NCBI RefSeq assembly: GCF_018127745.1
Contig: NZ_CP072333.1
Coordinates: forward strand, 372,001 to 436,000
Reading direction: 5' to 3'
Source of the DNA: Porphyromonas sp. oral taxon 275
GTDB taxonomy: Bacteria; Bacteroidota; Bacteroidia; Bacteroidales; Porphyromonadaceae
DNA: 64,000 nucleotides
Under the pieces are notes generated by a model that searched no databases, had not been told where the DNA came from, and was given only the letters and a program-made list of their open reading frames with translations. Of this stretch, positions 1 to 64,000 are shown in pieces. Each line of letters starts with the position of its first letter. Position 1 is the stretch's first letter. The position numbers and the translations under genes are program-made.

Positions 1-104
1 CACATGTCCTCGAGGAGCTGCTGTAGGCCCACATAGTCGGGGCTGATGTCGGCGCCGACCTCGCGTAGGACGGGGTGACCGTAGATATAAATAGGTAGTT
101 TCAT
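1..104 (-). CDS. def: Peptide deformylase, N-terminal part (cut by window edge)
   Basis: The reverse strand from 104 encodes [15 protein letters not shown] followed by VGADI and a QLLEDM segment. This is the usual N-terminus of peptide deformylase, the metalloenzyme that removes the formyl group from nascent proteins. Only 34 codons are inside the window, so the catalytic motifs (GxGLAAxQ, EGCLS, HExDH) cannot be seen. It lies 48 nt downstream of ruvX on the same strand and is probably cotranscribed with it. The identification rests on the conserved GxPVLR start only. Confidence 0.8.
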
Positions 105-152
105 AGCGAGTCAATATCTGCTCTGTATAATCTAACGTATGGGATCCCTATC

Positions 153-593
153 CTAGGGTAGCTGTATGGGCCCGAGGCCATCGCGCTGCTCGAGGTAGCT
201 CTGCAGGATGATGACGGCGCTGACCTCGTCGACGAGCCCCTTGTCCTGCTGGCGGCGCATCTTGCCTATGCCTGCCTCGCGTATGGTACGCTGCGCTAGG
301 ACCGAGGTGAAGCGCTCGTCCTGATAGACGATCTTGAGCTGGGGCTGTGCCTGCTGCAGGCGGGTGACGAAGGGGCGGATGTATTTCATCGATTCGGACT
401 CCTGACCCTGCATCTGGCGGGGGTAGCCCATCACGAGTAGATCCACGGGCTCGCGGCTGAGGTAGTCGGCGAGCCAGTCCAGTAGCTGGTGTGTGGGTAT
501 CGTCCCCAGCCCGCCTGGTACGAGCTGTAGGGTGTCGGTAGCCGCTACGCCGCAGCGCTTGCGTCCGAAATCAATAGCTAATATCCTTCCCAT
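153..593 (-). CDS. ruvX: RuvX/YqgF family putative pre-16S rRNA nuclease (Holliday junction resolvase-like)
   Basis: 146 aa with an RNase H-like fold. YqgF proteins act in 5' maturation of 16S rRNA and were first annotated as Holliday junction resolvases. Visible motifs are ILAIDFGRKRCGVA (Asp8), VMGYPRQ near 55-60, DERFTS at 92-97 and VDEVSAVIILQSYL at 121-134, which carry the conserved acidic residues of the family. The frame is open up to 698, but the ATG at 593 is chosen because MGRILAIDFG is the conserved start and a perfect -7 box lies at 605-612, so the upstream codons are not transcribed. The inferred 5' leader is only a few nucleotides. def follows 48 nt downstream. Confidence 0.93.
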   Translation of the reverse strand: MGRILAIDFGRKRCGVAATDTLQLVPGGLGTIPTHQLLDWLADYLSREPVDLLVMGYPRQMQGQESESMKYIRPFVTRLQQAQPQLKIVYQDERFTSVLAQRTIREAGIGKMRRQQDKGLVDEVSAVIILQSYLEQRDGLGPIQLP

Positions 594-604
594 AGTTGTA
601 GACA

Positions 605-612
605 CAAAGATA
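605..612 (-). promoter_or_regulatory. Bacteroidetes -7 box for ruvX-def
   Basis: The minus strand reads TATCTTTG, a perfect match to the TAnnTTTG -7 consensus of the Bacteroidetes housekeeping sigma factor. It ends 11 nt before the ruvX ATG, so the leader is predicted to be about 5-7 nt. No clear TTG element is seen about 20 bp further upstream. Confidence 0.7.
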
Positions 613-665
613 CAAAAGCTAGGGGGATCGCCTGCCGCGCGCCTCGGGCTTCGTCCCCAGCGCCT

Positions 666-1349
666 CCCAAGGCTGCCCGCCCTCGTCCTCCGCCTCACAC
701 GCCTATAGTCTAAGGACGTCCCCTCGTGCGTGTCCTATGAAATGGCGAAGTGTGCCGCTGCGGTCTCACGACCGCTTTGAGGGTCGCCCCTGTAGGGCTC
801 TGTCCTTTTGTCTGTAGTTTACCCAGGGTTTGGTCGCCCTTACAGGGCTGCGCACCCTGGGCTTTGAGGGGGTTGCCCCTTTAGGGGCTTTGCTCCTCCT
901 CTTGGCGCATAGCCTCCTAAGTGTCTCCCTTCCGCTGCGTCATACCCTTAGTTCATGCTAGAGAAGTCCTCTCTTATCGCTAAGCTATGTTCTATCTAGC
1001 TCTCGAGCTTAGTCTGCATGCCAGCCCAAGGCTGCCCGCCCTCGTCCTCCGCCTCGCACGCCTATAGTCTAAGGACGTCCCCCTTGCGTGTGTCCTATGA
1101 AATGGCGAAGTATGCCGCTGCGGCCTCACGACCGCTTTGAGGGTCGCCCCTGTAGGGCTCTGTCCTTTTGTCTGTAGTTTACCCAGGGTTTGGTCGCCCT
1201 TACAGGGCTGCGCACCCTGGGCTTTGAGGGGGTCGCCCCTCTAGGGGCTTTGCTCCTCCGCTTGGCACATAGCCTCCTAAGTGTCTCCCTTCCGCTGCGT
1301 GATACCCTTAGTTTATGCTAGAGAAGTCCTCTCTTATCGCTAAGCTATG
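666..1349 (+). repeat. Tandem duplication of a ~324-bp repeat (copies 666-989 and 1025-1349)
   Basis: The two copies are nearly identical and offset by 359-360 nt, separated by ~35 nt of unrelated sequence. Each contains a nested palindromic element (776-891 and 1136-1251) in which CCCAGGGTTTGG pairs with a downstream CACCCTGGG arm around a smaller GCCCTTACAGGGC hairpin. GCCCCTxTAGGGGC hairpins lie nearby. No protein coding potential is apparent. Related elements recur in opposite orientation at 1490-1604 and 1758-1873, and at 22042-22319. Confidence 0.85.
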
Positions 1350-1359
1350 CCTCACCTTG

Positions 1360-1895
1360 TTCCATAGTTTGCGCCTATAGAGTGTCTTTGGCGTCTATTT
1401 TCTTGCTCTCTTCACGCCCTCCTCGTAACACCTACAGCTTTGCTGCCTTCGGCTTAGCTTTGTTCTTGGTAAGGGATAGGCGGAGGTGCAAGCCCCAGCG
1501 GGGCGACCCCTTCAAAGCCCAGGGTGCGCAGCCCTGTAAGGGCGACCAAACCCTGGGTAAGGTGGAGGCAATAAGGATAGAGCCCTACAGGGACGCCCCC
1601 CCAAACAACTAAGGATGGTCAGTGCTATTCCATAGTTCGTGCCTACAGGGTGTTTTTTGCCTCTATTTTCTTGCTCTCTTGACGTCCTCCCCGTAACACC
1701 TACAGCTTTGCTGCCTTCGGGTTAGCTTCGTTCTTGGTAAGGGATAGGCGGAGGGGCAAGCCCCAGCGGGGCGACCCCTTCAAAGCCCAGGGGTGCGTAG
1801 CCCTGCAAGGGCAACCAAACCCTGGGTAAGGTGGAGGCAATAAAGACAGAGCCCTACAGGGGCGCCCCCCCCAACGACTAAGGATGGTCAGTGCT
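1360..1895 (-). repeat. Tandem duplication of a ~267-bp repeat (copies 1360-1626 and 1628-1895)
   Basis: Two near-identical copies lie head to tail, offset by 268-269 nt. Each carries the same nested CCCAGGGT/ACCCTGGG palindrome as the 324-bp repeat, but in reverse orientation (1490-1604 and 1758-1873). The 324-bp pair and this pair therefore face each other. The outer sequence (TTTTCTTGCTCTCTT, AAGGGATAGGCGGAGG) differs from the 324-bp repeat, so only the palindromic core is shared. Confidence 0.85.
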
Positions 1896-1996
1896 GATGC
1901 TGGTTCGCCTTATCGGGGCGTGCTTCCGTGCTGGCTGCTACCCTTTGGTGCGCTGCACTGAGGGGCTTGCCTTCGTCCGAGGAGGCTCTGCGGGAG

Positions 1997-2150
1997 CTGA
2001 GGGAAGGCTGTGACGGAGCTGACCGACGGGTCGGACTGGGAAAAGTAATATAATATTTGGGGAGAAATAATATAATTTTTGCCAAAAAGTAATATAATAA
2101 TTTGCCGAAAGTAATATAAGAACTGCGGAAAAGTTATATTATATTTTTCA
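1997..2150. repeat. 22-bp-period array: two GC-rich units followed by five AT-rich units
   Basis: Units start at 1997, 2019, 2041, 2063, 2085, 2107 and 2129, exactly 22 bp apart. The first two resemble the CTGAC/CTGAG family found elsewhere in this window, though degenerate. The last five are AT-rich with a shared TAATATAAT core. On the minus strand the AT units read as TTATATTACTTTT followed by a short GC-containing spacer. The five AT units match the array at 56628-56737 in inverse orientation. Confidence 0.85.
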
Positions 2151-2301
2151 CCCACCCTTAGCCCTCAGCTCGGTCGCACTAGGGGCGAAGGGCTGCGATC
2201 AGCTGGGCGCAGCACGCTGAGCACCCGCTGTGAGAGGGCTTCGCCTTGCGCTGTGGCCTACTGAGGCTAGGGGAGAAGAGAGGGAGGAGCAAGAAGACAG
2301 A

Positions 2302-2350
2302 AAGCCCGCGGGGGCGACAGGCTGCTGTGCACTGTCGCCCCCGCGGGCTT
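2302..2350 (-). terminator. Intrinsic terminator of the lpx/nnr cluster
   Basis: A perfect 19-bp GC-rich inverted repeat (2302-2320 with 2332-2350, 11-nt loop), 21 nt after the nnr stop codon. On the minus strand the stem is followed by TTTCTGTCTTCTT, a U-rich tail. Confidence 0.85.
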
Positions 2351-2371
2351 GGGATAGGGCTGCTCGGAGCG

Positions 2372-3880
2372 CTAGAGGTCGAGCTGATGGTAGGCGCGGC
2401 TGATCTGGGGGAGGAGGTCGCCCGCTACGAGGCTGCGCTGGCTCTGCTTGCCCGAGTAGAGCTCAGCAGCGAGTCCGTGCAGGTGCACCCCGATCATGGC
2501 GGCCGTCATGCTCGAGCGGTACTGCGCGAGCAGGCCGATGATGAGGCCGTAGAGTACCTGCTGGCAGCCTGGGCGCGAGAGGGCGCTATTGCCCGTCACA
2601 TCGAAGAGGACTGAGCCGCTAGGCAGACAGATCGCCGTGCTCTCGCCGCGTAGGATGAGGCAGACGTCGAGCTGTGCCGCCAGTTCCTTAGCCTCGCGCA
2701 GACGCTCTGCATCCGAGCTGTGGCGCGTGGTGAGCTGGTCGAAGCTGAATTCGTCCGCCACGAGGATAGAGTTCGGCGGGATGAGCGGCAGCAGTTCGCG
2801 GTGCTTGGTGAAGAGCCGCAGCGCGTCCTCCGCCAGCAGGAAGGGGCGTGTCGCAGCGAGCGTGAGGAGGGACTGGAGGCGTCCCGCAGCCTGCTCGCTC
2901 GTGCCGAAGCCGCTGGTCACAGCGATAGCCGTATAGCTCGAGAGGTACTGCTGGTAGCTCTCGAAGCTGCCGCTGGTGATGCGTAGCTCGGGCAGCATGA
3001 GCTGGAGCTGGAGGGCCTCCTCCTTGGGGATGGAGAGCTCGAGCGAAGCGAGCCCCGAGCGCTGAGCCGCACGTGCCAGCAGCAGCGCCGAGCCTGCATA
3101 GCCAGGCTGGAGGATGGGGACGAAGACCCGAGGGGGAAGGGTGCCGTAGCCCTCGAGGGGACGGCTCTGCAGCTCGGTAGTCACCGAGCTATCCTCGATG
3201 AGGTGGTACTGGACGGGGATACCCTCCTCGGCGGCAGCACTGATACCGAGGGGGATGTGACGCCACTCCCCGACATAGGGCTTATGCTCCTTGAAGAAGA
3301 AGGCGAGCTTCGGGCTATCGAAGGCGATGGTGCGCTCGGCACGGAAGATCTCCCGATGCTGGTTCCCCGAGTTCTCCTCGGCGAAGAGACCCGAGGGGAT
3401 CTCGATGCTCACGCGGCGCGCCTTGCTGGCATTGAGGTACTGGATGAGCTGCTGGTAGCCGCCCGAGAGGGGCGTAGAGAGCTCTGCGCCGAAGATACCA
3501 TCGATCACCACATCCTCGCTGCTGAGGTTGACCTTGAGCAGCGACTCGTAGATAGGCGTGAAGAGGAGTCCCTCCGCCTCCATCAGCGGGAGTAGCTCCT
3601 CCACCTCGGGGGAGATCTTGCCCGCGCTATAGATGAGGTAGACCGAGACGCGGTAGCCGCGGTCGAAGAGCAGGCGTGCCGTCCTCAGCGCATAGGCCCC
3701 GCAGCGCCCCGCTCCAGCCCAGACGTAGACCATGCGTACGCCGCGCTGGTAGTGGCGGACGAACTCCTGGACGAAGGCGCTAGCAGCACGATCGATGTGG
3801 TCACGACTCGTCAGCCCGTCGAGCTCGAGCGCCCGCTGGTAGAGCAGGGGGAGCTGCTTGCCGGTGAAGATCTTCTGCAT
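2372..3880 (-). CDS. Nnr-like bifunctional NAD(P)H-hydrate repair protein with degenerate active sites
   Basis: 502 aa with the length and layout of Nnr/YjeF proteins: an N-terminal epimerase-like domain (about 1-215) and a C-terminal ADP-dependent dehydratase-like, ribokinase-fold domain (about 235-500). Nnr proteins repair hydrated NAD(P)H. Fold markers remain: VVIDGIFGAELSTPLSGGY, SIEIPSGLFAEE, PYVGEW, and VTGN...LIIGLLAQ. Catalytic motifs are altered. NNGGDG is AGRCGA (57-62), the Asp of DIPSG is Glu160, the DADAL motif reads AEDAL, and GGxGDVL reads RPGCQQVL (436-443). The frame is intact, so this is not a simple pseudogene. It may be non-catalytic or have a new role. It lies 15 nt after lpxA and is last before the terminator. 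Confidence 0.75.
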   Translation of the reverse strand: MQKIFTGKQLPLLYQRALELDGLTSRDHIDRAASAFVQEFVRHYQRGVRMVYVWAGAGRCGAYALRTARLLFDRGYRVSVYLIYSAGKISPEVEELLPLMEAEGLLFTPIYESLLKVNLSSEDVVIDGIFGAELSTPLSGGYQQLIQYLNASKARRVSIEIPSGLFAEENSGNQHREIFRAERTIAFDSPKLAFFFKEHKPYVGEWRHIPLGISAAAEEGIPVQYHLIEDSSVTTELQSRPLEGYGTLPPRVFVPILQPGYAGSALLLARAAQRSGLASLELSIPKEEALQLQLMLPELRITSGSFESYQQYLSSYTAIAVTSGFGTSEQAAGRLQSLLTLAATRPFLLAEDALRLFTKHRELLPLIPPNSILVADEFSFDQLTTRHSSDAERLREAKELAAQLDVCLILRGESTAICLPSGSVLFDVTGNSALSRPGCQQVLYGLIIGLLAQYRSSMTAAMIGVHLHGLAAELYSGKQSQRSLVAGDLLPQISRAYHQLDL

Positions 3881-3895
3881 GAGCCCGCCCTCCTG

Positions 3896-4687
3896 CTAGT
3901 CCATGGTGCCGCGTACGATACCTCGCTCGGAGGAGCGTACGAAGTCGAGGATGAGCTGGCGCTCGTAGGTGTCGGGGATCTCCTCCTCGATGACCTTGAA
4001 GGCCTCGCTATTGTTGAGCCCGCGCTGATAGAGGGTGCGGTAGATGTCGTTGATGCGGAAGATCTGCTCGTTGGTGAAGCCGCGACGACGCAGCCCCACG
4101 ATGTTGATCCCGCAGTAGACGATAGGGTCGCGACCGATGAGCGTGTAGGGAGGGATGTCCTTATTGACACGGCTACCGCCCTGGAGCATGACGTGCTTGG
4201 AGATGCGGACGAACTGGTGCACCAGCGAGCCACCGCTGAGGATGGCGTAGTCGTCGACCTCTACCTCACCCGCTACCTGCGTAGCATTGCCGAGGATGAC
4301 ATGGTCGCCGAGGACGCAGTCGTGGGCGACGTGCGAGTAGGCCATCAGGAGGCAGTGGCTGCCGACGACGGTCTTACCCTTGGAGGCGGTACCACGATTG
4401 ACGGTAGCACACTCGCGGACGCTGACGTGATCGCCGAGGATGGCGAGGCTCTCCTCACCAGCGTACTTGAGGTCCTGAGGGATACCGCCGATGACGGCCC
4501 CTGGGTGGATGTGGCAGTGCTTACCCAGGCGCGAGCCGCTCTTGATGACGGCGCCGCTCTCGATGATACAGCCTTCGCCGAGCTCCGTATTGGCCTCGAT
4601 GACGGCGAAGGGATGCACGAGGACGCCTTCGCCGAGCTTAGCCTCGGGAGACACAGAGGCTAGGGGACTGATTTGCTGCTGTGACAT
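3896..4687 (-). CDS. lpxA: UDP-N-acetylglucosamine acyltransferase LpxA
   Basis: 263 aa, the usual family length. LpxA transfers a 3-hydroxyacyl chain from acyl-ACP to UDP-GlcNAc in the first step of lipid A synthesis, in the cytoplasm. The N-terminal two thirds are left-handed beta-helix hexapeptide repeats (LGEGVLVHPFAVIEANTELG and following). The catalytic histidine lies in AYSHVAHDC (His122, equivalent to E. coli His125). The C-terminal helical part (RRGFTNEQIFRINDIYRTLY) is typical. The ATG at 4687 gives the expected N-terminus. It follows lpxC/fabZ after a 68-nt gap containing a hairpin, and precedes the Nnr-like gene. Confidence 0.96.
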   Translation of the reverse strand: MSQQQISPLASVSPEAKLGEGVLVHPFAVIEANTELGEGCIIESGAVIKSGSRLGKHCHIHPGAVIGGIPQDLKYAGEESLAILGDHVSVRECATVNRGTASKGKTVVGSHCLLMAYSHVAHDCVLGDHVILGNATQVAGEVEVDDYAILSGGSLVHQFVRISKHVMLQGGSRVNKDIPPYTLIGRDPIVYCGINIVGLRRRGFTNEQIFRINDIYRTLYQRGLNNSEAFKVIEEEIPDTYERQLILDFVRSSERGIVRGTMD

Positions 4688-4706
4688 AGTCTAGCATATA
4701 GGGCGC

Positions 4707-4747
4707 CGTGCAGACGCTCCCCCTCTGAGGAGGACAGCGCCTGCACG
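4707..4747 (-). other. Intercistronic hairpin between lpxC/fabZ and lpxA
   Basis: CGTGCAGACGCT (4707-4718) pairs with AGCGCCTGCACG (4736-4747) at 11 of 12 positions, with a further CCTC/GAGG pair inside. It sits in the 68-nt gap inside the operon. No U-run follows on the minus strand, so it looks like an mRNA processing or stability element rather than a terminator. Confidence 0.5.
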
Positions 4748-4755
4748 ACGGTGGG

Positions 4756-6141
4756 TTACTTATTCTTGACGACCTGAGCCATGAACTCAGCCTCGCAGAC
4801 GAGCTTCTCGCCGACGAAGGCTAGACCGCGCATATTCGCCACGCCGCGACGCACCTCGGTAATGAGGCGGAGCTTGAAGACGAGGGTGTCGCCTGGGACG
4901 ACCTTCTGGCGGAACTTCACGTTGTCTATCTTCATGAAGTAGGTAGAGTAGCGCTCGGGGTCCTCCACCTGGCTGAGGATGAGTAGCCCCCCGACCTGAG
5001 CCATGGCCTCGACCTGCAGGACGCCGGGCATGACGGGCTCGCTGGGGAAGTGGCCCTGGAAGAAGGGCTCGTTGCCCGAGACGCTCTTGACACCTACGAT
5101 ATAGTCCGCGCCGATCTCGATGATCTTGTCCACCATGAGGAAGGGGTAGCGGTGGGGCAGACGCTCACGCACCTGGTTGACATCCAGCAGCGGCGTGGCG
5201 TTGGGGTCGTAGAGCGGGGCCTGCGCTTCGTTGAGCTTGATATCCTTGCGGATCTTCAGGCCCATCTCGTTGTTGATCTTATGCCCGGGGCAGAAGGCGA
5301 TGATACGCCCGACGATGGGACGGCCGATGAGGGCGAGGTCTCCGAGGACATCGAGCAGCTTGTGACGGGCAGGCTCGTTGGGGAAGATGATGGGGCTGTT
5401 ATTGATGTAGCCCAGCTCGGGGGCTACCTTGCGCGCTACGCCCATCAGGTCGCAGATCTTGTCGAGCTGCGTCTGCTCCATAGGCTGGTCGTAGATCACG
5501 AGGGCGTTGTCGAGGTCGCCGCCCTTGATGAGGTTGTGCTCCAGCAGCGTCTCCACCTCGCGCACGAAGACGAAGGTGCGGCTGGCGGAGATCTCCTGGT
5601 CGAAGTCTTCCAGCGACTCCAGGGAGGCGAACTGATTGCTCAGCACAGGCGAGTCGAAGGACACGTGCACGTCCACGCCGAACTTGCTGTCGGGTAGCAG
5701 GATGATGCGCGAGCGGCCATCGCTAGACGAGACCTCCTGGCGCTGCTTGACGATGTAGGGCTCGACGGGGAGCTCCTGCTCGACAAGGCCGACGCGGTCG
5801 ATAGCCTCGATGTAGTGCTTGGCACTGCCGTCGAGGATAGGGAACTCAGGGGCGTTGACCTCGATGAGGCAGTTGTCCACGCCCTTGGCATAGAGTGCTG
5901 CCATAGCGTGCTCGATGGTGCTGACGGCGGCTGAGCCCTTGATGAGGACGGTGCCGCGCTCGGTGCCCTTGACGAACTCAGAGAGGGCGGGGATCTCGGG
6001 CATGCCCTCCAGATCCGTGCGGCGGATGACGCGACCCGTGCCAGCAGGCGCGGGATGGAAGTTGATCTCGATATTTAGACCCGTGTGGAGGCCCTTCCCC
6101 GTGAGGGCGAAGGAGCTGGCGAGCGTCTGTTGCTTCTTCAT
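4756..6141 (-). CDS. lpxC/fabZ: Bifunctional UDP-3-O-acyl-GlcNAc deacetylase / 3-hydroxyacyl-ACP dehydratase (LpxC-FabZ fusion)
   Basis: 461 aa. Residues ~1-305 are LpxC, the zinc deacetylase that commits UDP-acyl-GlcNAc to lipid A. Zinc ligands His78 (TIEHAMAAL), His260 and Asp264 ([11 protein letters not shown]) and catalytic His287 (CPGHKIN) are present. Residues ~320-461 are FabZ, a hot-dog-fold dehydratase of fatty acid synthesis, with [12 protein letters not shown], His364 (QGHFPSEP) and Glu378 (VLQVEAMAQ). This fusion is the normal arrangement in Bacteroidetes. The frame is open upstream to 6303, but [21 protein letters not shown] at 6141 is the conserved start and leaves a 10-nt gap to lpxD. 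Confidence 0.97.
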
Positions 6142-6151
6142 ATACCTTGTG

Positions 6152-7198
6152 TTAGTTCGTTGCTGATGCTTGCTTAAGAGCAGCGAGCTCCTTCTCGAGG
6201 GCCTGCAGGCGGCGGTACATCTCGGGGAGCTTGGGCTGGAGGACGAAGCTCCGCATGGCGTCACGCAGCGGCATCGCAGGTGAGCCCATGAGCGTGCTGC
6301 CATCGGGGGTGTTGCTGATGACCCCTGCCTGTCCGCCCATCTCTACGCGGTCGCCGATGGTGATGTGCCCACCGATGCCGACCTGCCCGCCGAACTTGCC
6401 CCACTGCCCGATCTGGCTGGAGCCAGCCACCCCGACCTGTGCAGCCATGACGGTGTGGGCCCCGACGGAGCAGTTGTGCGCGATCTGGACGAGGTTGTCT
6501 AGCTTGACGCCGCGGCCGATGCGCGTGCTGCCCATGACGGCCCGGTCGATGCAGGTATTGGCGCCTACCTCTACGTCGTCCTCGAGGATGACCTTACCCA
6601 GCTGAGGGATCTTGTGGTAGCCGTCGGCCTCGGGTGCGAAGCCGAAGCCATCGGCGCCGATGACGGCCCCCGCGTGGATGATGCAGCGTGCGCCGATCTC
6701 CACGCCGTGGTAGAGCGTAGCATGGGGGTAGACGATGGAGTCCTCCCCGAGCTGCACCCCAGCACCGATGTAGGCGTGGGGGTAGATGAGCGAGCCCTTG
6801 CCGATGCGTGCCCCTGCTTCAATAACGGCGAAGGCCCCGATATAGACATCTTCGCCCAGCTCTACGCCCTCGGCGATAGCGGCCTGAGGGGAGATGCCCT
6901 CGGGGCGGGGCTTCTGCTGCTGCTCGACCAGCTGCATGAGCTTGGCTAGAGCAGCGTAGGGGTCGGCCACGCGGATCAGCGTCGCCTTGACCTCCTGGCG
7001 GGGGGCAAAGTCCTTGCTGACGAGTAGGATGGTGGCCTCGGTGCTGTAGGCGTAGGCTTCGTACTTAGGGTTGGCGAGGAAGGCTAGGTCGCCTGCCTTC
7101 GCGCTCTCGATCTTGCCGAAGTCGGAGACGAGGGCGGCGCTGTCGCCCTCGATGATGCCATCGAGGAGGGGGGCTATCTGTGCGGCGCTGAACTGCAT
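6152..7198 (-). CDS. lpxD: UDP-3-O-(3-hydroxyacyl)glucosamine N-acyltransferase LpxD
   Basis: 348 aa. LpxD adds the N-linked 3-hydroxyacyl chain in the third step of lipid A synthesis. The N-terminal uridine-binding domain (about 1-100, [14 protein letters not shown]) precedes a left-handed beta-helix (about 105-320). Conserved landmarks are [21 protein letters not shown] (181-201) and catalytic His241 in [13 protein letters not shown] short C-terminal helix ([20 protein letters not shown]) forms the usual trimer tail. The gene lies 10 nt before lpxC/fabZ and 47 nt after pyrF. Gene order lpxD-lpxC/fabZ-lpxA is common in the phylum. Confidence 0.97.
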
Positions 7199-7245
7199 TG
7201 CTTCGTACTGTCGTAGCTATGGATAGGGGAGCTGGTCGCTGGGGG

Positions 7246-8082
7246 CTAAGCCTCGACGAGCTTGTTCTTGATGAGGATCTCGGCCATCTGATGTCGGAGC
7301 TTCTCGGCCTCGGCCGCTGCGGCGCTGGCGAAGGCCTCGGTATGGTCGGCGTAGATGATGCTACGCGAGGCGTTGACCAGTAGGCCGCACTGCTCGTTGA
7401 GGCCGTAGCGGGCTACTTCCTCGAGGCTACCGTTCTGCGAGCCGACGCCTGGTACGAGGAGGAAGGAGTCGGGTACGATGGCACGTACACGCTCCAGCAT
7501 GGCGGCCTTGGTAGCGCCGACGACGTACATCAGCTGCTCGCTGTCGCCCCATTCCTTGCTCTTCTCGAGGACCTGCTCGAAGAGCGCCTTGCCCTCCTTG
7601 TCCTCGGTGAGCTGGAAGTCGAAGGCCCCCTCATTGGAGGTCAGTGCCAGCAGGACGACCCAGTGGCCCGTGTACTTGAGGAAGGGCTGTACGCTATCGC
7701 TGCCCATGTAGGGGGCGATGGTCAGGGCGTCGACCTTGAGGTGCTCGAAGAAGCTGCGTGCATACATGTCGCTGGTGTTGCCGATGTCGCCACGCTTGGC
7801 GTCGGCGATGATGAACTGCTCGGGATATTCGCTCTGCAGGTAGGCGACGGTCTTCTCGAAGGCCTTGATGCCGAAGCTGCCCATGCTCTCATAGAAGGCT
7901 AGGTTGGGCTTGTAGGCGACGCAGAGGTGCGCCGTGGCATCGATGATACGCTTGTTGAAGGCAAAGATAGGGTCATCCTCATCCTGTAGGAACTGTGGGA
8001 TCTTCCTTACGTCGGTATCGAGTCCGATGCAGAGGAAGGAGCGCTTGCGTTGAATCTCCTTGAAGAGTTCGTTCTTGGTCAT
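7246..8082 (-). CDS. pyrF: Orotidine 5'-phosphate decarboxylase
   Basis: 278 aa, the longer type-2 form of OMP decarboxylase, which makes UMP in the last step of de novo pyrimidine synthesis. The catalytic Asp-Lys-Asp signature is [10 protein letters not shown] at 94-103. The N-terminal substrate motif CIGLDTD (18-24) and the C-terminal phosphate-binding [11 protein letters not shown] are also present. Start at 8082. The gene sits between prfA (28-nt gap) and lpxD (47-nt gap). The purM-prfA-pyrF order is conserved in Bacteroidetes, and single-operon transcription is likely. Confidence 0.97.
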
Positions 8083-8110
8083 GATAATAGCTGTATGCGG
8101 GGCGCGGCCT

Positions 8111-9199
8111 CTAGAGGGCGGCCTCCTTCATTCGTTCGATGTTCTCAGCGATGATCAGCTCGTCGATGATGGGCTGTATCTCCCCGCCCATGATGGCGGC
8201 CAGATTGTAGAGCGTGAGGTTGATGCGGTGGTCGGTGACGCGCCCCTGCGGGTAGTTGTAGGTGCGGATCTTGGCCGAGCGGTCGCCGGTGGAGACCATC
8301 GTCTTGCGGCGGGCTGCGATAGCCTCGTTGTGCTTGGTCAGCTCGATGTCGTAGAGCTTGGTGCGCAGCATCTGCATGGCCAGCTCACGGTTGGCTAGCT
8401 GGGTACGTGCCTGCTGGCAGACGACGACGATGCCCGTAGGCTTGTGCGTCAGCTGCACCTTGGTCTCGACCTTATTGACGTTCTGTCCACCAGCGCCCCC
8501 CGAGCGTGCGGTCTGCATCTCGATGTCGGCGGGGTTGAGCACGACGTCCACCTCCTCGGCCTCGGGGAGGACAGCCACGGAGGCTGCGGAGGTGTGTACG
8601 CGCCCCTGAGTCTCGGTCTCGGGCACACGCTGTACGCGGTGCACGCCGCTCTCATACTTGAGGATGCCGTAGACGCCATCGCCCGTGACAGTGAAGATGA
8701 TTTCCTTGTAGCCGCCTGCGGTGCCCTCGCTCATGCTGGTGACCTCGGTCGTCCAGCCGCGGCTCTCGCAGTAGCGCACGTACATCTTATATAGGTCTCC
8801 AGCGAAGAGCGCTGCCTCGTCGCCGCCCGTACCGCCACGGATCTCCATGACGACGTTCTTGGCGTCCTCGGGGTCTGCGGGGATGAGCAGGAGCTTGATC
8901 TCCTCCTCGAGGGCGGGGATACGCTCCTCTGCCTCCTGCATCATCTCGCGTGCCATCGCACGCAGCTCGGGGTCGCTCTCGCTCTCGAGCGTCTCGCGGC
9001 CCTCGCTGATGTTGCCCAGGAGGTTCCGATACTCCTTACCCTTATCTAATATCCGCTCTAGGTCACGATACTCCTTACTGAGCTTCATGAATCGCTTCTG
9101 ATCGGCGATGATGTCGGGCGCGGTGATGAGGGTCGTGATCTCCTGGAACCGTATCTCGAGGCTCTCTATACGACTTAGCAGGTCGTTCTCTGTTGCCAT
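8111..9199 (-). CDS. prfA: Peptide chain release factor 1
   Basis: 362 aa. RF1 recognises UAA and UAG stop codons and triggers peptide release on the ribosome. The GGQ motif is at 237-239 in [14 protein letters not shown]. The codon-recognition PxT tripeptide appears as PET (193-195) in [19 protein letters not shown], which marks it as RF1 rather than RF2 (SPF). The coiled-coil N-terminal domain spans about 1-110. The ATG at 9199 is preceded by a 31-nt gap after purM. Confidence 0.97.
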
Positions 9200-9230
9200 G
9201 TATATCGCTGTGTGGGTTGCTGTCTAATTC

Positions 9231-10397
9231 TTATTCGTAGCTGAGGGTGCCGTAGGGGGAGTGTATCGTGAGCTGCTTGCGCTCGGCGGCCTCCACGCGC
9301 CCTATGATCTGAGCCTCTACGCCGAAGCTCTGGGAGATCTCGATGATGCGTGCTGCATCCTCGGGGGCTACATAGAGCTCCATGCGGTGCCCCATGTTGA
9401 AGACCTTGTACATCTCCTGCCACGGCGTGCCGCTCTCCTGCTGTATGAGCTCGAAGAGGGGCGGCGTGGGGAATAGATTGTCCTTGATGACGTGCACCGC
9501 GTCGACGAAGTGCAGCACCTTGGTCTGCGCTCCGCCCGAGCAGTGTACCATGCCGTGGATGCGTGGACGGAGCTCGTCCAGCACCTGGCGGATGATGGGG
9601 GCGTAGGTGCGGGTGGGGGAGAGGATGAGGCGCCCTGCGTCGAGGGGTGTCCCTGCGATGGGCTCGGTGAGCTCGCGCGTGCCGCTGTAGACGAGTTCGT
9701 CGGGCGTAGCGGCATCGTAGCTCTCGGGGTAGCGGGCGGCCAGCGCATGCGTCAGCACGTCGTGGCGAGCCGAGGTCAGGCCGTTGCTGCCCATGCCGCC
9801 GTTGTACTCGCGCTCGTAGCTGGCCTGTCCGTAGGAGGCCAGGCCGACGATGACGTCGCCGGGACGAATGCGCGCGTTGTCGATGACGTCACTGCGGTGC
9901 ATGCGGCAGGTGACGGTGCTGTCGACGATGATGGTACGCACCAGGTCGCCCACGTCGGCTGTCTCTCCGCCCGTGGCGTAGACGCCTATGCCCTGCTCGC
10001 GCAGCTCTGCCAGCAGCTCCTCGGTGCCGTTGATGATGGCGGCGATGACTTCGCCTGGGATGAGGTGCTTATTGCGCCCTATGGTGGAGGATACGAGGAT
10101 GCCATCGACGGCGCCCACGCAGAGCAGGTCGTCGATGTTCATGATCAGCGCATCCTGCGCGATGCCCTTCCATACGGAGAGGTCTCCCGTCTCGCGCCAG
10201 TAGAGGTAGGCCAGCGAGGACTTGGTGCCTGCGCCGTCGGCGTGCATGATGTTGCAGTACTCGGGGTCACCGCCGAGGATGTCGGGGATGATCTTGCAGA
10301 AGGCCTTAGGGTAGAGTCCCTTGTCTACGTTCTTGATGGCGGCATGGACGTCCTCCTTGCTGGCGGAGACGCCGCGCTGCATATAGCGTTCGTTCAT
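9231..10397 (-). CDS. purM: Phosphoribosylformylglycinamidine cyclo-ligase (AIR synthetase)
   Basis: 388 aa. PurM closes the imidazole ring to form AIR using ATP in purine synthesis. The N-terminal ATP-binding half includes NIMHADGAGTKSSLAYLYW and QDALIMNIDDLLCVGA. The following VYATGGETADVGD and PGDVIVGLASYGQASYE segments are typical of AIR synthases. The length fits the extended Bacteroidetes form rather than the ~345-aa E. coli enzyme. ATG at 10397. It is second in the long minus-strand cluster, 27 nt after the glucosaminidase gene and 31 nt before prfA. Confidence 0.95.
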   Translation of the reverse strand: MNERYMQRGVSASKEDVHAAIKNVDKGLYPKAFCKIIPDILGGDPEYCNIMHADGAGTKSSLAYLYWRETGDLSVWKGIAQDALIMNIDDLLCVGAVDGILVSSTIGRNKHLIPGEVIAAIINGTEELLAELREQGIGVYATGGETADVGDLVRTIIVDSTVTCRMHRSDVIDNARIRPGDVIVGLASYGQASYEREYNGGMGSNGLTSARHDVLTHALAARYPESYDAATPDELVYSGTRELTEPIAGTPLDAGRLILSPTRTYAPIIRQVLDELRPRIHGMVHCSGGAQTKVLHFVDAVHVIKDNLFPTPPLFELIQQESGTPWQEMYKVFNMGHRMELYVAPEDAARIIEISQSFGVEAQIIGRVEAAERKQLTIHSPYGTLSYE

Positions 10398-10424
10398 ATT
10401 CGGTGCGTGGTCACGAGGCAGCCG

Positions 10425-11390
10425 CTATCGCAGACGAAGGACATCGCCTTCCTCTGGGACGTAGTCGCCATCCTTATTGTTGAGCTTGTATAGTCGGTCC
10501 AGACGGATGCCGTAGCGCTGCGCGATGTCGTGCATGGAGTCTCCGATGCGGACGGTGTAGGTGCTGTAGCGTGGGGTGGCCTCCGTGTTCTTCGTCTCGA
10601 GGTAGACGATGTCGCCCTCGCTGAGGGGGTAGTCCAGCGGCGTATCGTTGTACTTAGCGAGCTTCTTGGCAGGGATGCCCATGTCCTCGGCGATGCGCTC
10701 GTAGCTGTCGTTCTGATCCGCCAGTACATACAGCAGGCCGTAGCTGATGTAGGCACGGCGCTGGGGCTGGTCGTAGTGACGCTCGGGGCGGCGCGGGCTG
10801 CGGGAGCTGCGCGCCTCGGCACCAGTATACCAGCTGGGGGTATTGCCGTGGTCGAAGGTGTAGAGCTCGTAGTCCTCGATGACCTTGATGAGCATGTTGG
10901 CGTAGCCCTTGTTGGTCGCGTAGCCACAGAGCTGTAGCCCCTGGGCCCAGCCGCGGTAGTCATCGTAGCGCAGGGCGAAGAGGCGCTGGTAGCGCTTGCC
11001 CTTGAGGAAGGCAGAGTGGTCCTCGTAGGATTCTCTCGCTGAGGGGTAGGAGCGGAAGCAGTCGTTGGGGCGGTCGTCCTTGTGATAGGTGCGCTTGCCC
11101 GTCCAGCTGTTGTGGCACTTGATGCCGAAGTGGTTGTTATGCTCCAGCGCCAGCATGCTGGAGCCAGCGCCCGTCTCGATGAGCCCCTGCGCCAGGGTGA
11201 TGCTGGCGGGGATGGCGTAGCGATCCATCTGTCGCTTGGCCTCGGGGCTGAAGCTCCGTATATAGTCCATGTAGGACTGCTTACGCGGGGTCTGTGCGGA
11301 GAGCGTGACGAGGCTAAGGAGGCTCAGACAGAGGGCGAGGGCCATGCTGTAGAGACTCCGTGCGCGGCTGAGTGCGGGGCAATTATTCAT
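10425..11390 (-). CDS. Exported glucosaminidase (GH73-like) with two LysM repeats
   Basis: 321 aa. An N-terminal signal peptide (hydrophobic 14-30, cleavage probably after TLSAQ) is followed by a mannosyl-glycoprotein endo-beta-N-acetylglucosaminidase-like domain (about 38-190), which hydrolyses peptidoglycan glycan strands. The likely catalytic Glu72 is in ITLAQGLIETGAGSS, followed by NNHFGIKCH. Two C-terminal LysM-like repeats (about 205-255, with YVLADQNDSYERIAEDMG; about 272-321, with YTVRIGDSMHDIAQRYG) should bind peptidoglycan. It is the first gene of the purM-prfA-pyrF-lpx cluster, with a -7 box 48 nt upstream. Its substrate specificity is not shown by sequence. Confidence 0.88.
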   Translation of the reverse strand: MNNCPALSRARSLYSMALALCLSLLSLVTLSAQTPRKQSYMDYIRSFSPEAKRQMDRYAIPASITLAQGLIETGAGSSMLALEHNNHFGIKCHNSWTGKRTYHKDDRPNDCFRSYPSARESYEDHSAFLKGKRYQRLFALRYDDYRGWAQGLQLCGYATNKGYANMLIKVIEDYELYTFDHGNTPSWYTGAEARSSRSPRRPERHYDQPQRRAYISYGLLYVLADQNDSYERIAEDMGIPAKKLAKYNDTPLDYPLSEGDIVYLETKNTEATPRYSTYTVRIGDSMHDIAQRYGIRLDRLYKLNNKDGDYVPEEGDVLRLR

Positions 11391-11437
11391 CTATCTATAA
11401 CTGTCGGACGTAGCTAAGAAATAGCTATATACGAGCA

Positions 11438-11445
11438 CAAAGATA
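11438..11445 (-). promoter_or_regulatory. Bacteroidetes -7 box for the glucosaminidase-purM-prfA-pyrF-lpx cluster
   Basis: The minus strand reads TATCTTTG, a perfect TAnnTTTG, with its last base 48 nt upstream of the glucosaminidase start. No TTG is seen at the expected distance. It is the only clear promoter before the 9-kb same-strand gene run ending at 2372. Confidence 0.7.
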
Positions 11446-11595
11446 CGAATAATGGACTAATCCCTTGAGCCGCGCCTAGCAGCCTCTCCTAGGGCTAGAT
11501 AGCGCTGTAGGGTGCCTCGGAAGGGCGCTTTGCACTGCCTCGCGACGATGCTCCCAGTAGGCCCGCTGCGTCTCGGGAGTCGGGGTGGAGCTTCT

Positions 11596-11705
11596 CCCGA
11601 GCTATCCCTCGAGGCTCCTGACGGATATCCCTCAGCTCGCTGACCGACGTCCCTCACGGCGCTGACCGATACCCCTCGCGGGGCTGAGGGATATCGGTCG
11701 GGAGG
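11596..11705 (+). repeat. 22-bp-period quasi-palindrome array (four units plus one degenerate)
   Basis: Units start at 11618, 11640, 11662 and 11684. A partial unit precedes them at 11596. Unit 1 begins CTGACGGATATCCCTCAG; the others vary in the half-sites (CTGACCGACGTCCCTCAC, CTGACCGATACCCCTCGC, CTGAGGGATATCGGTCGG), each plus a 4-nt spacer. The array lies between the lpx-cluster promoter and the udp promoter. Confidence 0.88.
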
Positions 11706-11770
11706 CTTAGGACTAAGGCCGCCGCGCGCTCGCCCCTCGGGCGGGGAGCGCTAGCATGGGCGAGAACTCG

Positions 11771-11778
11771 TACCTTTG
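11771..11778 (+). promoter_or_regulatory. Bacteroidetes -7 box for udp-crcB-murF
   Basis: TACCTTTG matches TAnnTTTG perfectly, 74 nt before the phosphorylase ATG. No TTG element is visible in the GC-rich upstream sequence. Confidence 0.65.
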
Positions 11779-11852
11779 TGTACAGCCCTGCCACAGCGCG
11801 GGCTAGCCCTTAGGGCAAGGACCTCACCTAGCTAACCCTAGACATATATAAT

Positions 11853-12731
11853 ATGAGTAGCAAGCGCATCATCCCCTCCTCCGAGCTGATCATCAATGCC
11901 GATGGCTCGGTCTTCCACCTGCATCTGCGTCCCGAGCAGCTCGCCGATAAGGTCTTCCTCGTCGGAGACCCCGCGCGTGTCGATATGGTGGCCTCCCGCT
12001 TCGAGCGCATCGAGTGCAATGTGTCGAGCCGTGAGTTCCACACCATCACGGGCTACTATCAAGGCAAGCGCATCACCGTCGTCAGCCACGGCATAGGTAC
12101 GGACAACATCGACATCGTGCTCAACGAGCTCGACGCCCTGGCCAACATCGACTTCGAGACGCGCCAGATCAAGGATGAGCTACGCCAGCTGACGCTGGTG
12201 CGTGTCGGCACCTCGGGCGGCCTGCAGGACGAGACGCCCATCGGCAGCTACGTGGCGGCGGTGCACTCTGTCGGCTTCGACGGCGTGCTCTACTTCTACG
12301 CTGATAGCCAGCGGGTGCGTCATCGTGCCTTCGAGGAGGCGCTGATCCAGCAGCTGGACTGGCAGCTAGAGGGCCTGCGTCCCTACGTCGTGCCAGCAGA
12401 TCCCTCCCTCATCGAGCAGATCTGCGGCAGCGATATCCTGCGCGGGAACACCATAGCGGCCAACGGCTTCTACGGCCCTCAGGGACGCCAGCTGCGCCTC
12501 GCGCTGCAGGACCCTGGGCTCAATGCCAAGATCCAGGCCTTCGACCACGAGGGGCTGCGCCTGACCAACTACGAGATGGAGAGCTCTTCGCTCGCGGGGC
12601 TGGCGGCCCTGATGGGGCACCGCGCTATGACGGTCTGCTGCATCATCGCCGGGCGCAAGGCGCAGAACATGAATACCGACTATAAGGGCAGCATCGAGGG
12701 GCTCATCGACCTCGTCCTCGAGCGTATCTAG
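11853..12731 (+). CDS. Nucleoside phosphorylase (uridine phosphorylase-like)
   Basis: 292 aa, PNP/UDP family. These enzymes cleave the N-glycosidic bond of nucleosides with phosphate for base salvage. Conserved pieces are VFLVGDPARVDMVASRF, SREFHTITGYYQGKRITVVSHGIGTDN, LVRVGTSGGLQDETPIGSYVAA and the nucleoside-binding YEMESSSLAGLAALMGHRA. The annotation as uridine phosphorylase is by family resemblance; purine specificity cannot be excluded. ATG at 11853 follows the -7 box. It is followed after 14 nt by crcB. Confidence 0.88.
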   Translation: MSSKRIIPSSELIINADGSVFHLHLRPEQLADKVFLVGDPARVDMVASRFERIECNVSSREFHTITGYYQGKRITVVSHGIGTDNIDIVLNELDALANIDFETRQIKDELRQLTLVRVGTSGGLQDETPIGSYVAAVHSVGFDGVLYFYADSQRVRHRAFEEALIQQLDWQLEGLRPYVVPADPSLIEQICGSDILRGNTIAANGFYGPQGRQLRLALQDPGLNAKIQAFDHEGLRLTNYEMESSSLAGLAALMGHRAMTVCCIIAGRKAQNMNTDYKGSIEGLIDLVLERI

Positions 12732-12745
12732 CCGCGCGGGGCGCT

Positions 12746-13141
12746 ATGTCGGCACTCCCTGCTTCGCTGCCCGCGCTCGCCCTCGCCTTCGTCGGCGGAG
12801 GGCTGGGCAGCGTGCTGCGCTACCTGCTGGGGCTCCTCGGGGCTCAGCTCCTCGGGCAGCCCAGCCCGTGGATGACCTGGGGGATCAACCTTCTCGGTTC
12901 GCTCGCCCTCGGCTACCTCCTTGGGCTCTCGGATCGCACGCTAGGCTCGTGGAGCCCCGAGCTGCGTATCCTCCTCGGCGCGGGCTTCTGTGGCGGCTTC
13001 ACCACCTTCTCTACCTTCTCAGCCGAGGCGCTGGGACTGCTTCGCTCGGCGGCCTATCTCGAGGCTGCCCTCTACATCCTGCTCAGCGTCGCGCTGGGGC
13101 TAGGGGCTAGTCTCCTCGGGCTCCGGCTGGCGCAGGGCTAG
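12746..13141 (+). CDS. crcB: Fluoride channel CrcB/Fluc
   Basis: 131 aa with four hydrophobic helices, the standard size of a Fluc subunit. These small dual-topology membrane proteins export fluoride. Signature segments are GGGLGSVLRYLLG near the N-terminus, WGINLLGSLALGYLLG, and GAGFCGGFTTFSTFSAE, which contains the conserved phenylalanine and Thr/Ser pore region. It lies between the phosphorylase (14 nt) and murF (12 nt). No fluoride riboswitch is evident upstream. Confidence 0.93.
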   Translation: MSALPASLPALALAFVGGGLGSVLRYLLGLLGAQLLGQPSPWMTWGINLLGSLALGYLLGLSDRTLGSWSPELRILLGAGFCGGFTTFSTFSAEALGLLRSAAYLEAALYILLSVALGLGASLLGLRLAQG

Positions 13142-13153
13142 TATCTCACGACC

Positions 13154-14476
13154 ATGATCCTACTGGACGATCTCTATCAGCTCTATCTCGAGCACCCTAC
13201 GGTATCGACCGATACGCGGCGCCTTAGCCCGGGCTGTATCTTCTTTGCCCTCAAGGGGGCGAACTTCGACGGTAACCGCTACGCGCGCCAGGCGCTCGAG
13301 GCGGGGGCGGCCTACGCCGTGCTGGACGATCCCGAGCAGCTCATCGACGAGCGCACCCTCCTCGTGGAGGATGTCCTCACGAGCCTGCAGCAGCTGGCCG
13401 CCCACCACAGACGGCAGCTGGGGACGCCCATCCTGGCGATCACGGGGACCAATGGCAAGACGACTACCAAGGAGCTGACGGCCGCCGTCCTCTCCGCACG
13501 CTACCCCATCCTCTACACCGAGGGTAACCTCAACAACCACATAGGCGTGCCGCTGACGCTCCTACGCCTCGGCCCCGAGCATCAGTGGGCGATCATCGAG
13601 ATGGGGGCCAGCCACCCTGGGGACATCGCCGAGCTCTGCGCGATTGCCGACCCCGACTACGGGCTCATCACCAACATAGGCGCGGCGCACCTCGAGGGCT
13701 TCGGTTCGCTCGAGGGCGTACGGGCTACCAAGGGCGAGCTCTATGACCATATCCGTGCCAAGGGGGCGCAGCTCTTTGTCAACGCAGATGATCCCATGCT
13801 GCTGGAGATGAGCGCGGGCGTAGCGCGCCATACCTATGGGACGAACTCCGAGGCCGAGCTGCGCGGCGAGGTGCTCCATGAGGACGGATCGCTGCAGCTA
13901 GCGCTGCGCTACCGCTCGGGGGACTATGAGGGGCGTCTTGCCACCCAGCTCGTGGGGGACTACAACCTGCCCAACGTGCTGGCGGCGCTCGCCGTGGGGA
14001 GCTACCTCGGCGTGCCCTATGCCGCTATGGAGGAGGCCTTAGCCCGCTACGCGCCCAGCAACAGCCGCTCCCAGCTCATCGAGACCGAGCGCGGCAATCG
14101 TCTCATCGCCGACGCCTACAATGCCAATCCCTCCAGCATGCACACCGCCCTGCAGAACTTCCTCGCCATCCCTCAGACTCCAGGACAGGGGCGTGTCCTG
14201 ATCCTCGGGGATATGAACGAGCTCGGTGCGGCGAGCAAGGCCGCGCACCACGAGCTCCTCGAGGAGATCCGTCGCGCAGGGCAGCCGCTGCGGCTCTACC
14301 TCTGCGGGCCCTGCTGGATGCGTGAACTGGCAGCACACCCCAACCCCGAGGTGGCGGCCTTCGCCGAGGTAGGGGAGCTCATCCAGAGCCTCCAGGCCAC
14401 GCCCATCAGCGATAGCCTCGTCCTCATCAAGGGCTCCAACGGGATCAAGCTCGGCAGTGTGCTGGAGCATCTGTAG
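13154..14476 (+). CDS. murF: UDP-N-acetylmuramoyl-tripeptide--D-alanyl-D-alanine ligase
   Basis: 440 aa, a Mur ligase. MurF adds D-Ala-D-Ala to the UDP-MurNAc-tripeptide in the last cytoplasmic step of peptidoglycan precursor synthesis. The N-terminal domain holds STDTRRLSPGCIFFALKG. The ATP-binding motif is ITGTNGKTTTKEL at 96-108, followed by EGNLNNHIGVPLTLL and EMGASHPGDIAELC, with a C-terminal domain around ADAYNANPSSMHTAL. It is last in the plus-strand unit and ends 31 nt before a strong hairpin. Confidence 0.96.
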   Translation: MILLDDLYQLYLEHPTVSTDTRRLSPGCIFFALKGANFDGNRYARQALEAGAAYAVLDDPEQLIDERTLLVEDVLTSLQQLAAHHRRQLGTPILAITGTNGKTTTKELTAAVLSARYPILYTEGNLNNHIGVPLTLLRLGPEHQWAIIEMGASHPGDIAELCAIADPDYGLITNIGAAHLEGFGSLEGVRATKGELYDHIRAKGAQLFVNADDPMLLEMSAGVARHTYGTNSEAELRGEVLHEDGSLQLALRYRSGDYEGRLATQLVGDYNLPNVLAALAVGSYLGVPYAAMEEALARYAPSNSRSQLIETERGNRLIADAYNANPSSMHTALQNFLAIPQTPGQGRVLILGDMNELGAASKAAHHELLEEIRRAGQPLRLYLCGPCWMRELAAHPNPEVAAFAEVGELIQSLQATPISDSLVLIKGSNGIKLGSVLEHL

Positions 14477-14507
14477 CCCTTTCCCTGCCTTGCCCTAGAG
14501 CAAAGCA

Positions 14508-14546
14508 GCGCCGCCCCCTCATTCGTAGCGAGTGAGGGGGCGGCGC
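14508..14546. terminator. Bidirectional terminator between murF and the SusCD operon
   Basis: GCGCCGCCCCCTCA (14508-14521) pairs perfectly with 14533-14546 (14-bp stem, 11-nt loop). On the plus strand TTCTATAT follows. It sits between the convergent ends of murF (14476) and the DUF4302 gene (14596). Confidence 0.75.
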
Positions 14547-14595
14547 CTTCTATATCGTCGTGGAGCGCGCTCGTGGCGCCCTCAGGAAGGGAGGC

Positions 14596-15897
14596 TTATT
14601 CGCCCTTGACCCATACCTGACTATTGGCGACGGAGGTGAAGATCTGATAGCGGCTATTGCTGGGATCCTCACTGAGCACGTAGGGGGACTGCGCCACGAT
14701 ATAGGCGTAGAAGCGATCCATCGCGCGGCGGCCGTAGAACCATGAGAGGCCCTGCTGGATCATGCGCGTCATGTGCAACTGCTTCGGCTCGTTGTAGACC
14801 GAGGTGAAATCCGCGTAGTAGTCCACCCAGTTGCTGAAGTAGTAGCCGGCATCCAGGTAGCTGCCCATCAAGGGCATACTGCGCTGCATCATCCCCAGGT
14901 GCAGGGTGAAGATGTAGCTGCCTGGGTAGCTATCCAGCGCCTGCGTCTGGTCGGCCTGTCGCGTCTCCGCTAGGAAGGCCTCCGAGGCATAGCCGTCGTA
15001 GAAGTAGAGCTGCATGTAGCGGCGCGTCAGGTCTACCTCGCCCTGATAGAGCGCCAGCTTCTGGCGGCCGTCGGGTGTCGTCATCGACTGCTTGTCGGCA
15101 CTGAGGTGGAGCGCTGTGAGGCTGTCGCTACCCGCGACGTAGGGGCGCAGCAGCTCGATGCCCTGAGGGGTGTAGTGGAAGGGGAGCAGCTCCTCCTTGC
15201 CGCCCGAGCGTAGGCTCAGCTGACGTGCGAAGCCGAAGATGGAGAGCTCGTACTGCTTGCCCCCGAGTGTGATGGGCGCCAGTGCCTTGCCCTGCAGCTC
15301 CTGCTTCATAGCGAAGCACCGCTGCAGCTGGTCCTTGTCGCCACTGCTACGGCGCGTCAGGCGCATGGGGGTCTTGGTACGCGCGCCCTGCAGGTAGATG
15401 GTGTTGTGGTCGCGGCTGATGGAGTCCACGCGGAAGGTGAAGTCCCCGTTGTAGGAGTTGGGGACGCCCCAGCCAGGATTGGACCAGCTATGCAGTGCTA
15501 CGTTGAAGGTGTCGAAGGTCAGCTGGATGCCGCCCCTGTCCGTCAAGTGGTAGGTCGAGCCGAACTCCGTCTTGGTGACCGCCTCTAGGTCGCTCTGGGG
15601 ATTGGTCACGACGGCGGGGATGGTACCGCCCTTCTGGTAGGCTTCGCTGCTCATGACGACCTCCGAGGCGGAGGTGAAGCGCATCGAGAGGTTGATCCCA
15701 CCGAAGTTGCCCCCGTCGGGGATGAGGACGAGATCCCAGCCCTCAGCGCTGGAGCGCAGCGCCGTGCGGATATCCTCAAGGCCCTGGGCAATGCGGGTCG
15801 AGGGGTACTGATCGTGGCTGGGGTAGTCCTCGTACTGGGCACAGGAGGCTAGGAGGCCTAGTGCTAGGAGGCCGGAGAGTAGGGGATAGGTGCGCAT
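14596..15897 (-). CDS. DUF4302-type lipoprotein of a SusCD operon
   Basis: 433 aa. The N-terminal signal (MRTYPLLSGLLALGLLASCAQ) ends in a lipobox with Cys19, so it should be lipidated and reach the outer membrane. The body has GWDLVLIPDGGNFGGINLSMRF and a TYHLTDRGGIQLTFDTFNVALHSWSNP region resembling the DUF4302 family, which occurs in Bacteroidetes next to SusC/SusD and metallohydrolase lipoproteins. Biochemical function is unknown. It is the last gene of the operon, 3 nt after the metallohydrolase, and a surface accessory role in substrate capture is inferred from context only. Confidence 0.75.
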   Translation of the reverse strand: MRTYPLLSGLLALGLLASCAQYEDYPSHDQYPSTRIAQGLEDIRTALRSSAEGWDLVLIPDGGNFGGINLSMRFTSASEVVMSSEAYQKGGTIPAVVTNPQSDLEAVTKTEFGSTYHLTDRGGIQLTFDTFNVALHSWSNPGWGVPNSYNGDFTFRVDSISRDHNTIYLQGARTKTPMRLTRRSSGDKDQLQRCFAMKQELQGKALAPITLGGKQYELSIFGFARQLSLRSGGKEELLPFHYTPQGIELLRPYVAGSDSLTALHLSADKQSMTTPDGRQKLALYQGEVDLTRRYMQLYFYDGYASEAFLAETRQADQTQALDSYPGSYIFTLHLGMMQRSMPLMGSYLDAGYYFSNWVDYYADFTSVYNEPKQLHMTRMIQQGLSWFYGRRAMDRFYAYIVAQSPYVLSEDPSNSRYQIFTSVANSQVWVKGE

Positions 15898-15900
15898 GAT

Positions 15901-16815
15901 CTAGTAGCCTTTAGGGTAGTGGGAGAAGTCCATCGAGCCGACCAGCGCCAGGCGGCGCTGCACCTCGGCACGCATCACATCCAGGTCGGCAGCGTACTCG
16001 TCGCGCAGGTACTTCTTCATGATCTCGACCTTCGCAAGGATGATCTGGCGCCCTGTGTACTGTGCGTCGCTGCGGTTGCGCCCGTCGGCGCCCGTCAGCT
16101 TGGCCTGCCATTCGCTGTCCGAGTCAAGGAGGTAGTAGGCGAAGAGCTCGGCGAAGTCTTCGTCAGGGTCCGTGCTGGCGTAGTCCGAGACGAAGCCCGC
16201 GCGCAGCGAGCTCTGTCCCGTGCGCGTCCAGTAGAGGAAGGCGTCCTGCTTCTGATACTCAAGGGAGGAGAACTTATCGTACTCGGGGGGATAGGCGCGC
16301 TCCTCGTGCAGCGTGTGGGCCGACTCGTGGAAGAGCACGCTGATGAAGTTGCTTCGCAGCAGGCTGTTGTCCTGTATGTCGAGGTTATTGATGTCGTAGA
16401 TCCAGATCTCACCCTGCGGTGCGGCCCCTAGCATCTTACGGTCGATGCCGTAGCCTGAGGATCCGAAGAGGCTGAGGTACTTGATCGTGTGCTCCTCGAG
16501 ATAGCCCGAGGGCGTCGCGGAGCGGTAGGAGCCGAAGAAGACGTAGTCCATGACGTTGAGGAACTCCAGTATCTTGCTCTCCAGCGCAGGGGCGAGCAGG
16601 AAGCGGCGGTCGGTATTGCTGTCGTCGTAGCGGTAGCGTATCGAGACGTTGTACTCCTTGGCGAAGTGCTGCTCTATGTAGCGATCTAGGCGGCTCTTGG
16701 ACTGTGCCTGCTGGGTGAAGACCCTAGCCTTGCCGTCGACGATGTCGCTGTCGGGCGAGCAGCCAGCTAGGAGGCCGAGCACGCCGATGAGGGCGGTGGT
16801 GATGATTTTCTTCAT
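15901..16815 (-). CDS. Substrate import-associated zinc metallohydrolase lipoprotein
   Basis: 304 aa. A lipoprotein signal peptide (MKKIITTALIGVLGLLAGC, Cys19) precedes a domain with a zincin motif HESAH (163-167) in ISVLFHESAHTLHEE. A downstream acidic segment, DPDEDFAELFAYYLL, could supply the third zinc ligand. It resembles the Bacteroidetes lipoproteins (TIGR04549 type) encoded next to SusC/SusD pairs. A zinc peptidase or hydrolase acting on the imported substrate at the cell surface is the natural inference. The substrate is unknown. It starts 15 nt after susD and ends 3 nt before the DUF4302 gene. Confidence 0.85.
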   Translation of the reverse strand: MKKIITTALIGVLGLLAGCSPDSDIVDGKARVFTQQAQSKSRLDRYIEQHFAKEYNVSIRYRYDDSNTDRRFLLAPALESKILEFLNVMDYVFFGSYRSATPSGYLEEHTIKYLSLFGSSGYGIDRKMLGAAPQGEIWIYDINNLDIQDNSLLRSNFISVLFHESAHTLHEERAYPPEYDKFSSLEYQKQDAFLYWTRTGQSSLRAGFVSDYASTDPDEDFAELFAYYLLDSDSEWQAKLTGADGRNRSDAQYTGRQIILAKVEIMKKYLRDEYAADLDVMRAEVQRRLALVGSMDFSHYPKGY

Positions 16816-16830
16816 AGCGGTACGTGTCGG

Positions 16831-18423
16831 CTAGTATTTGTTGCCCTTGATCGAGCCCTGGACGGCGAGATCGGGCAGCTGGATGGCGTGGCGGGGATCC
16901 TGAGCGGTGAGCTCGGCCTTGACGGTGTAGCGACCGCCGCCATCGTTCTGCCTGCGGTAGACGGGGATGCCGTAGCGCTTGATGTCCTGCCAGCGTAGCC
17001 CCTCGTGCAGCGTCAGGAGGCGGCGGCACTGCAGTAGGTGCTGCAGCAGGGCGTTCTCCTCGTCGCTCGAGATGGTGAAGCTGGGGCTGAGCGGCTTGCG
17101 CAGCGAGGCCTTCTCACGGCTGTCGATGTCGAGTGACTGGTAGAACTTGATGATCTTCGCGCGGCTGAAGCTGCGGGGCATCGAGCCCGTGCTGCCGCCG
17201 TTGAGGTAGCGACTCGTCCAGAGGTTGAGGTCCGCGACCGCTGCGTCCCACTGCGCGGTGCCGAGGTGGATCTTGGCCTCAGCGCGTACCATCAGCGTCT
17301 CGTCGGTGGTCAGGGGGACGGCGAAGGTGACGTTGGCGTTGCTGGGGAGCTTGGGGTACTTCGGCTGCACGGTCTTGTTGATGTTCGTCTCCGTGTAGAT
17401 GAAGGGCTGGAAGTAGTAGCGGTCAGAGTTCCCCCAGATGTTGCGGGCGTAGAGCGTCTCGGTACGTGTGAGCTCCTGCCCCTGCCCGAAGCGGGTATTG
17501 AAGTAGAGGACGCCGCTGGTCGTGACCCAGGAGAGGACGGAGTAGGTGCTGTGCGTCAGTAGGTTCGCTGGGTTCTTGCTGTCGTAGTAGGCCAGGGCGT
17601 AGGACTCATCGGTACGTGGCGCCGAGGTGAAGGCCGACCAGTCGCGCAGCACACGTGTGGGGTCGCTGCCGAGCACCTTGTCGGCGTGGCTGACGGCCTC
17701 GCTCCACTTCTGATAGTAGAGGTAGAAGCGTGCGGCGAAGGCGTTGGCCGAGGCGGCGGAGAAGTGGTAAGGCTTGTAGCTATCCGCGTAGTGGAGGTAC
17801 TTCTCGATGAGGGGAATGCCCTCCTTGAGGTCACGCTCGATCTGCTGGTAGGTCTCGGCCAGCGTGCCACGGGGATAGTCGGGGCGTACGTTGGGGACGA
17901 CGGTAGAGATATAGGGGATGCCGGGGTCGGAGCTGCTGGCGGTCGGGCTGTAGGCCTTGCAGAAGAGGTTCGCCAGGCAGAAGTGCGCCCAGGCACGTGC
18001 TACCAGTGCCTCCCCGCGTAGCCCCTGCAGCTCCTCGTCCTGACTATCCAGCTGCTGGATGCTCGCTAGCGCCTCGTTGGCATGGGCGATAGCCAGGTAG
18101 TGCGACTCCCAGATGTTGTAGACGGCGTCGTACTCGCCGTCCGAGTTGAGCGCGGGGCGCCAGTAGGCCACGGACTCGACGAACTGCGTGGAGTAGGGAT
18201 TGCGCGTGCCGTCGTCCAGCGTGTTGTCACTGGAGAGCTCCTCGATGTAGCTCGTGGAGCTGCGGGGGTAGGCGTAGACCAGGAGGCCACGTATCCCGGT
18301 GGCATTGCGGGGCTCTACATAGTTGGAGCGGGGATTGGCGTCGAGATAGGAGTTGCAGGAGCTGACTCCCATTGCTAGGGTGAGGAGCGCTAGAGACGCC
18401 GTGAGGATGATGCTTCGCTTCAT
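16831..18423 (-). CDS. SusD/RagB-family substrate-binding lipoprotein
   Basis: 530 aa from the ATG at 18423; a TTG three codons upstream is an unlikely alternative. Signal peptide MKRSIILTASLALLTLAMGVSSC ends in lipidated Cys23. SusD/RagB proteins form the extracellular lid on SusC channels and bind oligosaccharides or peptides. Typical features are the N-terminal NSYLDANPRS motif, a TPR-like helical core (ANEALASIQQLDSQDEELQGLRGEALVARAWAHF), and the C-terminal LLQCRRLLTLHEGLRWQDIKRYG, matching the family's E/R-R..L..EG.R..DL.R motif. It lies 31 nt after susC. The transported substrate cannot be read from sequence. Confidence 0.92.
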   Translation of the reverse strand: MKRSIILTASLALLTLAMGVSSCNSYLDANPRSNYVEPRNATGIRGLLVYAYPRSSTSYIEELSSDNTLDDGTRNPYSTQFVESVAYWRPALNSDGEYDAVYNIWESHYLAIAHANEALASIQQLDSQDEELQGLRGEALVARAWAHFCLANLFCKAYSPTASSSDPGIPYISTVVPNVRPDYPRGTLAETYQQIERDLKEGIPLIEKYLHYADSYKPYHFSAASANAFAARFYLYYQKWSEAVSHADKVLGSDPTRVLRDWSAFTSAPRTDESYALAYYDSKNPANLLTHSTYSVLSWVTTSGVLYFNTRFGQGQELTRTETLYARNIWGNSDRYYFQPFIYTETNINKTVQPKYPKLPSNANVTFAVPLTTDETLMVRAEAKIHLGTAQWDAAVADLNLWTSRYLNGGSTGSMPRSFSRAKIIKFYQSLDIDSREKASLRKPLSPSFTISSDEENALLQHLLQCRRLLTLHEGLRWQDIKRYGIPVYRRQNDGGGRYTVKAELTAQDPRHAIQLPDLAVQGSIKGNKY

Positions 18424-18454
18424 AGTGTACAAGTACTATAGTCGTCAAGGGCGC

Positions 18455-21400
18455 TTAGATCCCCACGACGCAGGTGAAGATGAGCGCGTGTGGGCGATAG
18501 TCGTAGGGCAGGGCGCCGTTGAGCTTCTTGCTCGAGTAGAGCAGGGCGACGTTGGAGGCCTGCAGCTTGAGGTCTATGCTGTGGATGAGGCCACGCGTCA
18601 GCAGGCGTCTCGGGATGCTGTAGTTCACTGAGATGTCGCGCAGCTGTACGTAGTCCAGTGGGGCGATGCGCACGTCGGAGTAGTTGTAGGTGCGGTAGGC
18701 ACGCGAGAGGGTCGCGTTGTCGTAGAGCTGTGCGGCCGTCGGGATGGAGGGTACATCGGTGGTGGCCTCATCGCCAGGGCGTATCCAGCGGCGGTTGAAC
18801 TCCTTGCCGCGCAGCTCGTGGTCGTAGTACTGCGAGCTGAACTGCGTGGGCAGGCGGCGTACGTGTCCCATAGCGTAGAGCAGGTAGACGCTGAGGCGTA
18901 CGTTGCCGATGCGGAAGCTATTGGTCAGCCCTCCCTGATTGGTCGGGGTGCGTGTCCCCGAGTAGACGAGGTAGTCGAGGTCGGTCGTCTGGCTGAAGTT
19001 GATGCGGTCGCGCGTCACCTTGCCATCGGCATTGCGGAAGAGGGGGAAGCCCTCGTTGGAGAGGCCGTGGAAGGGGACGGAGAAGATCGAGGACAGCGGG
19101 TAGCCCTCGCGCGCTGCGCCAGAGGAGCCCGTCAGGACGGAGACGGAGGGGCGGGCATTGAGCTTGGTGATCTTGTTGGTGCTATGCGTGTAGCTGAAGT
19201 TCGTCGTCCACTCGAAGTCCTTGGTCTGGATCTGGTGCGTGGTCAGGCTTAGCTCCAGCCCGTGGGCCTCCATGCTGGCTACGTTGGCATAGGGGCGGAA
19301 GAAGCCCCCCGTACCCTGATTGTAGGAGACGTCCATGAGGTCACGCCCCTGACGCTGGTAGAGGTTGAGCCCCAGGCTGACGCGCTCGCGCCAGAGGCCC
19401 AGGTGTAGCTCCCAGTTCAGCTCGTACATACGCTCGTAGGTGAGGTCCCTATTGGTCGGCTCGCTGATGGTGAGGCCGGGCTCGACGAGCTTATTGGGTC
19501 GGTAGGGCAGCTCGGCGGTGATGCGGCGATTGGAGTTGTAGACGAAGGGCAGCGTCCCCGTCATCCCGTAGGCGATCTTGGTCGAGAGGGAGGAGAGGGG
19601 CCGCAGGTGGGAGAAGAAGGACTCACGACCGAGGTCCCAGCCGAGGGCTACATTCCATGTCGGCGTCCAGCGGCTGGTGCGGGAGGCCCCGAAGCGGTTC
19701 GTCCCCTCGTAGCGCATCGATCCCTCGAGGCTGTAGCGGCCGAGGTAGGTGTAGGCGAAGTTCGCCAGGAAGGAGACGTTGCGGTCGAGCTGTGTCAGGC
19801 GGTAATAGTAGTTGTTGTTGGCATCACGCAGCCAGGTGAAGGCCAGCGGGTCGAAGGTGGCGAGCTCCCCGAAGGCGAAGTTGACCCCGTACTCGTCGTG
19901 CCAGCCGTTCTTGCTCGTCTGGTCATAGAGGTCGAAGCCTGCCGTGGCCGAGAGCTGGTGCCTGCCGCTCCACTCGTCGCTGTAGCTGAGGCGTCCCTGC
20001 AGGTCGAGGCGGGAGTCACTCTCGCTACTGATATTGCGCAGCCCCCCGTAGGGCATCACGCTCTGGGGGACGGCATAGACGTCGTCGGCGGGCTTGTAGA
20101 GGTAGCTGTTGTTGTCACGGATGAGGCGCTTCTGCATGGCGCGGTAGCGCTTGGATACGTTGGAGTTCTCGGTGCGTATGTACTCGGTCTCACTCCCGCT
20201 GTACTGGATGGAGCCGAGGATGCTGGCCGATAGCTGCTTGATGGGCTGCCAGCGGAGCGAGGCCTGGAAGCGGAGGTTGGCTCCCTGGAGGTCCATGTAG
20301 TTCTCCTTGAGCTCCTGCTTGGCATTCATCGGGGCGTATTCGTAGAGGTAGTAGAGCTTAGGGTCGTACTGGCGGGGCATAGACTGCGCCAGTGTGAGTG
20401 TCTTGAAGTCTCCTCCAGCGTGCTCCTGGCGGTAGGTCGCGTTGGCTATGGCATTGAAGGTCCAGTGGGCGTGTGGGCGGTAGGTGGCGTTGAGGTTGAA
20501 GAAGTAGCGCTTCGAGTGCTCGTCCTTAGCCCAGCCTGGGTCGAGGTCTGCGCCTATGCTGGTGTAGAAGTTGGCGCGCTGCGTCCCCGAGGAGAGGCTG
20601 ACGGTGTGCTGGTGGCGTATGCTGTGCTGGTAGAGCTCGCGGAACCAGTCGGTATTGCGCTGCTCGGCGGCTGCTAGGTACGCCAGGCGTCCCTCCTCGG
20701 TGTTGTCCTGGGTGAACTTGCCGTTGCGGTACTTCAGCACATTGTCGTAGAGCCAGCCGTAGACCCCGTACTTGCTTTGGTAGAGGATGTTGGCAGGGGT
20801 GAGGTTCCCGCCTGCCTCGAGCTCGCGCAGGAAGGCCATCTGGTCCTGCGAGTTCATGATGTTGAAGTCGCTGTAGGAGGGGATGAAGCGGTAGGTGAGC
20901 TGGCTGGTGTAGGTCATGTGGCTGGTGCCCTGTCCCGCGCGTCGGGTGCGGACGGCGATGACCCCACCCATGGCTTGGTTCCCATAGAGGGAGGTGGCGG
21001 AGGCGTCGGAGATGACCTGATAGCCCTCGATGTCCTGCTCGGAGAGCCCGGGCAGGGCTGAGGCGATGAGGCGCTTGGCGTCGGGGCTCGCTAGGTCCGC
21101 GGTGTTGAAGGTACTATCCTGTCGGTAGACGACGCCGTCGATGACCCATAGGGGGTAGTACTTGCTCTGGATGGAGGTCGCCTGACGCATGGTCGTCACT
21201 TGGCTCCCTTGCTCCTCGGCATCCTCGAGGACGAGCTGTAGGCGTACGGGGGTGGCGAGGACCTCGAGCTGCTTCTTACCCTGGAGACTGAAGAGGAGGA
21301 CGCTGCGCTCCTCTGTCTGTATGGAGAAGGTCCCGACGCTGTCGGTGCTCCCGAGTAGTTTGTTGCTCGCCTTAGTGGTGATCGAGACGCGGGGGAGCGG

Positions 21401-21523
21401 GGTGCCTCGTGAATCGCGGACCACTCCATGTACGCGTATGCTCTGGGCTAGAGCAGGCGTCGCGAGGAAGAGGAGCAGCCCTATACAACAGAGCAGTTGC
21501 CTGAGTCGATAGATCATATCCAT
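18455..21523 (-). CDS. SusC/RagA-family TonB-dependent outer-membrane transporter
   Basis: 1022 aa from MDMIYRLRQ at 21523; an ATG at 21517 is equally possible. A signal peptide (hydrophobic LLCCIGLLLFLATPALAQ) is followed by a carboxypeptidase regulatory-like domain (IRVHGVVRDSRGTPLPRVSI). A plug domain follows, ending in DIEGYQVISDASATSLYGNQAMGGVIAVRT, the SusC-specific plug signature. The rest is a 22-strand-type beta-barrel. It imports a substrate across the outer membrane with energy from TonB. It starts a four-gene operon with SusD, a metallohydrolase and a DUF4302 lipoprotein. No ECF sigma or anti-sigma pair is adjacent. Confidence 0.93.
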   Translation of the reverse strand: MDMIYRLRQLLCCIGLLLFLATPALAQSIRVHGVVRDSRGTPLPRVSITTKASNKLLGSTDSVGTFSIQTEERSVLLFSLQGKKQLEVLATPVRLQLVLEDAEEQGSQVTTMRQATSIQSKYYPLWVIDGVVYRQDSTFNTADLASPDAKRLIASALPGLSEQDIEGYQVISDASATSLYGNQAMGGVIAVRTRRAGQGTSHMTYTSQLTYRFIPSYSDFNIMNSQDQMAFLRELEAGGNLTPANILYQSKYGVYGWLYDNVLKYRNGKFTQDNTEEGRLAYLAAAEQRNTDWFRELYQHSIRHQHTVSLSSGTQRANFYTSIGADLDPGWAKDEHSKRYFFNLNATYRPHAHWTFNAIANATYRQEHAGGDFKTLTLAQSMPRQYDPKLYYLYEYAPMNAKQELKENYMDLQGANLRFQASLRWQPIKQLSASILGSIQYSGSETEYIRTENSNVSKRYRAMQKRLIRDNNSYLYKPADDVYAVPQSVMPYGGLRNISSESDSRLDLQGRLSYSDEWSGRHQLSATAGFDLYDQTSKNGWHDEYGVNFAFGELATFDPLAFTWLRDANNNYYYRLTQLDRNVSFLANFAYTYLGRYSLEGSMRYEGTNRFGASRTSRWTPTWNVALGWDLGRESFFSHLRPLSSLSTKIAYGMTGTLPFVYNSNRRITAELPYRPNKLVEPGLTISEPTNRDLTYERMYELNWELHLGLWRERVSLGLNLYQRQGRDLMDVSYNQGTGGFFRPYANVASMEAHGLELSLTTHQIQTKDFEWTTNFSYTHSTNKITKLNARPSVSVLTGSSGAAREGYPLSSIFSVPFHGLSNEGFPLFRNADGKVTRDRINFSQTTDLDYLVYSGTRTPTNQGGLTNSFRIGNVRLSVYLLYAMGHVRRLPTQFSSQYYDHELRGKEFNRRWIRPGDEATTDVPSIPTAAQLYDNATLSRAYRTYNYSDVRIAPLDYVQLRDISVNYSIPRRLLTRGLIHSIDLKLQASNVALLYSSKKLNGALPYDYRPHALIFTCVVGI

Positions 21524-21562
21524 ACGGGAAGTAGCTGGATGGTTTAAGTAGTATTCCACTAA

Positions 21563-21570
21563 CAAATGTA
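21563..21570 (-). promoter_or_regulatory. Bacteroidetes -7 box for the SusCD operon
   Basis: The minus strand reads TACATTTG, a perfect TAnnTTTG, 40 nt before the chosen start. The upstream stretch is AT-rich (TAAAATGATTTTTCTT). No TTG element is clearly placed. Confidence 0.6.
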
Positions 21571-21736
21571 AAGAAAAATCATTTTACCACGTATACCTGC
21601 TCTAAAGTGTAATCATGAGGGCTGCCTAGGCTTAGGCTTAGGCCTGCTGTTTGGCCGCTCGAATAGGCCTTCCGACTGTGTGTCTAGCGCGGCTCGATGG
21701 GGGCTGGCGGGGGGCGTACCTCCGTGCTGGGGTGTG

Positions 21737-21824
21737 CTGAGGGATATCCCTCGCGGCACTGACTGACGGCACTCAGCAGCCTGACGGACGTCCCTCAGAG
21801 CGCTGACTGATATCCCTCAGCCGC
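21737..21824 (+). repeat. 22-bp-period quasi-palindrome array (four units)
   Basis: Units at 21737, 21759, 21781 and 21803. They begin CTGAGGGATATCCCTCGC, CTGACTGACGGCACTCAG, CTGACGGACGTCCCTCAG and CTGACTGATATCCCTCAG, each followed by four variable bases. The array lies about 170 bp upstream of the SusCD -7 box. Confidence 0.9.
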
Positions 21825-22041
21825 GTGGGGGATAAGGCTCAGCACCTCCGCCCTTAGCAGGGTACTCAGCTGCCCCCTTATGCTAAGGAGCGCGCCTCAC
21901 CGTCCGAGAGGATGGATGACAAGCGTTGTACAAGCTCCGCGCGTAGCGATATCCACGGTCTACACCTAGCTATCTGCTCGGGAAAGTGGCTCCGTAGGTG
22001 CTTGTGCGACAGCTCGAGGCTTGCTCATACAGCTTGGCGAA

Positions 22042-22158
22042 TCCCCAGCGGGGCGACCCGCTCAAAGCCCAGGGTGAGGGAACGCTGCAGGCGTGACGGA
22101 ACCCTGGGTCAGGCAACACCATACACAAAGAGCCCTACAGGGGCGACCCTCAAAACAG
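22042..22158 (-). repeat. Nested palindromic element, reverse orientation (diverged copy)
   Basis: This copy has the same outer order as the elements at 1490-1604 and 1758-1873: a CCCCAGCGGGGCGACCC end, CAAAGCCCAGGGT, AACCCTGGGT, then AGCCCTACAGGGGCGACC. The inner hairpin has diverged (ACGCTGCAGGCGT replaces CAGCCCTGTAAGGGC) while remaining self-complementary, which suggests the fold rather than the sequence is conserved. Confidence 0.75.
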
Positions 22159-22200
22159 GTAAGAGCAAGGTCGAAGCGTATCTATTGTAGCCTTACGAAG

Positions 22201-22319
22201 GCTTTGAGGGTCACCCCTGTAGGGCTTTAATATCTATTTGCCTGAGCTACCCAGGGTTTGGTCGCCCTTACAGGGCTGCGCACCCTGGGCTTTGGACGGG
22301 TCGCCCCTGAAGGGCTTTC
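22201..22319 (+). repeat. Nested palindromic element, forward orientation
   Basis: It contains CCCAGGGTTTGG and CACCCTGGGC arms around GCCCTTACAGGGC, as in the copies at 776-891 and 1136-1251. It faces the element at 22042-22158, about 42 nt away, forming a second convergent set. Confidence 0.8.
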
Positions 22320-22545
22320 CCAATCCGCCCGAGCAGTATGTAGGACTGGCCAGCTCATCCCGATCTATCCTATCCGTTGGCAAAATATCAAAGGGAGCGC
22401 TATCTGTTTGCTTGTTTGGAGGAGGCCTTGTTCCTAGTCCTTGTCCTGCCGTCTGCCCCCAAGGTGCCTCGAGCTTGCGGAGCAAGGATAGGAGCTAAAT
22501 GCCTAACTTCGCAGTAAGCCTGATACCTAGCCTCGTCTACTACCT

Positions 22546-24537
22546 ATGAAGCCGATGAATGCCCTTGCGGCGCAGCTCGTCCTCGTGCTGCTGCTCTCTT
22601 TTGCCCTTCCTTATCCTAGCCTTGCGGAGGCCCGGACGCCTACCGCCGACTCCCTTTCCTCTCTGAGTACGCCTCGGGATAGCCTTCTTGGGGTGGAGGC
22701 TTGGAGCGCTTGGATCGAGGGGCAGCAGGCCCTCGGCGCGCTTGAGGAGGACGAAGCGGCACAGCTCTATGCCCTCTATGAGCGGCTGAGACTCGCGCCG
22801 CTGGAGCTCAATACGCTGCATGAGGAGGAGCTGCGTCAGTTGCCCTTCCTCTCCGACTATCAGATCTATCAGCTGCTCCGCTTCCGTAGTGATCAGGGGC
22901 AGCTGCTCTCGCTCGGGCAACTGAAGCTAGTCCCAGGCTGGGATGCGGCGACGCTGCGGCTCTTCGTCCCCATAGCCCTCTGCCGCTACGCTCCGCCTAC
23001 TGGTAGCCTCGCCGTCCTCGAGGGGCGCGGGCAGCTGGAGCTGGGCTATAGGCGACGTGAGGGGAGGCCGCCGCGTGTGGGGCAACTGGGGGCGGAGGAT
23101 GCGGCGCTCCTCTCGGCCTACTATCAGCGGCAGGAGCGGCTGCAGCTCTACGTGGCGGGGGCGAAGGGCTACGGCGAGCCCTGGAGTTGGCGCGGGAGGA
23201 GAGGCTTCGATAGCTACAATGTCTCGCTGCGCCTTAGCCGAGAGGGGCTGCTGCGGCAGCTGGTGCTGGGGGACTACAGGATGGCGCGCGGCCTGGGCTT
23301 GGTACTCGGGCAGGGCAACTATCCGCTGGGGCTTCGCTCCTACCGCCCGAGGCTGGGGCGGGGACTGCGCCCCGTGCAGCACGCCACTGAGCAGCGCTTT
23401 GCCCGAGGACTGGCCTGCGTGCTTGCTCCAGCGCGCGGCTGGGAACTGGGCTTCGGCCTCTCCCAGCGGGCACTCGATGCCACGCAGCGGGGCTCTTCGT
23501 CGCGCCTGCAGCTCAGCGAGGCAGGCGTACACCGGACGGCGAGCGAGCAGGTACGGCGGGGAGCCCTCGAGGAGCGGATGCTGGCGGGCTGGCTGCAGTA
23601 CAGCCACGGGCGTGGGGCCCTGGCCGTGCAGGCGGCCTATCTGGATTGGGGGGATAAGGAGCTCCAGCTGCTGCCGAGCGTACCCGAGCTCGGCGCGCGC
23701 CGCCGCCTCACGCTGGGCAGCCTCAGCTACCACTGGCACAGCCCGCAGGCTCAGCTGAGGCTGGAGGGCGAACTCGCCTATCAGAGCGGCGGAGGCTGGG
23801 CGCTGGCGCAGCATCTGAGCTGGGGGCAGGGCCTGCTCGGAGACTTAGGGCTCGGCTATTGGCGCCTGAGCCCCAGCTATTGGAATAGCCTCGGGCGCGG
23901 GCTGGAGCATGCGGCCTGGGTGCATGGCGAGGAGGGGGCGCGCCTCTACTGGCAGCTGCCCGAGCTCCTGGACTACACGCGCCTCACGCTGCAGGCCGAG
24001 GCCTATCATCCGCTGGGCGCGCTGCGAAGGGGGCAGAGGGAGGGGGAACACTGGAGCTGGACGGCCGAACTGACGCATCAGCTCGATGCCGCGGGACGGA
24101 GCCTCCTCCGCCTCTGGTGGCGGCGAGCTCAGCGCGCCGAGGGGACGACGAGCCGCCTGAGGCTACAGCTCGAGCACAGCGGCCGCATGATGGAGCTGCG
24201 CTGCGGGCTTCAGCTGGTCCCGAGCACGGCGCGGCACGCCTGGGCGCTCTATGCCCGTGCCCGTACGCAGCTTAGCCCCGCGCTTCACCTAGAGCTGGGG
24301 GCGGACTACTTCGACGCCCCGAGCTGGCAGCAACGGCTTTACGGCTACCTCCCGAGGGAGCGCCACAGCTACGCCCCGCAGCTGCTCTACGGTCGGGGCT
24401 ATGATCTGGTGCTACGCCTCAGAGCTCGCCTCGGCAGGCGGTGGCGGCTGGAGGGGGAGGCGAGCTACCAGCGTCAGTTCGTCTCCTCACGCCCCAGCCC
24501 AATGCACTACGCCCTGAGCTGCATCTACCGCTACTAG
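22546..24537 (+). CDS. Helix-hairpin-helix domain protein with predicted outer-membrane beta-barrel
   Basis: 663 aa. A signal peptide (about 1-28, ALAAQLVLVLLLSFALPYPSLAEA) is followed by paired helix-hairpin-helix motifs like those of ComEA (about 80-145: LELNTLHEEELRQLPFLSDYQIYQLLRFRSDQ and GQLKLVPGWDAATLRLF). The C-terminal 500 residues are rich in alternating aromatic/hydrophobic strands (LQLYVAGAKGYGEPWSWR, YALSCIYRY at the end) and look like an outer-membrane beta-barrel. Bacteroidetes encode similar HHH-barrel proteins of unknown function; DNA handling at the cell surface is only a guess. The end of the gene lies inside a long hairpin. The start fits the signal peptide, though MNALAAQ three codons later is possible. 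Confidence 0.8.
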   Translation: MKPMNALAAQLVLVLLLSFALPYPSLAEARTPTADSLSSLSTPRDSLLGVEAWSAWIEGQQALGALEEDEAAQLYALYERLRLAPLELNTLHEEELRQLPFLSDYQIYQLLRFRSDQGQLLSLGQLKLVPGWDAATLRLFVPIALCRYAPPTGSLAVLEGRGQLELGYRRREGRPPRVGQLGAEDAALLSAYYQRQERLQLYVAGAKGYGEPWSWRGRRGFDSYNVSLRLSREGLLRQLVLGDYRMARGLGLVLGQGNYPLGLRSYRPRLGRGLRPVQHATEQRFARGLACVLAPARGWELGFGLSQRALDATQRGSSSRLQLSEAGVHRTASEQVRRGALEERMLAGWLQYSHGRGALAVQAAYLDWGDKELQLLPSVPELGARRRLTLGSLSYHWHSPQAQLRLEGELAYQSGGGWALAQHLSWGQGLLGDLGLGYWRLSPSYWNSLGRGLEHAAWVHGEEGARLYWQLPELLDYTRLTLQAEAYHPLGALRRGQREGEHWSWTAELTHQLDAAGRSLLRLWWRRAQRAEGTTSRLRLQLEHSGRMMELRCGLQLVPSTARHAWALYARARTQLSPALHLELGADYFDAPSWQQRLYGYLPRERHSYAPQLLYGRGYDLVLRLRARLGRRWRLEGEASYQRQFVSSRPSPMHYALSCIYRY

Positions 24538-24561
24538 CGGTGCGATGCGGCTCAGGGCGTA
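24508..24561. terminator. 54-nt near-perfect hairpin spanning the stop codon of the HHH-barrel gene
   Basis: Residues 24508-24525 pair with 24544-24561 (18 positions, one G-U wobble), and an inner ACCGCT/AGCGGT stem (24527-24532 with 24536-24541) has a 3-nt loop. The TAG stop codon (24535-24537) is at the apex. It lies between convergent genes and no U-run follows. It may act as a bidirectional terminator or 3'-end stabiliser. Confidence 0.65.
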
Positions 24562-24599
24562 GCCTGATGGGAGCGAAAGGTCGTGTCGGAGCTGCTTCT

Positions 24600-25046
24600 C
24601 TAGATGAGGGGATCTTCGTCTGGGCTGGGGCTGTAGGCGCTGAGGTCTAGCGCTACTTCCTCTGAGGAGCTAGTCGCGGTGGGCGCAGCGGGCTGTGTCG
24701 CGGCGCGCTGCTGCAGCTGTACGTGCTGGCAGACGATCTCCGTGGTGGGCTGACTGAAGCCTGCCTTATCCGTCTCCCGTCCGTACTCGATGCGTCCCGC
24801 CACGGCGATGGTGTCCCCCATAGCCACGTGCTGCTCGACGTAGATGCCTGGGGCACCCCTTAGCACGACGCGATGCCAGGCGTGCTGCTCGTAGAGCTGG
24901 CCGCCCTCACGCTGGGTGATCTGCTCGCGCGTCTCGAGTCGTAGGCGTACCTCGGGGTAGCCGGGGGCGAGGTAGTGCACGCGGGGGCTGTCGGTGACGA
25001 CGCCCGTGAGGATGACCTGATTGATGGGGGTGGGGGAGCTGCTCAT
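24600..25046 (-). CDS. ssb: Single-stranded DNA-binding protein (OB fold)
   Basis: 148 aa. An N-terminal OB fold (about 7-108: INQVILTGVVTDSPRVHYL, VRLRLETREQ, HAWHRVVLRG, GDTIAVAGRIEYG) is followed by a low-complexity linker and an acidic tip (SPDEDPLI). This resembles the SSB C-terminal tail that binds partner proteins. SSB coats single-stranded DNA in replication and repair. It is probably one of several SSB paralogues. The gene is last of a minus-strand run after tsaB (9-nt gap) and converges on the HHH-barrel gene. Confidence 0.88.
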   Translation of the reverse strand: MSSSPTPINQVILTGVVTDSPRVHYLAPGYPEVRLRLETREQITQREGGQLYEQHAWHRVVLRGAPGIYVEQHVAMGDTIAVAGRIEYGRETDKAGFSQPTTEIVCQHVQLQQRAATQPAAPTATSSSEEVALDLSAYSPSPDEDPLI

Positions 25047-25055
25047 CGGAGGGGG

Positions 25056-25745
25056 CTAGCGCTGCAGTACCTTGTTCTTGGCTACGACCGCCACGTATTC
25101 CTTGAGGTAGTTGGGCGTCCAGTAGGCCGTGTCGACGAAGGCCTCCGCTTCGTAGAGCTTGGTTGCCAGCGCGACCATATCCTTAGCCTCGGGGTACAGC
25201 AGTTCCTCGAGGAGTTCGTAGTGTCTCTCTCTCCAGAGTCCCTTGACCTTGAGGGCGCCGTCGCCGAAGAAGAGGTGCTCGCCCTCCGTAGCAAGGCTTT
25301 GCTTCGCCTCCAGCACGAGGGCGCTGTCCTCACTGAGGCGCGCTCCGGCGGCGTCGAAGGTCGCAGTATAGACCTCCATACGGCGTGCGTCCAGCATGGG
25401 ATGCAGCGTGGCCTGCGTCTCGGGACGTAGGCGGCGAGCACCTGCGGTAAGGATCGTGAGCGTGTCCACGGCGATGAGCGGCAGCTGCATCCCTAGGCAG
25501 AGGCCCTTGGCGAGCGAGGTGCTGATGCGTAGCCCCGTATAGCTGCCTGGGCCTGCACTGACGGCGATGGCGCGCAGCTGCTTGCCCTCAGCCTTCGCGA
25601 GGCTAAGGAGCTCCTCGACCATAGGGGCAAGGGCGGCGGCGTGTCCCCCCTCGGGGGCGCTCACTGAGCGGCTAGCTAGGAGCTCTTCGTCCCAGCCCAG
25701 GGCTGCACTGCAGTGGCTGGTGGCGGTCTCGATGCAGAGTATCAT
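25056..25745 (-). CDS. tsaB: tRNA threonylcarbamoyladenosine biosynthesis protein TsaB
   Basis: 229 aa. TsaB is the scaffold partner of TsaD in making the t6A37 modification of ANN-decoding tRNAs. It has the ASKHA N-terminus MILCIETATSHCSAALGWDEELLAS and the family hallmark AVSAGPGSYTGLRISTSLAKGLC (about 60-82). The C-terminal half is variable, as usual. It lies 9 nt before ssb and 7 nt after the exodeoxyribonuclease gene. Confidence 0.93.
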   Translation of the reverse strand: MILCIETATSHCSAALGWDEELLASRSVSAPEGGHAAALAPMVEELLSLAKAEGKQLRAIAVSAGPGSYTGLRISTSLAKGLCLGMQLPLIAVDTLTILTAGARRLRPETQATLHPMLDARRMEVYTATFDAAGARLSEDSALVLEAKQSLATEGEHLFFGDGALKVKGLWRERHYELLEELLYPEAKDMVALATKLYEAEAFVDTAYWTPNYLKEYVAVVAKNKVLQR

Positions 25746-25752
25746 GAGGGGC

Positions 25753-26505
25753 TTAGTCTAGGATGAGTTCGACGGGGCAGTGGTCGGAGCCGAAGATCTG
25801 ATCGTGGATCTCGGCCGAGCGGAGACGGGGCACTAGGCGTGCTGAGGTGATGAAGTAATCGATACGCCAGCCTGCATTGCGCTCGCGGGCTCTACCGCGG
25901 TAGGACCACCAGGAGTAGCGCTCACGCGCCTCGGGGTGGAAGTAGCGGAAGGTGTCGACGAAGCCCGCGTCCAGCAGCAGCTGGAACTTGCCGCGCTCCT
26001 CGTCGGTGAAGCCCGCGTTGCGCCTATTGGTCTTGGGGTTCTTGAGGTCTATCTCCTGGTGCGCTACGTTGAGGTCACCGCAGACGATGATGGGCTTCTT
26101 GGCATCCAGCGCCACGAGGTAGCTGCGGAAGGCCTCCTCCCACTCCATGCGGTAGTCGAGGCGGCGCAGCTCATCCTGCGAGTTGGGCGTGTAGACCGTG
26201 ATGAGGTAGTAGTCGGGGTACTCGAGCGTAATGACGCGCCCTTCCTGATCGTGCTCCTCCTGCCCGATACCATAGCTCACACTGAGCGGCTCGTGGCGGG
26301 TGTAGATGGCCGTACCAAAGTATCCCTTCTTGACGGCATAGTTCCAGTAGCTCTGATAGCCAGGGAGCTCGGCATCGAGCTGCCCTGCCTGCATCTTGGT
26401 CTCCTGTAGGCAGACGAAGTCAGCGTCTAAGCTGGCGATGATGTCCGGGAAGCCCTTGCCGAAGACGGCGCGCAGCCCGTTGACGTTCCATGAGATGAAC
26501 TTCAT
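25753..26505 (-). CDS. xth: Exodeoxyribonuclease III / AP endonuclease
   Basis: 250 aa of the EEP nuclease fold. It cleaves at abasic sites and removes 3' blocking groups in base excision repair. Motifs are [14 protein letters not shown] at the start, [10 protein letters not shown] (metal-binding Glu), [21 protein letters not shown] (catalytic Asp/Asn), [23 protein letters not shown] and the C-terminal [13 protein letters not shown] (His/Asp). The gene sits between queC (27-nt gap) and tsaB (7-nt gap) on the same strand. Confidence 0.95.
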
Positions 26506-26532
26506 TCCTGTGATGTGTGCTTGGGGTCTCTT

Positions 26533-27192
26533 CTATTCTAGATATGGGGTGGGGTCCTCGATGCCTGCCTCAGCCATGGCCTCACGGCGCTCGAGGCAGG
26601 TGCCACAGCGGCCGCACTGCACGCTACCGCCCTCGTAGCAGCTCCAGGTCTCGGCATAGTTGAGGCCGAGGGCCTTGCCATGGCGTGCGATCTCACCCTT
26701 GCTGATGTCGGTGTAGGGGGCACAGATCTCGACGCCGAGGCTGGTGCCAGCGGCGATCGCCTCGTGCATGGGACGGATGAAGGAGGCGCGGCAGTCGGGG
26801 TAGATGGCGTGGTCGCCGAAGTGATTGGCTATGTAGAGGCGCTGGAGGCCGCGGCTCTCAGCCAGGCCCGCAGCTATGGAGAGCATGATGCCGTTGCGGA
26901 AGGGGACGACGGTCGCAGCCATGTTCTCCTCGTCGTAGGCGCCCTTGGGGATCTCCCCGCCGCCCTCCAGGAGTGCGCTGCGGAAGTACTGCCCCATGAA
27001 GCCTAAGGGGATGATGATGTGCTCGATGCCTAGACGCTGGCAGTGCAGCGCCGCCATGGGGAGCTCCCGTGCGTTGTGCTTCGAGCCGTAGTCGAAGGAG
27101 AGGGCGAGGGCGATATCAGCCTGATACTCGTAGAGCAGCGTCACGCTGTCCATGCCGCCCGAGAGGACGATGAGTCCTTGCTTTGTATTCAT
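26533..27192 (-). CDS. queC: 7-cyano-7-deazaguanine synthase QueC
   Basis: 219 aa. QueC converts 7-carboxy-7-deazaguanine to preQ0 with ATP and ammonia, in queuosine synthesis. The PP-loop SGGMDSVT lies at 11-18. The zinc-binding cysteine cluster C-EGGSVQCGRCGTC is at about 187-200. ATG at 27192. Other queuosine genes are not in the window, and no preQ1 riboswitch is visible in the 75-nt gap upstream. It probably belongs to the run from the transporter to ssb. Confidence 0.95.
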   Translation of the reverse strand: MNTKQGLIVLSGGMDSVTLLYEYQADIALALSFDYGSKHNARELPMAALHCQRLGIEHIIIPLGFMGQYFRSALLEGGGEIPKGAYDEENMAATVVPFRNGIMLSIAAGLAESRGLQRLYIANHFGDHAIYPDCRASFIRPMHEAIAAGTSLGVEICAPYTDISKGEIARHGKALGLNYAETWSCYEGGSVQCGRCGTCLERREAMAEAGIEDPTPYLE

Positions 27193-27267
27193 TAGTCTCT
27201 GGTCTCTGTACTGGTATAATGCCCCGCTGGGCTGCTTGGTTCAGTGCTGCGCCTCGGGAGGCAGCGC

Positions 27268-28950
27268 CTAGACGAAGAAGCTGAGGAGGATTTGCGCTGA
27301 GATGATGCGCACGAACATCGCCACGGGGTAGACGATGGCGTAGGCTACCGAGCTGGAGCGCGACTCATTGAGTGACATCGCGTAGTCCAGTGCCATGGAG
27401 TTGGCCATCGCCCCGCAGAGCAGCCCTACGGTCTCGGCGTGCGTCTTGCGATAGCCGAAGAGCGACACGATGCCGACCAGCAGCGTAGGCAGCAGCGTGA
27501 TAAGGAAGCCGAGGAAGATCCATAGCAGTCCGTCGCCGTGGATGATGGTCTCGAAGAAGTGCGCGCCGCTGGCGAGCCCTAGCCCCGCTAGGTAGAGGAT
27601 GATGCCGAGCTGCTTGATCAGCTGGGTGGCGCTATTGGTCATGTAGGTCGCGATCCTGAGGCGCGGGCCGAAGGCACCCATGAGGATCCCTATTATAATA
27701 GGCCCACCAGCGAGCCCTAGCTTGATCGGCATGCTGAGCCCAGGGATGGCTACGGGGATCGAGCCTAGGATGCAGCCGAGGGCCAGCCCAGCGAAGAAGC
27801 TCACCAGCTTGGGCTTGTCGAGGGTGTTGATGGAGTCGCCGATGAACTTCTTCGCCTTGGCGATCTCCTGCGCCTCGCCTACGACCGTCAGGCGGTCACC
27901 GAGCTGTAGGTGCAGCTCGGGCGAGGCCAGGATCTCGATCCCAGCACGGTCGATGCGGGTGATGTTGATGCCGTACTCGTTGCGCAGACGTAGGGCGCCG
28001 AGCTTGATGCCATTGATCTTGCCGTTGGTGATGATCAGGCGCTTGGTGATGAGCTGGGCGTCGATGGCGTCCCAGTCGATATCGGGGCGGTTCCAGTCGC
28101 GTGACTCGGAGCGGCGTCCGAAGAAGGCCTCCAGCACGCCGAGGTCCTCCTCGTGGATCAGCAGGAGCAGGTGGTCGCCCCCCTGCAGCAGGGTCTGTGA
28201 GGTGGGGACGATGAGCTTGTCGCCGCGCCAGACGCGGGAGATGATGAAGTGCTTCTCCTGTAGGCGGACCACCTCGAGGATGCTCTTGCTGAAGAGCCCA
28301 GGGTTCGTCAGCTCCAGCTCCGTGATGTAGGTGGTCTTGCTCTCGAGGCGGTCTTCCTTCTGTCGCTTGGGCTCTATGACCTGTAGGATGAGGATCGCGA
28401 GGATCATCCCCACGACGCCCAGCGGATAGGTCAGGGCGCAGGCGAGAGCGAGGTCGGCTACCTGGCGGGTGCCCTCCAGCCCGACGATGTCCTGCAGGGT
28501 GCTCTGTACGGCCGCCAGCATGGGGGTATTGGTCACGGCTCCCGACATGATGCCCATCATATTGGGCATGGAGATACCGAAGCTGTAGTGGAGGATGACC
28601 ACCAGCAGCAGGCCCAGGGTGATGAGCAGCAGCCCAAGGCCATTATATAGGATGCCCTGACTCTTGAGCGAGGGGAAGAAGGAGGGGCCCACCTCGACTC
28701 CGAGGGCATAGACGAAGAGGGTCAGCCCCAGCGTCTGAGCAAAGCTGCTCATCTCGGGCTGGACGACCACGCCGAAGTGCGCCGCGAGGATCCCGACGAA
28801 GAAGACGAAGGTAATGCCTAGCGAGATCCTACCTAGGCGCAGCTTGCCCAGGATCAGCCCCACGGCTGACACGAGGGTGAGTATCACGAGAGTCTGGAGT
28901 ACCGACGGCTCGACGAAGACCATGCGGCACCAAGAGTAAACTGCCTCCAT
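27268..28950 (-). CDS. AspT/YidE-YbjL-type membrane transporter with two TrkA-C domains
   Basis: 560 aa. Two sets of about five transmembrane helices (about 15-200 and 385-560) flank two cytoplasmic TrkA-C (RCK_C) ligand-binding domains (about 205-285 and 290-375; LIVPTSQTLLQGGDHLLLL and GDRLTVVGEAQEIAKAKKFIG). This is the architecture of the aspartate:alanine exchanger family and the YidE/YbjL putative transporters. The substrate is unknown. The first ATG at 28950 is used; an internal ATG at 28923 would remove nine residues before the first helix. A perfect -7 box lies 52 nt upstream. Confidence 0.88.
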   Translation of the reverse strand: MEAVYSWCRMVFVEPSVLQTLVILTLVSAVGLILGKLRLGRISLGITFVFFVGILAAHFGVVVQPEMSSFAQTLGLTLFVYALGVEVGPSFFPSLKSQGILYNGLGLLLITLGLLLVVILHYSFGISMPNMMGIMSGAVTNTPMLAAVQSTLQDIVGLEGTRQVADLALACALTYPLGVVGMILAILILQVIEPKRQKEDRLESKTTYITELELTNPGLFSKSILEVVRLQEKHFIISRVWRGDKLIVPTSQTLLQGGDHLLLLIHEEDLGVLEAFFGRRSESRDWNRPDIDWDAIDAQLITKRLIITNGKINGIKLGALRLRNEYGINITRIDRAGIEILASPELHLQLGDRLTVVGEAQEIAKAKKFIGDSINTLDKPKLVSFFAGLALGCILGSIPVAIPGLSMPIKLGLAGGPIIIGILMGAFGPRLRIATYMTNSATQLIKQLGIILYLAGLGLASGAHFFETIIHGDGLLWIFLGFLITLLPTLLVGIVSLFGYRKTHAETVGLLCGAMANSMALDYAMSLNESRSSSVAYAIVYPVAMFVRIISAQILLSFFV

Positions 28951-29001
28951 ATGTCACTAATTAGCTGGTTTGGCGGCCCTGTCTAGCCGCCTTGGCCTGG
29001 A

Positions 29002-29009
29002 CAAAAGTA
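29002..29009 (-). promoter_or_regulatory. Bacteroidetes -7 box for the transporter-queC-xth-tsaB-ssb run
   Basis: The minus strand reads TACTTTTG, a perfect TAnnTTTG, in a locally AT-rich stretch (GCTATAAAAGTGG upstream). It gives a leader of about 45 nt before 28950. Confidence 0.65.
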
Positions 29010-29116
29010 CCACTTTTATAGCTAAGCCCACGCTGCCGAGCCCGAGCTGAGCGCCGCTCTTGGGTGCGTCGTAGCGCCTTGCCTCCCTACCTTATATAGG
29101 GATAGAGCGCTTAGGC

Positions 29117-29156
29117 AAGCAGCCCCCTAGTCCGATCGTGGGCTAGGGGGCTGCTT
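29117..29156 (-). terminator. Terminator downstream of pcrA
   Basis: AAGCAGCCCCCTAG (29117-29130) pairs perfectly with 29143-29156 (14 bp, 12-nt loop), 36 nt beyond the pcrA stop codon. No long U-run follows. Confidence 0.75.
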
Positions 29157-29192
29157 GATGAGGAGGAAGGGGATAGGCTAGGCTCGCGGAGC

Positions 29193-31511
29193 TTAGTCCA
29201 GCAGCTCGAGCTGGGCGAAGCGCAGTAGGAGCTTCTTGGTGTCGCCCGCGTCGAAGGCTACGGTGGCCTTGGCATCGTCGCCTGCGCCCTCCAGCTCCAT
29301 CACCTCACCTTCGCCGAAGCGCTTGTGCAGCACGCGGGAGCCGATGCGTAGCTTCCCGATGCGACTGACGGGCTGTGGCGCTTCTTCGCCTGCCTCCCTA
29401 CGGCCGACGAAGACCTTGCGGCTCGGGCGTGCGGGGCGTGCCTCGAAGACGGGGGCGGCGCTGAAGTCCATCGGTAGCTCCTCACTGTAGCCTCGCCGCC
29501 CACTGCTGTAGCCTGTACTACCGCTCGCGCTGAGCGGTGTGTCCATGCGGAGCAGCTCCTGGGGCAGCTCACGTAGGAAGCGGCTCGGGCGGCAGTACTC
29601 GGTACGTCCGTTTCGGAAGCGCTCGCGGGCGTAGCCTAGGTGACAGCTACGCTCGGCGCGCGTCAGGGCTACGTAGAAGAGGCGGCGCTCCTCCTCCAGC
29701 TCGCGCCCTACATTGCTCATCATCGAGGGGAAGAGGTCCTCCTCGAGCCCGAGGATGAAGACGTGGGCGAACTCCAGCCCCTTGGAGGCGTGGATCGTCA
29801 TCAGTGTCACGGCGTCGTCCCCCTCGCCAGCAGTATCCTGGTCGGTCATCAGGGCGACCTCGCTGAGGTAGCTGCCGAGGGTGGGCTGCAGGTCAGCCTC
29901 GAGGCTGGTGCGCACGTATTCGTCGATGCCGCCGAGTAGCTCCTTGATGTTCTCCAGCCGTGCCTTGCCCTCGCCCGAACTGTCGGACTGCAGGTCAGCC
30001 AGGATACCCGTCTGGCGGATGACACGCTCTACGACGGCATAGAGGTCCTGCTCGCTGCGGCTGTAGTCGCGTAGCTCATCGATGAGGGCGGCGAAGGCCT
30101 GGAGGCGCGCTGCGGTGGGCTTATTCACCGCTACGCCGTAGCCCAGCGGGTCGTGCAGCACGCGGCTCAGGGAGACGGCCTCACGCTGGGCGGCCTCGCG
30201 TACACGCAGTACGGTGGTGTCGCCTATGCTCCGCTTGGGATAGTTGATGATGCGTAGCAGAGCCTCCTCGTCCTGCTCGTTAATCATCAGGCGGCAGTAG
30301 GCGATGACGTCCATGATCTCCTTGTGGTCGAAGAAGGAGCGCCCGCCGTAGATGCGGAAGGGGATGCCGAGGCGACGGAAGACCTGCTCTAGGGTGCGGC
30401 TCTGCGCATTGGTGCGGTAGAGCACGGCGATGCTGCTGTAGGGCTCGCCCGAGCGGACGAAGCGGCGGATCTCCTCGCCTGCCCAGAGGGCCTCGAGGTC
30501 GCCCGTCATGGCCTCGTGTACCTGGATGGGCTCGCCCTCCTCCTCCTCGGAGAAGACGGCCTTGGGGATCTGGTATTCGTTCTGAGCGATGACGCGGCCC
30601 GCTGCCGCTACGATGGTCTGGGTGGAGCGATAGTTACGCTCGAGCTTGAAGACGCGTGCCCCAGCGAAGGTCTTCTCAAAGCTCAGGATGTTTTCGAGGT
30701 TCGCCCCGCGGAAGGAGTAGATGCTCTGGGCGTCGTCGCCGACGACGAAGATCTTGCCCTTCTGCTGCATCAGCTGCTTGGCTACCATGTACTGGGCGAA
30801 GTTGGTATCCTGGTACTCGTCGATCAGCAGGTAGTCGATGCGCTCCTGCCACTCGCGCAGCACGTCGGGGTACTCGCGGAAGAGGATATTGATCTGCAGC
30901 AGTAGGTCATCGAAGTCCATGGCGTTGGCCTGCTTCAGCTCCCGCTGGTAGTGGCTGTAGATCTCCGCCACGCGCGGGATGCTGCTCTTGGCGTCGTAGG
31001 TCAGCAGTTCCTTGTAGGAGGGGTAGGCCTCGGCCGTGATCAGGCGGTTCTTGGCCGAGGAGATACGGCTGTGCACCACGTTCGGCTTGTAGACCTTGTC
31101 GTCGAGGCCGAGCTGCTTGATGATACCCTTGATGCGGCTGCGGCTGTCACTCGTATTATATATGGAGAAGTCGGGCGTGTAGCCCAGCAGGCTGGCGTGC
31201 TGCCGTAGGATACGTAAGAAGACGGAGTGGAAGGTCCCCATACGGATGTGCCGCGCTGCAGCTCCCGCTCGCTGGCTGATACGCTCGCGCATCTCGCGGG
31301 CGGCCTTGTTGGTGAAGGTCAGGGCCATCAGCCCCTTGGGGTGGTAGCCCGAGTCGATGAGGTAGAGCAGCTTGTAGACCAGCACGCGCGTCTTGCCGCT
31401 GCCGGCGCCCGCGATCACCAGCGCAGGGCCATCGTTGTAGGTCACAGCGGCACGCTGGGCATCGTTGAGTTCGCTGAGGTAGGGGAAGTCGAAGGGGGCT
31501 GCGCCTTGCAT
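29193..31511 (-). CDS. pcrA: UvrD/PcrA-type ATP-dependent DNA helicase
   Basis: 772 aa, superfamily 1A 3'-5' helicase acting in nucleotide excision repair and replication restart. Motifs in order: the Q motif region LNDAQRAAVTYNDGP, Walker A IAGAGSGKTRVL (33-44), TFTNKAAREMRER (Ia), LLIDEYQDTN (II), VVGDDAQSIYSFRGA (III), LERNYRSTQTI (IV), LMTIHASKGLEF (V) and LFYVALTRAERS (VI). The last ~50 residues (GSRVLHKRFGEGEVMELEG) form the tudor-like domain that binds RNA polymerase in PcrA/UvrD. ATG at 31511 follows a leader containing a 15-bp hairpin. Confidence 0.95.
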   Translation of the reverse strand: MQGAAPFDFPYLSELNDAQRAAVTYNDGPALVIAGAGSGKTRVLVYKLLYLIDSGYHPKGLMALTFTNKAAREMRERISQRAGAAARHIRMGTFHSVFLRILRQHASLLGYTPDFSIYNTSDSRSRIKGIIKQLGLDDKVYKPNVVHSRISSAKNRLITAEAYPSYKELLTYDAKSSIPRVAEIYSHYQRELKQANAMDFDDLLLQINILFREYPDVLREWQERIDYLLIDEYQDTNFAQYMVAKQLMQQKGKIFVVGDDAQSIYSFRGANLENILSFEKTFAGARVFKLERNYRSTQTIVAAAGRVIAQNEYQIPKAVFSEEEEGEPIQVHEAMTGDLEALWAGEEIRRFVRSGEPYSSIAVLYRTNAQSRTLEQVFRRLGIPFRIYGGRSFFDHKEIMDVIAYCRLMINEQDEEALLRIINYPKRSIGDTTVLRVREAAQREAVSLSRVLHDPLGYGVAVNKPTAARLQAFAALIDELRDYSRSEQDLYAVVERVIRQTGILADLQSDSSGEGKARLENIKELLGGIDEYVRTSLEADLQPTLGSYLSEVALMTDQDTAGEGDDAVTLMTIHASKGLEFAHVFILGLEEDLFPSMMSNVGRELEEERRLFYVALTRAERSCHLGYARERFRNGRTEYCRPSRFLRELPQELLRMDTPLSASGSTGYSSGRRGYSEELPMDFSAAPVFEARPARPSRKVFVGRREAGEEAPQPVSRIGKLRIGSRVLHKRFGEGEVMELEGAGDDAKATVAFDAGDTKKLLLRFAQLELLD

Positions 31512-31551
31512 AGGGGAGCTTGCTTAGGTCTATAGGGGAGATGAGAGTAAG

Positions 31552-31589
31552 GGAGCGGGGCTGAGGCGGTAGGGCCTCAGCCCCGCTCC
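31552..31589 (-). terminator. 15-bp GC-rich hairpin between the GNA1162-like gene and pcrA
   Basis: GGAGCGGGGCTGAGG (31552-31566) pairs perfectly with 31575-31589 (8-nt loop). It lies 44 nt beyond the stop codon of the GNA1162-like gene, so it may be its terminator. It is also downstream of the pcrA -7 box (31600-31607), so it would form in the pcrA leader. Confidence 0.65.
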
Positions 31590-31599
31590 TCTGAGGCCA

Positions 31600-31607
31600 C
31601 AAAGATA
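31600..31607 (-). promoter_or_regulatory. Bacteroidetes -7 box for pcrA
   Basis: The minus strand reads TATCTTTG. The predicted transcription start is near 31593, directly before the 15-bp hairpin, giving a ~80-nt structured leader ahead of the pcrA ATG at 31511. Confidence 0.65.
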
Positions 31608-31633
31608 CGGAATTACCCGCGGGGCTCCGTGCG

Positions 31634-32305
31634 CTAGGGCTCGCGCTCGCGCTCCTTCATATCCACGTAGTGCCGCTTGTGGTAGGGCCCGTAGGGGAGC
31701 TCACCGATGCCGAAGTCCTGCACTCGGTCGATCGCGTGCCGTGGCGACCTGAAGAGGCTCGTCAGCGCATTGAAGAAGAACTGGAAGATGTGCGTGCCGA
31801 CGGATTCGTCGCGGAAGTCCACCACGCTATCGTCGATCACTCCGCTGACGCGGCGATTGATGAGGGTCTCGCCCGATCGGAGCGAACGCAGCTCGTAGCC
31901 GATGTTGATTCGTGTCTCCCCCTGACCCCTATTCTGCTGCCAGTCGAGGATGGTCGTGTAGAGGGCGGCATCGGCGCCGAAGAGCTCCACGAGGTAGTGG
32001 GGCTCCATCGTGCGATAGAACTCCAGTCCGCCTGCCCCGACAAGCGCCGAGACCACGCGCGGGCTGATGACGTAGTAGCCCTGCTCGCTCAGAGCGCGTA
32101 CACTGGCTTGCAGCAGGGGCTGGTCCAGCTGGGCTCCTCCGCCCTTGTTGACTACAGGCATCAGGAGGATGGTGCGGGGGCGCTCGGCGTAGAGCTTGCT
32201 GTAGTTGTCCATGCGGCTGCGCTGCACGTGGGTGTTATTCTGTATGCTGCAGCTGCTGAGGGCGAGGAGGGCGCCGAGGGCTAGGCTAAGGGCGTGGAGC
32301 TTCAT
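31634..32305 (-). CDS. DUF799/GNA1162-family lipoprotein
   Basis: 223 aa. Signal peptide with lipobox ALSSC (Cys19). The body (RPRTILLMPVVNKGG, QGYYVISPRVVSALVG, YLVELFGADAALYTTILDW, INIGYELRSLRSGETL) matches the DUF799/GNA1162 family, periplasm-facing lipoproteins with a nucleotide-binding-like alpha/beta fold found in many Gram-negatives. Function is unresolved. The start codon overlaps the end of the DUF4810 gene by 20 nt, so the two are translationally coupled. In other bacteria a CsgG-like lipoprotein is often the third member, and none is present here. Confidence 0.85.
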   Translation of the reverse strand: MKLHALSLALGALLALSSCSIQNNTHVQRSRMDNYSKLYAERPRTILLMPVVNKGGGAQLDQPLLQASVRALSEQGYYVISPRVVSALVGAGGLEFYRTMEPHYLVELFGADAALYTTILDWQQNRGQGETRINIGYELRSLRSGETLINRRVSGVIDDSVVDFRDESVGTHIFQFFFNALTSLFRSPRHAIDRVQDFGIGELPYGPYHKRHYVDMKEREREP

Positions 32306-32660
32306 CCTTCTGTAGACGCTTGATGAGACGTGTGATCATAGGGCTGCTCTCGGGGTAGAGCTCCATCTCCTGGCGGAGGTAGTGGAGGGCCTCCTCCCGG
32401 CGCTCGAGCTGCCAGAGGAAGAGCCCGTACTCGGCGCAGCGTCCAGGGGCGGGGCGGCGTAGCTGGCCACCAGGCTGCTGTATGGCCTTGAGGTAGAGCT
32501 GCTCCAGGGTTTTTGCGCGGCTAGGGGTGAGCTTCTTGGGCTGCAGGTCGACCAGTGTGTCGTACTGCTTCCACGAGTAGAGCATGCGGCGGCCGCAGCT
32601 GGAGGCGCTGAGCGTCAGCACGAGGGCGGCCAGGGCGCAGCCTAGGGGGAGGGTCCTCAT
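32286..32660 (-). CDS. DUF4810-family lipoprotein
   Basis: 124 aa. A lipoprotein signal (MRTLPLGCALAALVLTLSASSC, Cys22) precedes a short helical, TPR-like region (AEYGLFLWQLERREEALHYLRQEMELYPES). This fits DUF4810, whose members neighbour GNA1162-type lipoproteins. The frame is open upstream to 32930, but the ATG at 32660 gives the signal peptide and lies downstream of the -7 box at 32721-32728. Upstream codons would run through a direct repeat. Function unknown; a complex with the coupled GNA1162-like protein at the outer membrane is inferred. Confidence 0.85.
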   Translation of the reverse strand: MRTLPLGCALAALVLTLSASSCGRRMLYSWKQYDTLVDLQPKKLTPSRAKTLEQLYLKAIQQPGGQLRRPAPGRCAEYGLFLWQLERREEALHYLRQEMELYPESSPMITRLIKRLQKDEAPRP

Positions 32661-32720
32661 ATGATAGGTATATACGTGTCCTTGGGGGAGCGGGGGCGGG
32701 CACCCGCCCTGCTCAAGGCG

Positions 32721-32751
32721 CAAAGATATAGGGAATTGCGCACGCGCGCAA
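32721..32751 (-). promoter_or_regulatory. Complete Bacteroidetes promoter for the DUF4810-GNA1162 pair
   Basis: The minus strand has TATCTTTG (32721-32728) and a TTG (32749-32751) 20 nt further upstream. Both elements match the Bacteroidetes consensus spacing. This is the best complete promoter in the window. The region between them is GC-alternating sequence belonging to a direct repeat. Confidence 0.75.
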
Positions 32752-32827
32752 GGGGGGGCTTGTCCATTGTCTTGTTCTTGTTTGTGCCTTGCGGATAGGG
32801 AATTGCGCACGCGCGCAAGGGGGGGGC
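32728..32827. repeat. Direct repeat of ~32 bp with alternating GC core and G-run
   Basis: Two copies (32728-32759 and 32795-32827) share ATAGGGAATTGCG, CACGCGCGCAA and a run of seven or eight G, 67 nt apart. The TTGCGCACGCGCGCAA core is nearly palindromic. The first copy forms the -7/-33 region of the DUF4810 promoter; the second lacks the TTTG half of a -7 box. Confidence 0.85.
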
Positions 32828-32903
32828 GCTGAGGGGCTTCCCACAGAGGGGTGAGGCCTCCACGCCCTCCTGCCGTCCTCCTCTGCCTTATCCTTGAGCC
32901 ACT

Positions 32904-32991
32904 TTGAGGGATATCCCTCAGCGCGCCCACTGCCGTCCCTCAGCTCCCTGACTGCCGTCCCTCAGCGGGCTGACCGATATCCCTTAGGAGA
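32904..32991 (+). repeat. 22-bp-period quasi-palindrome array (four units)
   Basis: Units at 32904, 32926, 32948 and 32970: TTGAGGGATATCCCTCAG, CCCACTGCCGTCCCTCAG, CTGACTGCCGTCCCTCAG and CTGACCGATATCCCTTAG, each plus 4 nt. The first unit is an almost perfect 18-bp palindrome. Confidence 0.9.
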
Positions 32992-33097
32992 CCTCGGGGC
33001 TAGGACGGCTGTCCGCTCAGCTCCTTAGCCCCGCCTGCGCGGCCTAGGTGGGTGAGGCGTGACGAAGGGCCTTGAGGACGGTTTGCCGGGAATTCTC

Positions 33098-33105
33098 GAC
33101 CTTTG
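33098..33105 (+). promoter_or_regulatory. Weak -7 box for the rhodanese gene
   Basis: GACCTTTG differs from TAnnTTTG only at the first base. It lies 53 nt before the rhodanese ATG, a usual distance. Support is position plus a 5/6 match only. Confidence 0.35.
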
Positions 33106-33158
33106 TACCCAAGGAGGGGACGGCGCTCCCCTCAGCACACCATCACCTGTCGTTCATT

Positions 33159-33545
33159 ATGAAGCATCTCTTTATGACCCTTGTCTCCACCTTCGGGCTT
33201 CTCTCCAGCGCGGCTGGCGATGAGGCCATCCCCCTGCTCGCACCTAAGGCCTTCCAGGAGGCTTTCCAGGCAGACAGCACCGCTGTGATCCTCGATGTAC
33301 GCCGTCCCTCAGAGTTCGCCGAAGGGCATCTCAAGGGCGCCGTGCTCCTCGATTGGCTCAGTGATAAGGCCTTCGTCGAGGGGCTGGCGAAGCTCGACAA
33401 GAGCCGTACGCACTATGTCTACTGCCGCAGTGGCCATCGCAGCCATGCGGCGGCCACGCTGATGAAGTCCCGCGGCTTCAAGGTCGTCGAGATGAAGGGC
33501 GGCTATCTGAGCTGGGTCTCCGAAGGGCTCCCCGTAGAGAAGTAA
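33159..33545 (+). CDS. Exported rhodanese-like domain protein
   Basis: 128 aa. A signal-peptide-like N-terminus (MKHLFMTLVSTFGLLSSAAG) is followed by a single rhodanese domain (about 28-126). It has LDVRRPSEFAEGHLKGAVLLD (CH2A-like motif) and the catalytic loop YCRSGHRS with Cys89, which would carry persulfide sulfur. Rhodaneses move sulfane sulfur; the acceptor is not predictable. The frame is open from 33072, but MKHLF at 33159 gives a clean signal peptide. It is monocistronic, flanked by a hairpin at 33576-33613. Confidence 0.9.
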   Translation: MKHLFMTLVSTFGLLSSAAGDEAIPLLAPKAFQEAFQADSTAVILDVRRPSEFAEGHLKGAVLLDWLSDKAFVEGLAKLDKSRTHYVYCRSGHRSHAAATLMKSRGFKVVEMKGGYLSWVSEGLPVEK

Positions 33546-33575
33546 AGCCCTCCCCACTAGGCGCTCCTAGAGCTG

Positions 33576-33613
33576 CTGGGGCAGCCTCCTTCTACGTGAG
33601 GGGGCTGCCCCAG
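33576..33613 (+). terminator. Hairpin downstream of the rhodanese gene
   Basis: CTGGGGCAGCC (33576-33586) pairs perfectly with 33603-33613 (11 bp, 16-nt loop), 30 nt after the stop codon. It lacks a U-run. Confidence 0.55.
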
Positions 33614-33781
33614 TGCGTCTGCGTCGGGTGGGGGCCTCGGGCCCCTCAGTGCGGGGCAGGCGTGGCGCCTCATCCCCTGCAGCGGAGGACGCGGGTGGGG
33701 GAGGCGTGCTGCGGCCCTAGCTGGGGAGGAGGCTTGCTATACTGAGGCGACTTCCTTGGCCGTTTATTCGTCTGAAACTAG

Positions 33782-33789
33782 TATCTTTG
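33782..33789 (+). promoter_or_regulatory. Bacteroidetes -7 box for bamD-rpoZ-DUF4293
   Basis: TATCTTTG, a perfect match, 44 nt before the chosen bamD ATG. A TTG at 33756-33758 is 23 nt upstream, slightly longer than the usual 19-21. Confidence 0.7.
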
Positions 33790-33833
33790 CATGACCCTGC
33801 ACCCGCGTGCATGGGTACAGACTAATGTATGTT

Positions 33834-34640
33834 ATGATCAAGAGACTCTCTATAGCGGCCTTCGGGCTACTGCTCCTCTCCTCCTGCGGCGAGTACTATC
33901 GCGTGCAGAAGTCCACGGACGTGGCCGAGCGCTACTCCTATGCCAAGAAGAGCTACAACGAGCAGAAGTACGGCCGTGTGGTCAGTCTGCTGGAGGATGT
34001 CGTGCCCTCGCTGGTCGGCACCGCCGAGGGGCCGCAGAGTACCTATCTCTTGGCTAACTCCTACTTCGAGCAAGGGCAGGAGGCCGATGCCGCACGCTAC
34101 TTCCAGAGCTACTACACGAGCTATCCCAAGGCTCCAATGGCCGAGGAGGCGCACTTCAAGGCTGGCTACTGCCTCTATAAGGCTTCGCCCGACGCACGCC
34201 TCGATCAGTCCGCTACGCTCGGCGCGATCAAGGAGCTGCAGACCTACCTCGACCTCTACCCCGAGGGGGGACACAAGGGGGAGGTGGAGCAGATGCTCTT
34301 CGACCTGCAGGACAAGCTTGCCTACAAGGAGTACCTAGCGGCCAAGCTCTACTTTGACCTAGGCCTCTACCTGGGGAACAACTATGAGTCGGCCGTCATC
34401 ACGGCGCAGAACGCACTCAAGGACTTCCCCTACACGCGCCACAAGGAGGATATATACTTCCTCATCCTGCGCGCCAAGTATGAGCAGGCCGAGCTCAGCG
34501 TCCCCGAGCGTCTCCAGGAGCGTATCCGTGAGGCCCTCGATAGCTACTACGCCTACGTCAATGATTTCCCCGAGGGCAAGTACCGCAAGGCTGCCCAGCG
34601 CATCTATGAGCGCATGAACAGCCGCAAGACGCAGGACTAG
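33834..34640 (+). CDS. bamD: Outer-membrane assembly lipoprotein BamD
   Basis: 268 aa from MIKRLSIAAFGLLLLSSCGEYYRVQKSTD; an ATG three codons upstream is possible. Lipobox LLSSC places lipidated Cys18. The body has five TPR-like repeats (RYSYAKKSYNEQKYGRVVSLLEDV, TYLLANSYFEQGQEADAARYFQSYYTSYPKAPMAEEA). BamD is the essential lipoprotein partner of BamA in inserting beta-barrel proteins in the outer membrane. It is followed by rpoZ (50 nt) and DUF4293, a cluster conserved in Bacteroidetes. Confidence 0.93.
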   Translation: MIKRLSIAAFGLLLLSSCGEYYRVQKSTDVAERYSYAKKSYNEQKYGRVVSLLEDVVPSLVGTAEGPQSTYLLANSYFEQGQEADAARYFQSYYTSYPKAPMAEEAHFKAGYCLYKASPDARLDQSATLGAIKELQTYLDLYPEGGHKGEVEQMLFDLQDKLAYKEYLAAKLYFDLGLYLGNNYESAVITAQNALKDFPYTRHKEDIYFLILRAKYEQAELSVPERLQERIREALDSYYAYVNDFPEGKYRKAAQRIYERMNSRKTQD

Positions 34641-34690
34641 CCGCCGCCCTTCCCTCCCTCAAGACGATATCTACAGACAATAAAGAGAAT

Positions 34691-35017
34691 ATGCCCAAGT
34701 ACAAGAAGAACGTACCGACCAACACGATCAGCCGTGACATGGTCAGCCTCAGCAAGGATACGGAGAACATCTACGAGACGGTGATGATCATCGCCAAGCG
34801 CGCCAACCAGATTGCTCAAGAGACGAAGCAGGAGCTGGAGGCGAAGCTGCAGGAGTTCGCTGTGTACACCGATGAGAACCAAGAGGTCTTCGAGAACGAA
34901 GAGCAGATCGAGCTGTCGCGTCAGTACGAGCGCCTGCCCAAGCCTACGCTCGTAGCGGCGAAGGAGTATGAGGACGGCGAGCTGTACTACAACATCGCCG
35001 GTCGCAACAAGAAGTAA
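34691..35017 (+). CDS. rpoZ: RNA polymerase omega-like (Rpb6-type) subunit
   Basis: 108 aa. The sequence PTNTISRDMVSLSKDTENIYETVMIIAKRANQIAQETKQEL matches the Bacteroidetes form of the omega/Rpb6 family, which folds around the C-terminus of beta' and helps polymerase assembly. The C-terminal tail (LPKPTLVAAKEYEDGELYYNI) is typical for the phylum and absent from the E. coli protein. It lies between bamD and DUF4293. Confidence 0.9.
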   Translation: MPKYKKNVPTNTISRDMVSLSKDTENIYETVMIIAKRANQIAQETKQELEAKLQEFAVYTDENQEVFENEEQIELSRQYERLPKPTLVAAKEYEDGELYYNIAGRNKK

Positions 35018-35035
35018 TCCCCGACGTCTACCGCT

Positions 35036-35497
35036 ATGTGGCAACGTATTCAGACCCTCTGGCTACTCCTTGTAGCCCTGGCTATGGGCGTCTTCGCCTT
35101 CCAGGACATCGCCATCTTCACAATGGATGAGGGCACCTACTGCCTGCTCAATAACTGGGGCATCTATAACGGCGCCGACGGCCTCGTCCAGCACCGCGTC
35201 TACGCCATCGGGATCCTCAGCTGGCTCAGCTGCCTCGGCGCGCTCGGCCTCATCGGGCTCTACAAGCGCCGCATGCTGCAGATGCGCCTGACGATCCTCC
35301 TGGCGCTCGTCATCTTCGGCGAGCTGATCTACATCGGCTTCGTTAGCTATGCCTTCTGCTTCAACAATACGGCGAGCTTCGGCATACGCTTCCCGCTGGC
35401 TCTGCCCATCATCTGCCTTCCGCTGCTGTACCTGGCTGCGCGACGCATGATCTACGACGAGACCCTCGTCCGAGCCTCCAATAGACTCCGAGACTAG
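35036..35497 (+). CDS. DUF4293 family four-helix membrane protein
   Basis: 153 aa with four predicted transmembrane helices (about 7-24, 57-80, 85-108, 116-138). The start MWQRIQTLWLLL is typical of DUF4293, a Bacteroidetes-specific inner-membrane family with no known function. It is 18 nt after rpoZ and before a strong hairpin. Conserved clustering with bamD and rpoZ says little about its role. Confidence 0.85.
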   Translation: MWQRIQTLWLLLVALAMGVFAFQDIAIFTMDEGTYCLLNNWGIYNGADGLVQHRVYAIGILSWLSCLGALGLIGLYKRRMLQMRLTILLALVIFGELIYIGFVSYAFCFNNTASFGIRFPLALPIICLPLLYLAARRMIYDETLVRASNRLRD

Positions 35498-35530
35498 GCA
35501 GTGTATCCCCTCGTCCAGACCCCACAGTAG

Positions 35531-35587
35531 ACGAAGCGAAGTCTTACCCCTTGCCCCCGCGGCGGCCTTGGTAGGACTTCGCTTTGT
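35531..35587 (+). terminator. Terminator of bamD-rpoZ-DUF4293
   Basis: ACGAAGCGAAGTCTTACC (35531-35548) pairs with 35570-35587 over 18 positions with two G-U wobbles and a 21-nt loop, 33 nt after the DUF4293 stop codon. Confidence 0.75.
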
Positions 35588-35647
35588 CGTATCCCCCCGC
35601 TTATCCTAGTCTACACTTCACCATCCCTAGACCCACAGTCACAGCTC

Positions 35648-36988
35648 ATGCAGTTCGATTCCCTACAGGCGATCTCGCCTATCGATGGCCGCTATCGAGC
35701 CCAGGCCGAGGCCCTCGTCCCTTATTTCTCTGAGGAGGCCCTCATCCGCTACCGTGTACGTATCGAGATCCTTTACTTCATCGCCCTCTCAGGCGAGCTG
35801 CCCAATCTGCGCGGCGTCCTGAGCGAGGAGCGCCTAGAGCGTCTCCACGACATCTACCTCAGCTTCACGAGCACCGACGCAGCACGTATCAAGGACATCG
35901 AGCGTATCACCAACCACGATGTCAAGGCCGTCGAGTACTTCATCAAGGAGAAGTTCGACGAGCTCGGACTGGCGGATGAGAAGGAGTTCGTACACTTCGG
36001 TCTGACGTCTCAGGATATCAATAACACCGCCTTCCCGCTGATGATCCGAGAGGCGGTAGAGCACGTCTATCTGCCCGAGCTGGGTGGACTGGTCGACCAG
36101 CTACAGTTCTACGCAGAGGAGTGGGCCGACGTGGCGATGCTGGCCCGTACACACGGGCAGCCTGCCTCCCCGACGCGCCTGGGTAAGGAGCTCGCGGTCT
36201 ATGTCTACCGCCTGCAGGAGCAGCTCAAGACGCTGGAGGCCCTACCCCATACGGCTAAGTTCGGCGGTGCAACGGGCAACTTCAACGCCCATGCCGTGGC
36301 CTATCCAGGGCGTGACTGGCGCCGCTTCGGGGCGGACTTCGTCCAGAGCCTAGGCCTGCAGCGCGAGGAGTACACCACGCAGATATCGAACTACGACCAG
36401 CTGGCGGCGCTCTTCGACGTCCTGACGCGCATCAATGTCATCCTCATCGACCTGGCACGCGACTTCTGGATGTACATCTCGATGGACTACTTCAAGCAGC
36501 AGATCCGTGCGGGTGAGGTCGGCTCCTCGGCCATGCCGCACAAGGTCAATCCTATTGACTTCGAGAACGCGGAGGGCAACCTCGGGATGGCCAATGCCGT
36601 CTATGGCTTCCTGGCGCGCAAGCTCCCCATCTCCCGCCTGCAGCGTGACCTTACGGACTCGACCGTCCTGCGCAACGTCGGCGTCCCCCTGGCACACAGC
36701 ATGATCGCCCTGAAGAGCCTACGCAAGGGACTGGGTAAGGTGCTCCTGAACAAGGAGGCGCTGTACCGCGACCTAGAGCACAACTGGGCCGTCGTGGCCG
36801 AGGCGCTCCAGACGATCCTGCGCCGCGAAGGCTACCCCAAGCCCTACGAAGCGCTCAAGGCTCTGACCCGCACCAATGAGGGCATCACCGAGAAGTCGAT
36901 CTACGAGTTCATCGAGGGGCTGCCCATCAGTGCCGAGCTCAAGGAGGAGATGCACCGCATCAGCCCACACAGCTACACTGGGATCTAG
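35648..36988 (+). CDS. purB: Adenylosuccinate lyase
   Basis: 446 aa. PurB acts twice in purine synthesis, cleaving SAICAR and adenylosuccinate to release fumarate. Family segments are ISPIDGRYRAQAEALVPYFSEEALIRYR, FGLTSQDINNTAFPLM (catalytic His/Thr-Ser region), ARTHGQPASPTRLGKELAVY and the flexible signature loop GEVGSSAMPHKVNPIDFENAEGNLGMAN with catalytic Ser. ATG at 35648. It appears monocistronic between two hairpins. No -7 box stands out upstream. Confidence 0.97.
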   Translation: MQFDSLQAISPIDGRYRAQAEALVPYFSEEALIRYRVRIEILYFIALSGELPNLRGVLSEERLERLHDIYLSFTSTDAARIKDIERITNHDVKAVEYFIKEKFDELGLADEKEFVHFGLTSQDINNTAFPLMIREAVEHVYLPELGGLVDQLQFYAEEWADVAMLARTHGQPASPTRLGKELAVYVYRLQEQLKTLEALPHTAKFGGATGNFNAHAVAYPGRDWRRFGADFVQSLGLQREEYTTQISNYDQLAALFDVLTRINVILIDLARDFWMYISMDYFKQQIRAGEVGSSAMPHKVNPIDFENAEGNLGMANAVYGFLARKLPISRLQRDLTDSTVLRNVGVPLAHSMIALKSLRKGLGKVLLNKEALYRDLEHNWAVVAEALQTILRREGYPKPYEALKALTRTNEGITEKSIYEFIEGLPISAELKEEMHRISPHSYTGI

Positions 36989-37305
36989 GCTCCCGCCTTC
37001 CTCCCCTTAGCCTCTCGGTAGAGGCAGGAGCCCCGCAGTGATCTGTCCCTCCAGAGTGGAGCTGGGAGCGGTCGCTGCGGGGCTCGCTTGCTTCGACAGT
37101 CTGGGGCTACGGGCAGTCTCCTCGCTCCAGCACCCCGCCTCGCCCCGCACCGCTTGCTGGCCTCGCTCCCGCCCTAGGCGCTTGATCCGAGCGTCCTTTG
37201 GGACTTCGCCTTCCCCTTTCACTTTGTATTAACCTCTCCCTGCGGCATGGCGCTCGCGCTGAGCGCTCCTTTCACTGACCGCAGGCGCTTACCAAGCTCT
37301 CCTAT
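36989..37305. other. Intergenic region between purB and the DUF389 gene
   Basis: It holds the purB terminator. A weak -7 box TCACTTTG (37219-37226), one mismatch from TAnnTTTG, lies about 80 nt before the DUF389 start. No repeat array and no supported gene were seen. Confidence 0.6.
37028..37085 (+). terminator. Terminator of purB
   Basis: GAGCCCCGCAGTGA (37028-37041) pairs with TCGCTGCGGGGCTC (37072-37085), 14 bp with one G-U, 30-nt loop, 40 nt after the purB stop codon. Confidence 0.65.
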
Positions 37306-38670
37306 ATGAATATACTACGGCGCGTATGCGTCTTCCTCAATCTGCGTCCTGTCCTCGAGGACGAGCAGCTCGTCGTGGCCGAGATCACGCAGGGCGTCTC
37401 CTTCCGTGGGGCCAACCTATGGATCTTGATCTTCGCCATCTTCACTGCATCGCTGGGCCTCAATGTCAATTCGACGGCTGTCATCATCGGCGCCATGCTC
37501 ATCTCCCCGCTCATGGGCCCTATTATCGGTATGGGGCTAGCGGTGGGGATCAATGACCCTGACCTCCTGCGACGGGCGGCGAAGAACTTCAGTATCGCTA
37601 CGCTGATCAGCGTCCTGACGGCTATGGTCTACTTCCTCATCAGTCCGCTGGGGGAGGCGCAGTCCGAGCTCTTGGCGCGTACCTCTCCGACGATCTACGA
37701 CGTGCTGATCGCCTTCTTCGGCGGAGCGGCAGGGATCGTCGCGCTGGCGACACGTGGGGGTAAGAGCGGCAATGTGCTTCCGGGCGCGGCTATCGCTACG
37801 GCGCTGATGCCGCCGCTCTGTACGGCGGGCTACGGGCTAGCGACAGGGCAGCTGCTGTACTTCCTCGGTGCCATCTACCTCTTCTTCATCAATACGGTCT
37901 TCATCGCACTGGCTACTATCATAGCCGTGCGGCTGATGCGCTTCACCCCGCACAGCTTCCTGACGCCCGAGCGTGCCAAGCGTGCGCGCCACATGCTCAC
38001 CCTGATCGTCATCGCTACGGCGCTTCCTGCACTGTGGATGACGGTCGACATCGTGCGTAGTAGCATCACGGCGGCCAACCTGCGGAGCTTCGTCAAGGGC
38101 GAGCTGACGCAGTCGGGCACGCAGATCCTCTCCAGCGACCTCGACCGCGGGGAGCGGACGCTGCGTATCGTGGCCGTAGGCCGTGAGCTCAGCGAGCAGA
38201 TGCAGCAGGAGGCCGCCGCGCGTCTCTCGAACTATGGCCTCTCGGGCTATCAGCTCTCCGTGATCCAGGGGGTGCAGTCCGATAGCATCCTGGCGCTGAG
38301 TAGCCAGCTGGAGCAGCGCCTCAGTGGGCAGGAGCAGCAGCGCCAGCAGCTGCTGCAGCTGACGCAGGAGCACGCGCTGCTCACGGATCGCCTTGCAGGC
38401 TATATGCGCTACGAGGAGCTGAGCCGTCAGCTGCAGCCCGAGCTACGGGCGCTCTTCCCTGGGGTGCAGCACCTGGCGCTTGCCCCCGTGGCTGAGCCCG
38501 AGGGGGACAGTACGCTGCGCTATGTCGTGGGGCTGCTGAGCCTCGAGGAGTCGAAGGTGCTGACTGCTGCCGACCGCGAGCGTCTAGAGGCCTGGCTCCG
38601 TACCCGTCTCGGTGGGGATAGCCTCTTGCTCGTCCAGCGCCCCGCTCCGCGTGGGCGGCCTGTGCCTTAG
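37306..38670 (+). CDS. DUF389 (TIGR00341-type) membrane protein
   Basis: 454 aa. An N-terminal membrane domain of about six helices (35-235) contains LNVNSTAVIIGAMLISPLMGPIIGMGLAVGIND and GAAIATALMPPLCTAGYGLA, the conserved glycine/proline-rich segments of DUF389. The C-terminal 220 residues are soluble, with a glutamine-rich coiled coil (SSQLEQRLSGQEQQRQQLLQ, about 325-375). The function of DUF389 is unknown. It is monocistronic. No terminator is obvious; small imperfect hairpins lie at about 38731-38760. Confidence 0.85.
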   Translation: MNILRRVCVFLNLRPVLEDEQLVVAEITQGVSFRGANLWILIFAIFTASLGLNVNSTAVIIGAMLISPLMGPIIGMGLAVGINDPDLLRRAAKNFSIATLISVLTAMVYFLISPLGEAQSELLARTSPTIYDVLIAFFGGAAGIVALATRGGKSGNVLPGAAIATALMPPLCTAGYGLATGQLLYFLGAIYLFFINTVFIALATIIAVRLMRFTPHSFLTPERAKRARHMLTLIVIATALPALWMTVDIVRSSITAANLRSFVKGELTQSGTQILSSDLDRGERTLRIVAVGRELSEQMQQEAAARLSNYGLSGYQLSVIQGVQSDSILALSSQLEQRLSGQEQQRQQLLQLTQEHALLTDRLAGYMRYEELSRQLQPELRALFPGVQHLALAPVAEPEGDSTLRYVVGLLSLEESKVLTAADRERLEAWLRTRLGGDSLLLVQRPAPRGRPVP

Positions 38671-39080
38671 ACGATAGCGCTAGGGGATAAGGGGGAAAGG
38701 CTCCCAGCGAGAGCCTCCTCCATAGCTGGCCGTAAGGCCTAGCCAAGGGAGCAAGATGCCCCTGCAAAGCTCAGCTATAAGGGGGAGCCGTTCTGAAGGA
38801 TACCCGTCAAGGCGCTGAGGGACGTCCCTCAGCGCCTTGACGGACGGCAGTGAGCTCCGCGAAGGGTATCCCTCGCGGAGCTCTGCCTTAGGTGGCTACC
38901 TTGCTCTACCTCCTTCCCGCTCTCGCCCCAGGAGCCTAGGACGGAGCTTTGCCCCCCGCTCCCAGCATCCCTTGCGGCGGCAATAAGTACCCGAAAAGCA
39001 AGGGACTGCGAACCTTTGGGCAGGCAGCGAGGTTTTATATACGTTCACATACATATTACTCACACTTTTACCTGAACGTT
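38671..39080. other. Intergenic region between the DUF389 and PepSY-like genes
   Basis: Contains a 22-bp-period array (38793-38880). A weak -7 box AACCTTTG (39011-39018, first T replaced) precedes an AT-rich leader (GGTTTTATATACGTTCAC) before the PepSY-like ATG. A frame open from 38949 runs through this leader but is not supported as coding. Confidence 0.6.
38793..38880 (+). repeat. 22-bp-period quasi-palindrome array (four units)
   Basis: Units at 38793, 38815, 38837 and 38859: CTGAAGGATACCCGTCAA, CTGAGGGACGTCCCTCAG (a perfect 18-bp palindrome), TTGACGGACGGCAGTGAG and GCGAAGGGTATCCCTCGC, each plus 4 nt. The third and fourth are shifted or degenerate. Confidence 0.85.
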
Positions 39081-39521
39081 ATGAAGAGATTCTTTGCCTT
39101 TGCCCTAGCCCTGATCGCGATCTCGATCACCGCACTAAAGGCGGACAATGATCGCATCATCACCTTCAACCAGCTGCCCGTGGCAGCTCAGCAGTTCATT
39201 AAGTCTTACTTCCCTGATCGTACGGTCGCCTATGCCAAGGAGGACCGTGAGCTCACGGGTAAGACCTATGAGCTACGCCTCTCCGATGGCATCGAGATCG
39301 AGTTCGATGGCAAGGGGAACTGGAAGGACGTCGATGGAGACCACGTGCACATCCCTACGGGCTTCATCCCCAAGGGCGTCCTGAACAGCCTAAATGCAGC
39401 ACATCCCGGCGATCGCATCGTCAAGATCGAGCGCAAGTGGCACGGCTACTATGTCGAGCTTGCCTCTGGCCTGGACGTCCTGCTCAACAAAAGCGGTAAG
39501 ATCACCGGCTACGACGACTAA
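39081..39521 (+). CDS. Exported PepSY-like (DUF2874-type) protein
   Basis: 146 aa. Signal peptide MKRFFAFALALIAISITALKA is followed by two PepSY-like/beta-lactamase-inhibitor-like repeats (ITFNQLPVAAQQFIKSYFPDRTVAYAKEDRE...YELRLSDGIEIEFDGKGNWKDVDG and IPKGVLNSLNAAHPGDRIVKIERKWHGYYVELASGLDVLLNKSG). Such small periplasmic proteins are common in Bacteroidetes; ligand and role are unknown. The start at 39081 is chosen for its clean signal peptide. The exported SOD gene follows 50 nt later on the same strand, so cotranscription is plausible. Confidence 0.85.
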   Translation: MKRFFAFALALIAISITALKADNDRIITFNQLPVAAQQFIKSYFPDRTVAYAKEDRELTGKTYELRLSDGIEIEFDGKGNWKDVDGDHVHIPTGFIPKGVLNSLNAAHPGDRIVKIERKWHGYYVELASGLDVLLNKSGKITGYDD

Positions 39522-39571
39522 AACACACAAACAGCACACTTACACCACACACATCACAATCCCCTAACTCA

Positions 39572-40282
39572 ATGAGACGATATCTCCTGACCCTACTCTT
39601 GGCTAGCCTCGGGCTACCTCTATCCACCTCTTCGACGCTGCAGGCGCAGACGACGAGCCCCGCCACTACCCAGAGCTACGAGCTCATCAAGCTACCCTAC
39701 GCCAGCGATGCCCTAGCGCCTGTCATCAGCAAGCGCACGGTGGAGCTACATCACGGCAAGCACCTGGCGGGCTACGTCTCCAAGCTGAACAGCCTCCTCA
39801 AGGAGTCGGGCATGCCGGGCTCGGACCTGGTGCGCCTGGTGCGCTACAGCTCGGGGGCTATCTTTGACAACGCGGGTCAGCTGCTCAATCATAACCTTTA
39901 CTTCCTACAGTTCCGCCCTGCCACAGCCGAGGCGACCAAGCCCGTAGGAGCATTGGCCAAGATGATCGAGGCGTCTTATGGGAGCTTCGAGGCCTTCCAG
40001 AAGGCCTTCGAGCAGGCAGGGGTCTCTATCTTCGGATCGGGCTGGCTGTGGCTGGCCTGCGACGCCGAGGGCAAGCTCTACATCGATAAGGAGCCCAATG
40101 CGGGCAACCCCGTAGTACGTGGGCTGACGCCCCTCCTCGGGATCGACATCTGGGAGCATGCCTACTATCTAGACTATGAGAACCGCCGTGCCGAGCACCT
40201 CAAGCAGGTATGGCGTATCATCGACTGGGAGGTCGTGGGCAAGCGCTACGACCGCCGTGCCGAGGGGGTCCGTCCCTACTAG
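39572..40282 (+). CDS. sod: Exported Fe/Mn-type superoxide dismutase
   Basis: 236 aa. Residues 1-26 form a signal peptide (MRRYLLTLLLASLGLPLSTSSTLQAQ), unlike cytoplasmic SodB of relatives. The catalytic domain (about 36-225) aligns over its full length with iron/manganese SODs, which convert superoxide to peroxide and oxygen. Metal ligands are His60 (VELHHGKH), His107 (LLNHNLYF), Asp192 and His196 (IDIWEHAYY). Gln103, three residues before Asn106, matches the Fe-type glutamine position. The usual KHH is KHL and the outer tryptophans are Leu/Phe. A periplasmic role is inferred. A hairpin follows at 40306. Confidence 0.92.
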   Translation: MRRYLLTLLLASLGLPLSTSSTLQAQTTSPATTQSYELIKLPYASDALAPVISKRTVELHHGKHLAGYVSKLNSLLKESGMPGSDLVRLVRYSSGAIFDNAGQLLNHNLYFLQFRPATAEATKPVGALAKMIEASYGSFEAFQKAFEQAGVSIFGSGWLWLACDAEGKLYIDKEPNAGNPVVRGLTPLLGIDIWEHAYYLDYENRRAEHLKQVWRIIDWEVVGKRYDRRAEGVRPY

Positions 40283-40305
40283 GCACTCCAGAGCTCAGCT
40301 ATAGG

Positions 40306-40341
40306 AGCGGGGCGAGCATCCATCAGGGTGCTCGCCCCGCT
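40306..40341 (+). terminator. Terminator of the PepSY-like/sod unit
   Basis: AGCGGGGCGAGCA (40306-40318) pairs perfectly with 40329-40341 (13 bp, 10-nt loop), followed by TCCTTTT. It begins 24 nt after the sod stop codon. Confidence 0.8.
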
Positions 40342-40443
40342 TCCTTTTGGGCGCTAGCACTAGGCGGCAGGCCTTGCGCGCAGGGAGGGCTCCAGAGCGT
40401 GGCGGACGAAGGGCGGGCGAGGCGATCGCCCGAGGTGAGGGTG

Positions 40444-40531
40444 CTGACTGCTATCCCTCAGCCCTCTGACTGCTATCCCTCGCGGCGCTGACGGACGTCC
40501 CTGAGCTCGCTGACTGATATCCCTCAGAGGC
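40444..40531 (+). repeat. 22-bp-period quasi-palindrome array (four units)
   Basis: Units at 40444, 40466, 40488 and 40510: CTGACTGCTATCCCTCAG, CTGACTGCTATCCCTCGC, CTGACGGACGTCCCTGAG and CTGACTGATATCCCTCAG, each followed by 4 nt. The period is exact and the units are the most regular of the family. The array is followed by GGCCTCCCCCTT, as also at 51709. Confidence 0.92.
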
Positions 40532-40712
40532 CTCCCCCTTGGGATAGCACTTCGCGGGGGAGCTTCGTCCCTTCGCTGGATGAGCGGGGAGGCCAAGGCG
40601 CGGGCTGGTCTGCAGCTCGCTTCGGTCGAAGGTGACGAGGAGTTCGGGCTAAGAGAGGCCGCGTGGAGGGGGCGAACTGAACCCTGCCCCCCAAGGCTTG
40701 TTATAGCTATAC

Positions 40713-41855
40713 ATGACGAAGCAAAGCAGATATCTCTACGCCCTACGCCGCCGCCTCGGGCTGATGCAGCTCCCCTTGCCTACGGAGTTCTTCACGCTCC
40801 CCGTGGGGCTGGTGCTGAGCCTTTTCCTCTCGCCCTTGCTGGCGCTCCTAGGGGCAGCCCTTGGCCTGGGTCTTGGCATCCTGCTGCTGTGGCTGGTGGG
40901 GGGGCTCGCGGCCAATCGTCCCAGTGTGGGGCGCTCGCTCTTCGTCCTGCTGCTCTGGGCGACGCTGGTCCTCAGCTTCGATGACTTCTATGAGCACCCT
41001 CTGTGGCTGCAGTCGCTGCTGCTCTTCAGCTACATCACCAGCAGCCTCGTGGCTGGGATCTATCGCTGGGGACGGGATCGCTGGGGTACGCGTAGCTGTG
41101 GCTGCATACGCACGCGCATCCTTAGAGAGGAGCGGCTACGCTTCGAGCGCATCCTCATCGCCTTCTCTCTGGTGACGCTCTGTGCCATCTCGACCTGCGT
41201 CCACCTCTGCCCCGTGGAGTGGGGCGAGCTACTGCAGTACTTCGCGATCTTCGTGGCGCTCTTCACCTGGGGCGTCTATGCCTTCGAGTCCCTGCACCTG
41301 CTGTGGGTCAATAAGCGCCTAGACCGCGAGCAGTGGATCCCCGTAGTGGGCGACCAACAGCAGCAGCTGGGGCGCGTGTCGCTGACTGATGCGCGTAGCG
41401 ACCAGGGGCGCCTGCCCGTGGTGCGCCTGATGGCTACCACAGGCGACATGCTCTACCTGGAGCACTCCGAGCGGGAGCAGCTGCCGATTGCCGCGGGCTA
41501 TGACACGCCCTTCGTCAGCTGGCTCACCGAGGGCTGCCGCCCCGAGGCGCTGGCGCAGCTGCTGATCGATCAGCGCTTCTGCGGCGTACGCCGAGCCCGC
41601 CCGCGCTTCCTCCTGCACTACCATGAGACGCTAGAGAGGCAGCCGCTCAGCGTCTACCTCTACGCCGTCGACATCGCTGAGCCCAGCCAGCTGCTCGTAG
41701 ACTGTCAGCCGCAGCAAGGGCGCTGGTGGCCGCTGGAGCACATCACCGCGCAGCTCGAGCAGCTGGATTTCGCCCCTTATCTACGTGCGGAGTTACCCTA
41801 CCTCGAGCAGACCATCCTCTTGGCGCAGCGCCTGCGTCAGGGCGCTAGCCTCTAG
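40713..41855 (+). CDS. Membrane protein with C-terminal Nudix-like domain lacking a Nudix box
   Basis: 380 aa. The N-terminal ~200 residues carry about six hydrophobic helices (LPVGLVLSLFLSPLLALLGAALGLGLGILLLWLVGGL and others). The C-terminal part (about 210-360: EQWIPVVGDQQQQLGRVSL, LPVVRLMATTGDMLYLEHS, RFLLHYHETLERQPLSVYLYAVDI) resembles the strand pattern of Nudix hydrolases. The GxxxxxExxxREUxEExGU catalytic box is not recognisable, so hydrolase activity is doubtful. I do not know a characterised homologue. It is followed after 24 nt by an RsmI-like methyltransferase and two more methyltransferase genes, probably in one operon. Confidence 0.6.
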   Translation: MTKQSRYLYALRRRLGLMQLPLPTEFFTLPVGLVLSLFLSPLLALLGAALGLGLGILLLWLVGGLAANRPSVGRSLFVLLLWATLVLSFDDFYEHPLWLQSLLLFSYITSSLVAGIYRWGRDRWGTRSCGCIRTRILREERLRFERILIAFSLVTLCAISTCVHLCPVEWGELLQYFAIFVALFTWGVYAFESLHLLWVNKRLDREQWIPVVGDQQQQLGRVSLTDARSDQGRLPVVRLMATTGDMLYLEHSEREQLPIAAGYDTPFVSWLTEGCRPEALAQLLIDQRFCGVRRARPRFLLHYHETLERQPLSVYLYAVDIAEPSQLLVDCQPQQGRWWPLEHITAQLEQLDFAPYLRAELPYLEQTILLAQRLRQGASL

Positions 41856-41879
41856 ACCTCCCTGCCACTTACCCCTTCT

Positions 41880-42575
41880 ATGATCTACCTCATCCCCGTA
41901 CCGCTGGCTGACGTAGCCCACGAGACTTGCCTGCCCGAGTACAATAGACAGCTGCTGCCCCAACTACGGCACTTCATCGTGGAGAACGTACGCTCGGCAC
42001 GCCGCTTCCTCAAGGCGGCCGACCGCAGTATCGATATCGACGCCTGCACCTTCTACGAGCTGAACAAGCACACCCCCGCCGAGGAGCTGGCGCGCTACCT
42101 AGAGCCCGCCCTACGCGGAGAGGACATGGGCATCATCTCCGAGGCAGGCTGTCCCGCCATCGCGGACCCTGGGGCGGATGTCGTGGCCCTAGCCCAGCGC
42201 AAGGGGCTGCGCGTCGTCCCACTCGTCGGGCCCAGCTCCATCCTGATGGCTCTGATGGGCTCGGGCTTCAATGGGCAGCGCTTCGCCTTCCGCGGCTACC
42301 TGCCCATCGAGGAGGCCGAGCGTAGCCGTACGCTGCACGAGCTGGAGCAGCGCCTGCGCTCCACAGGGGAGACGCAGATCTTCATCGAGACGCCCTACCG
42401 CAATGTACAGCTGGTGGAGCAGCTGATCCGCCACTGCTCGGGCGATACGCTCCTCTGCATCGCCTCGGGGCTGACGGGGGAGGGGGAGCTGCTGCAGACA
42501 CGCCGTCTCAGCCAGTGGCGCGGGCACATCCCCGACATTCATAAGGTGCCTACCATCTTCCTGATCGGACGCTAA
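41880..42575 (+). CDS. RsmI-like SAM-dependent methyltransferase (tetrapyrrole methylase fold)
   Basis: 231 aa, tetrapyrrole methylase superfamily. Segments MIYLIPVPLAD, HFIVENVRSARRFLKA, GEDMGIISEAGCPAIADPGADVVALAQRKGLRVVPLVGPSSILMALMGSGFNGQRFAFRGYLP and QIFIETPYRN match RsmI, which 2'-O-methylates C1402 of 16S rRNA. It is the shorter Bacteroidetes subtype, so a different rRNA target is possible. The next gene starts 4 nt later. Confidence 0.88.
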   Translation: MIYLIPVPLADVAHETCLPEYNRQLLPQLRHFIVENVRSARRFLKAADRSIDIDACTFYELNKHTPAEELARYLEPALRGEDMGIISEAGCPAIADPGADVVALAQRKGLRVVPLVGPSSILMALMGSGFNGQRFAFRGYLPIEEAERSRTLHELEQRLRSTGETQIFIETPYRNVQLVEQLIRHCSGDTLLCIASGLTGEGELLQTRRLSQWRGHIPDIHKVPTIFLIGR

Positions 42576-42579
42576 GCCT

Positions 42580-44022
42580 ATGCCGCTGACTACGCCGCTA
42601 CCTGCCGAGTTCGCTCGGCTCATCCAGCAGCTCCTGCCTGAGGAGGCCGAGGCGCTGCTGGGCGCGCTCGAGGGAGAGGCCTCGGTCTCTGTGCGCCGCA
42701 ATGCGGCCAAGTGCGCCGCCCTGCCCTCCGAGCTCCCGCTCGCTGGGCTCGTAGCTTGGTCTCAGGGGCTCGGCTACTACCTCAGCCGCCGCCCGAGCTT
42801 CACCGCCGATCCCCTCTGGCATGCGGGGCAGTACTACGTGCAGGAGGCCTCCTCCATGACGCTGGCCGCCATCAGCCCCTACCTCGGAGAGGAACCCCTA
42901 GTAGCCCTCGACCTCTGTGCCGCCCCTGGGGGGAAGAGCACGCTGCTCCTGGATCTACTCCCCGCGGGTAGTACCCTCGTGAGCAACGAGTACGTCCGCA
43001 GCCGCGCGCATATCCTTACGGAGAACCTCCAGAAGTGGGGCTCGCCCTACAGCATCGTCACCAGTACGGACGCTGCGAGCCTGGGGCGCATGCGCTCCAG
43101 CTATGATCTCATCCTCGTGGATGCCCCTTGCTCGGGCGAGGGGATGATGCGCAAGGACGAGGAGGCACGGCGTCAGTGGTCGCCTCAGCTGGTCAGTCAG
43201 TGCGCTGCCCTACAGCGCAGCATCCTCGAGGATATATGGCCGGCGCTCGCCCCAGGCGGGCTGCTGGTCTACAGCACCTGCACGCTGAACGGCCAGGAGG
43301 ACGAGGCGCAGGTAGCCTACCTCGTGGAGGAGCTCGGCGCCGAGCCGCTCGGGCTGCAGGCGCTGGAGCCCTTCGTCGCACCCTCAGCCCTCAGTCCCTA
43401 TCCCTGCTACCGTATGATGCCGCACCGCACACGTGGGGAGGGGCTCTTCCTCGCGCTGCTCGGCAAGCCTGCCGCCGAAGGGACGTCAAGGCCCTCCACC
43501 GCACGTAAGGGCAAGGCGACCAAGGCGGGGCGTAGCGCGAGCGTCAAGCCCCCGAAGGAGCTCCTCCCGTGGCTCAAGCCCATCCCCGAGCTGCAGTGGC
43601 GCACGCTGGAGGAGACGCGGCTGCTGGCACTGCCTGCTCCCACCGCCCGCCTCCTAGAGGAGCTCGAGGCGCTACGTATCCCCGTGCTGAGCGCGGGGCT
43701 GCAGGTGGCCGAGCTCAAGGGGCGTGACTGGCTGCCCCAGCCTGCACTGGCACTGAGCCAGCTGCTCGCTCAGGAGGCCTTCCCCCGTGTGGAGCTGACA
43801 CGTGAGGAGTGCCTGCGCTACCTCGCTGGCGAAGCCTTGACGCTGCCCCCCGAGACGCCGCGCGGTTTCGTTCTCATCGCTTATCAAGGTGCGCCCTTGG
43901 GCTTCGCCAAGCATCTGGGCAACCGTACGAACAACCTCTACCCCCAGCCCTGGCGCATCCGTCAGCTGGACGCCGTGCTGCGCCGACTAGAGGAGTCCCA
44001 GCCTGAGGAGGATGTCCAGTAG
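42580..44022 (+). CDS. RsmF/RsmB-type rRNA (cytosine-C5) methyltransferase
   Basis: 480 aa, NOL1/NOP2/Sun family. The catalytic core (about 90-320) contains DLCAAPGGKSTLLLDLLP (SAM-binding), VDAPCSGEGMMRKDEEARRQWS with the product-release cysteine, and VYSTCTLNGQEDEAQV with the nucleophilic cysteine. The C-terminal ~110 residues (ELKGRDWLPQPALALS, FVLIAYQGAPLGFAKHLGNRTNNLYP) form the PUA-like extension seen in YebU/RsmF, which methylates C1407 of 16S rRNA in E. coli. Exact target here is unknown. It overlaps the next gene by 11 nt. Confidence 0.92.
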   Translation: MPLTTPLPAEFARLIQQLLPEEAEALLGALEGEASVSVRRNAAKCAALPSELPLAGLVAWSQGLGYYLSRRPSFTADPLWHAGQYYVQEASSMTLAAISPYLGEEPLVALDLCAAPGGKSTLLLDLLPAGSTLVSNEYVRSRAHILTENLQKWGSPYSIVTSTDAASLGRMRSSYDLILVDAPCSGEGMMRKDEEARRQWSPQLVSQCAALQRSILEDIWPALAPGGLLVYSTCTLNGQEDEAQVAYLVEELGAEPLGLQALEPFVAPSALSPYPCYRMMPHRTRGEGLFLALLGKPAAEGTSRPSTARKGKATKAGRSASVKPPKELLPWLKPIPELQWRTLEETRLLALPAPTARLLEELEALRIPVLSAGLQVAELKGRDWLPQPALALSQLLAQEAFPRVELTREECLRYLAGEALTLPPETPRGFVLIAYQGAPLGFAKHLGNRTNNLYPQPWRIRQLDAVLRRLEESQPEEDVQ

Positions 44023-44755
44023 CACGGAGATCTTCCACTTCCGCCAGTTCGAGCTCAGGCAGGGGCGGGCCGCGCAGAAGTGTGGTACGGATGCCCTGCT
44101 GCTGGGCGCTTGGCAGCCCGCGCGTCTCACCCCGCCGCGGCGTATCCTCGACGTCGGTACGGGTACGGGCGTGCTGGCCCTGATGCTCGCCCAGCGCTAC
44201 CCGAAGGCCGAGATCGAGGCTTGGGAGCTGGAGGCCGAGGCCGTAGCCGAAGCGGCGGAGAACTTCGCCGCCTCCCCCTGGGGCACACGCCTCCGCCTAC
44301 GGCAGACGGACTTCCTCGACGCGGTGAGGACAGCAGAGCCTGCCCGCTATGACCTCATCCTCTCCAATCCTCCCTACTATACCGAGACGACGCTAGCCCC
44401 CGAGGCGAGCCGAGCGTTGGCGCGCCACACGCTCGGGGGGAGCCTCTCTCCCGCCCTACTGCTAGGCTATGCAACCCACCTCCTGGAGCGCGGTGGAGCA
44501 CTCGCCCTCATCACGCCTGCCGAGCAGCTCGAGGCACTGCGGCAGCAGGCCGTCAGGAGCGGCCTCTACCTGTCGGAGTGGGTCGCCGTCTCCTCGCGCC
44601 CCGCTCGCCCCGTGCGTAGCCTCACGCTCTGGCGCCCCATCGCCGAGCTCACGAGCTACCAGCCCTGCCTCCGTAGCGAGCTCGTCCTGCAGGAGCCGGA
44701 CGGCTCACCGAGCGCTGACTACAGGCGCTTGACGGAGGCCTATCTACTGGGTTAA
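44012..44755 (+). CDS. TrmN6-type tRNA1(Val) (adenine-N6)-methyltransferase
   Basis: 247 aa, YfiC/TrmN6 family. An N-terminal KCGTDALLLGAW motif is followed by SAM-binding ILDVGTGTGVLALMLAQRYP and the catalytic NPPYY (ILSNPPYYTETT), which marks amino-group N6 methylation. In E. coli the enzyme methylates A37 of tRNA1(Val). ATG lies 11 nt inside the preceding methyltransferase gene, so translation is coupled. Confidence 0.9.
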   Translation: MSSSTEIFHFRQFELRQGRAAQKCGTDALLLGAWQPARLTPPRRILDVGTGTGVLALMLAQRYPKAEIEAWELEAEAVAEAAENFAASPWGTRLRLRQTDFLDAVRTAEPARYDLILSNPPYYTETTLAPEASRALARHTLGGSLSPALLLGYATHLLERGGALALITPAEQLEALRQQAVRSGLYLSEWVAVSSRPARPVRSLTLWRPIAELTSYQPCLRSELVLQEPDGSPSADYRRLTEAYLLG

Positions 44756-44844
44756 AGGCCTCCCTACTGAACCATCACCTCCCTCTCTGGTTACTAAGGA
44801 GTAAGCAAGTAATCAATACAACAACTAATCAACACCTAAGTATT

Positions 44845-45474
44845 ATGCAATCTGCATTCCTATCCTTCCTCGAGTGCGCCAGTAAGCTGCGCGGGCTCGG
44901 CCTGAAGCTCATCCGTGTCGCCATCCTCATCATCTTCGTCTGGATCGGTGGTCTGAAGTTCGCCAACTACGAGGCCAACGGTATTATCCCCTTTGTGGCC
45001 AACAGCCCACTGATGAGCTTCTTCCTCAAGAACGCTAGCAATGAGGTCACTACCGACGAAGGCAAGGTCGTCAAGGAGTACACCCTCAACAAGGTCCCCG
45101 AGGGCAAGTACGATCAGGCCAAGCATGACTGGCACGTCGAGAACCGTACCTACCTCTTCTCGCACGGCCTCGGTATCCTCATCATGACGATCGGTATCCT
45201 GGTCTTCCTCGGCCTCTTCAGCCCCTACCTCGGCATTGTCGGTGAGCTGCTGTGCATCATCATGACGATCGGTACCCTCAGCTTCCTCGTCACGACGCCC
45301 GAGACCTTTGTCAGCGCTTCGCCCGAAGCTCTGGCCGCTGGTGAGTGGGCCAATGGCTTCCCCTTCCTCTCGGGTGCTGGCCGTCTGGTGATCAAGGATA
45401 CGGCTATCCTCGCGGGTGCTGTCGTCCTGCTCTCTGACTCGGCGAGCAAGATCCTGGCACGCCTCAAGAAGTAG
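44845..45474 (+). CDS. DUF417 (YkgB/RclC-like) membrane protein
   Basis: 209 aa with four hydrophobic helices (about 22-40, 105-125, 130-150, 175-198). IRVAILIIFVWIGGLKFANYEANGIIPFVANSPLMSF is the hallmark start of DUF417, whose E. coli member RclC belongs to the reactive-chlorine resistance system. Between helices 1 and 2 lies a ~45-residue hydrophilic insert (NASNEVTTDEGKVVKEYTLNKVPEGKYDQAKHDWHVENRTY). Codon choice is strongly biased (many ATC, CTC, GGT), suggesting high expression. The gene has its own A-rich leader and a strong terminator. A role in redox stress is inferred from the family and the following oxidoreductase. Confidence 0.88.
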   Translation: MQSAFLSFLECASKLRGLGLKLIRVAILIIFVWIGGLKFANYEANGIIPFVANSPLMSFFLKNASNEVTTDEGKVVKEYTLNKVPEGKYDQAKHDWHVENRTYLFSHGLGILIMTIGILVFLGLFSPYLGIVGELLCIIMTIGTLSFLVTTPETFVSASPEALAAGEWANGFPFLSGAGRLVIKDTAILAGAVVLLSDSASKILARLKK

Positions 45475-45500
45475 GCCCGCCCCTATAGCATAAGACCTAG

Positions 45501-45544
45501 GCGCAGCGTCTCGACCCTCGCGGTCGGGGCGCTGCGCTTTTTTT
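45501..45544 (+). terminator. Strong intrinsic terminator of the DUF417 gene
   Basis: GCGCAGCGTCTCGACC (45501-45516) pairs with 45522-45537 (16 bp with two G-U wobbles, 5-nt loop) and is followed by seven T (45538-45544). Confidence 0.92.
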
Positions 45545-45592
45545 GTGCCAAGCGAGAACAAAGTCCCTCGCCTGCTGTTACCTCTATATAAG

Positions 45593-45613
45593 TAGGCCCT
45601 AAGTCAGGGCCTA
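45593..45613. promoter_or_regulatory. Perfect 8-bp palindrome, candidate operator
   Basis: TAGGCCCT, a 5-nt AAGTC spacer, then AGGGCCTA lies 23 nt before the oxidoreductase ATG. The size and position suit a dimeric repressor or redox regulator. No regulator gene is adjacent, so the call is structural only. Confidence 0.4.
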
Positions 45614-45635
45614 AGTAACTCAAGATATATTCCCA

Positions 45636-46157
45636 ATGAACGTACTCGTCATTTATTCGCACACCTACCACAGTCAGAGCCACGCTGGTAAGGCCATCCT
45701 CGAGGTGCTCGAGGCACAGCCCGGCATCACCGTCCGTAACCTAGAGGAGCTCTATCCCGATAATCGCCCCATTGATGTGGCCGCCGAGCAGGCAGCGCTC
45801 GTGGCCGCTGACGTCATCGTCTTCCAGCATCCCCTCTTCTGGTTCGCCACGCCCGCGCTCATGAAGCGCTACATGGACGAAGTCTTCCAGTACGGCTTTG
45901 CCTACGGCGATGATAGCTTCAAGCTCGCAGGGAAGAAGTTCGTCCACAGCTATACGACAGGTGCGGCTGCCGAGGTCTACACCGGTGGTCTGCATCAGAA
46001 TGCAGAGGCTGCGCTGATCGCTACGGCAGCCTTCTGCCGTATGGAGTACGCTGGCGCCTTCCCCCTCTACGGACAGCTGGCACTGACCAATCTCAACGTC
46101 GCTGCCGAGGCTAAGGCACACGCCGAGCGCCTCGTCGAGTACCTCAAGACCCTCTAG
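45636..46157 (+). CDS. Flavodoxin-fold NAD(P)H-dependent oxidoreductase (KefF/MdaB-like)
   Basis: 173 aa. MNVLVIYSHTYHSQSHAGKAILEVL is the FMN/FAD phosphate-binding start of the quinone reductase family. FQHPLFWFATPALMKRYMDEVFQYGFAYG is the characteristic substrate and flavin motif, followed by KKFVHSYTTGAA. These enzymes reduce quinones or act as ancillary flavoproteins of potassium efflux systems. The nearest family label (KefF, YwrO or MdaB) cannot be settled. The gene is monocistronic between two strong terminators, with a palindrome just upstream. Confidence 0.9.
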   Translation: MNVLVIYSHTYHSQSHAGKAILEVLEAQPGITVRNLEELYPDNRPIDVAAEQAALVAADVIVFQHPLFWFATPALMKRYMDEVFQYGFAYGDDSFKLAGKKFVHSYTTGAAAEVYTGGLHQNAEAALIATAAFCRMEYAGAFPLYGQLALTNLNVAAEAKAHAERLVEYLKTL

Positions 46158-46215
46158 GCTTGGGTGCTTAGCCCGCAGGCAGGAGCGTGAGCCCTAGTGC
46201 CTCCTTCGCCTCTCC

Positions 46216-46261
46216 CTTCGCCCCCAGCTGTCCACCGTATAGCGGACAGCTGGGGGCGAAG
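46216..46261 (+). terminator. Intrinsic terminator of the oxidoreductase gene
   Basis: CTTCGCCCCCAGCTGTCC (46216-46233) pairs perfectly with 46244-46261 (18 bp, 10-nt loop), followed by TCTTTTGC. Confidence 0.9.
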
Positions 46262-46343
46262 TCTTTTGCTGGCTTCCCTTAGTCTAAGTGGAGTAGAAGG
46301 CCCACTAGGCTGCCCGCCCGCTAGCTGCGAAGGGCGAGCGCTC

Positions 46344-46431
46344 CTGACCGATATCCATCAGCGCTCCTCAGGGATATCAGTCAGCTAGGCCGAGGGATAC
46401 CCATCGGCGTGCTGATGGGTATCAGTCAGAG
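46344..46431. repeat. 22-bp-period quasi-palindrome array with mixed half-site order
   Basis: Units at 46344, 46366, 46388 and 46410. The first reads CTGACCGATATCCATCAG. The second and fourth contain GGGATATCAGTCAG and ATGGGTATCAGTCAG, in which the CTGACTGAT half-site is on the right rather than the left. The third is CGAGGGATACCCATCGG. The period is kept while half-sites are exchanged. Confidence 0.85.
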
Positions 46432-46584
46432 CGCTGAGGCTTCGCCCTCGCCCGAGGGTGAAGCCTAGAGTGAGCGCCCCGAGTAGCTGCTAGCAGCTCA
46501 GCGACAGAAGGAGCGAGCTGCGGGCGAAGCCTCCTTCGTTCGCCCTTCTGCCCGTGCGGGGAGCCGCTGGTGGACGAACTGCCG

Positions 46585-46592
46585 TATCTTTG
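46585..46592 (+). promoter_or_regulatory. Bacteroidetes -7 box for mfd-cobU-cobT
   Basis: TATCTTTG, a perfect match, ends 4 nt before the GTG at 46597. This rules out the upstream GTG at 46570 as a start and predicts a leaderless or nearly leaderless mRNA. Confidence 0.75.
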
Positions 46593-46596
46593 TAGC

Positions 46597-49500
46597 GTGA
46601 AGAAACGAAAACAAGAGCTCGACCTCCCGAGCTTCCACTTCCCGAGCTACCTGACGCAGGCGGCGAAGGGACAGCTGCAGCGCCTCGATCCTCGGGGTGT
46701 GCTGCGCATCTCTGGCCTCTATGGCAGTGCCTTAGCCCCGCTGGTGGCGGAGCTGCATGGGCAGTCTCCGATCCTCGTGCTGCTGCGCGATGAGGAGGAG
46801 GCGGGCTACCTCTATTCCGACCTCGAGCAGCTGCTGGGGCGTGAGGCCGTCCTCTTCTTCCCCTCGGCCTACCGCCGTGCACTACGCTACGGGCATAGGG
46901 ACGAGGCGCAGGTGCTGCTGCGCTCCATGGTGCTCAGCCGTCTCAGCGAGGAGGGCGGACGCCTACCCATCCTCATCTCCTACCCCGAGGCGGTGCAGGA
47001 GCTGGTGCCGCCGATGCGTGAGGCCAGCTACGAGCGCTATACGCTCCGCCAGGGGCAGCTGGTGGATCGCGACGAGCTGCGCGATCGGCTGCTGGGCTGG
47101 GGCTTCGAGCGCGTGGACTACGTCTACGAGCCGGGTCAGTTCGCCATCCGTGGGAGTATCTTCGATATCTATTCCTTTAGCTCCGAGCTGCCCTACCGCT
47201 TGGACTTCTTCGATGACGAGCTGGAGAGCCTGCGCCTCTTCGAGGTGGACAGCCAGCTCTCGGTGGAGCGCCTCACGGAGCTGACGCTGAGCCCCGACCT
47301 AGGACAGGCCGAGGACGGCGCGGTATCGCTGCTGGAGCTGCTGCCTGAGGGGCTACGTATCCTCTATAAGGGTAGGGGAGGGCTGCGCGCACGCCTCGTG
47401 ACCAACTGGCAGACAGCCCCCGTGTACCAGGAGGAGGGAGGCTTCCGCTCGCTGGAGGAGGTACAGCGTATGCTGTGCTCCCCCGAGGCCCTGGAGGAGG
47501 AGCTAGCACGCCATGCCAGCTACGAGCTAACGAGTGACCGTGCGGCCGCCGACCTTGTCTTCTCCACGGCAGCCCCGCCGCACTTCCGTAAGGACTATGC
47601 GGCGCTGGCGGCGCAGCTACGCCACTGGCAGGAGGCGGGCTATCAGCTGTGGCTGGCAGCCTCGAGCGACAGCGCCTACGAGCGCGTCGTGGAGCTCCTC
47701 GCCCCACACCTCGCCCCGAACTACCTGCCGCAGCGTGTCCAGGCGACCTACCATGAGGGCTTCGTCGACGAGGCGCACCGCTGGGTGCTGCTTACCGAGC
47801 ACGAGCTCTTCGACCGCTACCATAAGTACAGCCTGCGCAGCGACAAGGCGCGCTCGGGCAAGGTCTCCCTCTCGCTCAAGGAGCTGCAGAGCTTCCACCG
47901 CGGCGACCTCGTGGTGCATGCCGATCACGGCGTGGGGCGCTTCGACGGCCTGGTGACGATGGAGCAGCAGGGCCGCCCGCAGGAGTTCGTCAAGCTCATC
48001 TACAACCGCGGCGACAGCATCTATGTCAACCTCCACAGCCTGCACAAGCTCTCGCACTACCGCGCCGGTGGCGAGCAGTCCGAGGCTAAGCTGAGCACCC
48101 TCGGCACGAGTGCCTGGCAGCGCATCAAGGACAAGACCAAGAAGCGCATCAAGGACATCGCCCGCGACCTGATCAAGCTCTATAAGGAGCGCCGCGAGAG
48201 CGAGGGCTTCGCCTTCAGCCCCGATAGCTATCTGCAGCACGAGCTCGAGGCGAGCTTTGCCTTCGAGGATACCCCCGACCAGGCGGCGGCCACAGCGGCG
48301 GTCAAGGCCGATATGGAGCGTGCCTTCCCCATGGACCGACTGCTCTGCGGGGACGTGGGCTTCGGCAAGACGGAGATCGCCGTACGCGCGGCCTTCAAGG
48401 CTGCTACCGACGGTCGCCAGGTAGCCGTACTGGTGCCTACGACGGTGCTTGCCTACCAGCACTACCGTACCTTCTCTAAGCGCCTGGCAGACTTCCCCGT
48501 CCGCATCGACTATATCTCACGGGCCCGCACGCCTAAGGAGCTCCGCGCCCTGCTCTCGGAGCTAGCCGAGGGCAAGATAGATATCATCATCGGCACGCAC
48601 CGCCTGACGAGCAAGGACGTCCGCTTCCGTGACCTCGGCCTACTGATCATTGACGAGGAGCAGAAGTTCGGTGTCGCCGTCAAGGAGCGCCTGCGTCAGC
48701 TGCAGGTCAACGTAGATACGCTGACCATGAGTGCCACGCCTATACCCCGTACCCTGCAGTTCTCGCTGATGGGCGCACGGGACCTGTCGAACCTCAACAC
48801 GCCGCCCGCCAATCGCCGCCCCGTCGAGACCATGCTCAGTCAGACCTCGCCCCAGGTGATCCGTGAGGCGGTGAACTACGAGCTGAGTCGCGGGGGGCAG
48901 GTCTACTTCGTCAATAGTCGCATCGAGAATATCGAGAGCCTGGCAGGCCTCATCCAGCGTGAGGTGCCCGACGCGCGCATCGCCGTGGCGCACGGCCGAC
49001 TGGCGCCCAAGGAGACCGAGCAGATCCTCACCGCCTTCGCCGCACACGAGTATGACGTGCTGGTCGCGACTAAGATCATAGAGAACGGCATCGACGTGCC
49101 GAACGCCAATACCATCATGATCCACGACGCCCACCACTACGGCCTGAGCGAGCTGCACCAGCTGCGCGGCCGCGTCGGGCGCAGTGACCGCAAGGCCTAC
49201 TGCTACCTGCTGACGCCTCCGCTGTCGGGGCTGAGCGAGGACGCCCAGCGGCGTCTGCGTGCCATCGAGAGCTTCAGTGACCTCGGTAGCGGCATCCGTA
49301 TCGCGCTGCAGGACCTCGATCAACGCGGCGCGGGCAACGTGCTCGGGGCGGAGCAGAGCGGCTTCATCACCGACATGGGATACGAGACCTACCAGAAGGT
49401 CTTCGATGAGGCAATACGCGAGCTCAAGGCCGACGAGTTCGCCGAGGTCTACGCCGAGCAGGATCAGCGCTCTGGGGCAGAGACGGCCGACCGCTTCGTC

Positions 49501-49980
49501 GTGGAGACGCAGGTAGAGAGTGACCTCGAGCTGAGCTTCCCCCAGGACTACGTGCCGCAGGACGGCGAGCGCATCCTCCTGTATCGCGAGCTGGACGGGC
49601 TGACGGAGGACGCGGAGCTGGAGGCCTTCCGTGGGCGCATGATCGACCGCTTCGGGCCGCTGCCCGAGGCTGCCGAGGCGCTCATCCAGGTGCCGAAGCT
49701 GCGGCGTCTCGGGCGTCACCTCGGCATCGAGAAGCTCGTCCTCAAGGGCGGCTCCATGAGCCTGCACCTCATCGCCGACACCGAGAGCGCCTACTACAGC
49801 ACCGAGGTCTTCGGGCGTCTGCTGGGCTATGTGGCGCGCAATAATAGACGCTGCGAATTCGTCCAGCGCTCGGGTCGGCACATCATCCGCATACAGCATA
49901 TACCCACCATCGCGCTAGCCCTCGAGACGCTAGAGCACATCCTCGGGGGCAAGGACTCCGAGGCGACGACCAAGGCATGA
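46597..49980 (+). CDS. mfd: Transcription-repair coupling factor Mfd
   Basis: 1127 aa from the GTG at 46597 (VKKRKQELDLPSFHF). Mfd removes RNA polymerase stalled at DNA lesions and recruits UvrA. Domains in order: UvrB-like N-terminal part (about 20-400), CarD-like RNA polymerase-interacting domain (FHRGDLVVHADHGVGRFDGL), superfamily-2 translocase with Walker A CGDVGFGKTEIA (about 586) and DEEQ box (686-689), SATPIPRTLQFSLMGARDLS, and a C-terminal TRCF domain. The frame is open to 46570, but the -7 box lies inside those codons. The stop overlaps the cobU start (ATGA). Confidence 0.96.
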   Translation: MKKRKQELDLPSFHFPSYLTQAAKGQLQRLDPRGVLRISGLYGSALAPLVAELHGQSPILVLLRDEEEAGYLYSDLEQLLGREAVLFFPSAYRRALRYGHRDEAQVLLRSMVLSRLSEEGGRLPILISYPEAVQELVPPMREASYERYTLRQGQLVDRDELRDRLLGWGFERVDYVYEPGQFAIRGSIFDIYSFSSELPYRLDFFDDELESLRLFEVDSQLSVERLTELTLSPDLGQAEDGAVSLLELLPEGLRILYKGRGGLRARLVTNWQTAPVYQEEGGFRSLEEVQRMLCSPEALEEELARHASYELTSDRAAADLVFSTAAPPHFRKDYAALAAQLRHWQEAGYQLWLAASSDSAYERVVELLAPHLAPNYLPQRVQATYHEGFVDEAHRWVLLTEHELFDRYHKYSLRSDKARSGKVSLSLKELQSFHRGDLVVHADHGVGRFDGLVTMEQQGRPQEFVKLIYNRGDSIYVNLHSLHKLSHYRAGGEQSEAKLSTLGTSAWQRIKDKTKKRIKDIARDLIKLYKERRESEGFAFSPDSYLQHELEASFAFEDTPDQAAATAAVKADMERAFPMDRLLCGDVGFGKTEIAVRAAFKAATDGRQVAVLVPTTVLAYQHYRTFSKRLADFPVRIDYISRARTPKELRALLSELAEGKIDIIIGTHRLTSKDVRFRDLGLLIIDEEQKFGVAVKERLRQLQVNVDTLTMSATPIPRTLQFSLMGARDLSNLNTPPANRRPVETMLSQTSPQVIREAVNYELSRGGQVYFVNSRIENIESLAGLIQREVPDARIAVAHGRLAPKETEQILTAFAAHEYDVLVATKIIENGIDVPNANTIMIHDAHHYGLSELHQLRGRVGRSDRKAYCYLLTPPLSGLSEDAQRRLRAIESFSDLGSGIRIALQDLDQRGAGNVLGAEQSGFITDMGYETYQKVFDEAIRELKADEFAEVYAEQDQRSGAETADRFVVETQVESDLELSFPQDYVPQDGERILLYRELDGLTEDAELEAFRGRMIDRFGPLPEAAEALIQVPKLRRLGRHLGIEKLVLKGGSMSLHLIADTESAYYSTEVFGRLLGYVARNNRRCEFVQRSGRHIIRIQHIPTIALALETLEHILGGKDSEATTKA

Positions 49981-50498
49981 CGACCATACATCTGATCACC
50001 GGCGGGGAGCGCTCGGGCAAGAGTGCCTATGCTGAGGCTGAGGCACTATGCCTCAGCCCTCAGCCCGTGTATATCGCCACGGCACGCATCTGGGACGAGG
50101 AGTTCGCCGAGCGCGTACGCCGCCACCAAGAGCGGCGAGGTCCCGAGTGGACGAATATTGAGGAGGAGAAGGCCCTCTCGCGGCACCCACTCTCGGGCCG
50201 CACCGTGCTCATCGACTGTGTGACGCTATGGGCGACGAACTTCTTCTTCGACCTCGAGCAGGACATCGACCGAGCTCTCGAGGAGATGAAGGCCGAGCTG
50301 GAGCATCTCTTCGCCCAGGAGGCGCACTTCATCCTCGTGACCAATGAGATCGGCCTCGGCGGTGTCCCGATGGACGCTGTGCAGCGTCGCTTCACCGACC
50401 TGCAGGGCTGGATCAATCAGTATATCGCCGCGCGCGCAGACCGCGTGACCCTTATGGTCTGCGGCATCCCTGTGCCCGTCAAGGGCGCACCCCTATAA
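49977..50498 (+). CDS. cobU: Adenosylcobinamide kinase / adenosylcobinamide-phosphate guanylyltransferase
   Basis: 173 aa. CobU phosphorylates adenosylcobinamide and adds GMP to give AdoCbi-GDP in cobalamin nucleotide-loop assembly. P-loop GGERSGKSAYAE (9-20), the GMP-accepting histidine in RVRRHQERR, and the C-terminal LVTNEIGLGGVPMDAVQRRFTDLQGWINQYIAA and VCGIPV segments are all family hallmarks. Its ATG overlaps the mfd stop by 4 nt, an unusual partner. cobT follows after 8 nt. No cobalamin riboswitch is present. Confidence 0.95.
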   Translation: MTTIHLITGGERSGKSAYAEAEALCLSPQPVYIATARIWDEEFAERVRRHQERRGPEWTNIEEEKALSRHPLSGRTVLIDCVTLWATNFFFDLEQDIDRALEEMKAELEHLFAQEAHFILVTNEIGLGGVPMDAVQRRFTDLQGWINQYIAARADRVTLMVCGIPVPVKGAPL

Positions 50499-50506
50499 CT
50501 GGAACT

Positions 50507-51559
50507 ATGAGACACTATGATATCAAGCCCCTGAGTGACCAGGCGCTCCTGCAGGCTCAGGGCTACATCGACCGCATCGCCAAGCCCCTCGGATCCATGG
50601 GGCGCCTCGAGGCGCTGGCCGCACGGCTGGCTGCTATCCAGGACACACTACGCCCCGAGCTGAGCCCCCGGGAGCACTTCGTCTTTGCCGCTGACCACGG
50701 CATAGCGGAGGAGGACATCAGTAAGAGCCCCAAGGAGGTGACCCGTCAGGTTGTCTACAGCATGCTGCGCGGCGGGGCGGGGATCTGCTTCCTCTGTCGT
50801 CAGCACGACTTCCGCCTGCATCTGGTGGATGTGGGTGTGGACCATGACTTCGGGGATGAGCCGGGGCTAGTGCACCGCAAGCTCCGCCACGGCACCCGCT
50901 CCTACCTGAGGGAGGCAGCGATGACTCAGGAGGAGGCGACGAAGGCGCTGGAGATCGGCGAGCGCTGTGTGGACGAAGCGCTGGAGCGTGGCTGCCGCCT
51001 CCTCAGCTTCGGCGAGATGGGCATTACCAATACCTCCTCCTCGGCGCTGTGGATGTACTACCTGACGGACCTGCCGCTGGAGGCCTGTGTAGGCCGTGGC
51101 AGTGGGCTCGATGATGAGGGCATGCAGCGCAAGCTCTCCGTGCTCCGCACCGCGGTGGAGCGCTACTCGGGGACGGGCGACGCCTGGAGCGTGCTCTGCT
51201 ATTTCGGTGGCTATGAGCTGGTGGCGACCGTGGGCGCGATGCTGCGCGCGGCCGAGCGGCGTACGCCCTTCCTCGTCGATGGCTTCATCATGACGGCCTG
51301 CGTGCTGATGGCACGGAGCTTTGCCCCCGCGGTGACGGACTACGCCTTCTACGGCCATGTAGGGGATGAGGCAGGGCATGCACGCCTCTTGCGCTACCTC
51401 GATGCCCAGCCCATACTGAACCTCGGGCTACGCCTCGGCGAGGGTACAGGTGCTATCTGCGCCTTCCCCATCCTCGACTCGGCGGCGCGTATGCTGCGCG
51501 AGATGGCGAGCTTCACCACCTCGGGCGTTACGGACTATATAGGCGTCACCGAGGGCTAG
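50507..51559 (+). CDS. cobT: Nicotinate-nucleotide--dimethylbenzimidazole phosphoribosyltransferase
   Basis: 350 aa. CobT makes alpha-ribazole phosphate, the lower-ligand nucleotide of cobalamin. Diagnostic parts are RIAKPLGSMGRLEALAARLAAIQ, FAADHGIAEEDISKSPKEVTRQ, GEMGITNTSSSALWMYYL, GRGSGLDDEGMQRKL and the C-terminal GLRLGEGTGAICAFPILDSAARML with catalytic Glu. It ends the mfd-cobU-cobT run. The expected next genes cobS and cobC are not in this window. Confidence 0.96.
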   Translation: MRHYDIKPLSDQALLQAQGYIDRIAKPLGSMGRLEALAARLAAIQDTLRPELSPREHFVFAADHGIAEEDISKSPKEVTRQVVYSMLRGGAGICFLCRQHDFRLHLVDVGVDHDFGDEPGLVHRKLRHGTRSYLREAAMTQEEATKALEIGERCVDEALERGCRLLSFGEMGITNTSSSALWMYYLTDLPLEACVGRGSGLDDEGMQRKLSVLRTAVERYSGTGDAWSVLCYFGGYELVATVGAMLRAAERRTPFLVDGFIMTACVLMARSFAPAVTDYAFYGHVGDEAGHARLLRYLDAQPILNLGLRLGEGTGAICAFPILDSAARMLREMASFTTSGVTDYIGVTEG

Positions 51560-51621
51560 CCTTAGCCTGCATACCCGCCGCAAGGTGGAGCAGAGCGCAC
51601 GGATAGCCTTGTCCGAGCTCT

Positions 51622-51709
51622 GCGAGGGATATCCCTCAGAGGACTGACTGATATCCCTCACGAGCCACAGGGACGTCCCTCAGCCTGCTGACTGATATCC
51701 CTCAGAAGG
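51622..51709 (+). repeat. 22-bp-period quasi-palindrome array (four units)
   Basis: Units at 51622, 51644, 51666 and 51688: GCGAGGGATATCCCTCAG, CTGACTGATATCCCTCAC, CACAGGGACGTCCCTCAG and CTGACTGATATCCCTCAG, each plus 4 nt. It is followed by GGCCTCCCCCTTA, as at 40531. Confidence 0.9.
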
Positions 51710-51768
51710 CCTCCCCCTTAGTCTGGGGCGCAGTGCAGGCCTTAGTCCAATATACCTACATCGGATAT

Positions 51769-51815
51769 AAATAGCGCGCCCAGCGATAGTCCTGCTATCG
51801 CTGGGCGCGCTATTT
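51769..51815. terminator. 21-bp perfect bidirectional terminator between cobT and the SDR gene
   Basis: 51769-51789 pairs perfectly with 51795-51815 around a 5-nt loop. The stem begins with AAATAGCG and ends with CGCTATTT, so U-containing tails exist on both strands. It sits between convergent genes. Confidence 0.9.
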
Positions 51816-51852
51816 GCCTTGGCTTAGGCTGTGAGGAGGCGAGGCTTGCGGT

Positions 51853-52494
51853 CTAGTCGGCGTAGGTCCAGATGTCACGGGCCTCAAGGATGCCGCTGTG
51901 CTGGGAGCGGGCGAGCGCGTGCATGCAGCGCGCTACGACGCTCGTCGGCATGGGGCGGAAGGCACGTAGGAGCCCCAGCGCGCTCAGCCCCCGAAGGACG
52001 GCCGCTGTTAGGCGCTCGCCGCTGCGTGTGGAGCCAGGACGCAGGAGAAGCGGCGGGCGGAGGATGCTGATGCGTCGGAAGGGCAGCGCCTGGACGGCCT
52101 CTTCCAGTTCGCCCTTCATACGGGAGTAGAAGCTCCGAGCCTTGGGCTTCGCTCCCCAGGAGGAGACGAGGACGTAGTGCGGAACGCCTCGGGCAGCTGC
52201 GCGGCGTGCTACTTCGTACTGATAGCCGTAGTCCACGCGGTACTGCGCGGCTTGGCTGCCCGCATCGCGTAGCGTCGTGCCGAGAGAGGAGAAGAGGACG
52301 TCAGCCTCGGGGAGTTCGGGCCACTGGTCGGGCTGGTCGAAGTCGAGGAGCTCGATCCTGAGCTTGGGGGAGCTGAGCCCCTCGAGAGGGCGGCGTACGA
52401 GGAGGTAGAGCTCGGTGAAGCGGTCGTCCTGCAGCAGCTGGCGGACGAGGTCGCGCCCGACGGCGCCCGTAGCGCCTAATAGGATGGCCTTCAT
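51853..52494 (-). CDS. Atypical SDR NAD(P)-binding oxidoreductase
   Basis: 213 aa. The Rossmann start MKAILLGATGAVGRDLVRQLL binds NAD(P). DVLFSSLGTTLRDAGSQAAQYRVDYGYQYEVARRAAARGVPHYVLVSSWGA and FYSRMKGELEEAV resemble HTATIP2/TIP30-like atypical short-chain dehydrogenases. The SS.GA and Tyr-x-x-x-Lys (YSRMK) residues suggest it could be active. Substrate unknown. It is 94 nt after the radical SAM gene on the same strand and converges with cobT. Confidence 0.85.
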   Translation of the reverse strand: MKAILLGATGAVGRDLVRQLLQDDRFTELYLLVRRPLEGLSSPKLRIELLDFDQPDQWPELPEADVLFSSLGTTLRDAGSQAAQYRVDYGYQYEVARRAAARGVPHYVLVSSWGAKPKARSFYSRMKGELEEAVQALPFRRISILRPPLLLRPGSTRSGERLTAAVLRGLSALGLLRAFRPMPTSVVARCMHALARSQHSGILEARDIWTYAD

Positions 52495-52588
52495 CGTGTG
52501 GGGAATAGGGGGAGGCTTAGGTGGGGGAGTGCTTGGAGCCCTTTGCTGGTGAGGCTAGGGAAAGGAGGAAGCTGAGGGGCGGGAGCGG

Positions 52589-53497
52589 CTAGGGCTCGGC
52601 TTCGAGGAGGGCGCGCTCGATCTTGGCCGTGAACTCGAAGTTCTTCCAGCCCCAGCGCGGCGCCAGCAGCAGCTCGGGTGGGGACTGCGAGACGAAGCGC
52701 TCGATGACGAGCCCCCGCGGGAGGCGGCGCACGAAGTCCACGCAGAGGGCGATGTACTCCTCCTCGGTGAAGAGGTGGAAGTCCTCGGGCTGGCGGAGGT
52801 ATTCGCCTGCCATCAGCGTGCCCTTGATGATCTGCAGCTGGTGTATCTTGAGGGTCGTCAGCGGCAGCGCCCCGAGGCGGCTGGCATGGCTCAGCAGCTC
52901 CTCACGGCTCTCGCCAGGTAGCCCCAGGATGATGTGCGCCCCGACCATGATGCCCGCTCGGTGCGTACGCTCGATGGTCTCCACGCTCTCGGCCCAGCTG
53001 TGCCCGCGCTGGATGCGCTCGAGGCTACGGTCCAGCGTGCTCTCCACGCCATACTCGATGAGGACGAAGCGACGGCGTGCCAGAGCGCTCAGATAGTCCA
53101 GCAGCGGCTCGGGCATGCAGTCGGGGCGCGTGCCTATGATCAGCCCCACGACGCCGGGGTGGGCTAGGGCCTCCTCGTACTTGGCTATGCAGTCCTCGAC
53201 GGCGCCATAGGTATTGGTGTAGGACTGGAAGTAGGCCAGGTACTTCATCGCAGGGTACTTGCGGCTGAAGAATCGTATGCCCTCGTCGAGCTGCTCGGTG
53301 ATGCTGCGCTGCTTGGCGGCGTAGTTGGGACTGAAGCTTTTATTATTGCAGTAGGTGCAGCCCCCCTTGCCCCGCGAGCCGTCGCGGGTGGGGCAGGAGA
53401 AGCCCGCCGTCAGGGTGATCTTCTGCACCTTCTCGCCTGGGAAGTGCTCCGAGAGGAAGCTCGAGAAGCTGCGATAGGGGAGTGTCGGTGTGCTCAT
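52589..53497 (-). CDS. TIGR01212-family radical SAM protein (YhcC-like)
   Basis: 302 aa. The iron-sulfur cysteines are in FSCPTRDGSRGKGGCTYCNNKSFSP, the TIGR01212/YhcC pattern in which an extended spacer precedes CxxC. Later motifs are YFQSYTNTYG, GLIIGTRPDC, LIEYGVESTLDRSLERIQRGHSW and AHIILGLPGESREE. The reaction is not known for this family. It ends 94 nt before the SDR gene and begins 5 nt after the lipoate ligase. Confidence 0.92.
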   Translation of the reverse strand: MSTPTLPYRSFSSFLSEHFPGEKVQKITLTAGFSCPTRDGSRGKGGCTYCNNKSFSPNYAAKQRSITEQLDEGIRFFSRKYPAMKYLAYFQSYTNTYGAVEDCIAKYEEALAHPGVVGLIIGTRPDCMPEPLLDYLSALARRRFVLIEYGVESTLDRSLERIQRGHSWAESVETIERTHRAGIMVGAHIILGLPGESREELLSHASRLGALPLTTLKIHQLQIIKGTLMAGEYLRQPEDFHLFTEEEYIALCVDFVRRLPRGLVIERFVSQSPPELLLAPRWGWKNFEFTAKIERALLEAEP

Positions 53498-53502
53498 AGG
53501 GG

Positions 53503-54270
53503 CTACTTAGCTCGGCCTATAGGGGCGTGGATCCAGTCGGGATGCTCGAAGTGCGTCTCCCGCTGCTCGCGTATGTAGTCCTCTACCTCGGGGCGGAAGT
53601 CCAGCGGATAGAGGGCACCTGCGTGGCGACGCTCCAGCTCGGAGAGGATGCTGCGCTTGAAGTCCTCGATCGTGAAGCCTGCAGGGAGGTGCGGCCTGAG
53701 GTTCGTCACCACGGAGCGCACAGAGGCCACGCGGGATCGTGCCTCTGTCTCGGGGACGGTGAGGATACGCTCCAGTTCGTCGAGGTCTGTGTCGAAGAGC
53801 AGGCAGATGTGGTACAGCATGCGGCTGCGCGTGGTGGCCTCGGCAGCGCCGCCGACCTTCAGCCCGTCGAGCCTCAGATCCCCGCGGGGCGAGCGTACGA
53901 CCTCTACGCCGAGTGTGGCGAGGGCGGCCTGCACGGGCTCGGGGAAGGCCTTGAGGTCGAAGCCTCGGCCCGTATGGTCGTTGCTGATGACCGAGAAGTT
54001 GAGGTTGCCTAGGTCGTGGTAGACGGTGCCGCCGCCCGAGCTGCGGCGCAGCAGAGCGATCTGGCGCTCCTCGAGATAGGCCATGTCCAGCTCGGCCTCG
54101 GCGCACTGGTAGCGCCCCATGAAGACGGAGGGGCGGTTGACCCAGAGCATGTAGATCGTGTCCAGCGGGCGTAGCTGGCGGTAGAGGTAGTCCTCGAGGG
54201 CGATGTTGTAGTAGGGGTCAGTCGAGGGGCTGACGTAGTAATAGGCGTGCGCGGGACGGTCGTGTATCAT
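53503..54270 (-). CDS. lplA: Lipoate--protein ligase family protein
   Basis: 255 aa, biotin/lipoate A/B ligase fold. LplA-type enzymes attach lipoate to E2 and GcvH proteins. Diagnostic motifs are YYNIALEDYLY, WVNRPSVFMGRYQCAEAE, LLRRSSGGGTVYHDLGNLNFSVI and the lysine-bearing DLRLDGLKVGGAAE. The C-terminal part (ILTVPETEARSRVASVRSVVTNLRPHL) is also usual. ATG at 54270. No clear promoter is seen; a CATCTTTG on the plus strand near the start points the wrong way. Confidence 0.9.
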   Translation of the reverse strand: MIHDRPAHAYYYVSPSTDPYYNIALEDYLYRQLRPLDTIYMLWVNRPSVFMGRYQCAEAELDMAYLEERQIALLRRSSGGGTVYHDLGNLNFSVISNDHTGRGFDLKAFPEPVQAALATLGVEVVRSPRGDLRLDGLKVGGAAEATTRSRMLYHICLLFDTDLDELERILTVPETEARSRVASVRSVVTNLRPHLPAGFTIEDFKRSILSELERRHAGALYPLDFRPEVEDYIREQRETHFEHPDWIHAPIGRAK

Positions 54271-54377
54271 CTTTGTCCTAAGTGCTGGGGGGCGGGCTGA
54301 GAGCTCGTGGGTAGGCTCTTGGGGTGCGGGTGGGAGTGCGGCTCCAAGCGGGCTGCTCTCGTCGCGGTATATAGGAG

Positions 54378-54415
54378 CGAGCGCACAGACTCTAGAGGTA
54401 GAGGCTGTGCGCTCG
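54378..54415 (-). terminator. Terminator downstream of gyrB
   Basis: CGAGCGCACAG (54378-54388) pairs perfectly with CTGTGCGCTCG (54405-54415), 16-nt loop with a further CTC/GAG pair, 32 nt after the gyrB stop codon. Confidence 0.7.
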
Positions 54416-54446
54416 TGCTGTGCTGGCGTCTTGCTAAGCTCGAGAC

Positions 54447-56414
<1,968 letters not shown>

Positions 56415-56454
56415 TTAGATTACGTGCTTGTTTACGTATATATAACTATGTAGA

Positions 56455-56462
56455 CAAAGATA
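56455..56462 (-). promoter_or_regulatory. Bacteroidetes -7 box for gyrB
   Basis: The minus strand reads TATCTTTG, 40 nt before the gyrB ATG. The leader is AT-rich (ATAGTTATATATACGTAAAC). No TTG is seen at the usual spacing. Confidence 0.7.
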
Positions 56463-56585
56463 CGAAAAAGCCCCCAGCTGGCCAGCCCTAGAGGCCCTCC
56501 CGTGAGGTAGCCCGTGCGGTGCGTGCCCTAGCCCGCTTTGCCGCGCCTTTAGTGGGGCACGCGTCCCGAGCGGGCTCCTCGGGAG

Positions 56586-56737
56586 CTGAGGGCCTCGGGG
56601 CGGCAAGCTACCCCGAGGGGCTCGTCGGGGATTCTTATATTACTTCTCGCCGAATATTATATTACTTTCGGCGGAATATTATATTACTTTTGACAGGAAG
56701 TTATATTACTTTTCCCTGAATATTATATTATTTTTCT
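56586..56737. repeat. AT-rich 22-bp-period array (five units, 56628-56737) with degenerate GC-rich flank
   Basis: AT units start at 56628, 56650, 56672, 56694 and 56716. Each carries TTATATTACTT or a close variant (TTATATTATTT in the last), separated by short C/G-containing spacers. The unit at 56672 includes TACTTTTG (56685-56692), a perfect -7-like match. The array is the reverse-oriented counterpart of 2041-2150. The 42 bp before it (56586-56627) start with CTGAGGGCCTCGGGGC, weakly like the GC-type unit. Confidence 0.85.
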
Positions 56738-56832
56738 CCCTCCGAGCAGTATCTCAGCTCCGTCCCCCTTATCCTGCACCGCGCTGAGGGGCTCCTCGGG
56801 ACGGCAGGGCCTACGTAGTTGCAAAAGCTTCG

Positions 56833-56840
56833 TACCTTTG
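56833..56840 (+). promoter_or_regulatory. Bacteroidetes -7 box for the DUF4230-DUF4230-ABC-F operon
   Basis: TACCTTTG, perfect, 38 nt before the first ATG. No TTG at the expected distance. Confidence 0.7.
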
Positions 56841-56877
56841 TCTAGCTCATATAATAGCACTCTCTACCGTATATCCA

Positions 56878-57525
56878 ATGAAGAAGATAAGTCCTATTCG
56901 CTCCCTCCTGCTGCTGGCGCTCCTCTTGGGGGGCGTGGCCTGCAGCTCAGGCTCGAAGGAGCAGAAGCCCGACCCCGTGCAGCTACTGCTGGTGGAGGCA
57001 CAGAGCCTTGCCCGCCTCGAGCTGGCGACGACCAAGCTGCGTACGACGGTCGTCATCGACCCCAAGCAAGATGGCTTCCTCGGCTGGAAGCGCCTCTTCG
57101 GCACGCGTCGCACCGAGCTCGAGCTGACGAGTCAGGCCTCCGTATCCTGTGACCTCAGCAAGCTCACCGAGTCTATGATCCACAGCGTCAACGATACGCT
57201 GGTGGAGCTGACGCTGCCCCCGCTAGAGGTGCAGCGCGAGCTGGAAGGCGTCCATCGCAAGGTGCGGCGTGAGGCCGACCCGCTGCGCTCCTCGCTGACG
57301 GCCAATGAGGTCAACGAGCTGCTCCGTCAGCGCAAGGAGCTCATCGAGGAGACGCAGGAGCGTGCCCTCATAGAGGCGCGCCCACAGCTCTTCCGTGCCG
57401 CCGAGCGTAGTGCCCGCACGCGCCTAGCGCCGCTCTTCGCTAAGCTCGGCCTCGGGATGCGTGTTTCCCTCGCGCCTCAGGATGCTGCCTACCTCGCCCC
57501 GAGTGGTGAGACGAACCCCCAATAG
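56878..57525 (+). CDS. DUF4230 domain lipoprotein
   Basis: 215 aa. Signal peptide and lipobox (LLLALLLGGVAC, Cys22). The body (SLARLELATTKLRTTVVIDPKQDGFLGWKRLFGTRRTELELTSQASVSCDLSKL...VELTLPPLEVQ) is characteristic of DUF4230, a Bacteroidetes and Firmicutes family with a beta-rich domain followed by a long helix (about 120-185, basic and acidic heptad-like). Function unknown. It heads an operon with a second DUF4230-like gene (10 nt) and an ABC-F ATPase. Confidence 0.85.
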   Translation: MKKISPIRSLLLLALLLGGVACSSGSKEQKPDPVQLLLVEAQSLARLELATTKLRTTVVIDPKQDGFLGWKRLFGTRRTELELTSQASVSCDLSKLTESMIHSVNDTLVELTLPPLEVQRELEGVHRKVRREADPLRSSLTANEVNELLRQRKELIEETQERALIEARPQLFRAAERSARTRLAPLFAKLGLGMRVSLAPQDAAYLAPSGETNPQ

Positions 57526-57535
57526 CTAGACGACG

Positions 57536-58177
57536 ATGACACTCAAGTCTTGGCTACGCCTCGTCCAGGGGCTCATCGTACTGGTACTGGCCCTCGGCCT
57601 CGGTGGCTACATCCTCTATACCTGCCGCTCTAGGGAGGCGGAACGCCAGCCTGAGGTGACACCCCAGGAGATCCAGATGGAGATCACCGAGCGCCTCCGA
57701 CTGATCACCCAGCGCATCACCTACCGCAGGCAGATCTACATCCGCGACGGGGCCTACAGCGCCGAGGGAGTGGCGGATCTAGCGGCCTACAGCAAGTTCG
57801 ATCTCGAGCGGCTTAAGGTCCAGCGCGGCCCAGGTGATACCATCTACATCTCGCTGCCCGAGCCACAGGTGGAGCTGGGTCAGACGCCTGGGGGCTCGCA
57901 CAGCGTCAAGTACTACGAGTATAGCCAGGGCCTCTGGGGGACGCGTCGCAGGGCTACGAGTGATCGCCGCGCCGTCAAGCGCCTCGACGACTCCATCATG
58001 AGCCGCGCCTGGCGTGAGATCCAGGCGGACCCCCAGCTCGTGCCGCAGTCCAAGGTGGAGGCGCGGGAGCGCCTGCAGAGCCTCGTCAGAGCGCTCTACC
58101 CCCAGCAGCATATCATCGTCACCGAGGAGCTCCTGCTGCCGGGTGTCGAGACCAGAACGAACATAGCGCCTCAATGA
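57536..58177 (+). CDS. Second DUF4230-like membrane-anchored protein
   Basis: 213 aa. One N-terminal membrane helix (LVQGLIVLVLALGLGGYILYTC, about 9-30) is not followed by a convincing lipobox; it is more likely a membrane anchor. ITERLRLITQRITYRRQIYIRD...KFDLERLKVQRGPGDTIYISLPEPQVELGQTP resembles the DUF4230 beta domain, and a helical tail follows. It is probably the partner of the preceding lipoprotein. Its stop overlaps the ABC-F start (ATGA), so translation is coupled. Function unknown. Confidence 0.72.
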   Translation: MTLKSWLRLVQGLIVLVLALGLGGYILYTCRSREAERQPEVTPQEIQMEITERLRLITQRITYRRQIYIRDGAYSAEGVADLAAYSKFDLERLKVQRGPGDTIYISLPEPQVELGQTPGGSHSVKYYEYSQGLWGTRRRATSDRRAVKRLDDSIMSRAWREIQADPQLVPQSKVEARERLQSLVRALYPQQHIIVTEELLLPGVETRTNIAPQ

Positions 58178-60111
58178 TCAGCGTCAACAAGGTATCCGTA
58201 TACTTCGGGGCTAAGCCCCTCTTCGAGGATCTTTCCTTCGTCATCTCAGCGCGGGAGCGCATCGCCCTCGTGGGCAAGAACGGGGCGGGTAAGTCCACCC
58301 TCCTCAAGCTGCTGGCAGGCGTCTCCTCCCCGACAGAGGGGACGATCGCCTTCCCCAAGGGGCTGCAGATCGGCTACCTGCCGCAGGTGATGCAGCTCAG
58401 CGATGAGCGCACCGTGCTGGAGGAGTGCCAGCAGGTCTTCAGTCACATCACCGAGCTGGAGGAGGAGGTAGCGCAGCTGGCGGCCGAGATGGCCGAGCGC
58501 ACCGACTACGAGAGCGAGGCCTATATGGAGCTCATCGAGCGCCACGCCCAGCGCTCGGACCTCTTGCTGATGCACGGCTCGGACAACTTCCAGGCCGACA
58601 TCGAGCGCACGCTGCTCGGGCTGGGCTTCGAGCGCAGTGACCTCGAGCGCCCGACCTCCGTCTTCTCGGGCGGCTGGCGTATGCGTATCGAGCTGGCGAA
58701 GATCCTTCTGCAGCGCCCCGATATCCTCCTGCTGGACGAGCCGACCAATCACCTCGACATCGAGTCTATCCGCTGGCTGGAGCGCTTCATCGCCTCCAGC
58801 AGCTCGGCGCTTGTACTCATCAGTCACGACCGCGCCTTCATAGATGCTACCACCAGCCGCACCCTAGAGATCGAGCTGGGCCGCCTACACGACTACCGCA
58901 CCAACTACAGCCACTACCTCGAGCTGCGCGAGGAGCGCCTGGAGCAGCAGCGCCGCGCCTACGAGAACCAGCAGAAGGAGATCAAGGACACCGAGCGCTT
59001 CATCGAGCGCTTCCGCTACAAGCCCTCCAAGAGCGATCAGGTACAGAGCCGCATCAAGCAGCTGGCCAAGATCGAGCGCATTGAGGTCGAAGATGTGGAT
59101 CGCCGCGCCATGCACTTCTCCTTCATGCCCGCCGTCACCTCGGGCGCCTACCCCGTCATCATCGAGAACCTCAGGAAGGACTACGGCGAGCACACCGTCT
59201 TCTCGGGCGTCAATATGACCATAGAGCGCGGGGAGAAGGTAGCTTTCGTCGGGAAGAACGGCTCGGGAAAGTCGACGCTGGTCAAGTGTATCATGGGCCT
59301 CATCAACGATTACGAGGGCGAGCTGCGCCTAGGGCATAATGTCGAGGTCGGCTACTTCGCCCAGACGCAGAGCCAGGAGCTCGCGGGGGACTACACCGTC
59401 TACGAGACGATCGACCGCGAGGCACAGGGTGAGATACGCACGCGTATCAATGACCTCTTGGGAGCCTTCATGTTCGGCGGCGAGGAGGCAGAGAAGAAGG
59501 TCAGCGTCCTCAGTGGTGGCGAGCGCGGACGTGTCGCGCTCATCAAGCTGCTCCTACGCCCCGCGAACCTCCTGATCCTCGACGAGCCGACGAACCACCT
59601 GGATATCCGCTCCAAGGAGGTACTCAAGGAGGCTATCCTACGCTTCACGGGCACGGTCATCGTCGTCTCGCATGACCGTGAGTTCCTCGATGGGCTGGTG
59701 AGCCGCGTCTATGAGTTCCGTCGCGGCAAGGTTACCGAGCATATCGGCGGCATCTATGACTGGCTGCAGGCTCGTGACCGCGAGGACAGCACGGAGGCTG
59801 GGACTCCGCGCCCCGGGAGCACGGCAGGCGCCTCTTCGGCCGCAGCTTCCACCCCCAGCAGTGGGGCGGAGGATTACCAGCGACAGAAGGAGCTGGCGAA
59901 GCAGCGCCGCAGCCTGGAGCGCGAGCTCAAGGCGCTGGAGGAGCGCAGCGAGGCCATCGACGCCGAGCTGGCGGCTCTGGAGGAGCAGCTGGCCGAGCCC
60001 GAGCACGCTACGGACGCGAGCCTATTCCAGCGCTACTCGAGCCTTAAGAAGGAGCAGGAGACGACCCTCGAGCGCTGGGCCGAGCTTAGCCTCGAGCTCG
60101 AGGAGGCCTAG
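58174..60111 (+). CDS. ABC-F family ATPase
   Basis: 645 aa with two ABC domains and no membrane segments, the ABC-F layout of ribosome-associated translation factors (Uup, EttA, YdiF types). Domain 1: GKNGAGKSTLLKLLAG, FSGGWRMRIELAKILL and LLLDEPTNHLDIESIRWLE. Between them is the linker rich in RRAYENQQKEIKDTERFIERFRYKPSKSDQVQSRIKQL. Domain 2: GKNGSGKSTLVKCIMG, LSGGERGRVALIKLLL and LILDEPTNHLDIRSK. The C-terminus is a coiled coil (KQRRSLERELKALEERSEAIDAELAALEEQLAEPE). It overlaps the DUF4230 gene by 4 nt. Substrate on the ribosome is unknown; antibiotic resistance is not indicated. Confidence 0.93.
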   Translation: MISVNKVSVYFGAKPLFEDLSFVISARERIALVGKNGAGKSTLLKLLAGVSSPTEGTIAFPKGLQIGYLPQVMQLSDERTVLEECQQVFSHITELEEEVAQLAAEMAERTDYESEAYMELIERHAQRSDLLLMHGSDNFQADIERTLLGLGFERSDLERPTSVFSGGWRMRIELAKILLQRPDILLLDEPTNHLDIESIRWLERFIASSSSALVLISHDRAFIDATTSRTLEIELGRLHDYRTNYSHYLELREERLEQQRRAYENQQKEIKDTERFIERFRYKPSKSDQVQSRIKQLAKIERIEVEDVDRRAMHFSFMPAVTSGAYPVIIENLRKDYGEHTVFSGVNMTIERGEKVAFVGKNGSGKSTLVKCIMGLINDYEGELRLGHNVEVGYFAQTQSQELAGDYTVYETIDREAQGEIRTRINDLLGAFMFGGEEAEKKVSVLSGGERGRVALIKLLLRPANLLILDEPTNHLDIRSKEVLKEAILRFTGTVIVVSHDREFLDGLVSRVYEFRRGKVTEHIGGIYDWLQARDREDSTEAGTPRPGSTAGASSAAASTPSSGAEDYQRQKELAKQRRSLERELKALEERSEAIDAELAALEEQLAEPEHATDASLFQRYSSLKKEQETTLERWAELSLELEEA

Positions 60112-60136
60112 ACAGAGGCGCTCCAGCCTTTTTGCG

Positions 60137-60144
60137 TAACTTTG
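60137..60144 (+). promoter_or_regulatory. Bacteroidetes -7 box for the acidic protein-trmB-mrp run
   Basis: TAACTTTG, a perfect TAnnTTTG, 42 nt before the ATG at 60187. It starts 25 nt after the ABC-F stop codon, so the following genes have their own promoter. Confidence 0.65.
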
Positions 60145-60186
60145 CGAAGAAGGAACCCTAAGTAAAGATTCACTACATAGATCAGT

Positions 60187-60513
60187 ATGGCAGAAGACGA
60201 ATTCGACGGCTACGATGACGCTGCGTCCGTGGCCTTCATACGCAACTATATCCCCCAGGAGATGAAGGAGCTGCTGAGTGACGATGATATCGTCTACTTC
60301 GTGGACCTTATCTACGACTACTACGAGAGCCGTGGCTACATGGACGAGGACCTCGATGAGGACGAAGCCATAGAGGTAGACGAGGACGAGCTCGTAGAGT
60401 ATGTCGTGCGCAATGCCCGCAAGGATGGCGTCGGGAAGTTCGAGCCCGAGCAGATCCGCTTCGTCGTACAGGGCGAGCTGGAGTATTGCCAGAGCATCAA
60501 CCTCTTTGACTAG
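60187..60513 (+). CDS. Small acidic conserved-looking protein of unknown function
   Basis: 108 aa, strongly acidic (for example [22 protein letters not shown]). Predicted helical. [37 protein letters not shown] and [25 protein letters not shown] look like conserved segments and the coding pattern is clear. It has no signal peptide or membrane segment. I do not recognise a characterised family; it resembles unannotated Bacteroidetes proteins. trmB follows 8 nt later, which may hint at a tRNA or ribosome-linked role. Confidence 0.7.
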
Positions 60514-60521
60514 GCGCGCGG

Positions 60522-61268
60522 GTGGGAAAGAATAAGCTGGCGAAGTTCGCCGAGATGGAGACCTTCCCCCATGTCTTCCAGTATCCCTTTGCGCGTCTGC
60601 AGCAGGAGGACTTCCCGCTGCGTGGTCGTTGGCGGGAGGACTTCTTCCACAACGATCACCCCATAGTCCTCGAGCTGGGCTGTGGCAAGGGCGAGTACAC
60701 GGTAGGCCTCGGAGAGGTCTATCCTGAGAAGAACTTCATCGGCGTGGACGTCAAGGGGGCACGTATCTGGACGGGGGCTAAGGCTTCGCACGAGGCAGGG
60801 ATGAGCAATGTGGCCTTCCTGCGCGGCGAGATCGAGTCCCTGGGACGCTTCTTCGCCCCCGGGGAGGTGGACGAGATCTGGATTACCTTCCCCGATCCGC
60901 AGATGAAGAAGGTGACGAAGCGCCTGACCTCCTCGCGCTTCCTCCTGCGCTACCTCGAGGCCCTCAAGCCCGGCGGTATCATCCACCTCAAGACGGACAG
61001 TCCCTTCCTCTATACCTATACTAAGGCCTTCGTCACGCTCAACGCTCAGGAGATCATCACCGACACCGACGACCTCTACAGCGGAGCCTACGAGGACAAG
61101 ATCCTTGGTATCAAGACCTACTACGAGCGTCAGTGGCTGAGTCGCGGCCTCACGATCAAGTATCTGAGCTTCCGCCCCGCGCTCCCTGCGGGAGGCTTCG
61201 TGGAGCCCGACATAGAGATCGAGCCCGACAGCTACCGTAGCTTCAGCCGCTCGCGCCGCGTACAATAA
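60522..61268 (+). CDS. trmB: tRNA (guanine-N7-)-methyltransferase TrmB
   Basis: 248 aa from a GTG at 60522 ([22 protein letters not shown]). TrmB makes m7G46 in the tRNA variable loop. Motifs: [35 protein letters not shown] (SAM binding), and [43 protein letters not shown], which holds the characteristic FPDPxxKKRH-like catalytic strand. The GTG start is supported by alignment of the N-terminus with relatives. mrp begins directly after the stop codon. Confidence 0.93.
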
Positions 61269-62393
61269 ATGAGTACTATGGCCACGACCCTATATCCTAA
61301 TCTGATCCTCGAGGCGCTCGCCAAGGTACGCTACCCGGGCACGGGGAAGAACCTCGTCGAGTCGGGCATGGTGGAGGATGACATCCGTATCGAGGGGATG
61401 AAGGTGAGCTTCTCACTGATCTTCGACAAGCCCAATAACCCCTTCGTCAAGTCCGTCGTACGCGCTGCCGAGACGGCCATCCTTACCCATATCGGCCCTG
61501 AGGTCGAGATCGTAGGGAACATCTCGGTCAAGCAGCCCGAGCTCGTCCCCCAGGAGGAGCTGCCGCTACTGCCCGAGGTGCGCAATACGCTGGCGATCTT
61601 CTCAGGGAAGGGCGGCGTCGGCAAGAGCACCGTCTCGGCCAACCTCGCCGTAGCCTTAGCCCAGGCTGGCTACAAGGTGGGACTACTGGATGCCGACATC
61701 TTCGGCCCCTCGCAGCCCAAGATGTTCGGCTGTGAGGACGCCCGTCCCGTCCTCGAGGCGACGAGCTCGGGGCGCGAGCTGATCGCTCCCGTAGAGCGCT
61801 ACGGCGTCAAGCTCCTCTCCATCGGCTTCTTCGTCAACCAGGAGAGCCCCGTCCTCTGGCGAGGCAGCATGGCCAGCAATGCCCTCAAGCAGCTCCTCAC
61901 CGAGACGAACTGGGGCGAGCTAGACTACCTCCTCATCGACCTCCCCCCAGGGACGAGCGACATCCACCTGACGCTCGTGCAGACGCTGGGCCTTACGGGC
62001 TCGATCATCGTCACGACGCCGCAACAGGTGGCTCTGGCGGATGCCATCAAGGGTATAGGCATGTTCACCGACGAGCACGTACAGGTGCCCATTCTCGGAC
62101 TGGTAGAGAACATGGCTTGGTTCACCCCTGCCGAGCTGCCCGAGAATAGGTACTACATCTTCGGCCGCGAAGGGGGCAAGGAGCTGGCCGAGGAGCTCGG
62201 CCTGCCGCTGCTAGGGCAGCTGCCCCTCATCCAGAGCGTATGCAGCTCGGGGGATGAAGGGCGACCGATAGCCACCGACGAGACCAGTCTGATGGGCATC
62301 TACTTCCGCACGCTGGCGCGCAACGTCGTCGAGCAGATGGAGGCGCGCAATGCCTCCGCCGCGCCGACACAGCGGGTCGAGGTACAGCGCTAG
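61269..62393 (+). CDS. mrp: Mrp/ApbC (NBP35-type) iron-sulfur cluster carrier ATPase
   Basis: 374 aa. An N-terminal MIP18/DUF59-like domain (about 1-95) is joined to a deviant Walker A P-loop NTPase, IFSGKGGVGKSTVSANLAVALAQAG (about 114-138). The ATPase also has LLDADIFGPSQPKMFG, LLIDLPPGTSDIHLTLVQ and GLVENMAWF. Such proteins hold and deliver Fe-S clusters; the usual CxxC near the C-terminus of many Mrp proteins is not evident in the GLVENMAWFTPAELPENRYYIFG region. The ATG lies immediately after the trmB stop. Confidence 0.9.
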   Translation: MSTMATTLYPNLILEALAKVRYPGTGKNLVESGMVEDDIRIEGMKVSFSLIFDKPNNPFVKSVVRAAETAILTHIGPEVEIVGNISVKQPELVPQEELPLLPEVRNTLAIFSGKGGVGKSTVSANLAVALAQAGYKVGLLDADIFGPSQPKMFGCEDARPVLEATSSGRELIAPVERYGVKLLSIGFFVNQESPVLWRGSMASNALKQLLTETNWGELDYLLIDLPPGTSDIHLTLVQTLGLTGSIIVTTPQQVALADAIKGIGMFTDEHVQVPILGLVENMAWFTPAELPENRYYIFGREGGKELAEELGLPLLGQLPLIQSVCSSGDEGRPIATDETSLMGIYFRTLARNVVEQMEARNASAAPTQRVEVQR

Positions 62394-62415
62394 GTACGCG
62401 CGACACATCATCATA

Positions 62416-62800
62416 GTCAAGTAGCGTCGCAGTGGGGCGGTCTGTCGCTTCTCCCCCAGAGGGAGGTGAGGAACGTCCGGGCAACGCAGAGCACCATGCT
62501 TCCTAACGGGAAGTCGTCCGTGAGGGCGAAGTAGCGTAACAGAGAATGACCGCCCGCAGCCTCGGCTACGGGTAAGGGTGAAAAGGTGCGGTAAGAGCGC
62601 ACCGAGCCTGTGGTGACATCGGCTGCCGTACGCCTGATGGGTTGCAAGATCATGTATACCGACGTCACGAGGCTTGCTCGGCCCATGTCGGAGGGTAGAT
62701 CGCTTGAGAGGAGTGGTGACACTCCATCCAGATAAATGGCAGACGCCGAGCCTTGGCTCGGTACAGAACCCGGCTTATAGCCCCACTGCCGCTGCTTGAC
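62416..62800 (+). ncRNA. rnpB: RNase P RNA (class A)
   Basis: RNA of about 385 nt, catalytic subunit of RNase P, which removes the 5' leader of tRNA precursors. Conserved blocks are GAGGAACGTCCGGGC (~62468, the P4/CR-I region), ACAGAGAATGACCGCCC (~62539), AGATAAATGGCAGACGCC (~62730) and ACAGAACCCGGCTTATAG (~62764, ending P4/CR-V). The ends pair as helix P1: GTCAAGTAGCGTCGCAGTGG (62416-62435) with the segment ending at 62800 (CCACTGCCGCTGCTTGAC), with two mismatched positions. The extent is set by P1 and could be off by a few bases. Confidence 0.95.
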
Positions 62801-62822
62801 TTCCCCTTTATCCCCCTTCTAT

Positions 62823-64000
62823 ATGAGTAGTAGCATACGTAGACTCACCGCACTAGGCTTCAGGAGCTATCGCTTCCTCAGCCTCGATATGTGGCGCCTT
62901 CGTCCCGAGGGCCTCAGCTCGACGAAGCGCTATGGGGTCGCGACGCTGCGCGTGCTCTACATGACGATCCTCAGCTATATCGAGCAGGGCATAGGCACGC
63001 TGGCGGGTTCGCTGACCTACAGTACGGCGCTCTCTATCGTACCCCTGCTGGCCGTGATCATCGGCATTGCGAAGGGCTTCGGCCTGCAGGAGATCGTGCG
63101 TGATGCCCTCATCCAGGGGCTCCCTGGGCATGAGGTGGAGCTGGCGAAGGCCTTCACCTACGTCGAGAACTATCTAGCGCAGGTGCAGGGCGGGCTCTTT
63201 ATCGGCGTGGGGCTAGCGGTGCTCTTCTACACTGTGCTGATGCTCATCTCGACAATCGAGGATAGCTTCAACCGCCTGTGGCAGGCGCCGAGCGCGCGTC
63301 CCTGGGGGCGTAGGATCATGGGCTACCTCAGTGCCTTCCTGCTGCTGCCCCTCTTGATGACGATCTCCAGCGCCACGACCATTTTCCTCTCGACGCTCAA
63401 TCATACCTACCTCGCTCAGCTAGGGCTCATCTCCACGGTGACCAATCAGCTGCTGCAGCTGCTGCCCTTCGCCATCCTCATCATCCTCTTCACGCTGCTC
63501 TATCTGCTGATCCCCAATGTGCGGGTACACTTCGTCCCTGCGCTTATCGCGGGCGTCATCGCGGGGCTGGCCTTCCAGTGCTTCCAGGCGCTGTATATCA
63601 ATGGGGTGCTGTGGATCTCCAAGTACAATGCCATCTATGGGAGCTTCGCCGCCGTACCTCTGGCCTTGCTGTGGACGCAGCTCTCCTGGGTCATCATCCT
63701 GCTGGGGGCGCAGATCAGCTATGCCGTGCAGCATGTGTGGTACTTCACGACGCCGCCCCTGAGCGGGCGGCTCTCCCGTCGCTACGAGGATCTTATCCTC
63801 ATCTCGGTCGCGGCTACGACCGCACGCCTCTTCGCCGAAGGCTACCGTCCGCTGCCTGAGGCCACGACGCTGGCCGAGCGCAGCCGTCTGCCGCTGCGAG
63901 AGACGCAGGAGGCGCTGCTCAGACTGCTGCGCCTGGGGGTGCTAGCCGAGGTACGTACGCTGCAGCATGGCTCCGAGCAAGTCGGCTACCAGCCCGCCCT
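62823..64000 (+). CDS. YihY/virulence factor BrkB family membrane protein (3' end outside window)
   Basis: About 392 codons are present and the frame runs off the window. MSSSIRRLTALGFRSYRFLSLDMWRL leads into several transmembrane helices, with GTLAGSLTYSTALSIVPLLAVIIGIAKGFG, GLFIGVGLAVLFYTVLMLISTIEDSFNRLWQ and ALYINGVLWISKYNAIYGSFAAVPLALLWTQLSWVIILLGAQISY, the family signatures. After the membrane domain a soluble winged-helix-like tail begins (YEDLILISVAATTARLFAEGYRPLPEATTLAERSRLPLRETQEALLRLLRLGVL), a common extension in Bacteroidetes. The old label RNase BN is not supported for this family. Function unknown. Confidence 0.9.
   Translation, partial: MSSSIRRLTALGFRSYRFLSLDMWRLRPEGLSSTKRYGVATLRVLYMTILSYIEQGIGTLAGSLTYSTALSIVPLLAVIIGIAKGFGLQEIVRDALIQGLPGHEVELAKAFTYVENYLAQVQGGLFIGVGLAVLFYTVLMLISTIEDSFNRLWQAPSARPWGRRIMGYLSAFLLLPLLMTISSATTIFLSTLNHTYLAQLGLISTVTNQLLQLLPFAILIILFTLLYLLIPNVRVHFVPALIAGVIAGLAFQCFQALYINGVLWISKYNAIYGSFAAVPLALLWTQLSWVIILLGAQISYAVQHVWYFTTPPLSGRLSRRYEDLILISVAATTARLFAEGYRPLPEATTLAERSRLPLRETQEALLRLLRLGVLAEVRTLQHGSEQVGYQPA

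Follow-up and report, generated by a model that had tools for sequence, protein, structure and literature searches.

Phased four-unit palindrome arrays in Porphyromonas intergenic DNA, candidate binding platforms for HU-HIG-type proteins

Introduction

Downstream of a superoxide dismutase gene, the chromosome of Porphyromonas sp. oral taxon 275 carries four 18-bp quasi-palindromes in tandem, each separated from the next by a few variable bases. What kind of element is this, and which protein, if any, reads it? The array lies in a 64,000-nucleotide stretch of contig NZ_CP072333.1 (positions 372,001 to 436,000; hereafter the window), for which a preliminary description listed arrays with an exact 22-bp period in seven intergenic gaps, together with a degenerate two-unit version. 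It proposed two readings: a platform on which a dimeric DNA-binding or nucleoid protein would occupy one face of the DNA, and a minisatellite or MITE-like element, possibly related to the BrickBuilt repeats of P. gingivalis. It also suggested that further arrays be sought across the genome and in relatives. Here we describe the distribution, anatomy and sequence constraint of the arrays, weigh the explanations for them, and name candidate readers.

Arrays in the window and the genome

With up to three mismatches, the unit pattern matches 37 times in the window against 0.66 expected (0 of 100 shuffles). Across the 2.18-Mb genome, at up to two mismatches, there are 348 forward and 362 reverse matches, which overlap because the unit is near-palindromic, and none for the reversed pattern. 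A profile built from 31 in-register arrays (the array model) finds 41 arrays, termed family 1, in 436 kb of the chromosome, with none in reversed sequence at E<0.01; the same profile finds 18 in a 200-kb hold-out. The search beyond the window thus does yield further 22-bp arrays, and extrapolation from these 59 in 636 kb gives an estimated ~200 family-1 arrays per genome. As had been stated for the window, no array overlaps a gene (41 of 41 lie outside the genes called by our script). A search of Rfam at gathering scores matched none of the arrays in the window, nor any in seven other stretches.

All seven gaps listed in the preliminary description are recovered by the array model (seven of its eight listed places; Table 1). 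The degenerate two-unit version, given as 1997-2040, is absent from the model's matches, and the array placed at 11596 is real, with its four units at the positions in Table 1 instead.

Unit number is close to fixed. Four quasi-palindromes are present in 53 of 59 arrays (37 of 41 in the 436 kb and 16 of 18 in the hold-out), by a count able to see one additional unit on either side. A looser count, at up to four mismatches, places a unit-like match one step beyond the array in 4 of 40. The earlier wording, usually four units, therefore holds very strictly. The step is 22 bp in 113 of 122 steps in the 436 kb (23 in 7) and in 50 of 52 in the hold-out, so that the period is exact for nearly all steps, the array at 46344 being an exception.

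Table 1. Coordinates of arrays and associated features (window positions unless another genome or stretch is named)
Feature	Location	Strand	Basis or context
Family-1 array, four units (original finding)	40444..40527	+	Pattern and array model; between the Fe/Mn superoxide dismutase gene 39599-40282 (+) and gene 40713-41855 (+) (Pfam, neighbour)
Family-1 array, four units	11618..11701	+	Array model; divergent gap between glucosaminidase/LysM gene 10425-11390 (-) and phosphorylase gene 11853-12731 (+) (Pfam)
Family-1 array, four units	21737..21820	+	Array model; divergent gap
Family-1 array, four units	32904..32987	+	Array model; divergent gap
Family-1 array, four units	38793..38876	-	Array model; tandem gap
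Family-1 array, four units	46344..46429	-	Steps 23, 23, 22; upstream of TRCF/mfd gene 46597-49980
Family-1 array, four units	51622..51705	+	Array model; convergent gap
Right shoulder, weakly conserved, consensus CCTCCCCCTTAG	40532..40543	+	Follows many family-1 arrays
Two-unit version of the preliminary description	1997..2036	+	Not recovered by array model; abuts family-2 array
Family-2 array, five units, step 22	2042..2145	.	16-bp AT-rich palindrome (AAAGTTATATAACTTT type) plus 6 bp
Family-2 array, five units, step 22	56631..56734	.	AT-rich family 2
REP-like repeat	771-890, 1131-1253, 1485-1600, 1750-1868, 22043-22159, 22195-22320		
REP-like repeat	stretch L002, around 14091-16788		
RNase P RNA, class A	62429-62793		Rfam
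Home array of HU-HIG gene	280906 (this genome)		Family 2
Home array of HU-HIG gene	1212432 (this genome) and P. pasteri orthologue 129406		Palindrome AAAACGTATACGTTTT
Home array of HU-HIG gene	136015 (P. pasteri)		GACCAGTACTGGTC
Home array of HU-HIG gene	510651		CTATATAG type

Anatomy and sequence constraint

The unit consensus is close to CTGA(C/G)(T/G)GATATCCCTCAG. At the dyad stands a pyrimidine-purine step in 124 of 124 units from the 31 arrays, TA or CG in 119 of them. Which of the two is used varies with position: units 1 and 4 carry TA in all 31 arrays, unit 3 carries CG in 24, and unit 2 carries TA in 17 and CG in 13. Similarity between units that occupy the same position in different arrays is 0.767, against 0.726 with unit order permuted (the observed value is reached in none of 2000 permutations), whereas two units of one array resemble each other little more than units taken from separate arrays (0.720 versus 0.712, P=0.05). 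The arrays therefore look like copies of one four-part design and not like recent local duplications, in agreement with the doubt already voiced about simple recent duplication. Tandem 22-bp units are also what slippage would leave, but a minisatellite is extremely improbable given the fixed unit number, the greater likeness of same-position units than of differently placed ones, and the near absence of homogenisation within arrays; we have given up that part of the second reading.

Mean pairwise identity is 0.77 in the cores (0.75 in a larger set), 0.39-0.40 in the spacers and 0.32-0.35 in the flanks. Among the 31 arrays 19 of 72 core columns are invariant, compared with none of 12 spacer columns, and no spacer column exceeds 0.49 identity. 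Such invariant columns beside near-random spacers are not expected from the decay of dead copies. The right shoulder is ~10 bp long (columns 89-98), its best column reaching 1.2 bits and the distal columns up to 0.46.

The two half-sites of a unit do not co-vary: 68.3% are paired, against 69.8% in shuffles. Since the halves vary independently, what is kept appears to be half-sites on double-stranded DNA and not a hairpin. An RNA or single-stranded hairpin (a terminator, an attenuator or a REP-type structure) is therefore very unlikely and was rejected, although RNA folding of the one array examined in this way gave a good score (z -4.3). Compensatory stem changes are absent; orientation relative to tandem genes is about even, with 12 of 22 family-1 arrays in tandem gaps running along the genes; and the arrays lie upstream of promoter-like sites (see below). 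As judged from sequence, the pattern of constraint is more consistent with selection for a protein on double-stranded DNA than with slippage, hairpins or decaying mobile copies. Of the two readings first offered, the platform for a dimeric or nucleoid protein on one DNA face is thus the better. Its support is indirect, coming from the conserved half-site-like cores, random spacers, pyrimidine-purine dyads, lack of stem covariation and the HU-HIG association described below, from which we infer binding itself.

Placement relative to genes and promoters

When all 22-bp arrays in 636 kb and gaps of at least 120 bp are counted, 27 of the 33 divergent gaps of this genome hold an array, as do 42 of the 109 tandem gaps and 6 of the 24 convergent ones. 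In P. pasteri (JCM 30531, genome G004) the corresponding counts are 12 of 28, 27 of 117 and 7 of 13, and the divergent preference is not shown. Gene-ward TAnnTTTG sites, which we take to be the Bacteroidetes -7 element, number 41 between array and gene (2.2 per kb) and 4 beyond the array (0.2 per kb), with none inside it, placing the arrays upstream of promoter-like sites.

Array position is not conserved between the two species. Upstream of orthologous genes an array is present in both genomes in 9 cases, in this genome only in 14, in P. pasteri only in 4 and in neither in 10 (P=0.72); downstream the figures are 2, 5, 5 and 11 (P=1). A stricter comparison requiring both neighbours left 4 usable gaps only. 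An apparent match in P. pasteri at mfd and the phosphorylase gene was discarded as insignificant in the wider orthologue test. This lack of positional conservation argues against gene-specific regulation, and for a chromosome-level role or dispersal by copying. We also rejected an over-regular spacing of arrays, seen in the 436 kb (P=0.019), which weakened when only longer gaps were used (P=0.06) and did not recur in the hold-out (P=0.77).

The layout in related species

The two-unit family-1 pattern is absent from 40 other genomes, of which 24 belong to the genus and 16 to the order, and it has no match in other GTDB species and viral contigs, a set that may not include the own genome. Even the single unit, with 710 matches here, reaches no more than 6 in any one of 25 further Porphyromonas genomes. 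In 1.72 Mb of relatives, outgroups and E. coli, the family-1 model gives one match at E<0.01, a marginal one (E 0.0076) that falls within another 22-bp array of P. pasteri.

The 22-bp layout was traced independently of motif by counting, for each lag, the loci that reach 31 or more matches out of 44, with runs of N masked. At lag 22 this genome has 31 such loci in 436 kb and another 7 in 200 kb, and 16 relatives together have 22 in 799 kb; order outgroups have 1 (389 kb) and E. coli has none (50 kb). Lag 44 aside, the remaining lags that are not multiples of three average 0.0-0.3 loci with a maximum of 3. Among multiples of three, lag 21 gives 11 loci in relatives and lag 18 gives 8 here; such lags can arise from coding sequence, and two relatives carry heptamer repeats. 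On these searches the family-1 motif is private to the species and the 22-bp layout, built from other palindromes, is genus-wide; this is what the suggested comparison with relatives brought out.

A 500-kb portion of P. pasteri holds eight palindrome families in arrays of at least three units. Of these arrays 72 of 72 are intergenic, a tally in which arrays of similar palindromes may appear twice. The GACCTATATAGGTC and GACCAGTACTGGTC families have 22 arrays each, with five units in 10 and 14 of them, respectively; the other six each have between 1 and 8 arrays, with 3 to 14 units per array. Reversed controls gave 0, except 3 and 4 for two smaller families. At a looser threshold the commonest step pattern of the GACCAGTACTGGTC family is 22, 22, 23, 22. 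This motif is private to P. pasteri (225 matches versus 0 in 25 other genomes), and GACCWATATWGGTC is nearly private to it (297 versus 2 and 1 in two others). The AT-rich family 2 is common, among 26 genomes, only to this genome, P. pasteri and G014 (28, 34 and 12, respectively).

Mobile elements and other known repeats

Species-private families, unconserved array positions and the weak right shoulder speak for a non-autonomous mobile element, MITE- or REP-like, in which a four-unit block is copied and the arrays serve a transposase or ride as passengers. P. pasteri adds a near-identical MITE-like element or tail of ~170 bp at 17 places in the 500 kb (e.g. L174 and L165), which carries 22-bp-spaced CTACGTACGTGG-like units, ends in a T-run and by eye adjoins a CTATAT-type unit in 16 of 17 places. 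The earlier MITE-like reading in its general form therefore keeps a low probability, an element with 22-bp units being present in P. pasteri. The same element carries a promoter of Bacteroidetes type, judged by its consensus, and is possibly a small-RNA gene family.

For family 1 itself, copying as a mobile element is nevertheless quite unlikely. Flank identity averages 0.32 over 47 in-register arrays, and just one pair stands out by the likeness of its flanks (0.53, with 0.93 in the core); its two members are 2.9 kb apart. Invariant core columns stand next to randomised spacers, and BrickBuilt-type terminal repeats show no excess near the arrays. The RAYT-like domain Y1_Tnp occurs once in this genome and not at all in P. 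pasteri and G014, both of which have 22-bp arrays.

BrickBuilt of P. gingivalis is described as a MITE with a 23-nt minisatellite of 1 to 22.8 units, present in 19 copies and carrying a leader, a tail and IS5-like terminal repeats (PMC4596501). The same paper lists BrickBuilt_14 of strain ATCC 33277 (its Table 1) beside PGN_0872, a PF00216 DNA-binding protein, and a passage in it mentions 22-nt tandem direct repeats in strain W83, alike in period and genus, with neither locations nor sequences (PMC4596501). BrickBuilt and our arrays are both intergenic and dispersed, belong to the same genus and have tandem units of about two helix turns. Unlike BrickBuilt, the arrays have four units and no leader or tail, the comparison being with the features of the 23-nt unit as described. 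The step and unit number counted above speak against a 23-nt unit in variable copy number; in place of a leader or tail there is only the weak right shoulder; and the four terminal-repeat strings (up to two mismatches) occur 6 times within 300 bp of arrays against 6.4 expected. Family 1 thus departs from BrickBuilt in unit length, unit number, terminal repeats, leader and tail, and its membership in BrickBuilt is unsupported.

REP/BIME elements and REPINs with RAYT transposases are likewise intergenic quasi-palindromes in small groups, but the arrays differ from them in lacking hairpin covariation and in their fixed 22-bp phase. A separate dispersed REP-like repeat (CCCAGGGTTTGGTCGCCCTT..AGGGCTGCGCACCCTGGG with GCCCCAGCGGGGCGACCC partners) does exist in this genome, and the single Y1_Tnp match of the genome (C1:34967-35302) lies inside one of its clusters.

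HU-HIG genes and upstream arrays

In 18 Porphyromonas genomes the HU-HIG family (Pfam PF18291, described as 'HU domain fused to wHTH, Ig, or Glycine-rich motif') has from 3 to 15 matches each, a count that takes in canonical HU; ten of eleven order outgroups have 1-4, and the eleventh has 12. All 9 products tested had HU-HIG as their top Pfam family, and a tenth, taken as control, had canonical HU. One HU-HIG protein was searched by sequence for a solved relative; the best hit (E 0.012) was an unrelated enzyme, and none was convincing.

In this genome and in P. pasteri we noticed HU-HIG genes lying beside known arrays. An upstream array was defined as a lag-22 score of at least 29 of 44 that exceeds every control lag, within 700 bp upstream, a rule fixed after three discovery genomes had been viewed. 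There, an upstream array is present at 5 of the 6 HU-HIG genes of this genome, at 6 of the 7 in P. pasteri and at 4 of the 8 in G014, compared with 0 of 6 canonical HU-like genes, two of which have imprecise starts. One P. pasteri gene counted as canonical (G004:C1:577592) has an array downstream.

Only an independent set counts as a test. There 17 of 40 HU-HIG genes from 13 genomes, the better-scoring ones listed and not a random sample, have an upstream array, compared with 15 of 434 other genes from 15 genomes of the genus that only partly overlap the 13 (P=4e-12). Restricting the background to genes with at least 300 bp free upstream leaves 13 of 109 (P=1e-4); with controls of the same kind, the background is 28 of 81 genes for P. 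pasteri (P=0.012) and 39 of 92 for this genome (P=0.06). By the lag-22 test, 23 of the 40 genes in other species have no array.

The home arrays of HU-HIG genes (Table 1) use different palindromes, several of which belong to dispersed families. The orthologues at 1212432 and 129406 share one palindrome and are 94% identical over 134 aa and 88% over 159 aa, while the orthologues 562677 and 329618, 86-89% identical, carry different arrays. In this genome, genes 562677, 1225201 and 2091038 are near-identical and therefore not independent. They lie about a third of the chromosome apart; two have an upstream AAAAGTGGCTAATCTTTT-type array, and the third a AGGTCTCTAAGCC array followed by the start of the AAAAGTGGCTAATCTTTT type.

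None of the six HU-HIG genes here is preceded by a family-1 array in its 1.4 kb of upstream sequence (best E 0.2). This favours an alternative in which the platform serves a dimeric protein outside HU-HIG, with the arrays as upstream regulatory or insulating sites: architecture and constraint require only some sequence-specific dimer, and divergent gaps are preferred here. The HU-HIG association across 16 genomes taken together counts against it, and we hold it to be rather unlikely. Crp/Fnr proteins were considered as readers because of similar half-site geometry, half-sites such as AAAGT(6)ACTTT presumably resembling theirs. Crp/Fnr operator arrays were rejected, as there is no PF13545 match over cut-off in this genome, G004, G014 and G021, although weak sub-cut-off matches exist, and no Crp/Fnr reader over cut-off in G002, G012, G015 and G017 either.

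HU-HIG proteins are accordingly placed as the best candidate readers of the 22-bp arrays on sequence grounds. For family 1, the gene at C1:1804413 is a candidate only by elimination.

Proposed mechanism

We propose, with moderate confidence in the explanation as a whole, that the arrays are phased platforms read by HU-HIG paralogues, each at its own gene and across the chromosome. An array would be a cooperative binding platform on double-stranded DNA, on which four protein dimers sit side by side on one helix face, one per 18-bp quasi-palindrome and 22 bp (~two turns) apart. The likeliest readers are HU-HIG proteins, which are HU-like members of the HU/IHF superfamily, with each paralogue having its own palindrome family. 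Each paralogue would regulate its own gene through the home array just upstream, and would also occupy dispersed intergenic arrays outside promoters, where occupancy may shape the chromosome or set global transcription. Motif and protein would change between species, so that the dominant families are species-private. Binding, dimers, cooperativity, autoregulation and the chromosome-scale role are what we infer from the observations above.

A further-reaching version, put forward tentatively as a possibility, is a private architectural code on Porphyromonas chromosomes. Every member of a set of HU-HIG proteins would have a 22-bp-phased palindrome array to itself, with a set number of units; the protein would regulate its own gene there, and the array would be copied across intergenic DNA. 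Reader and site would turn over together between species, possibly marking a species' own chromosome, much as centromere DNA does with its binding proteins, or as restriction specificities do. Bacterial architectural proteins of the HU/IHF type are usually regarded as weakly specific and conserved. This genus seems instead to pair several HU-like paralogues with many strictly phased, species-varying site arrays. If this is true, the little-studied HU-HIG family would gain DNA targets and a function, and chromosome-wide binding sites would co-evolve rapidly with their readers in bacteria. With motifs, proteins and home arrays named, the idea can be put directly to the test.

Cooperative binding to tandem sites is familiar from operator arrays such as the met boxes of MetJ and from plasmid iterons, which are few per genome, unlike the ~200 arrays estimated here, with their several families and species-private motifs. 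Among openly licensed papers we found no description of these arrays, passages of PMC5771137 included, and no paper on binding-site arrays for HU-HIG. The arrays are real, constrained, genus-wide in layout and, as far as searched, undescribed, and they are best read as HU-HIG-type platforms. Each known kind of element that was compared with them differs in a defining feature.

Other repeated elements

Weaker CCTTATCCCTCAGCTCG units recur at 22 and 44 bp in the intergenic DNA of this genome, for example beside the array C1:155858-155961, and CCTTA pairs there peak at lag 22 (6) and lag 44 (5) against a mean of 0.4. Two other species, G020 and G017, have in common composite repeats of ~300 bp (L035-L039 and L045-L049, respectively), in which three CCACGTGG units are followed by TTCCTCCGAA units at ~22 bp. 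Some of these composites are flanked by runs of a TTAGAGR heptamer. An Rfam match to the FopS small RNA (RF04319) lies at L032 18924-18998 of P. pasteri. In P. catoniae (L249, 4195-4346) the spacer of a 22-bp array is itself near-palindromic (TCGCATTTGCGA type) and alternates with GGTATATTGG-type units.
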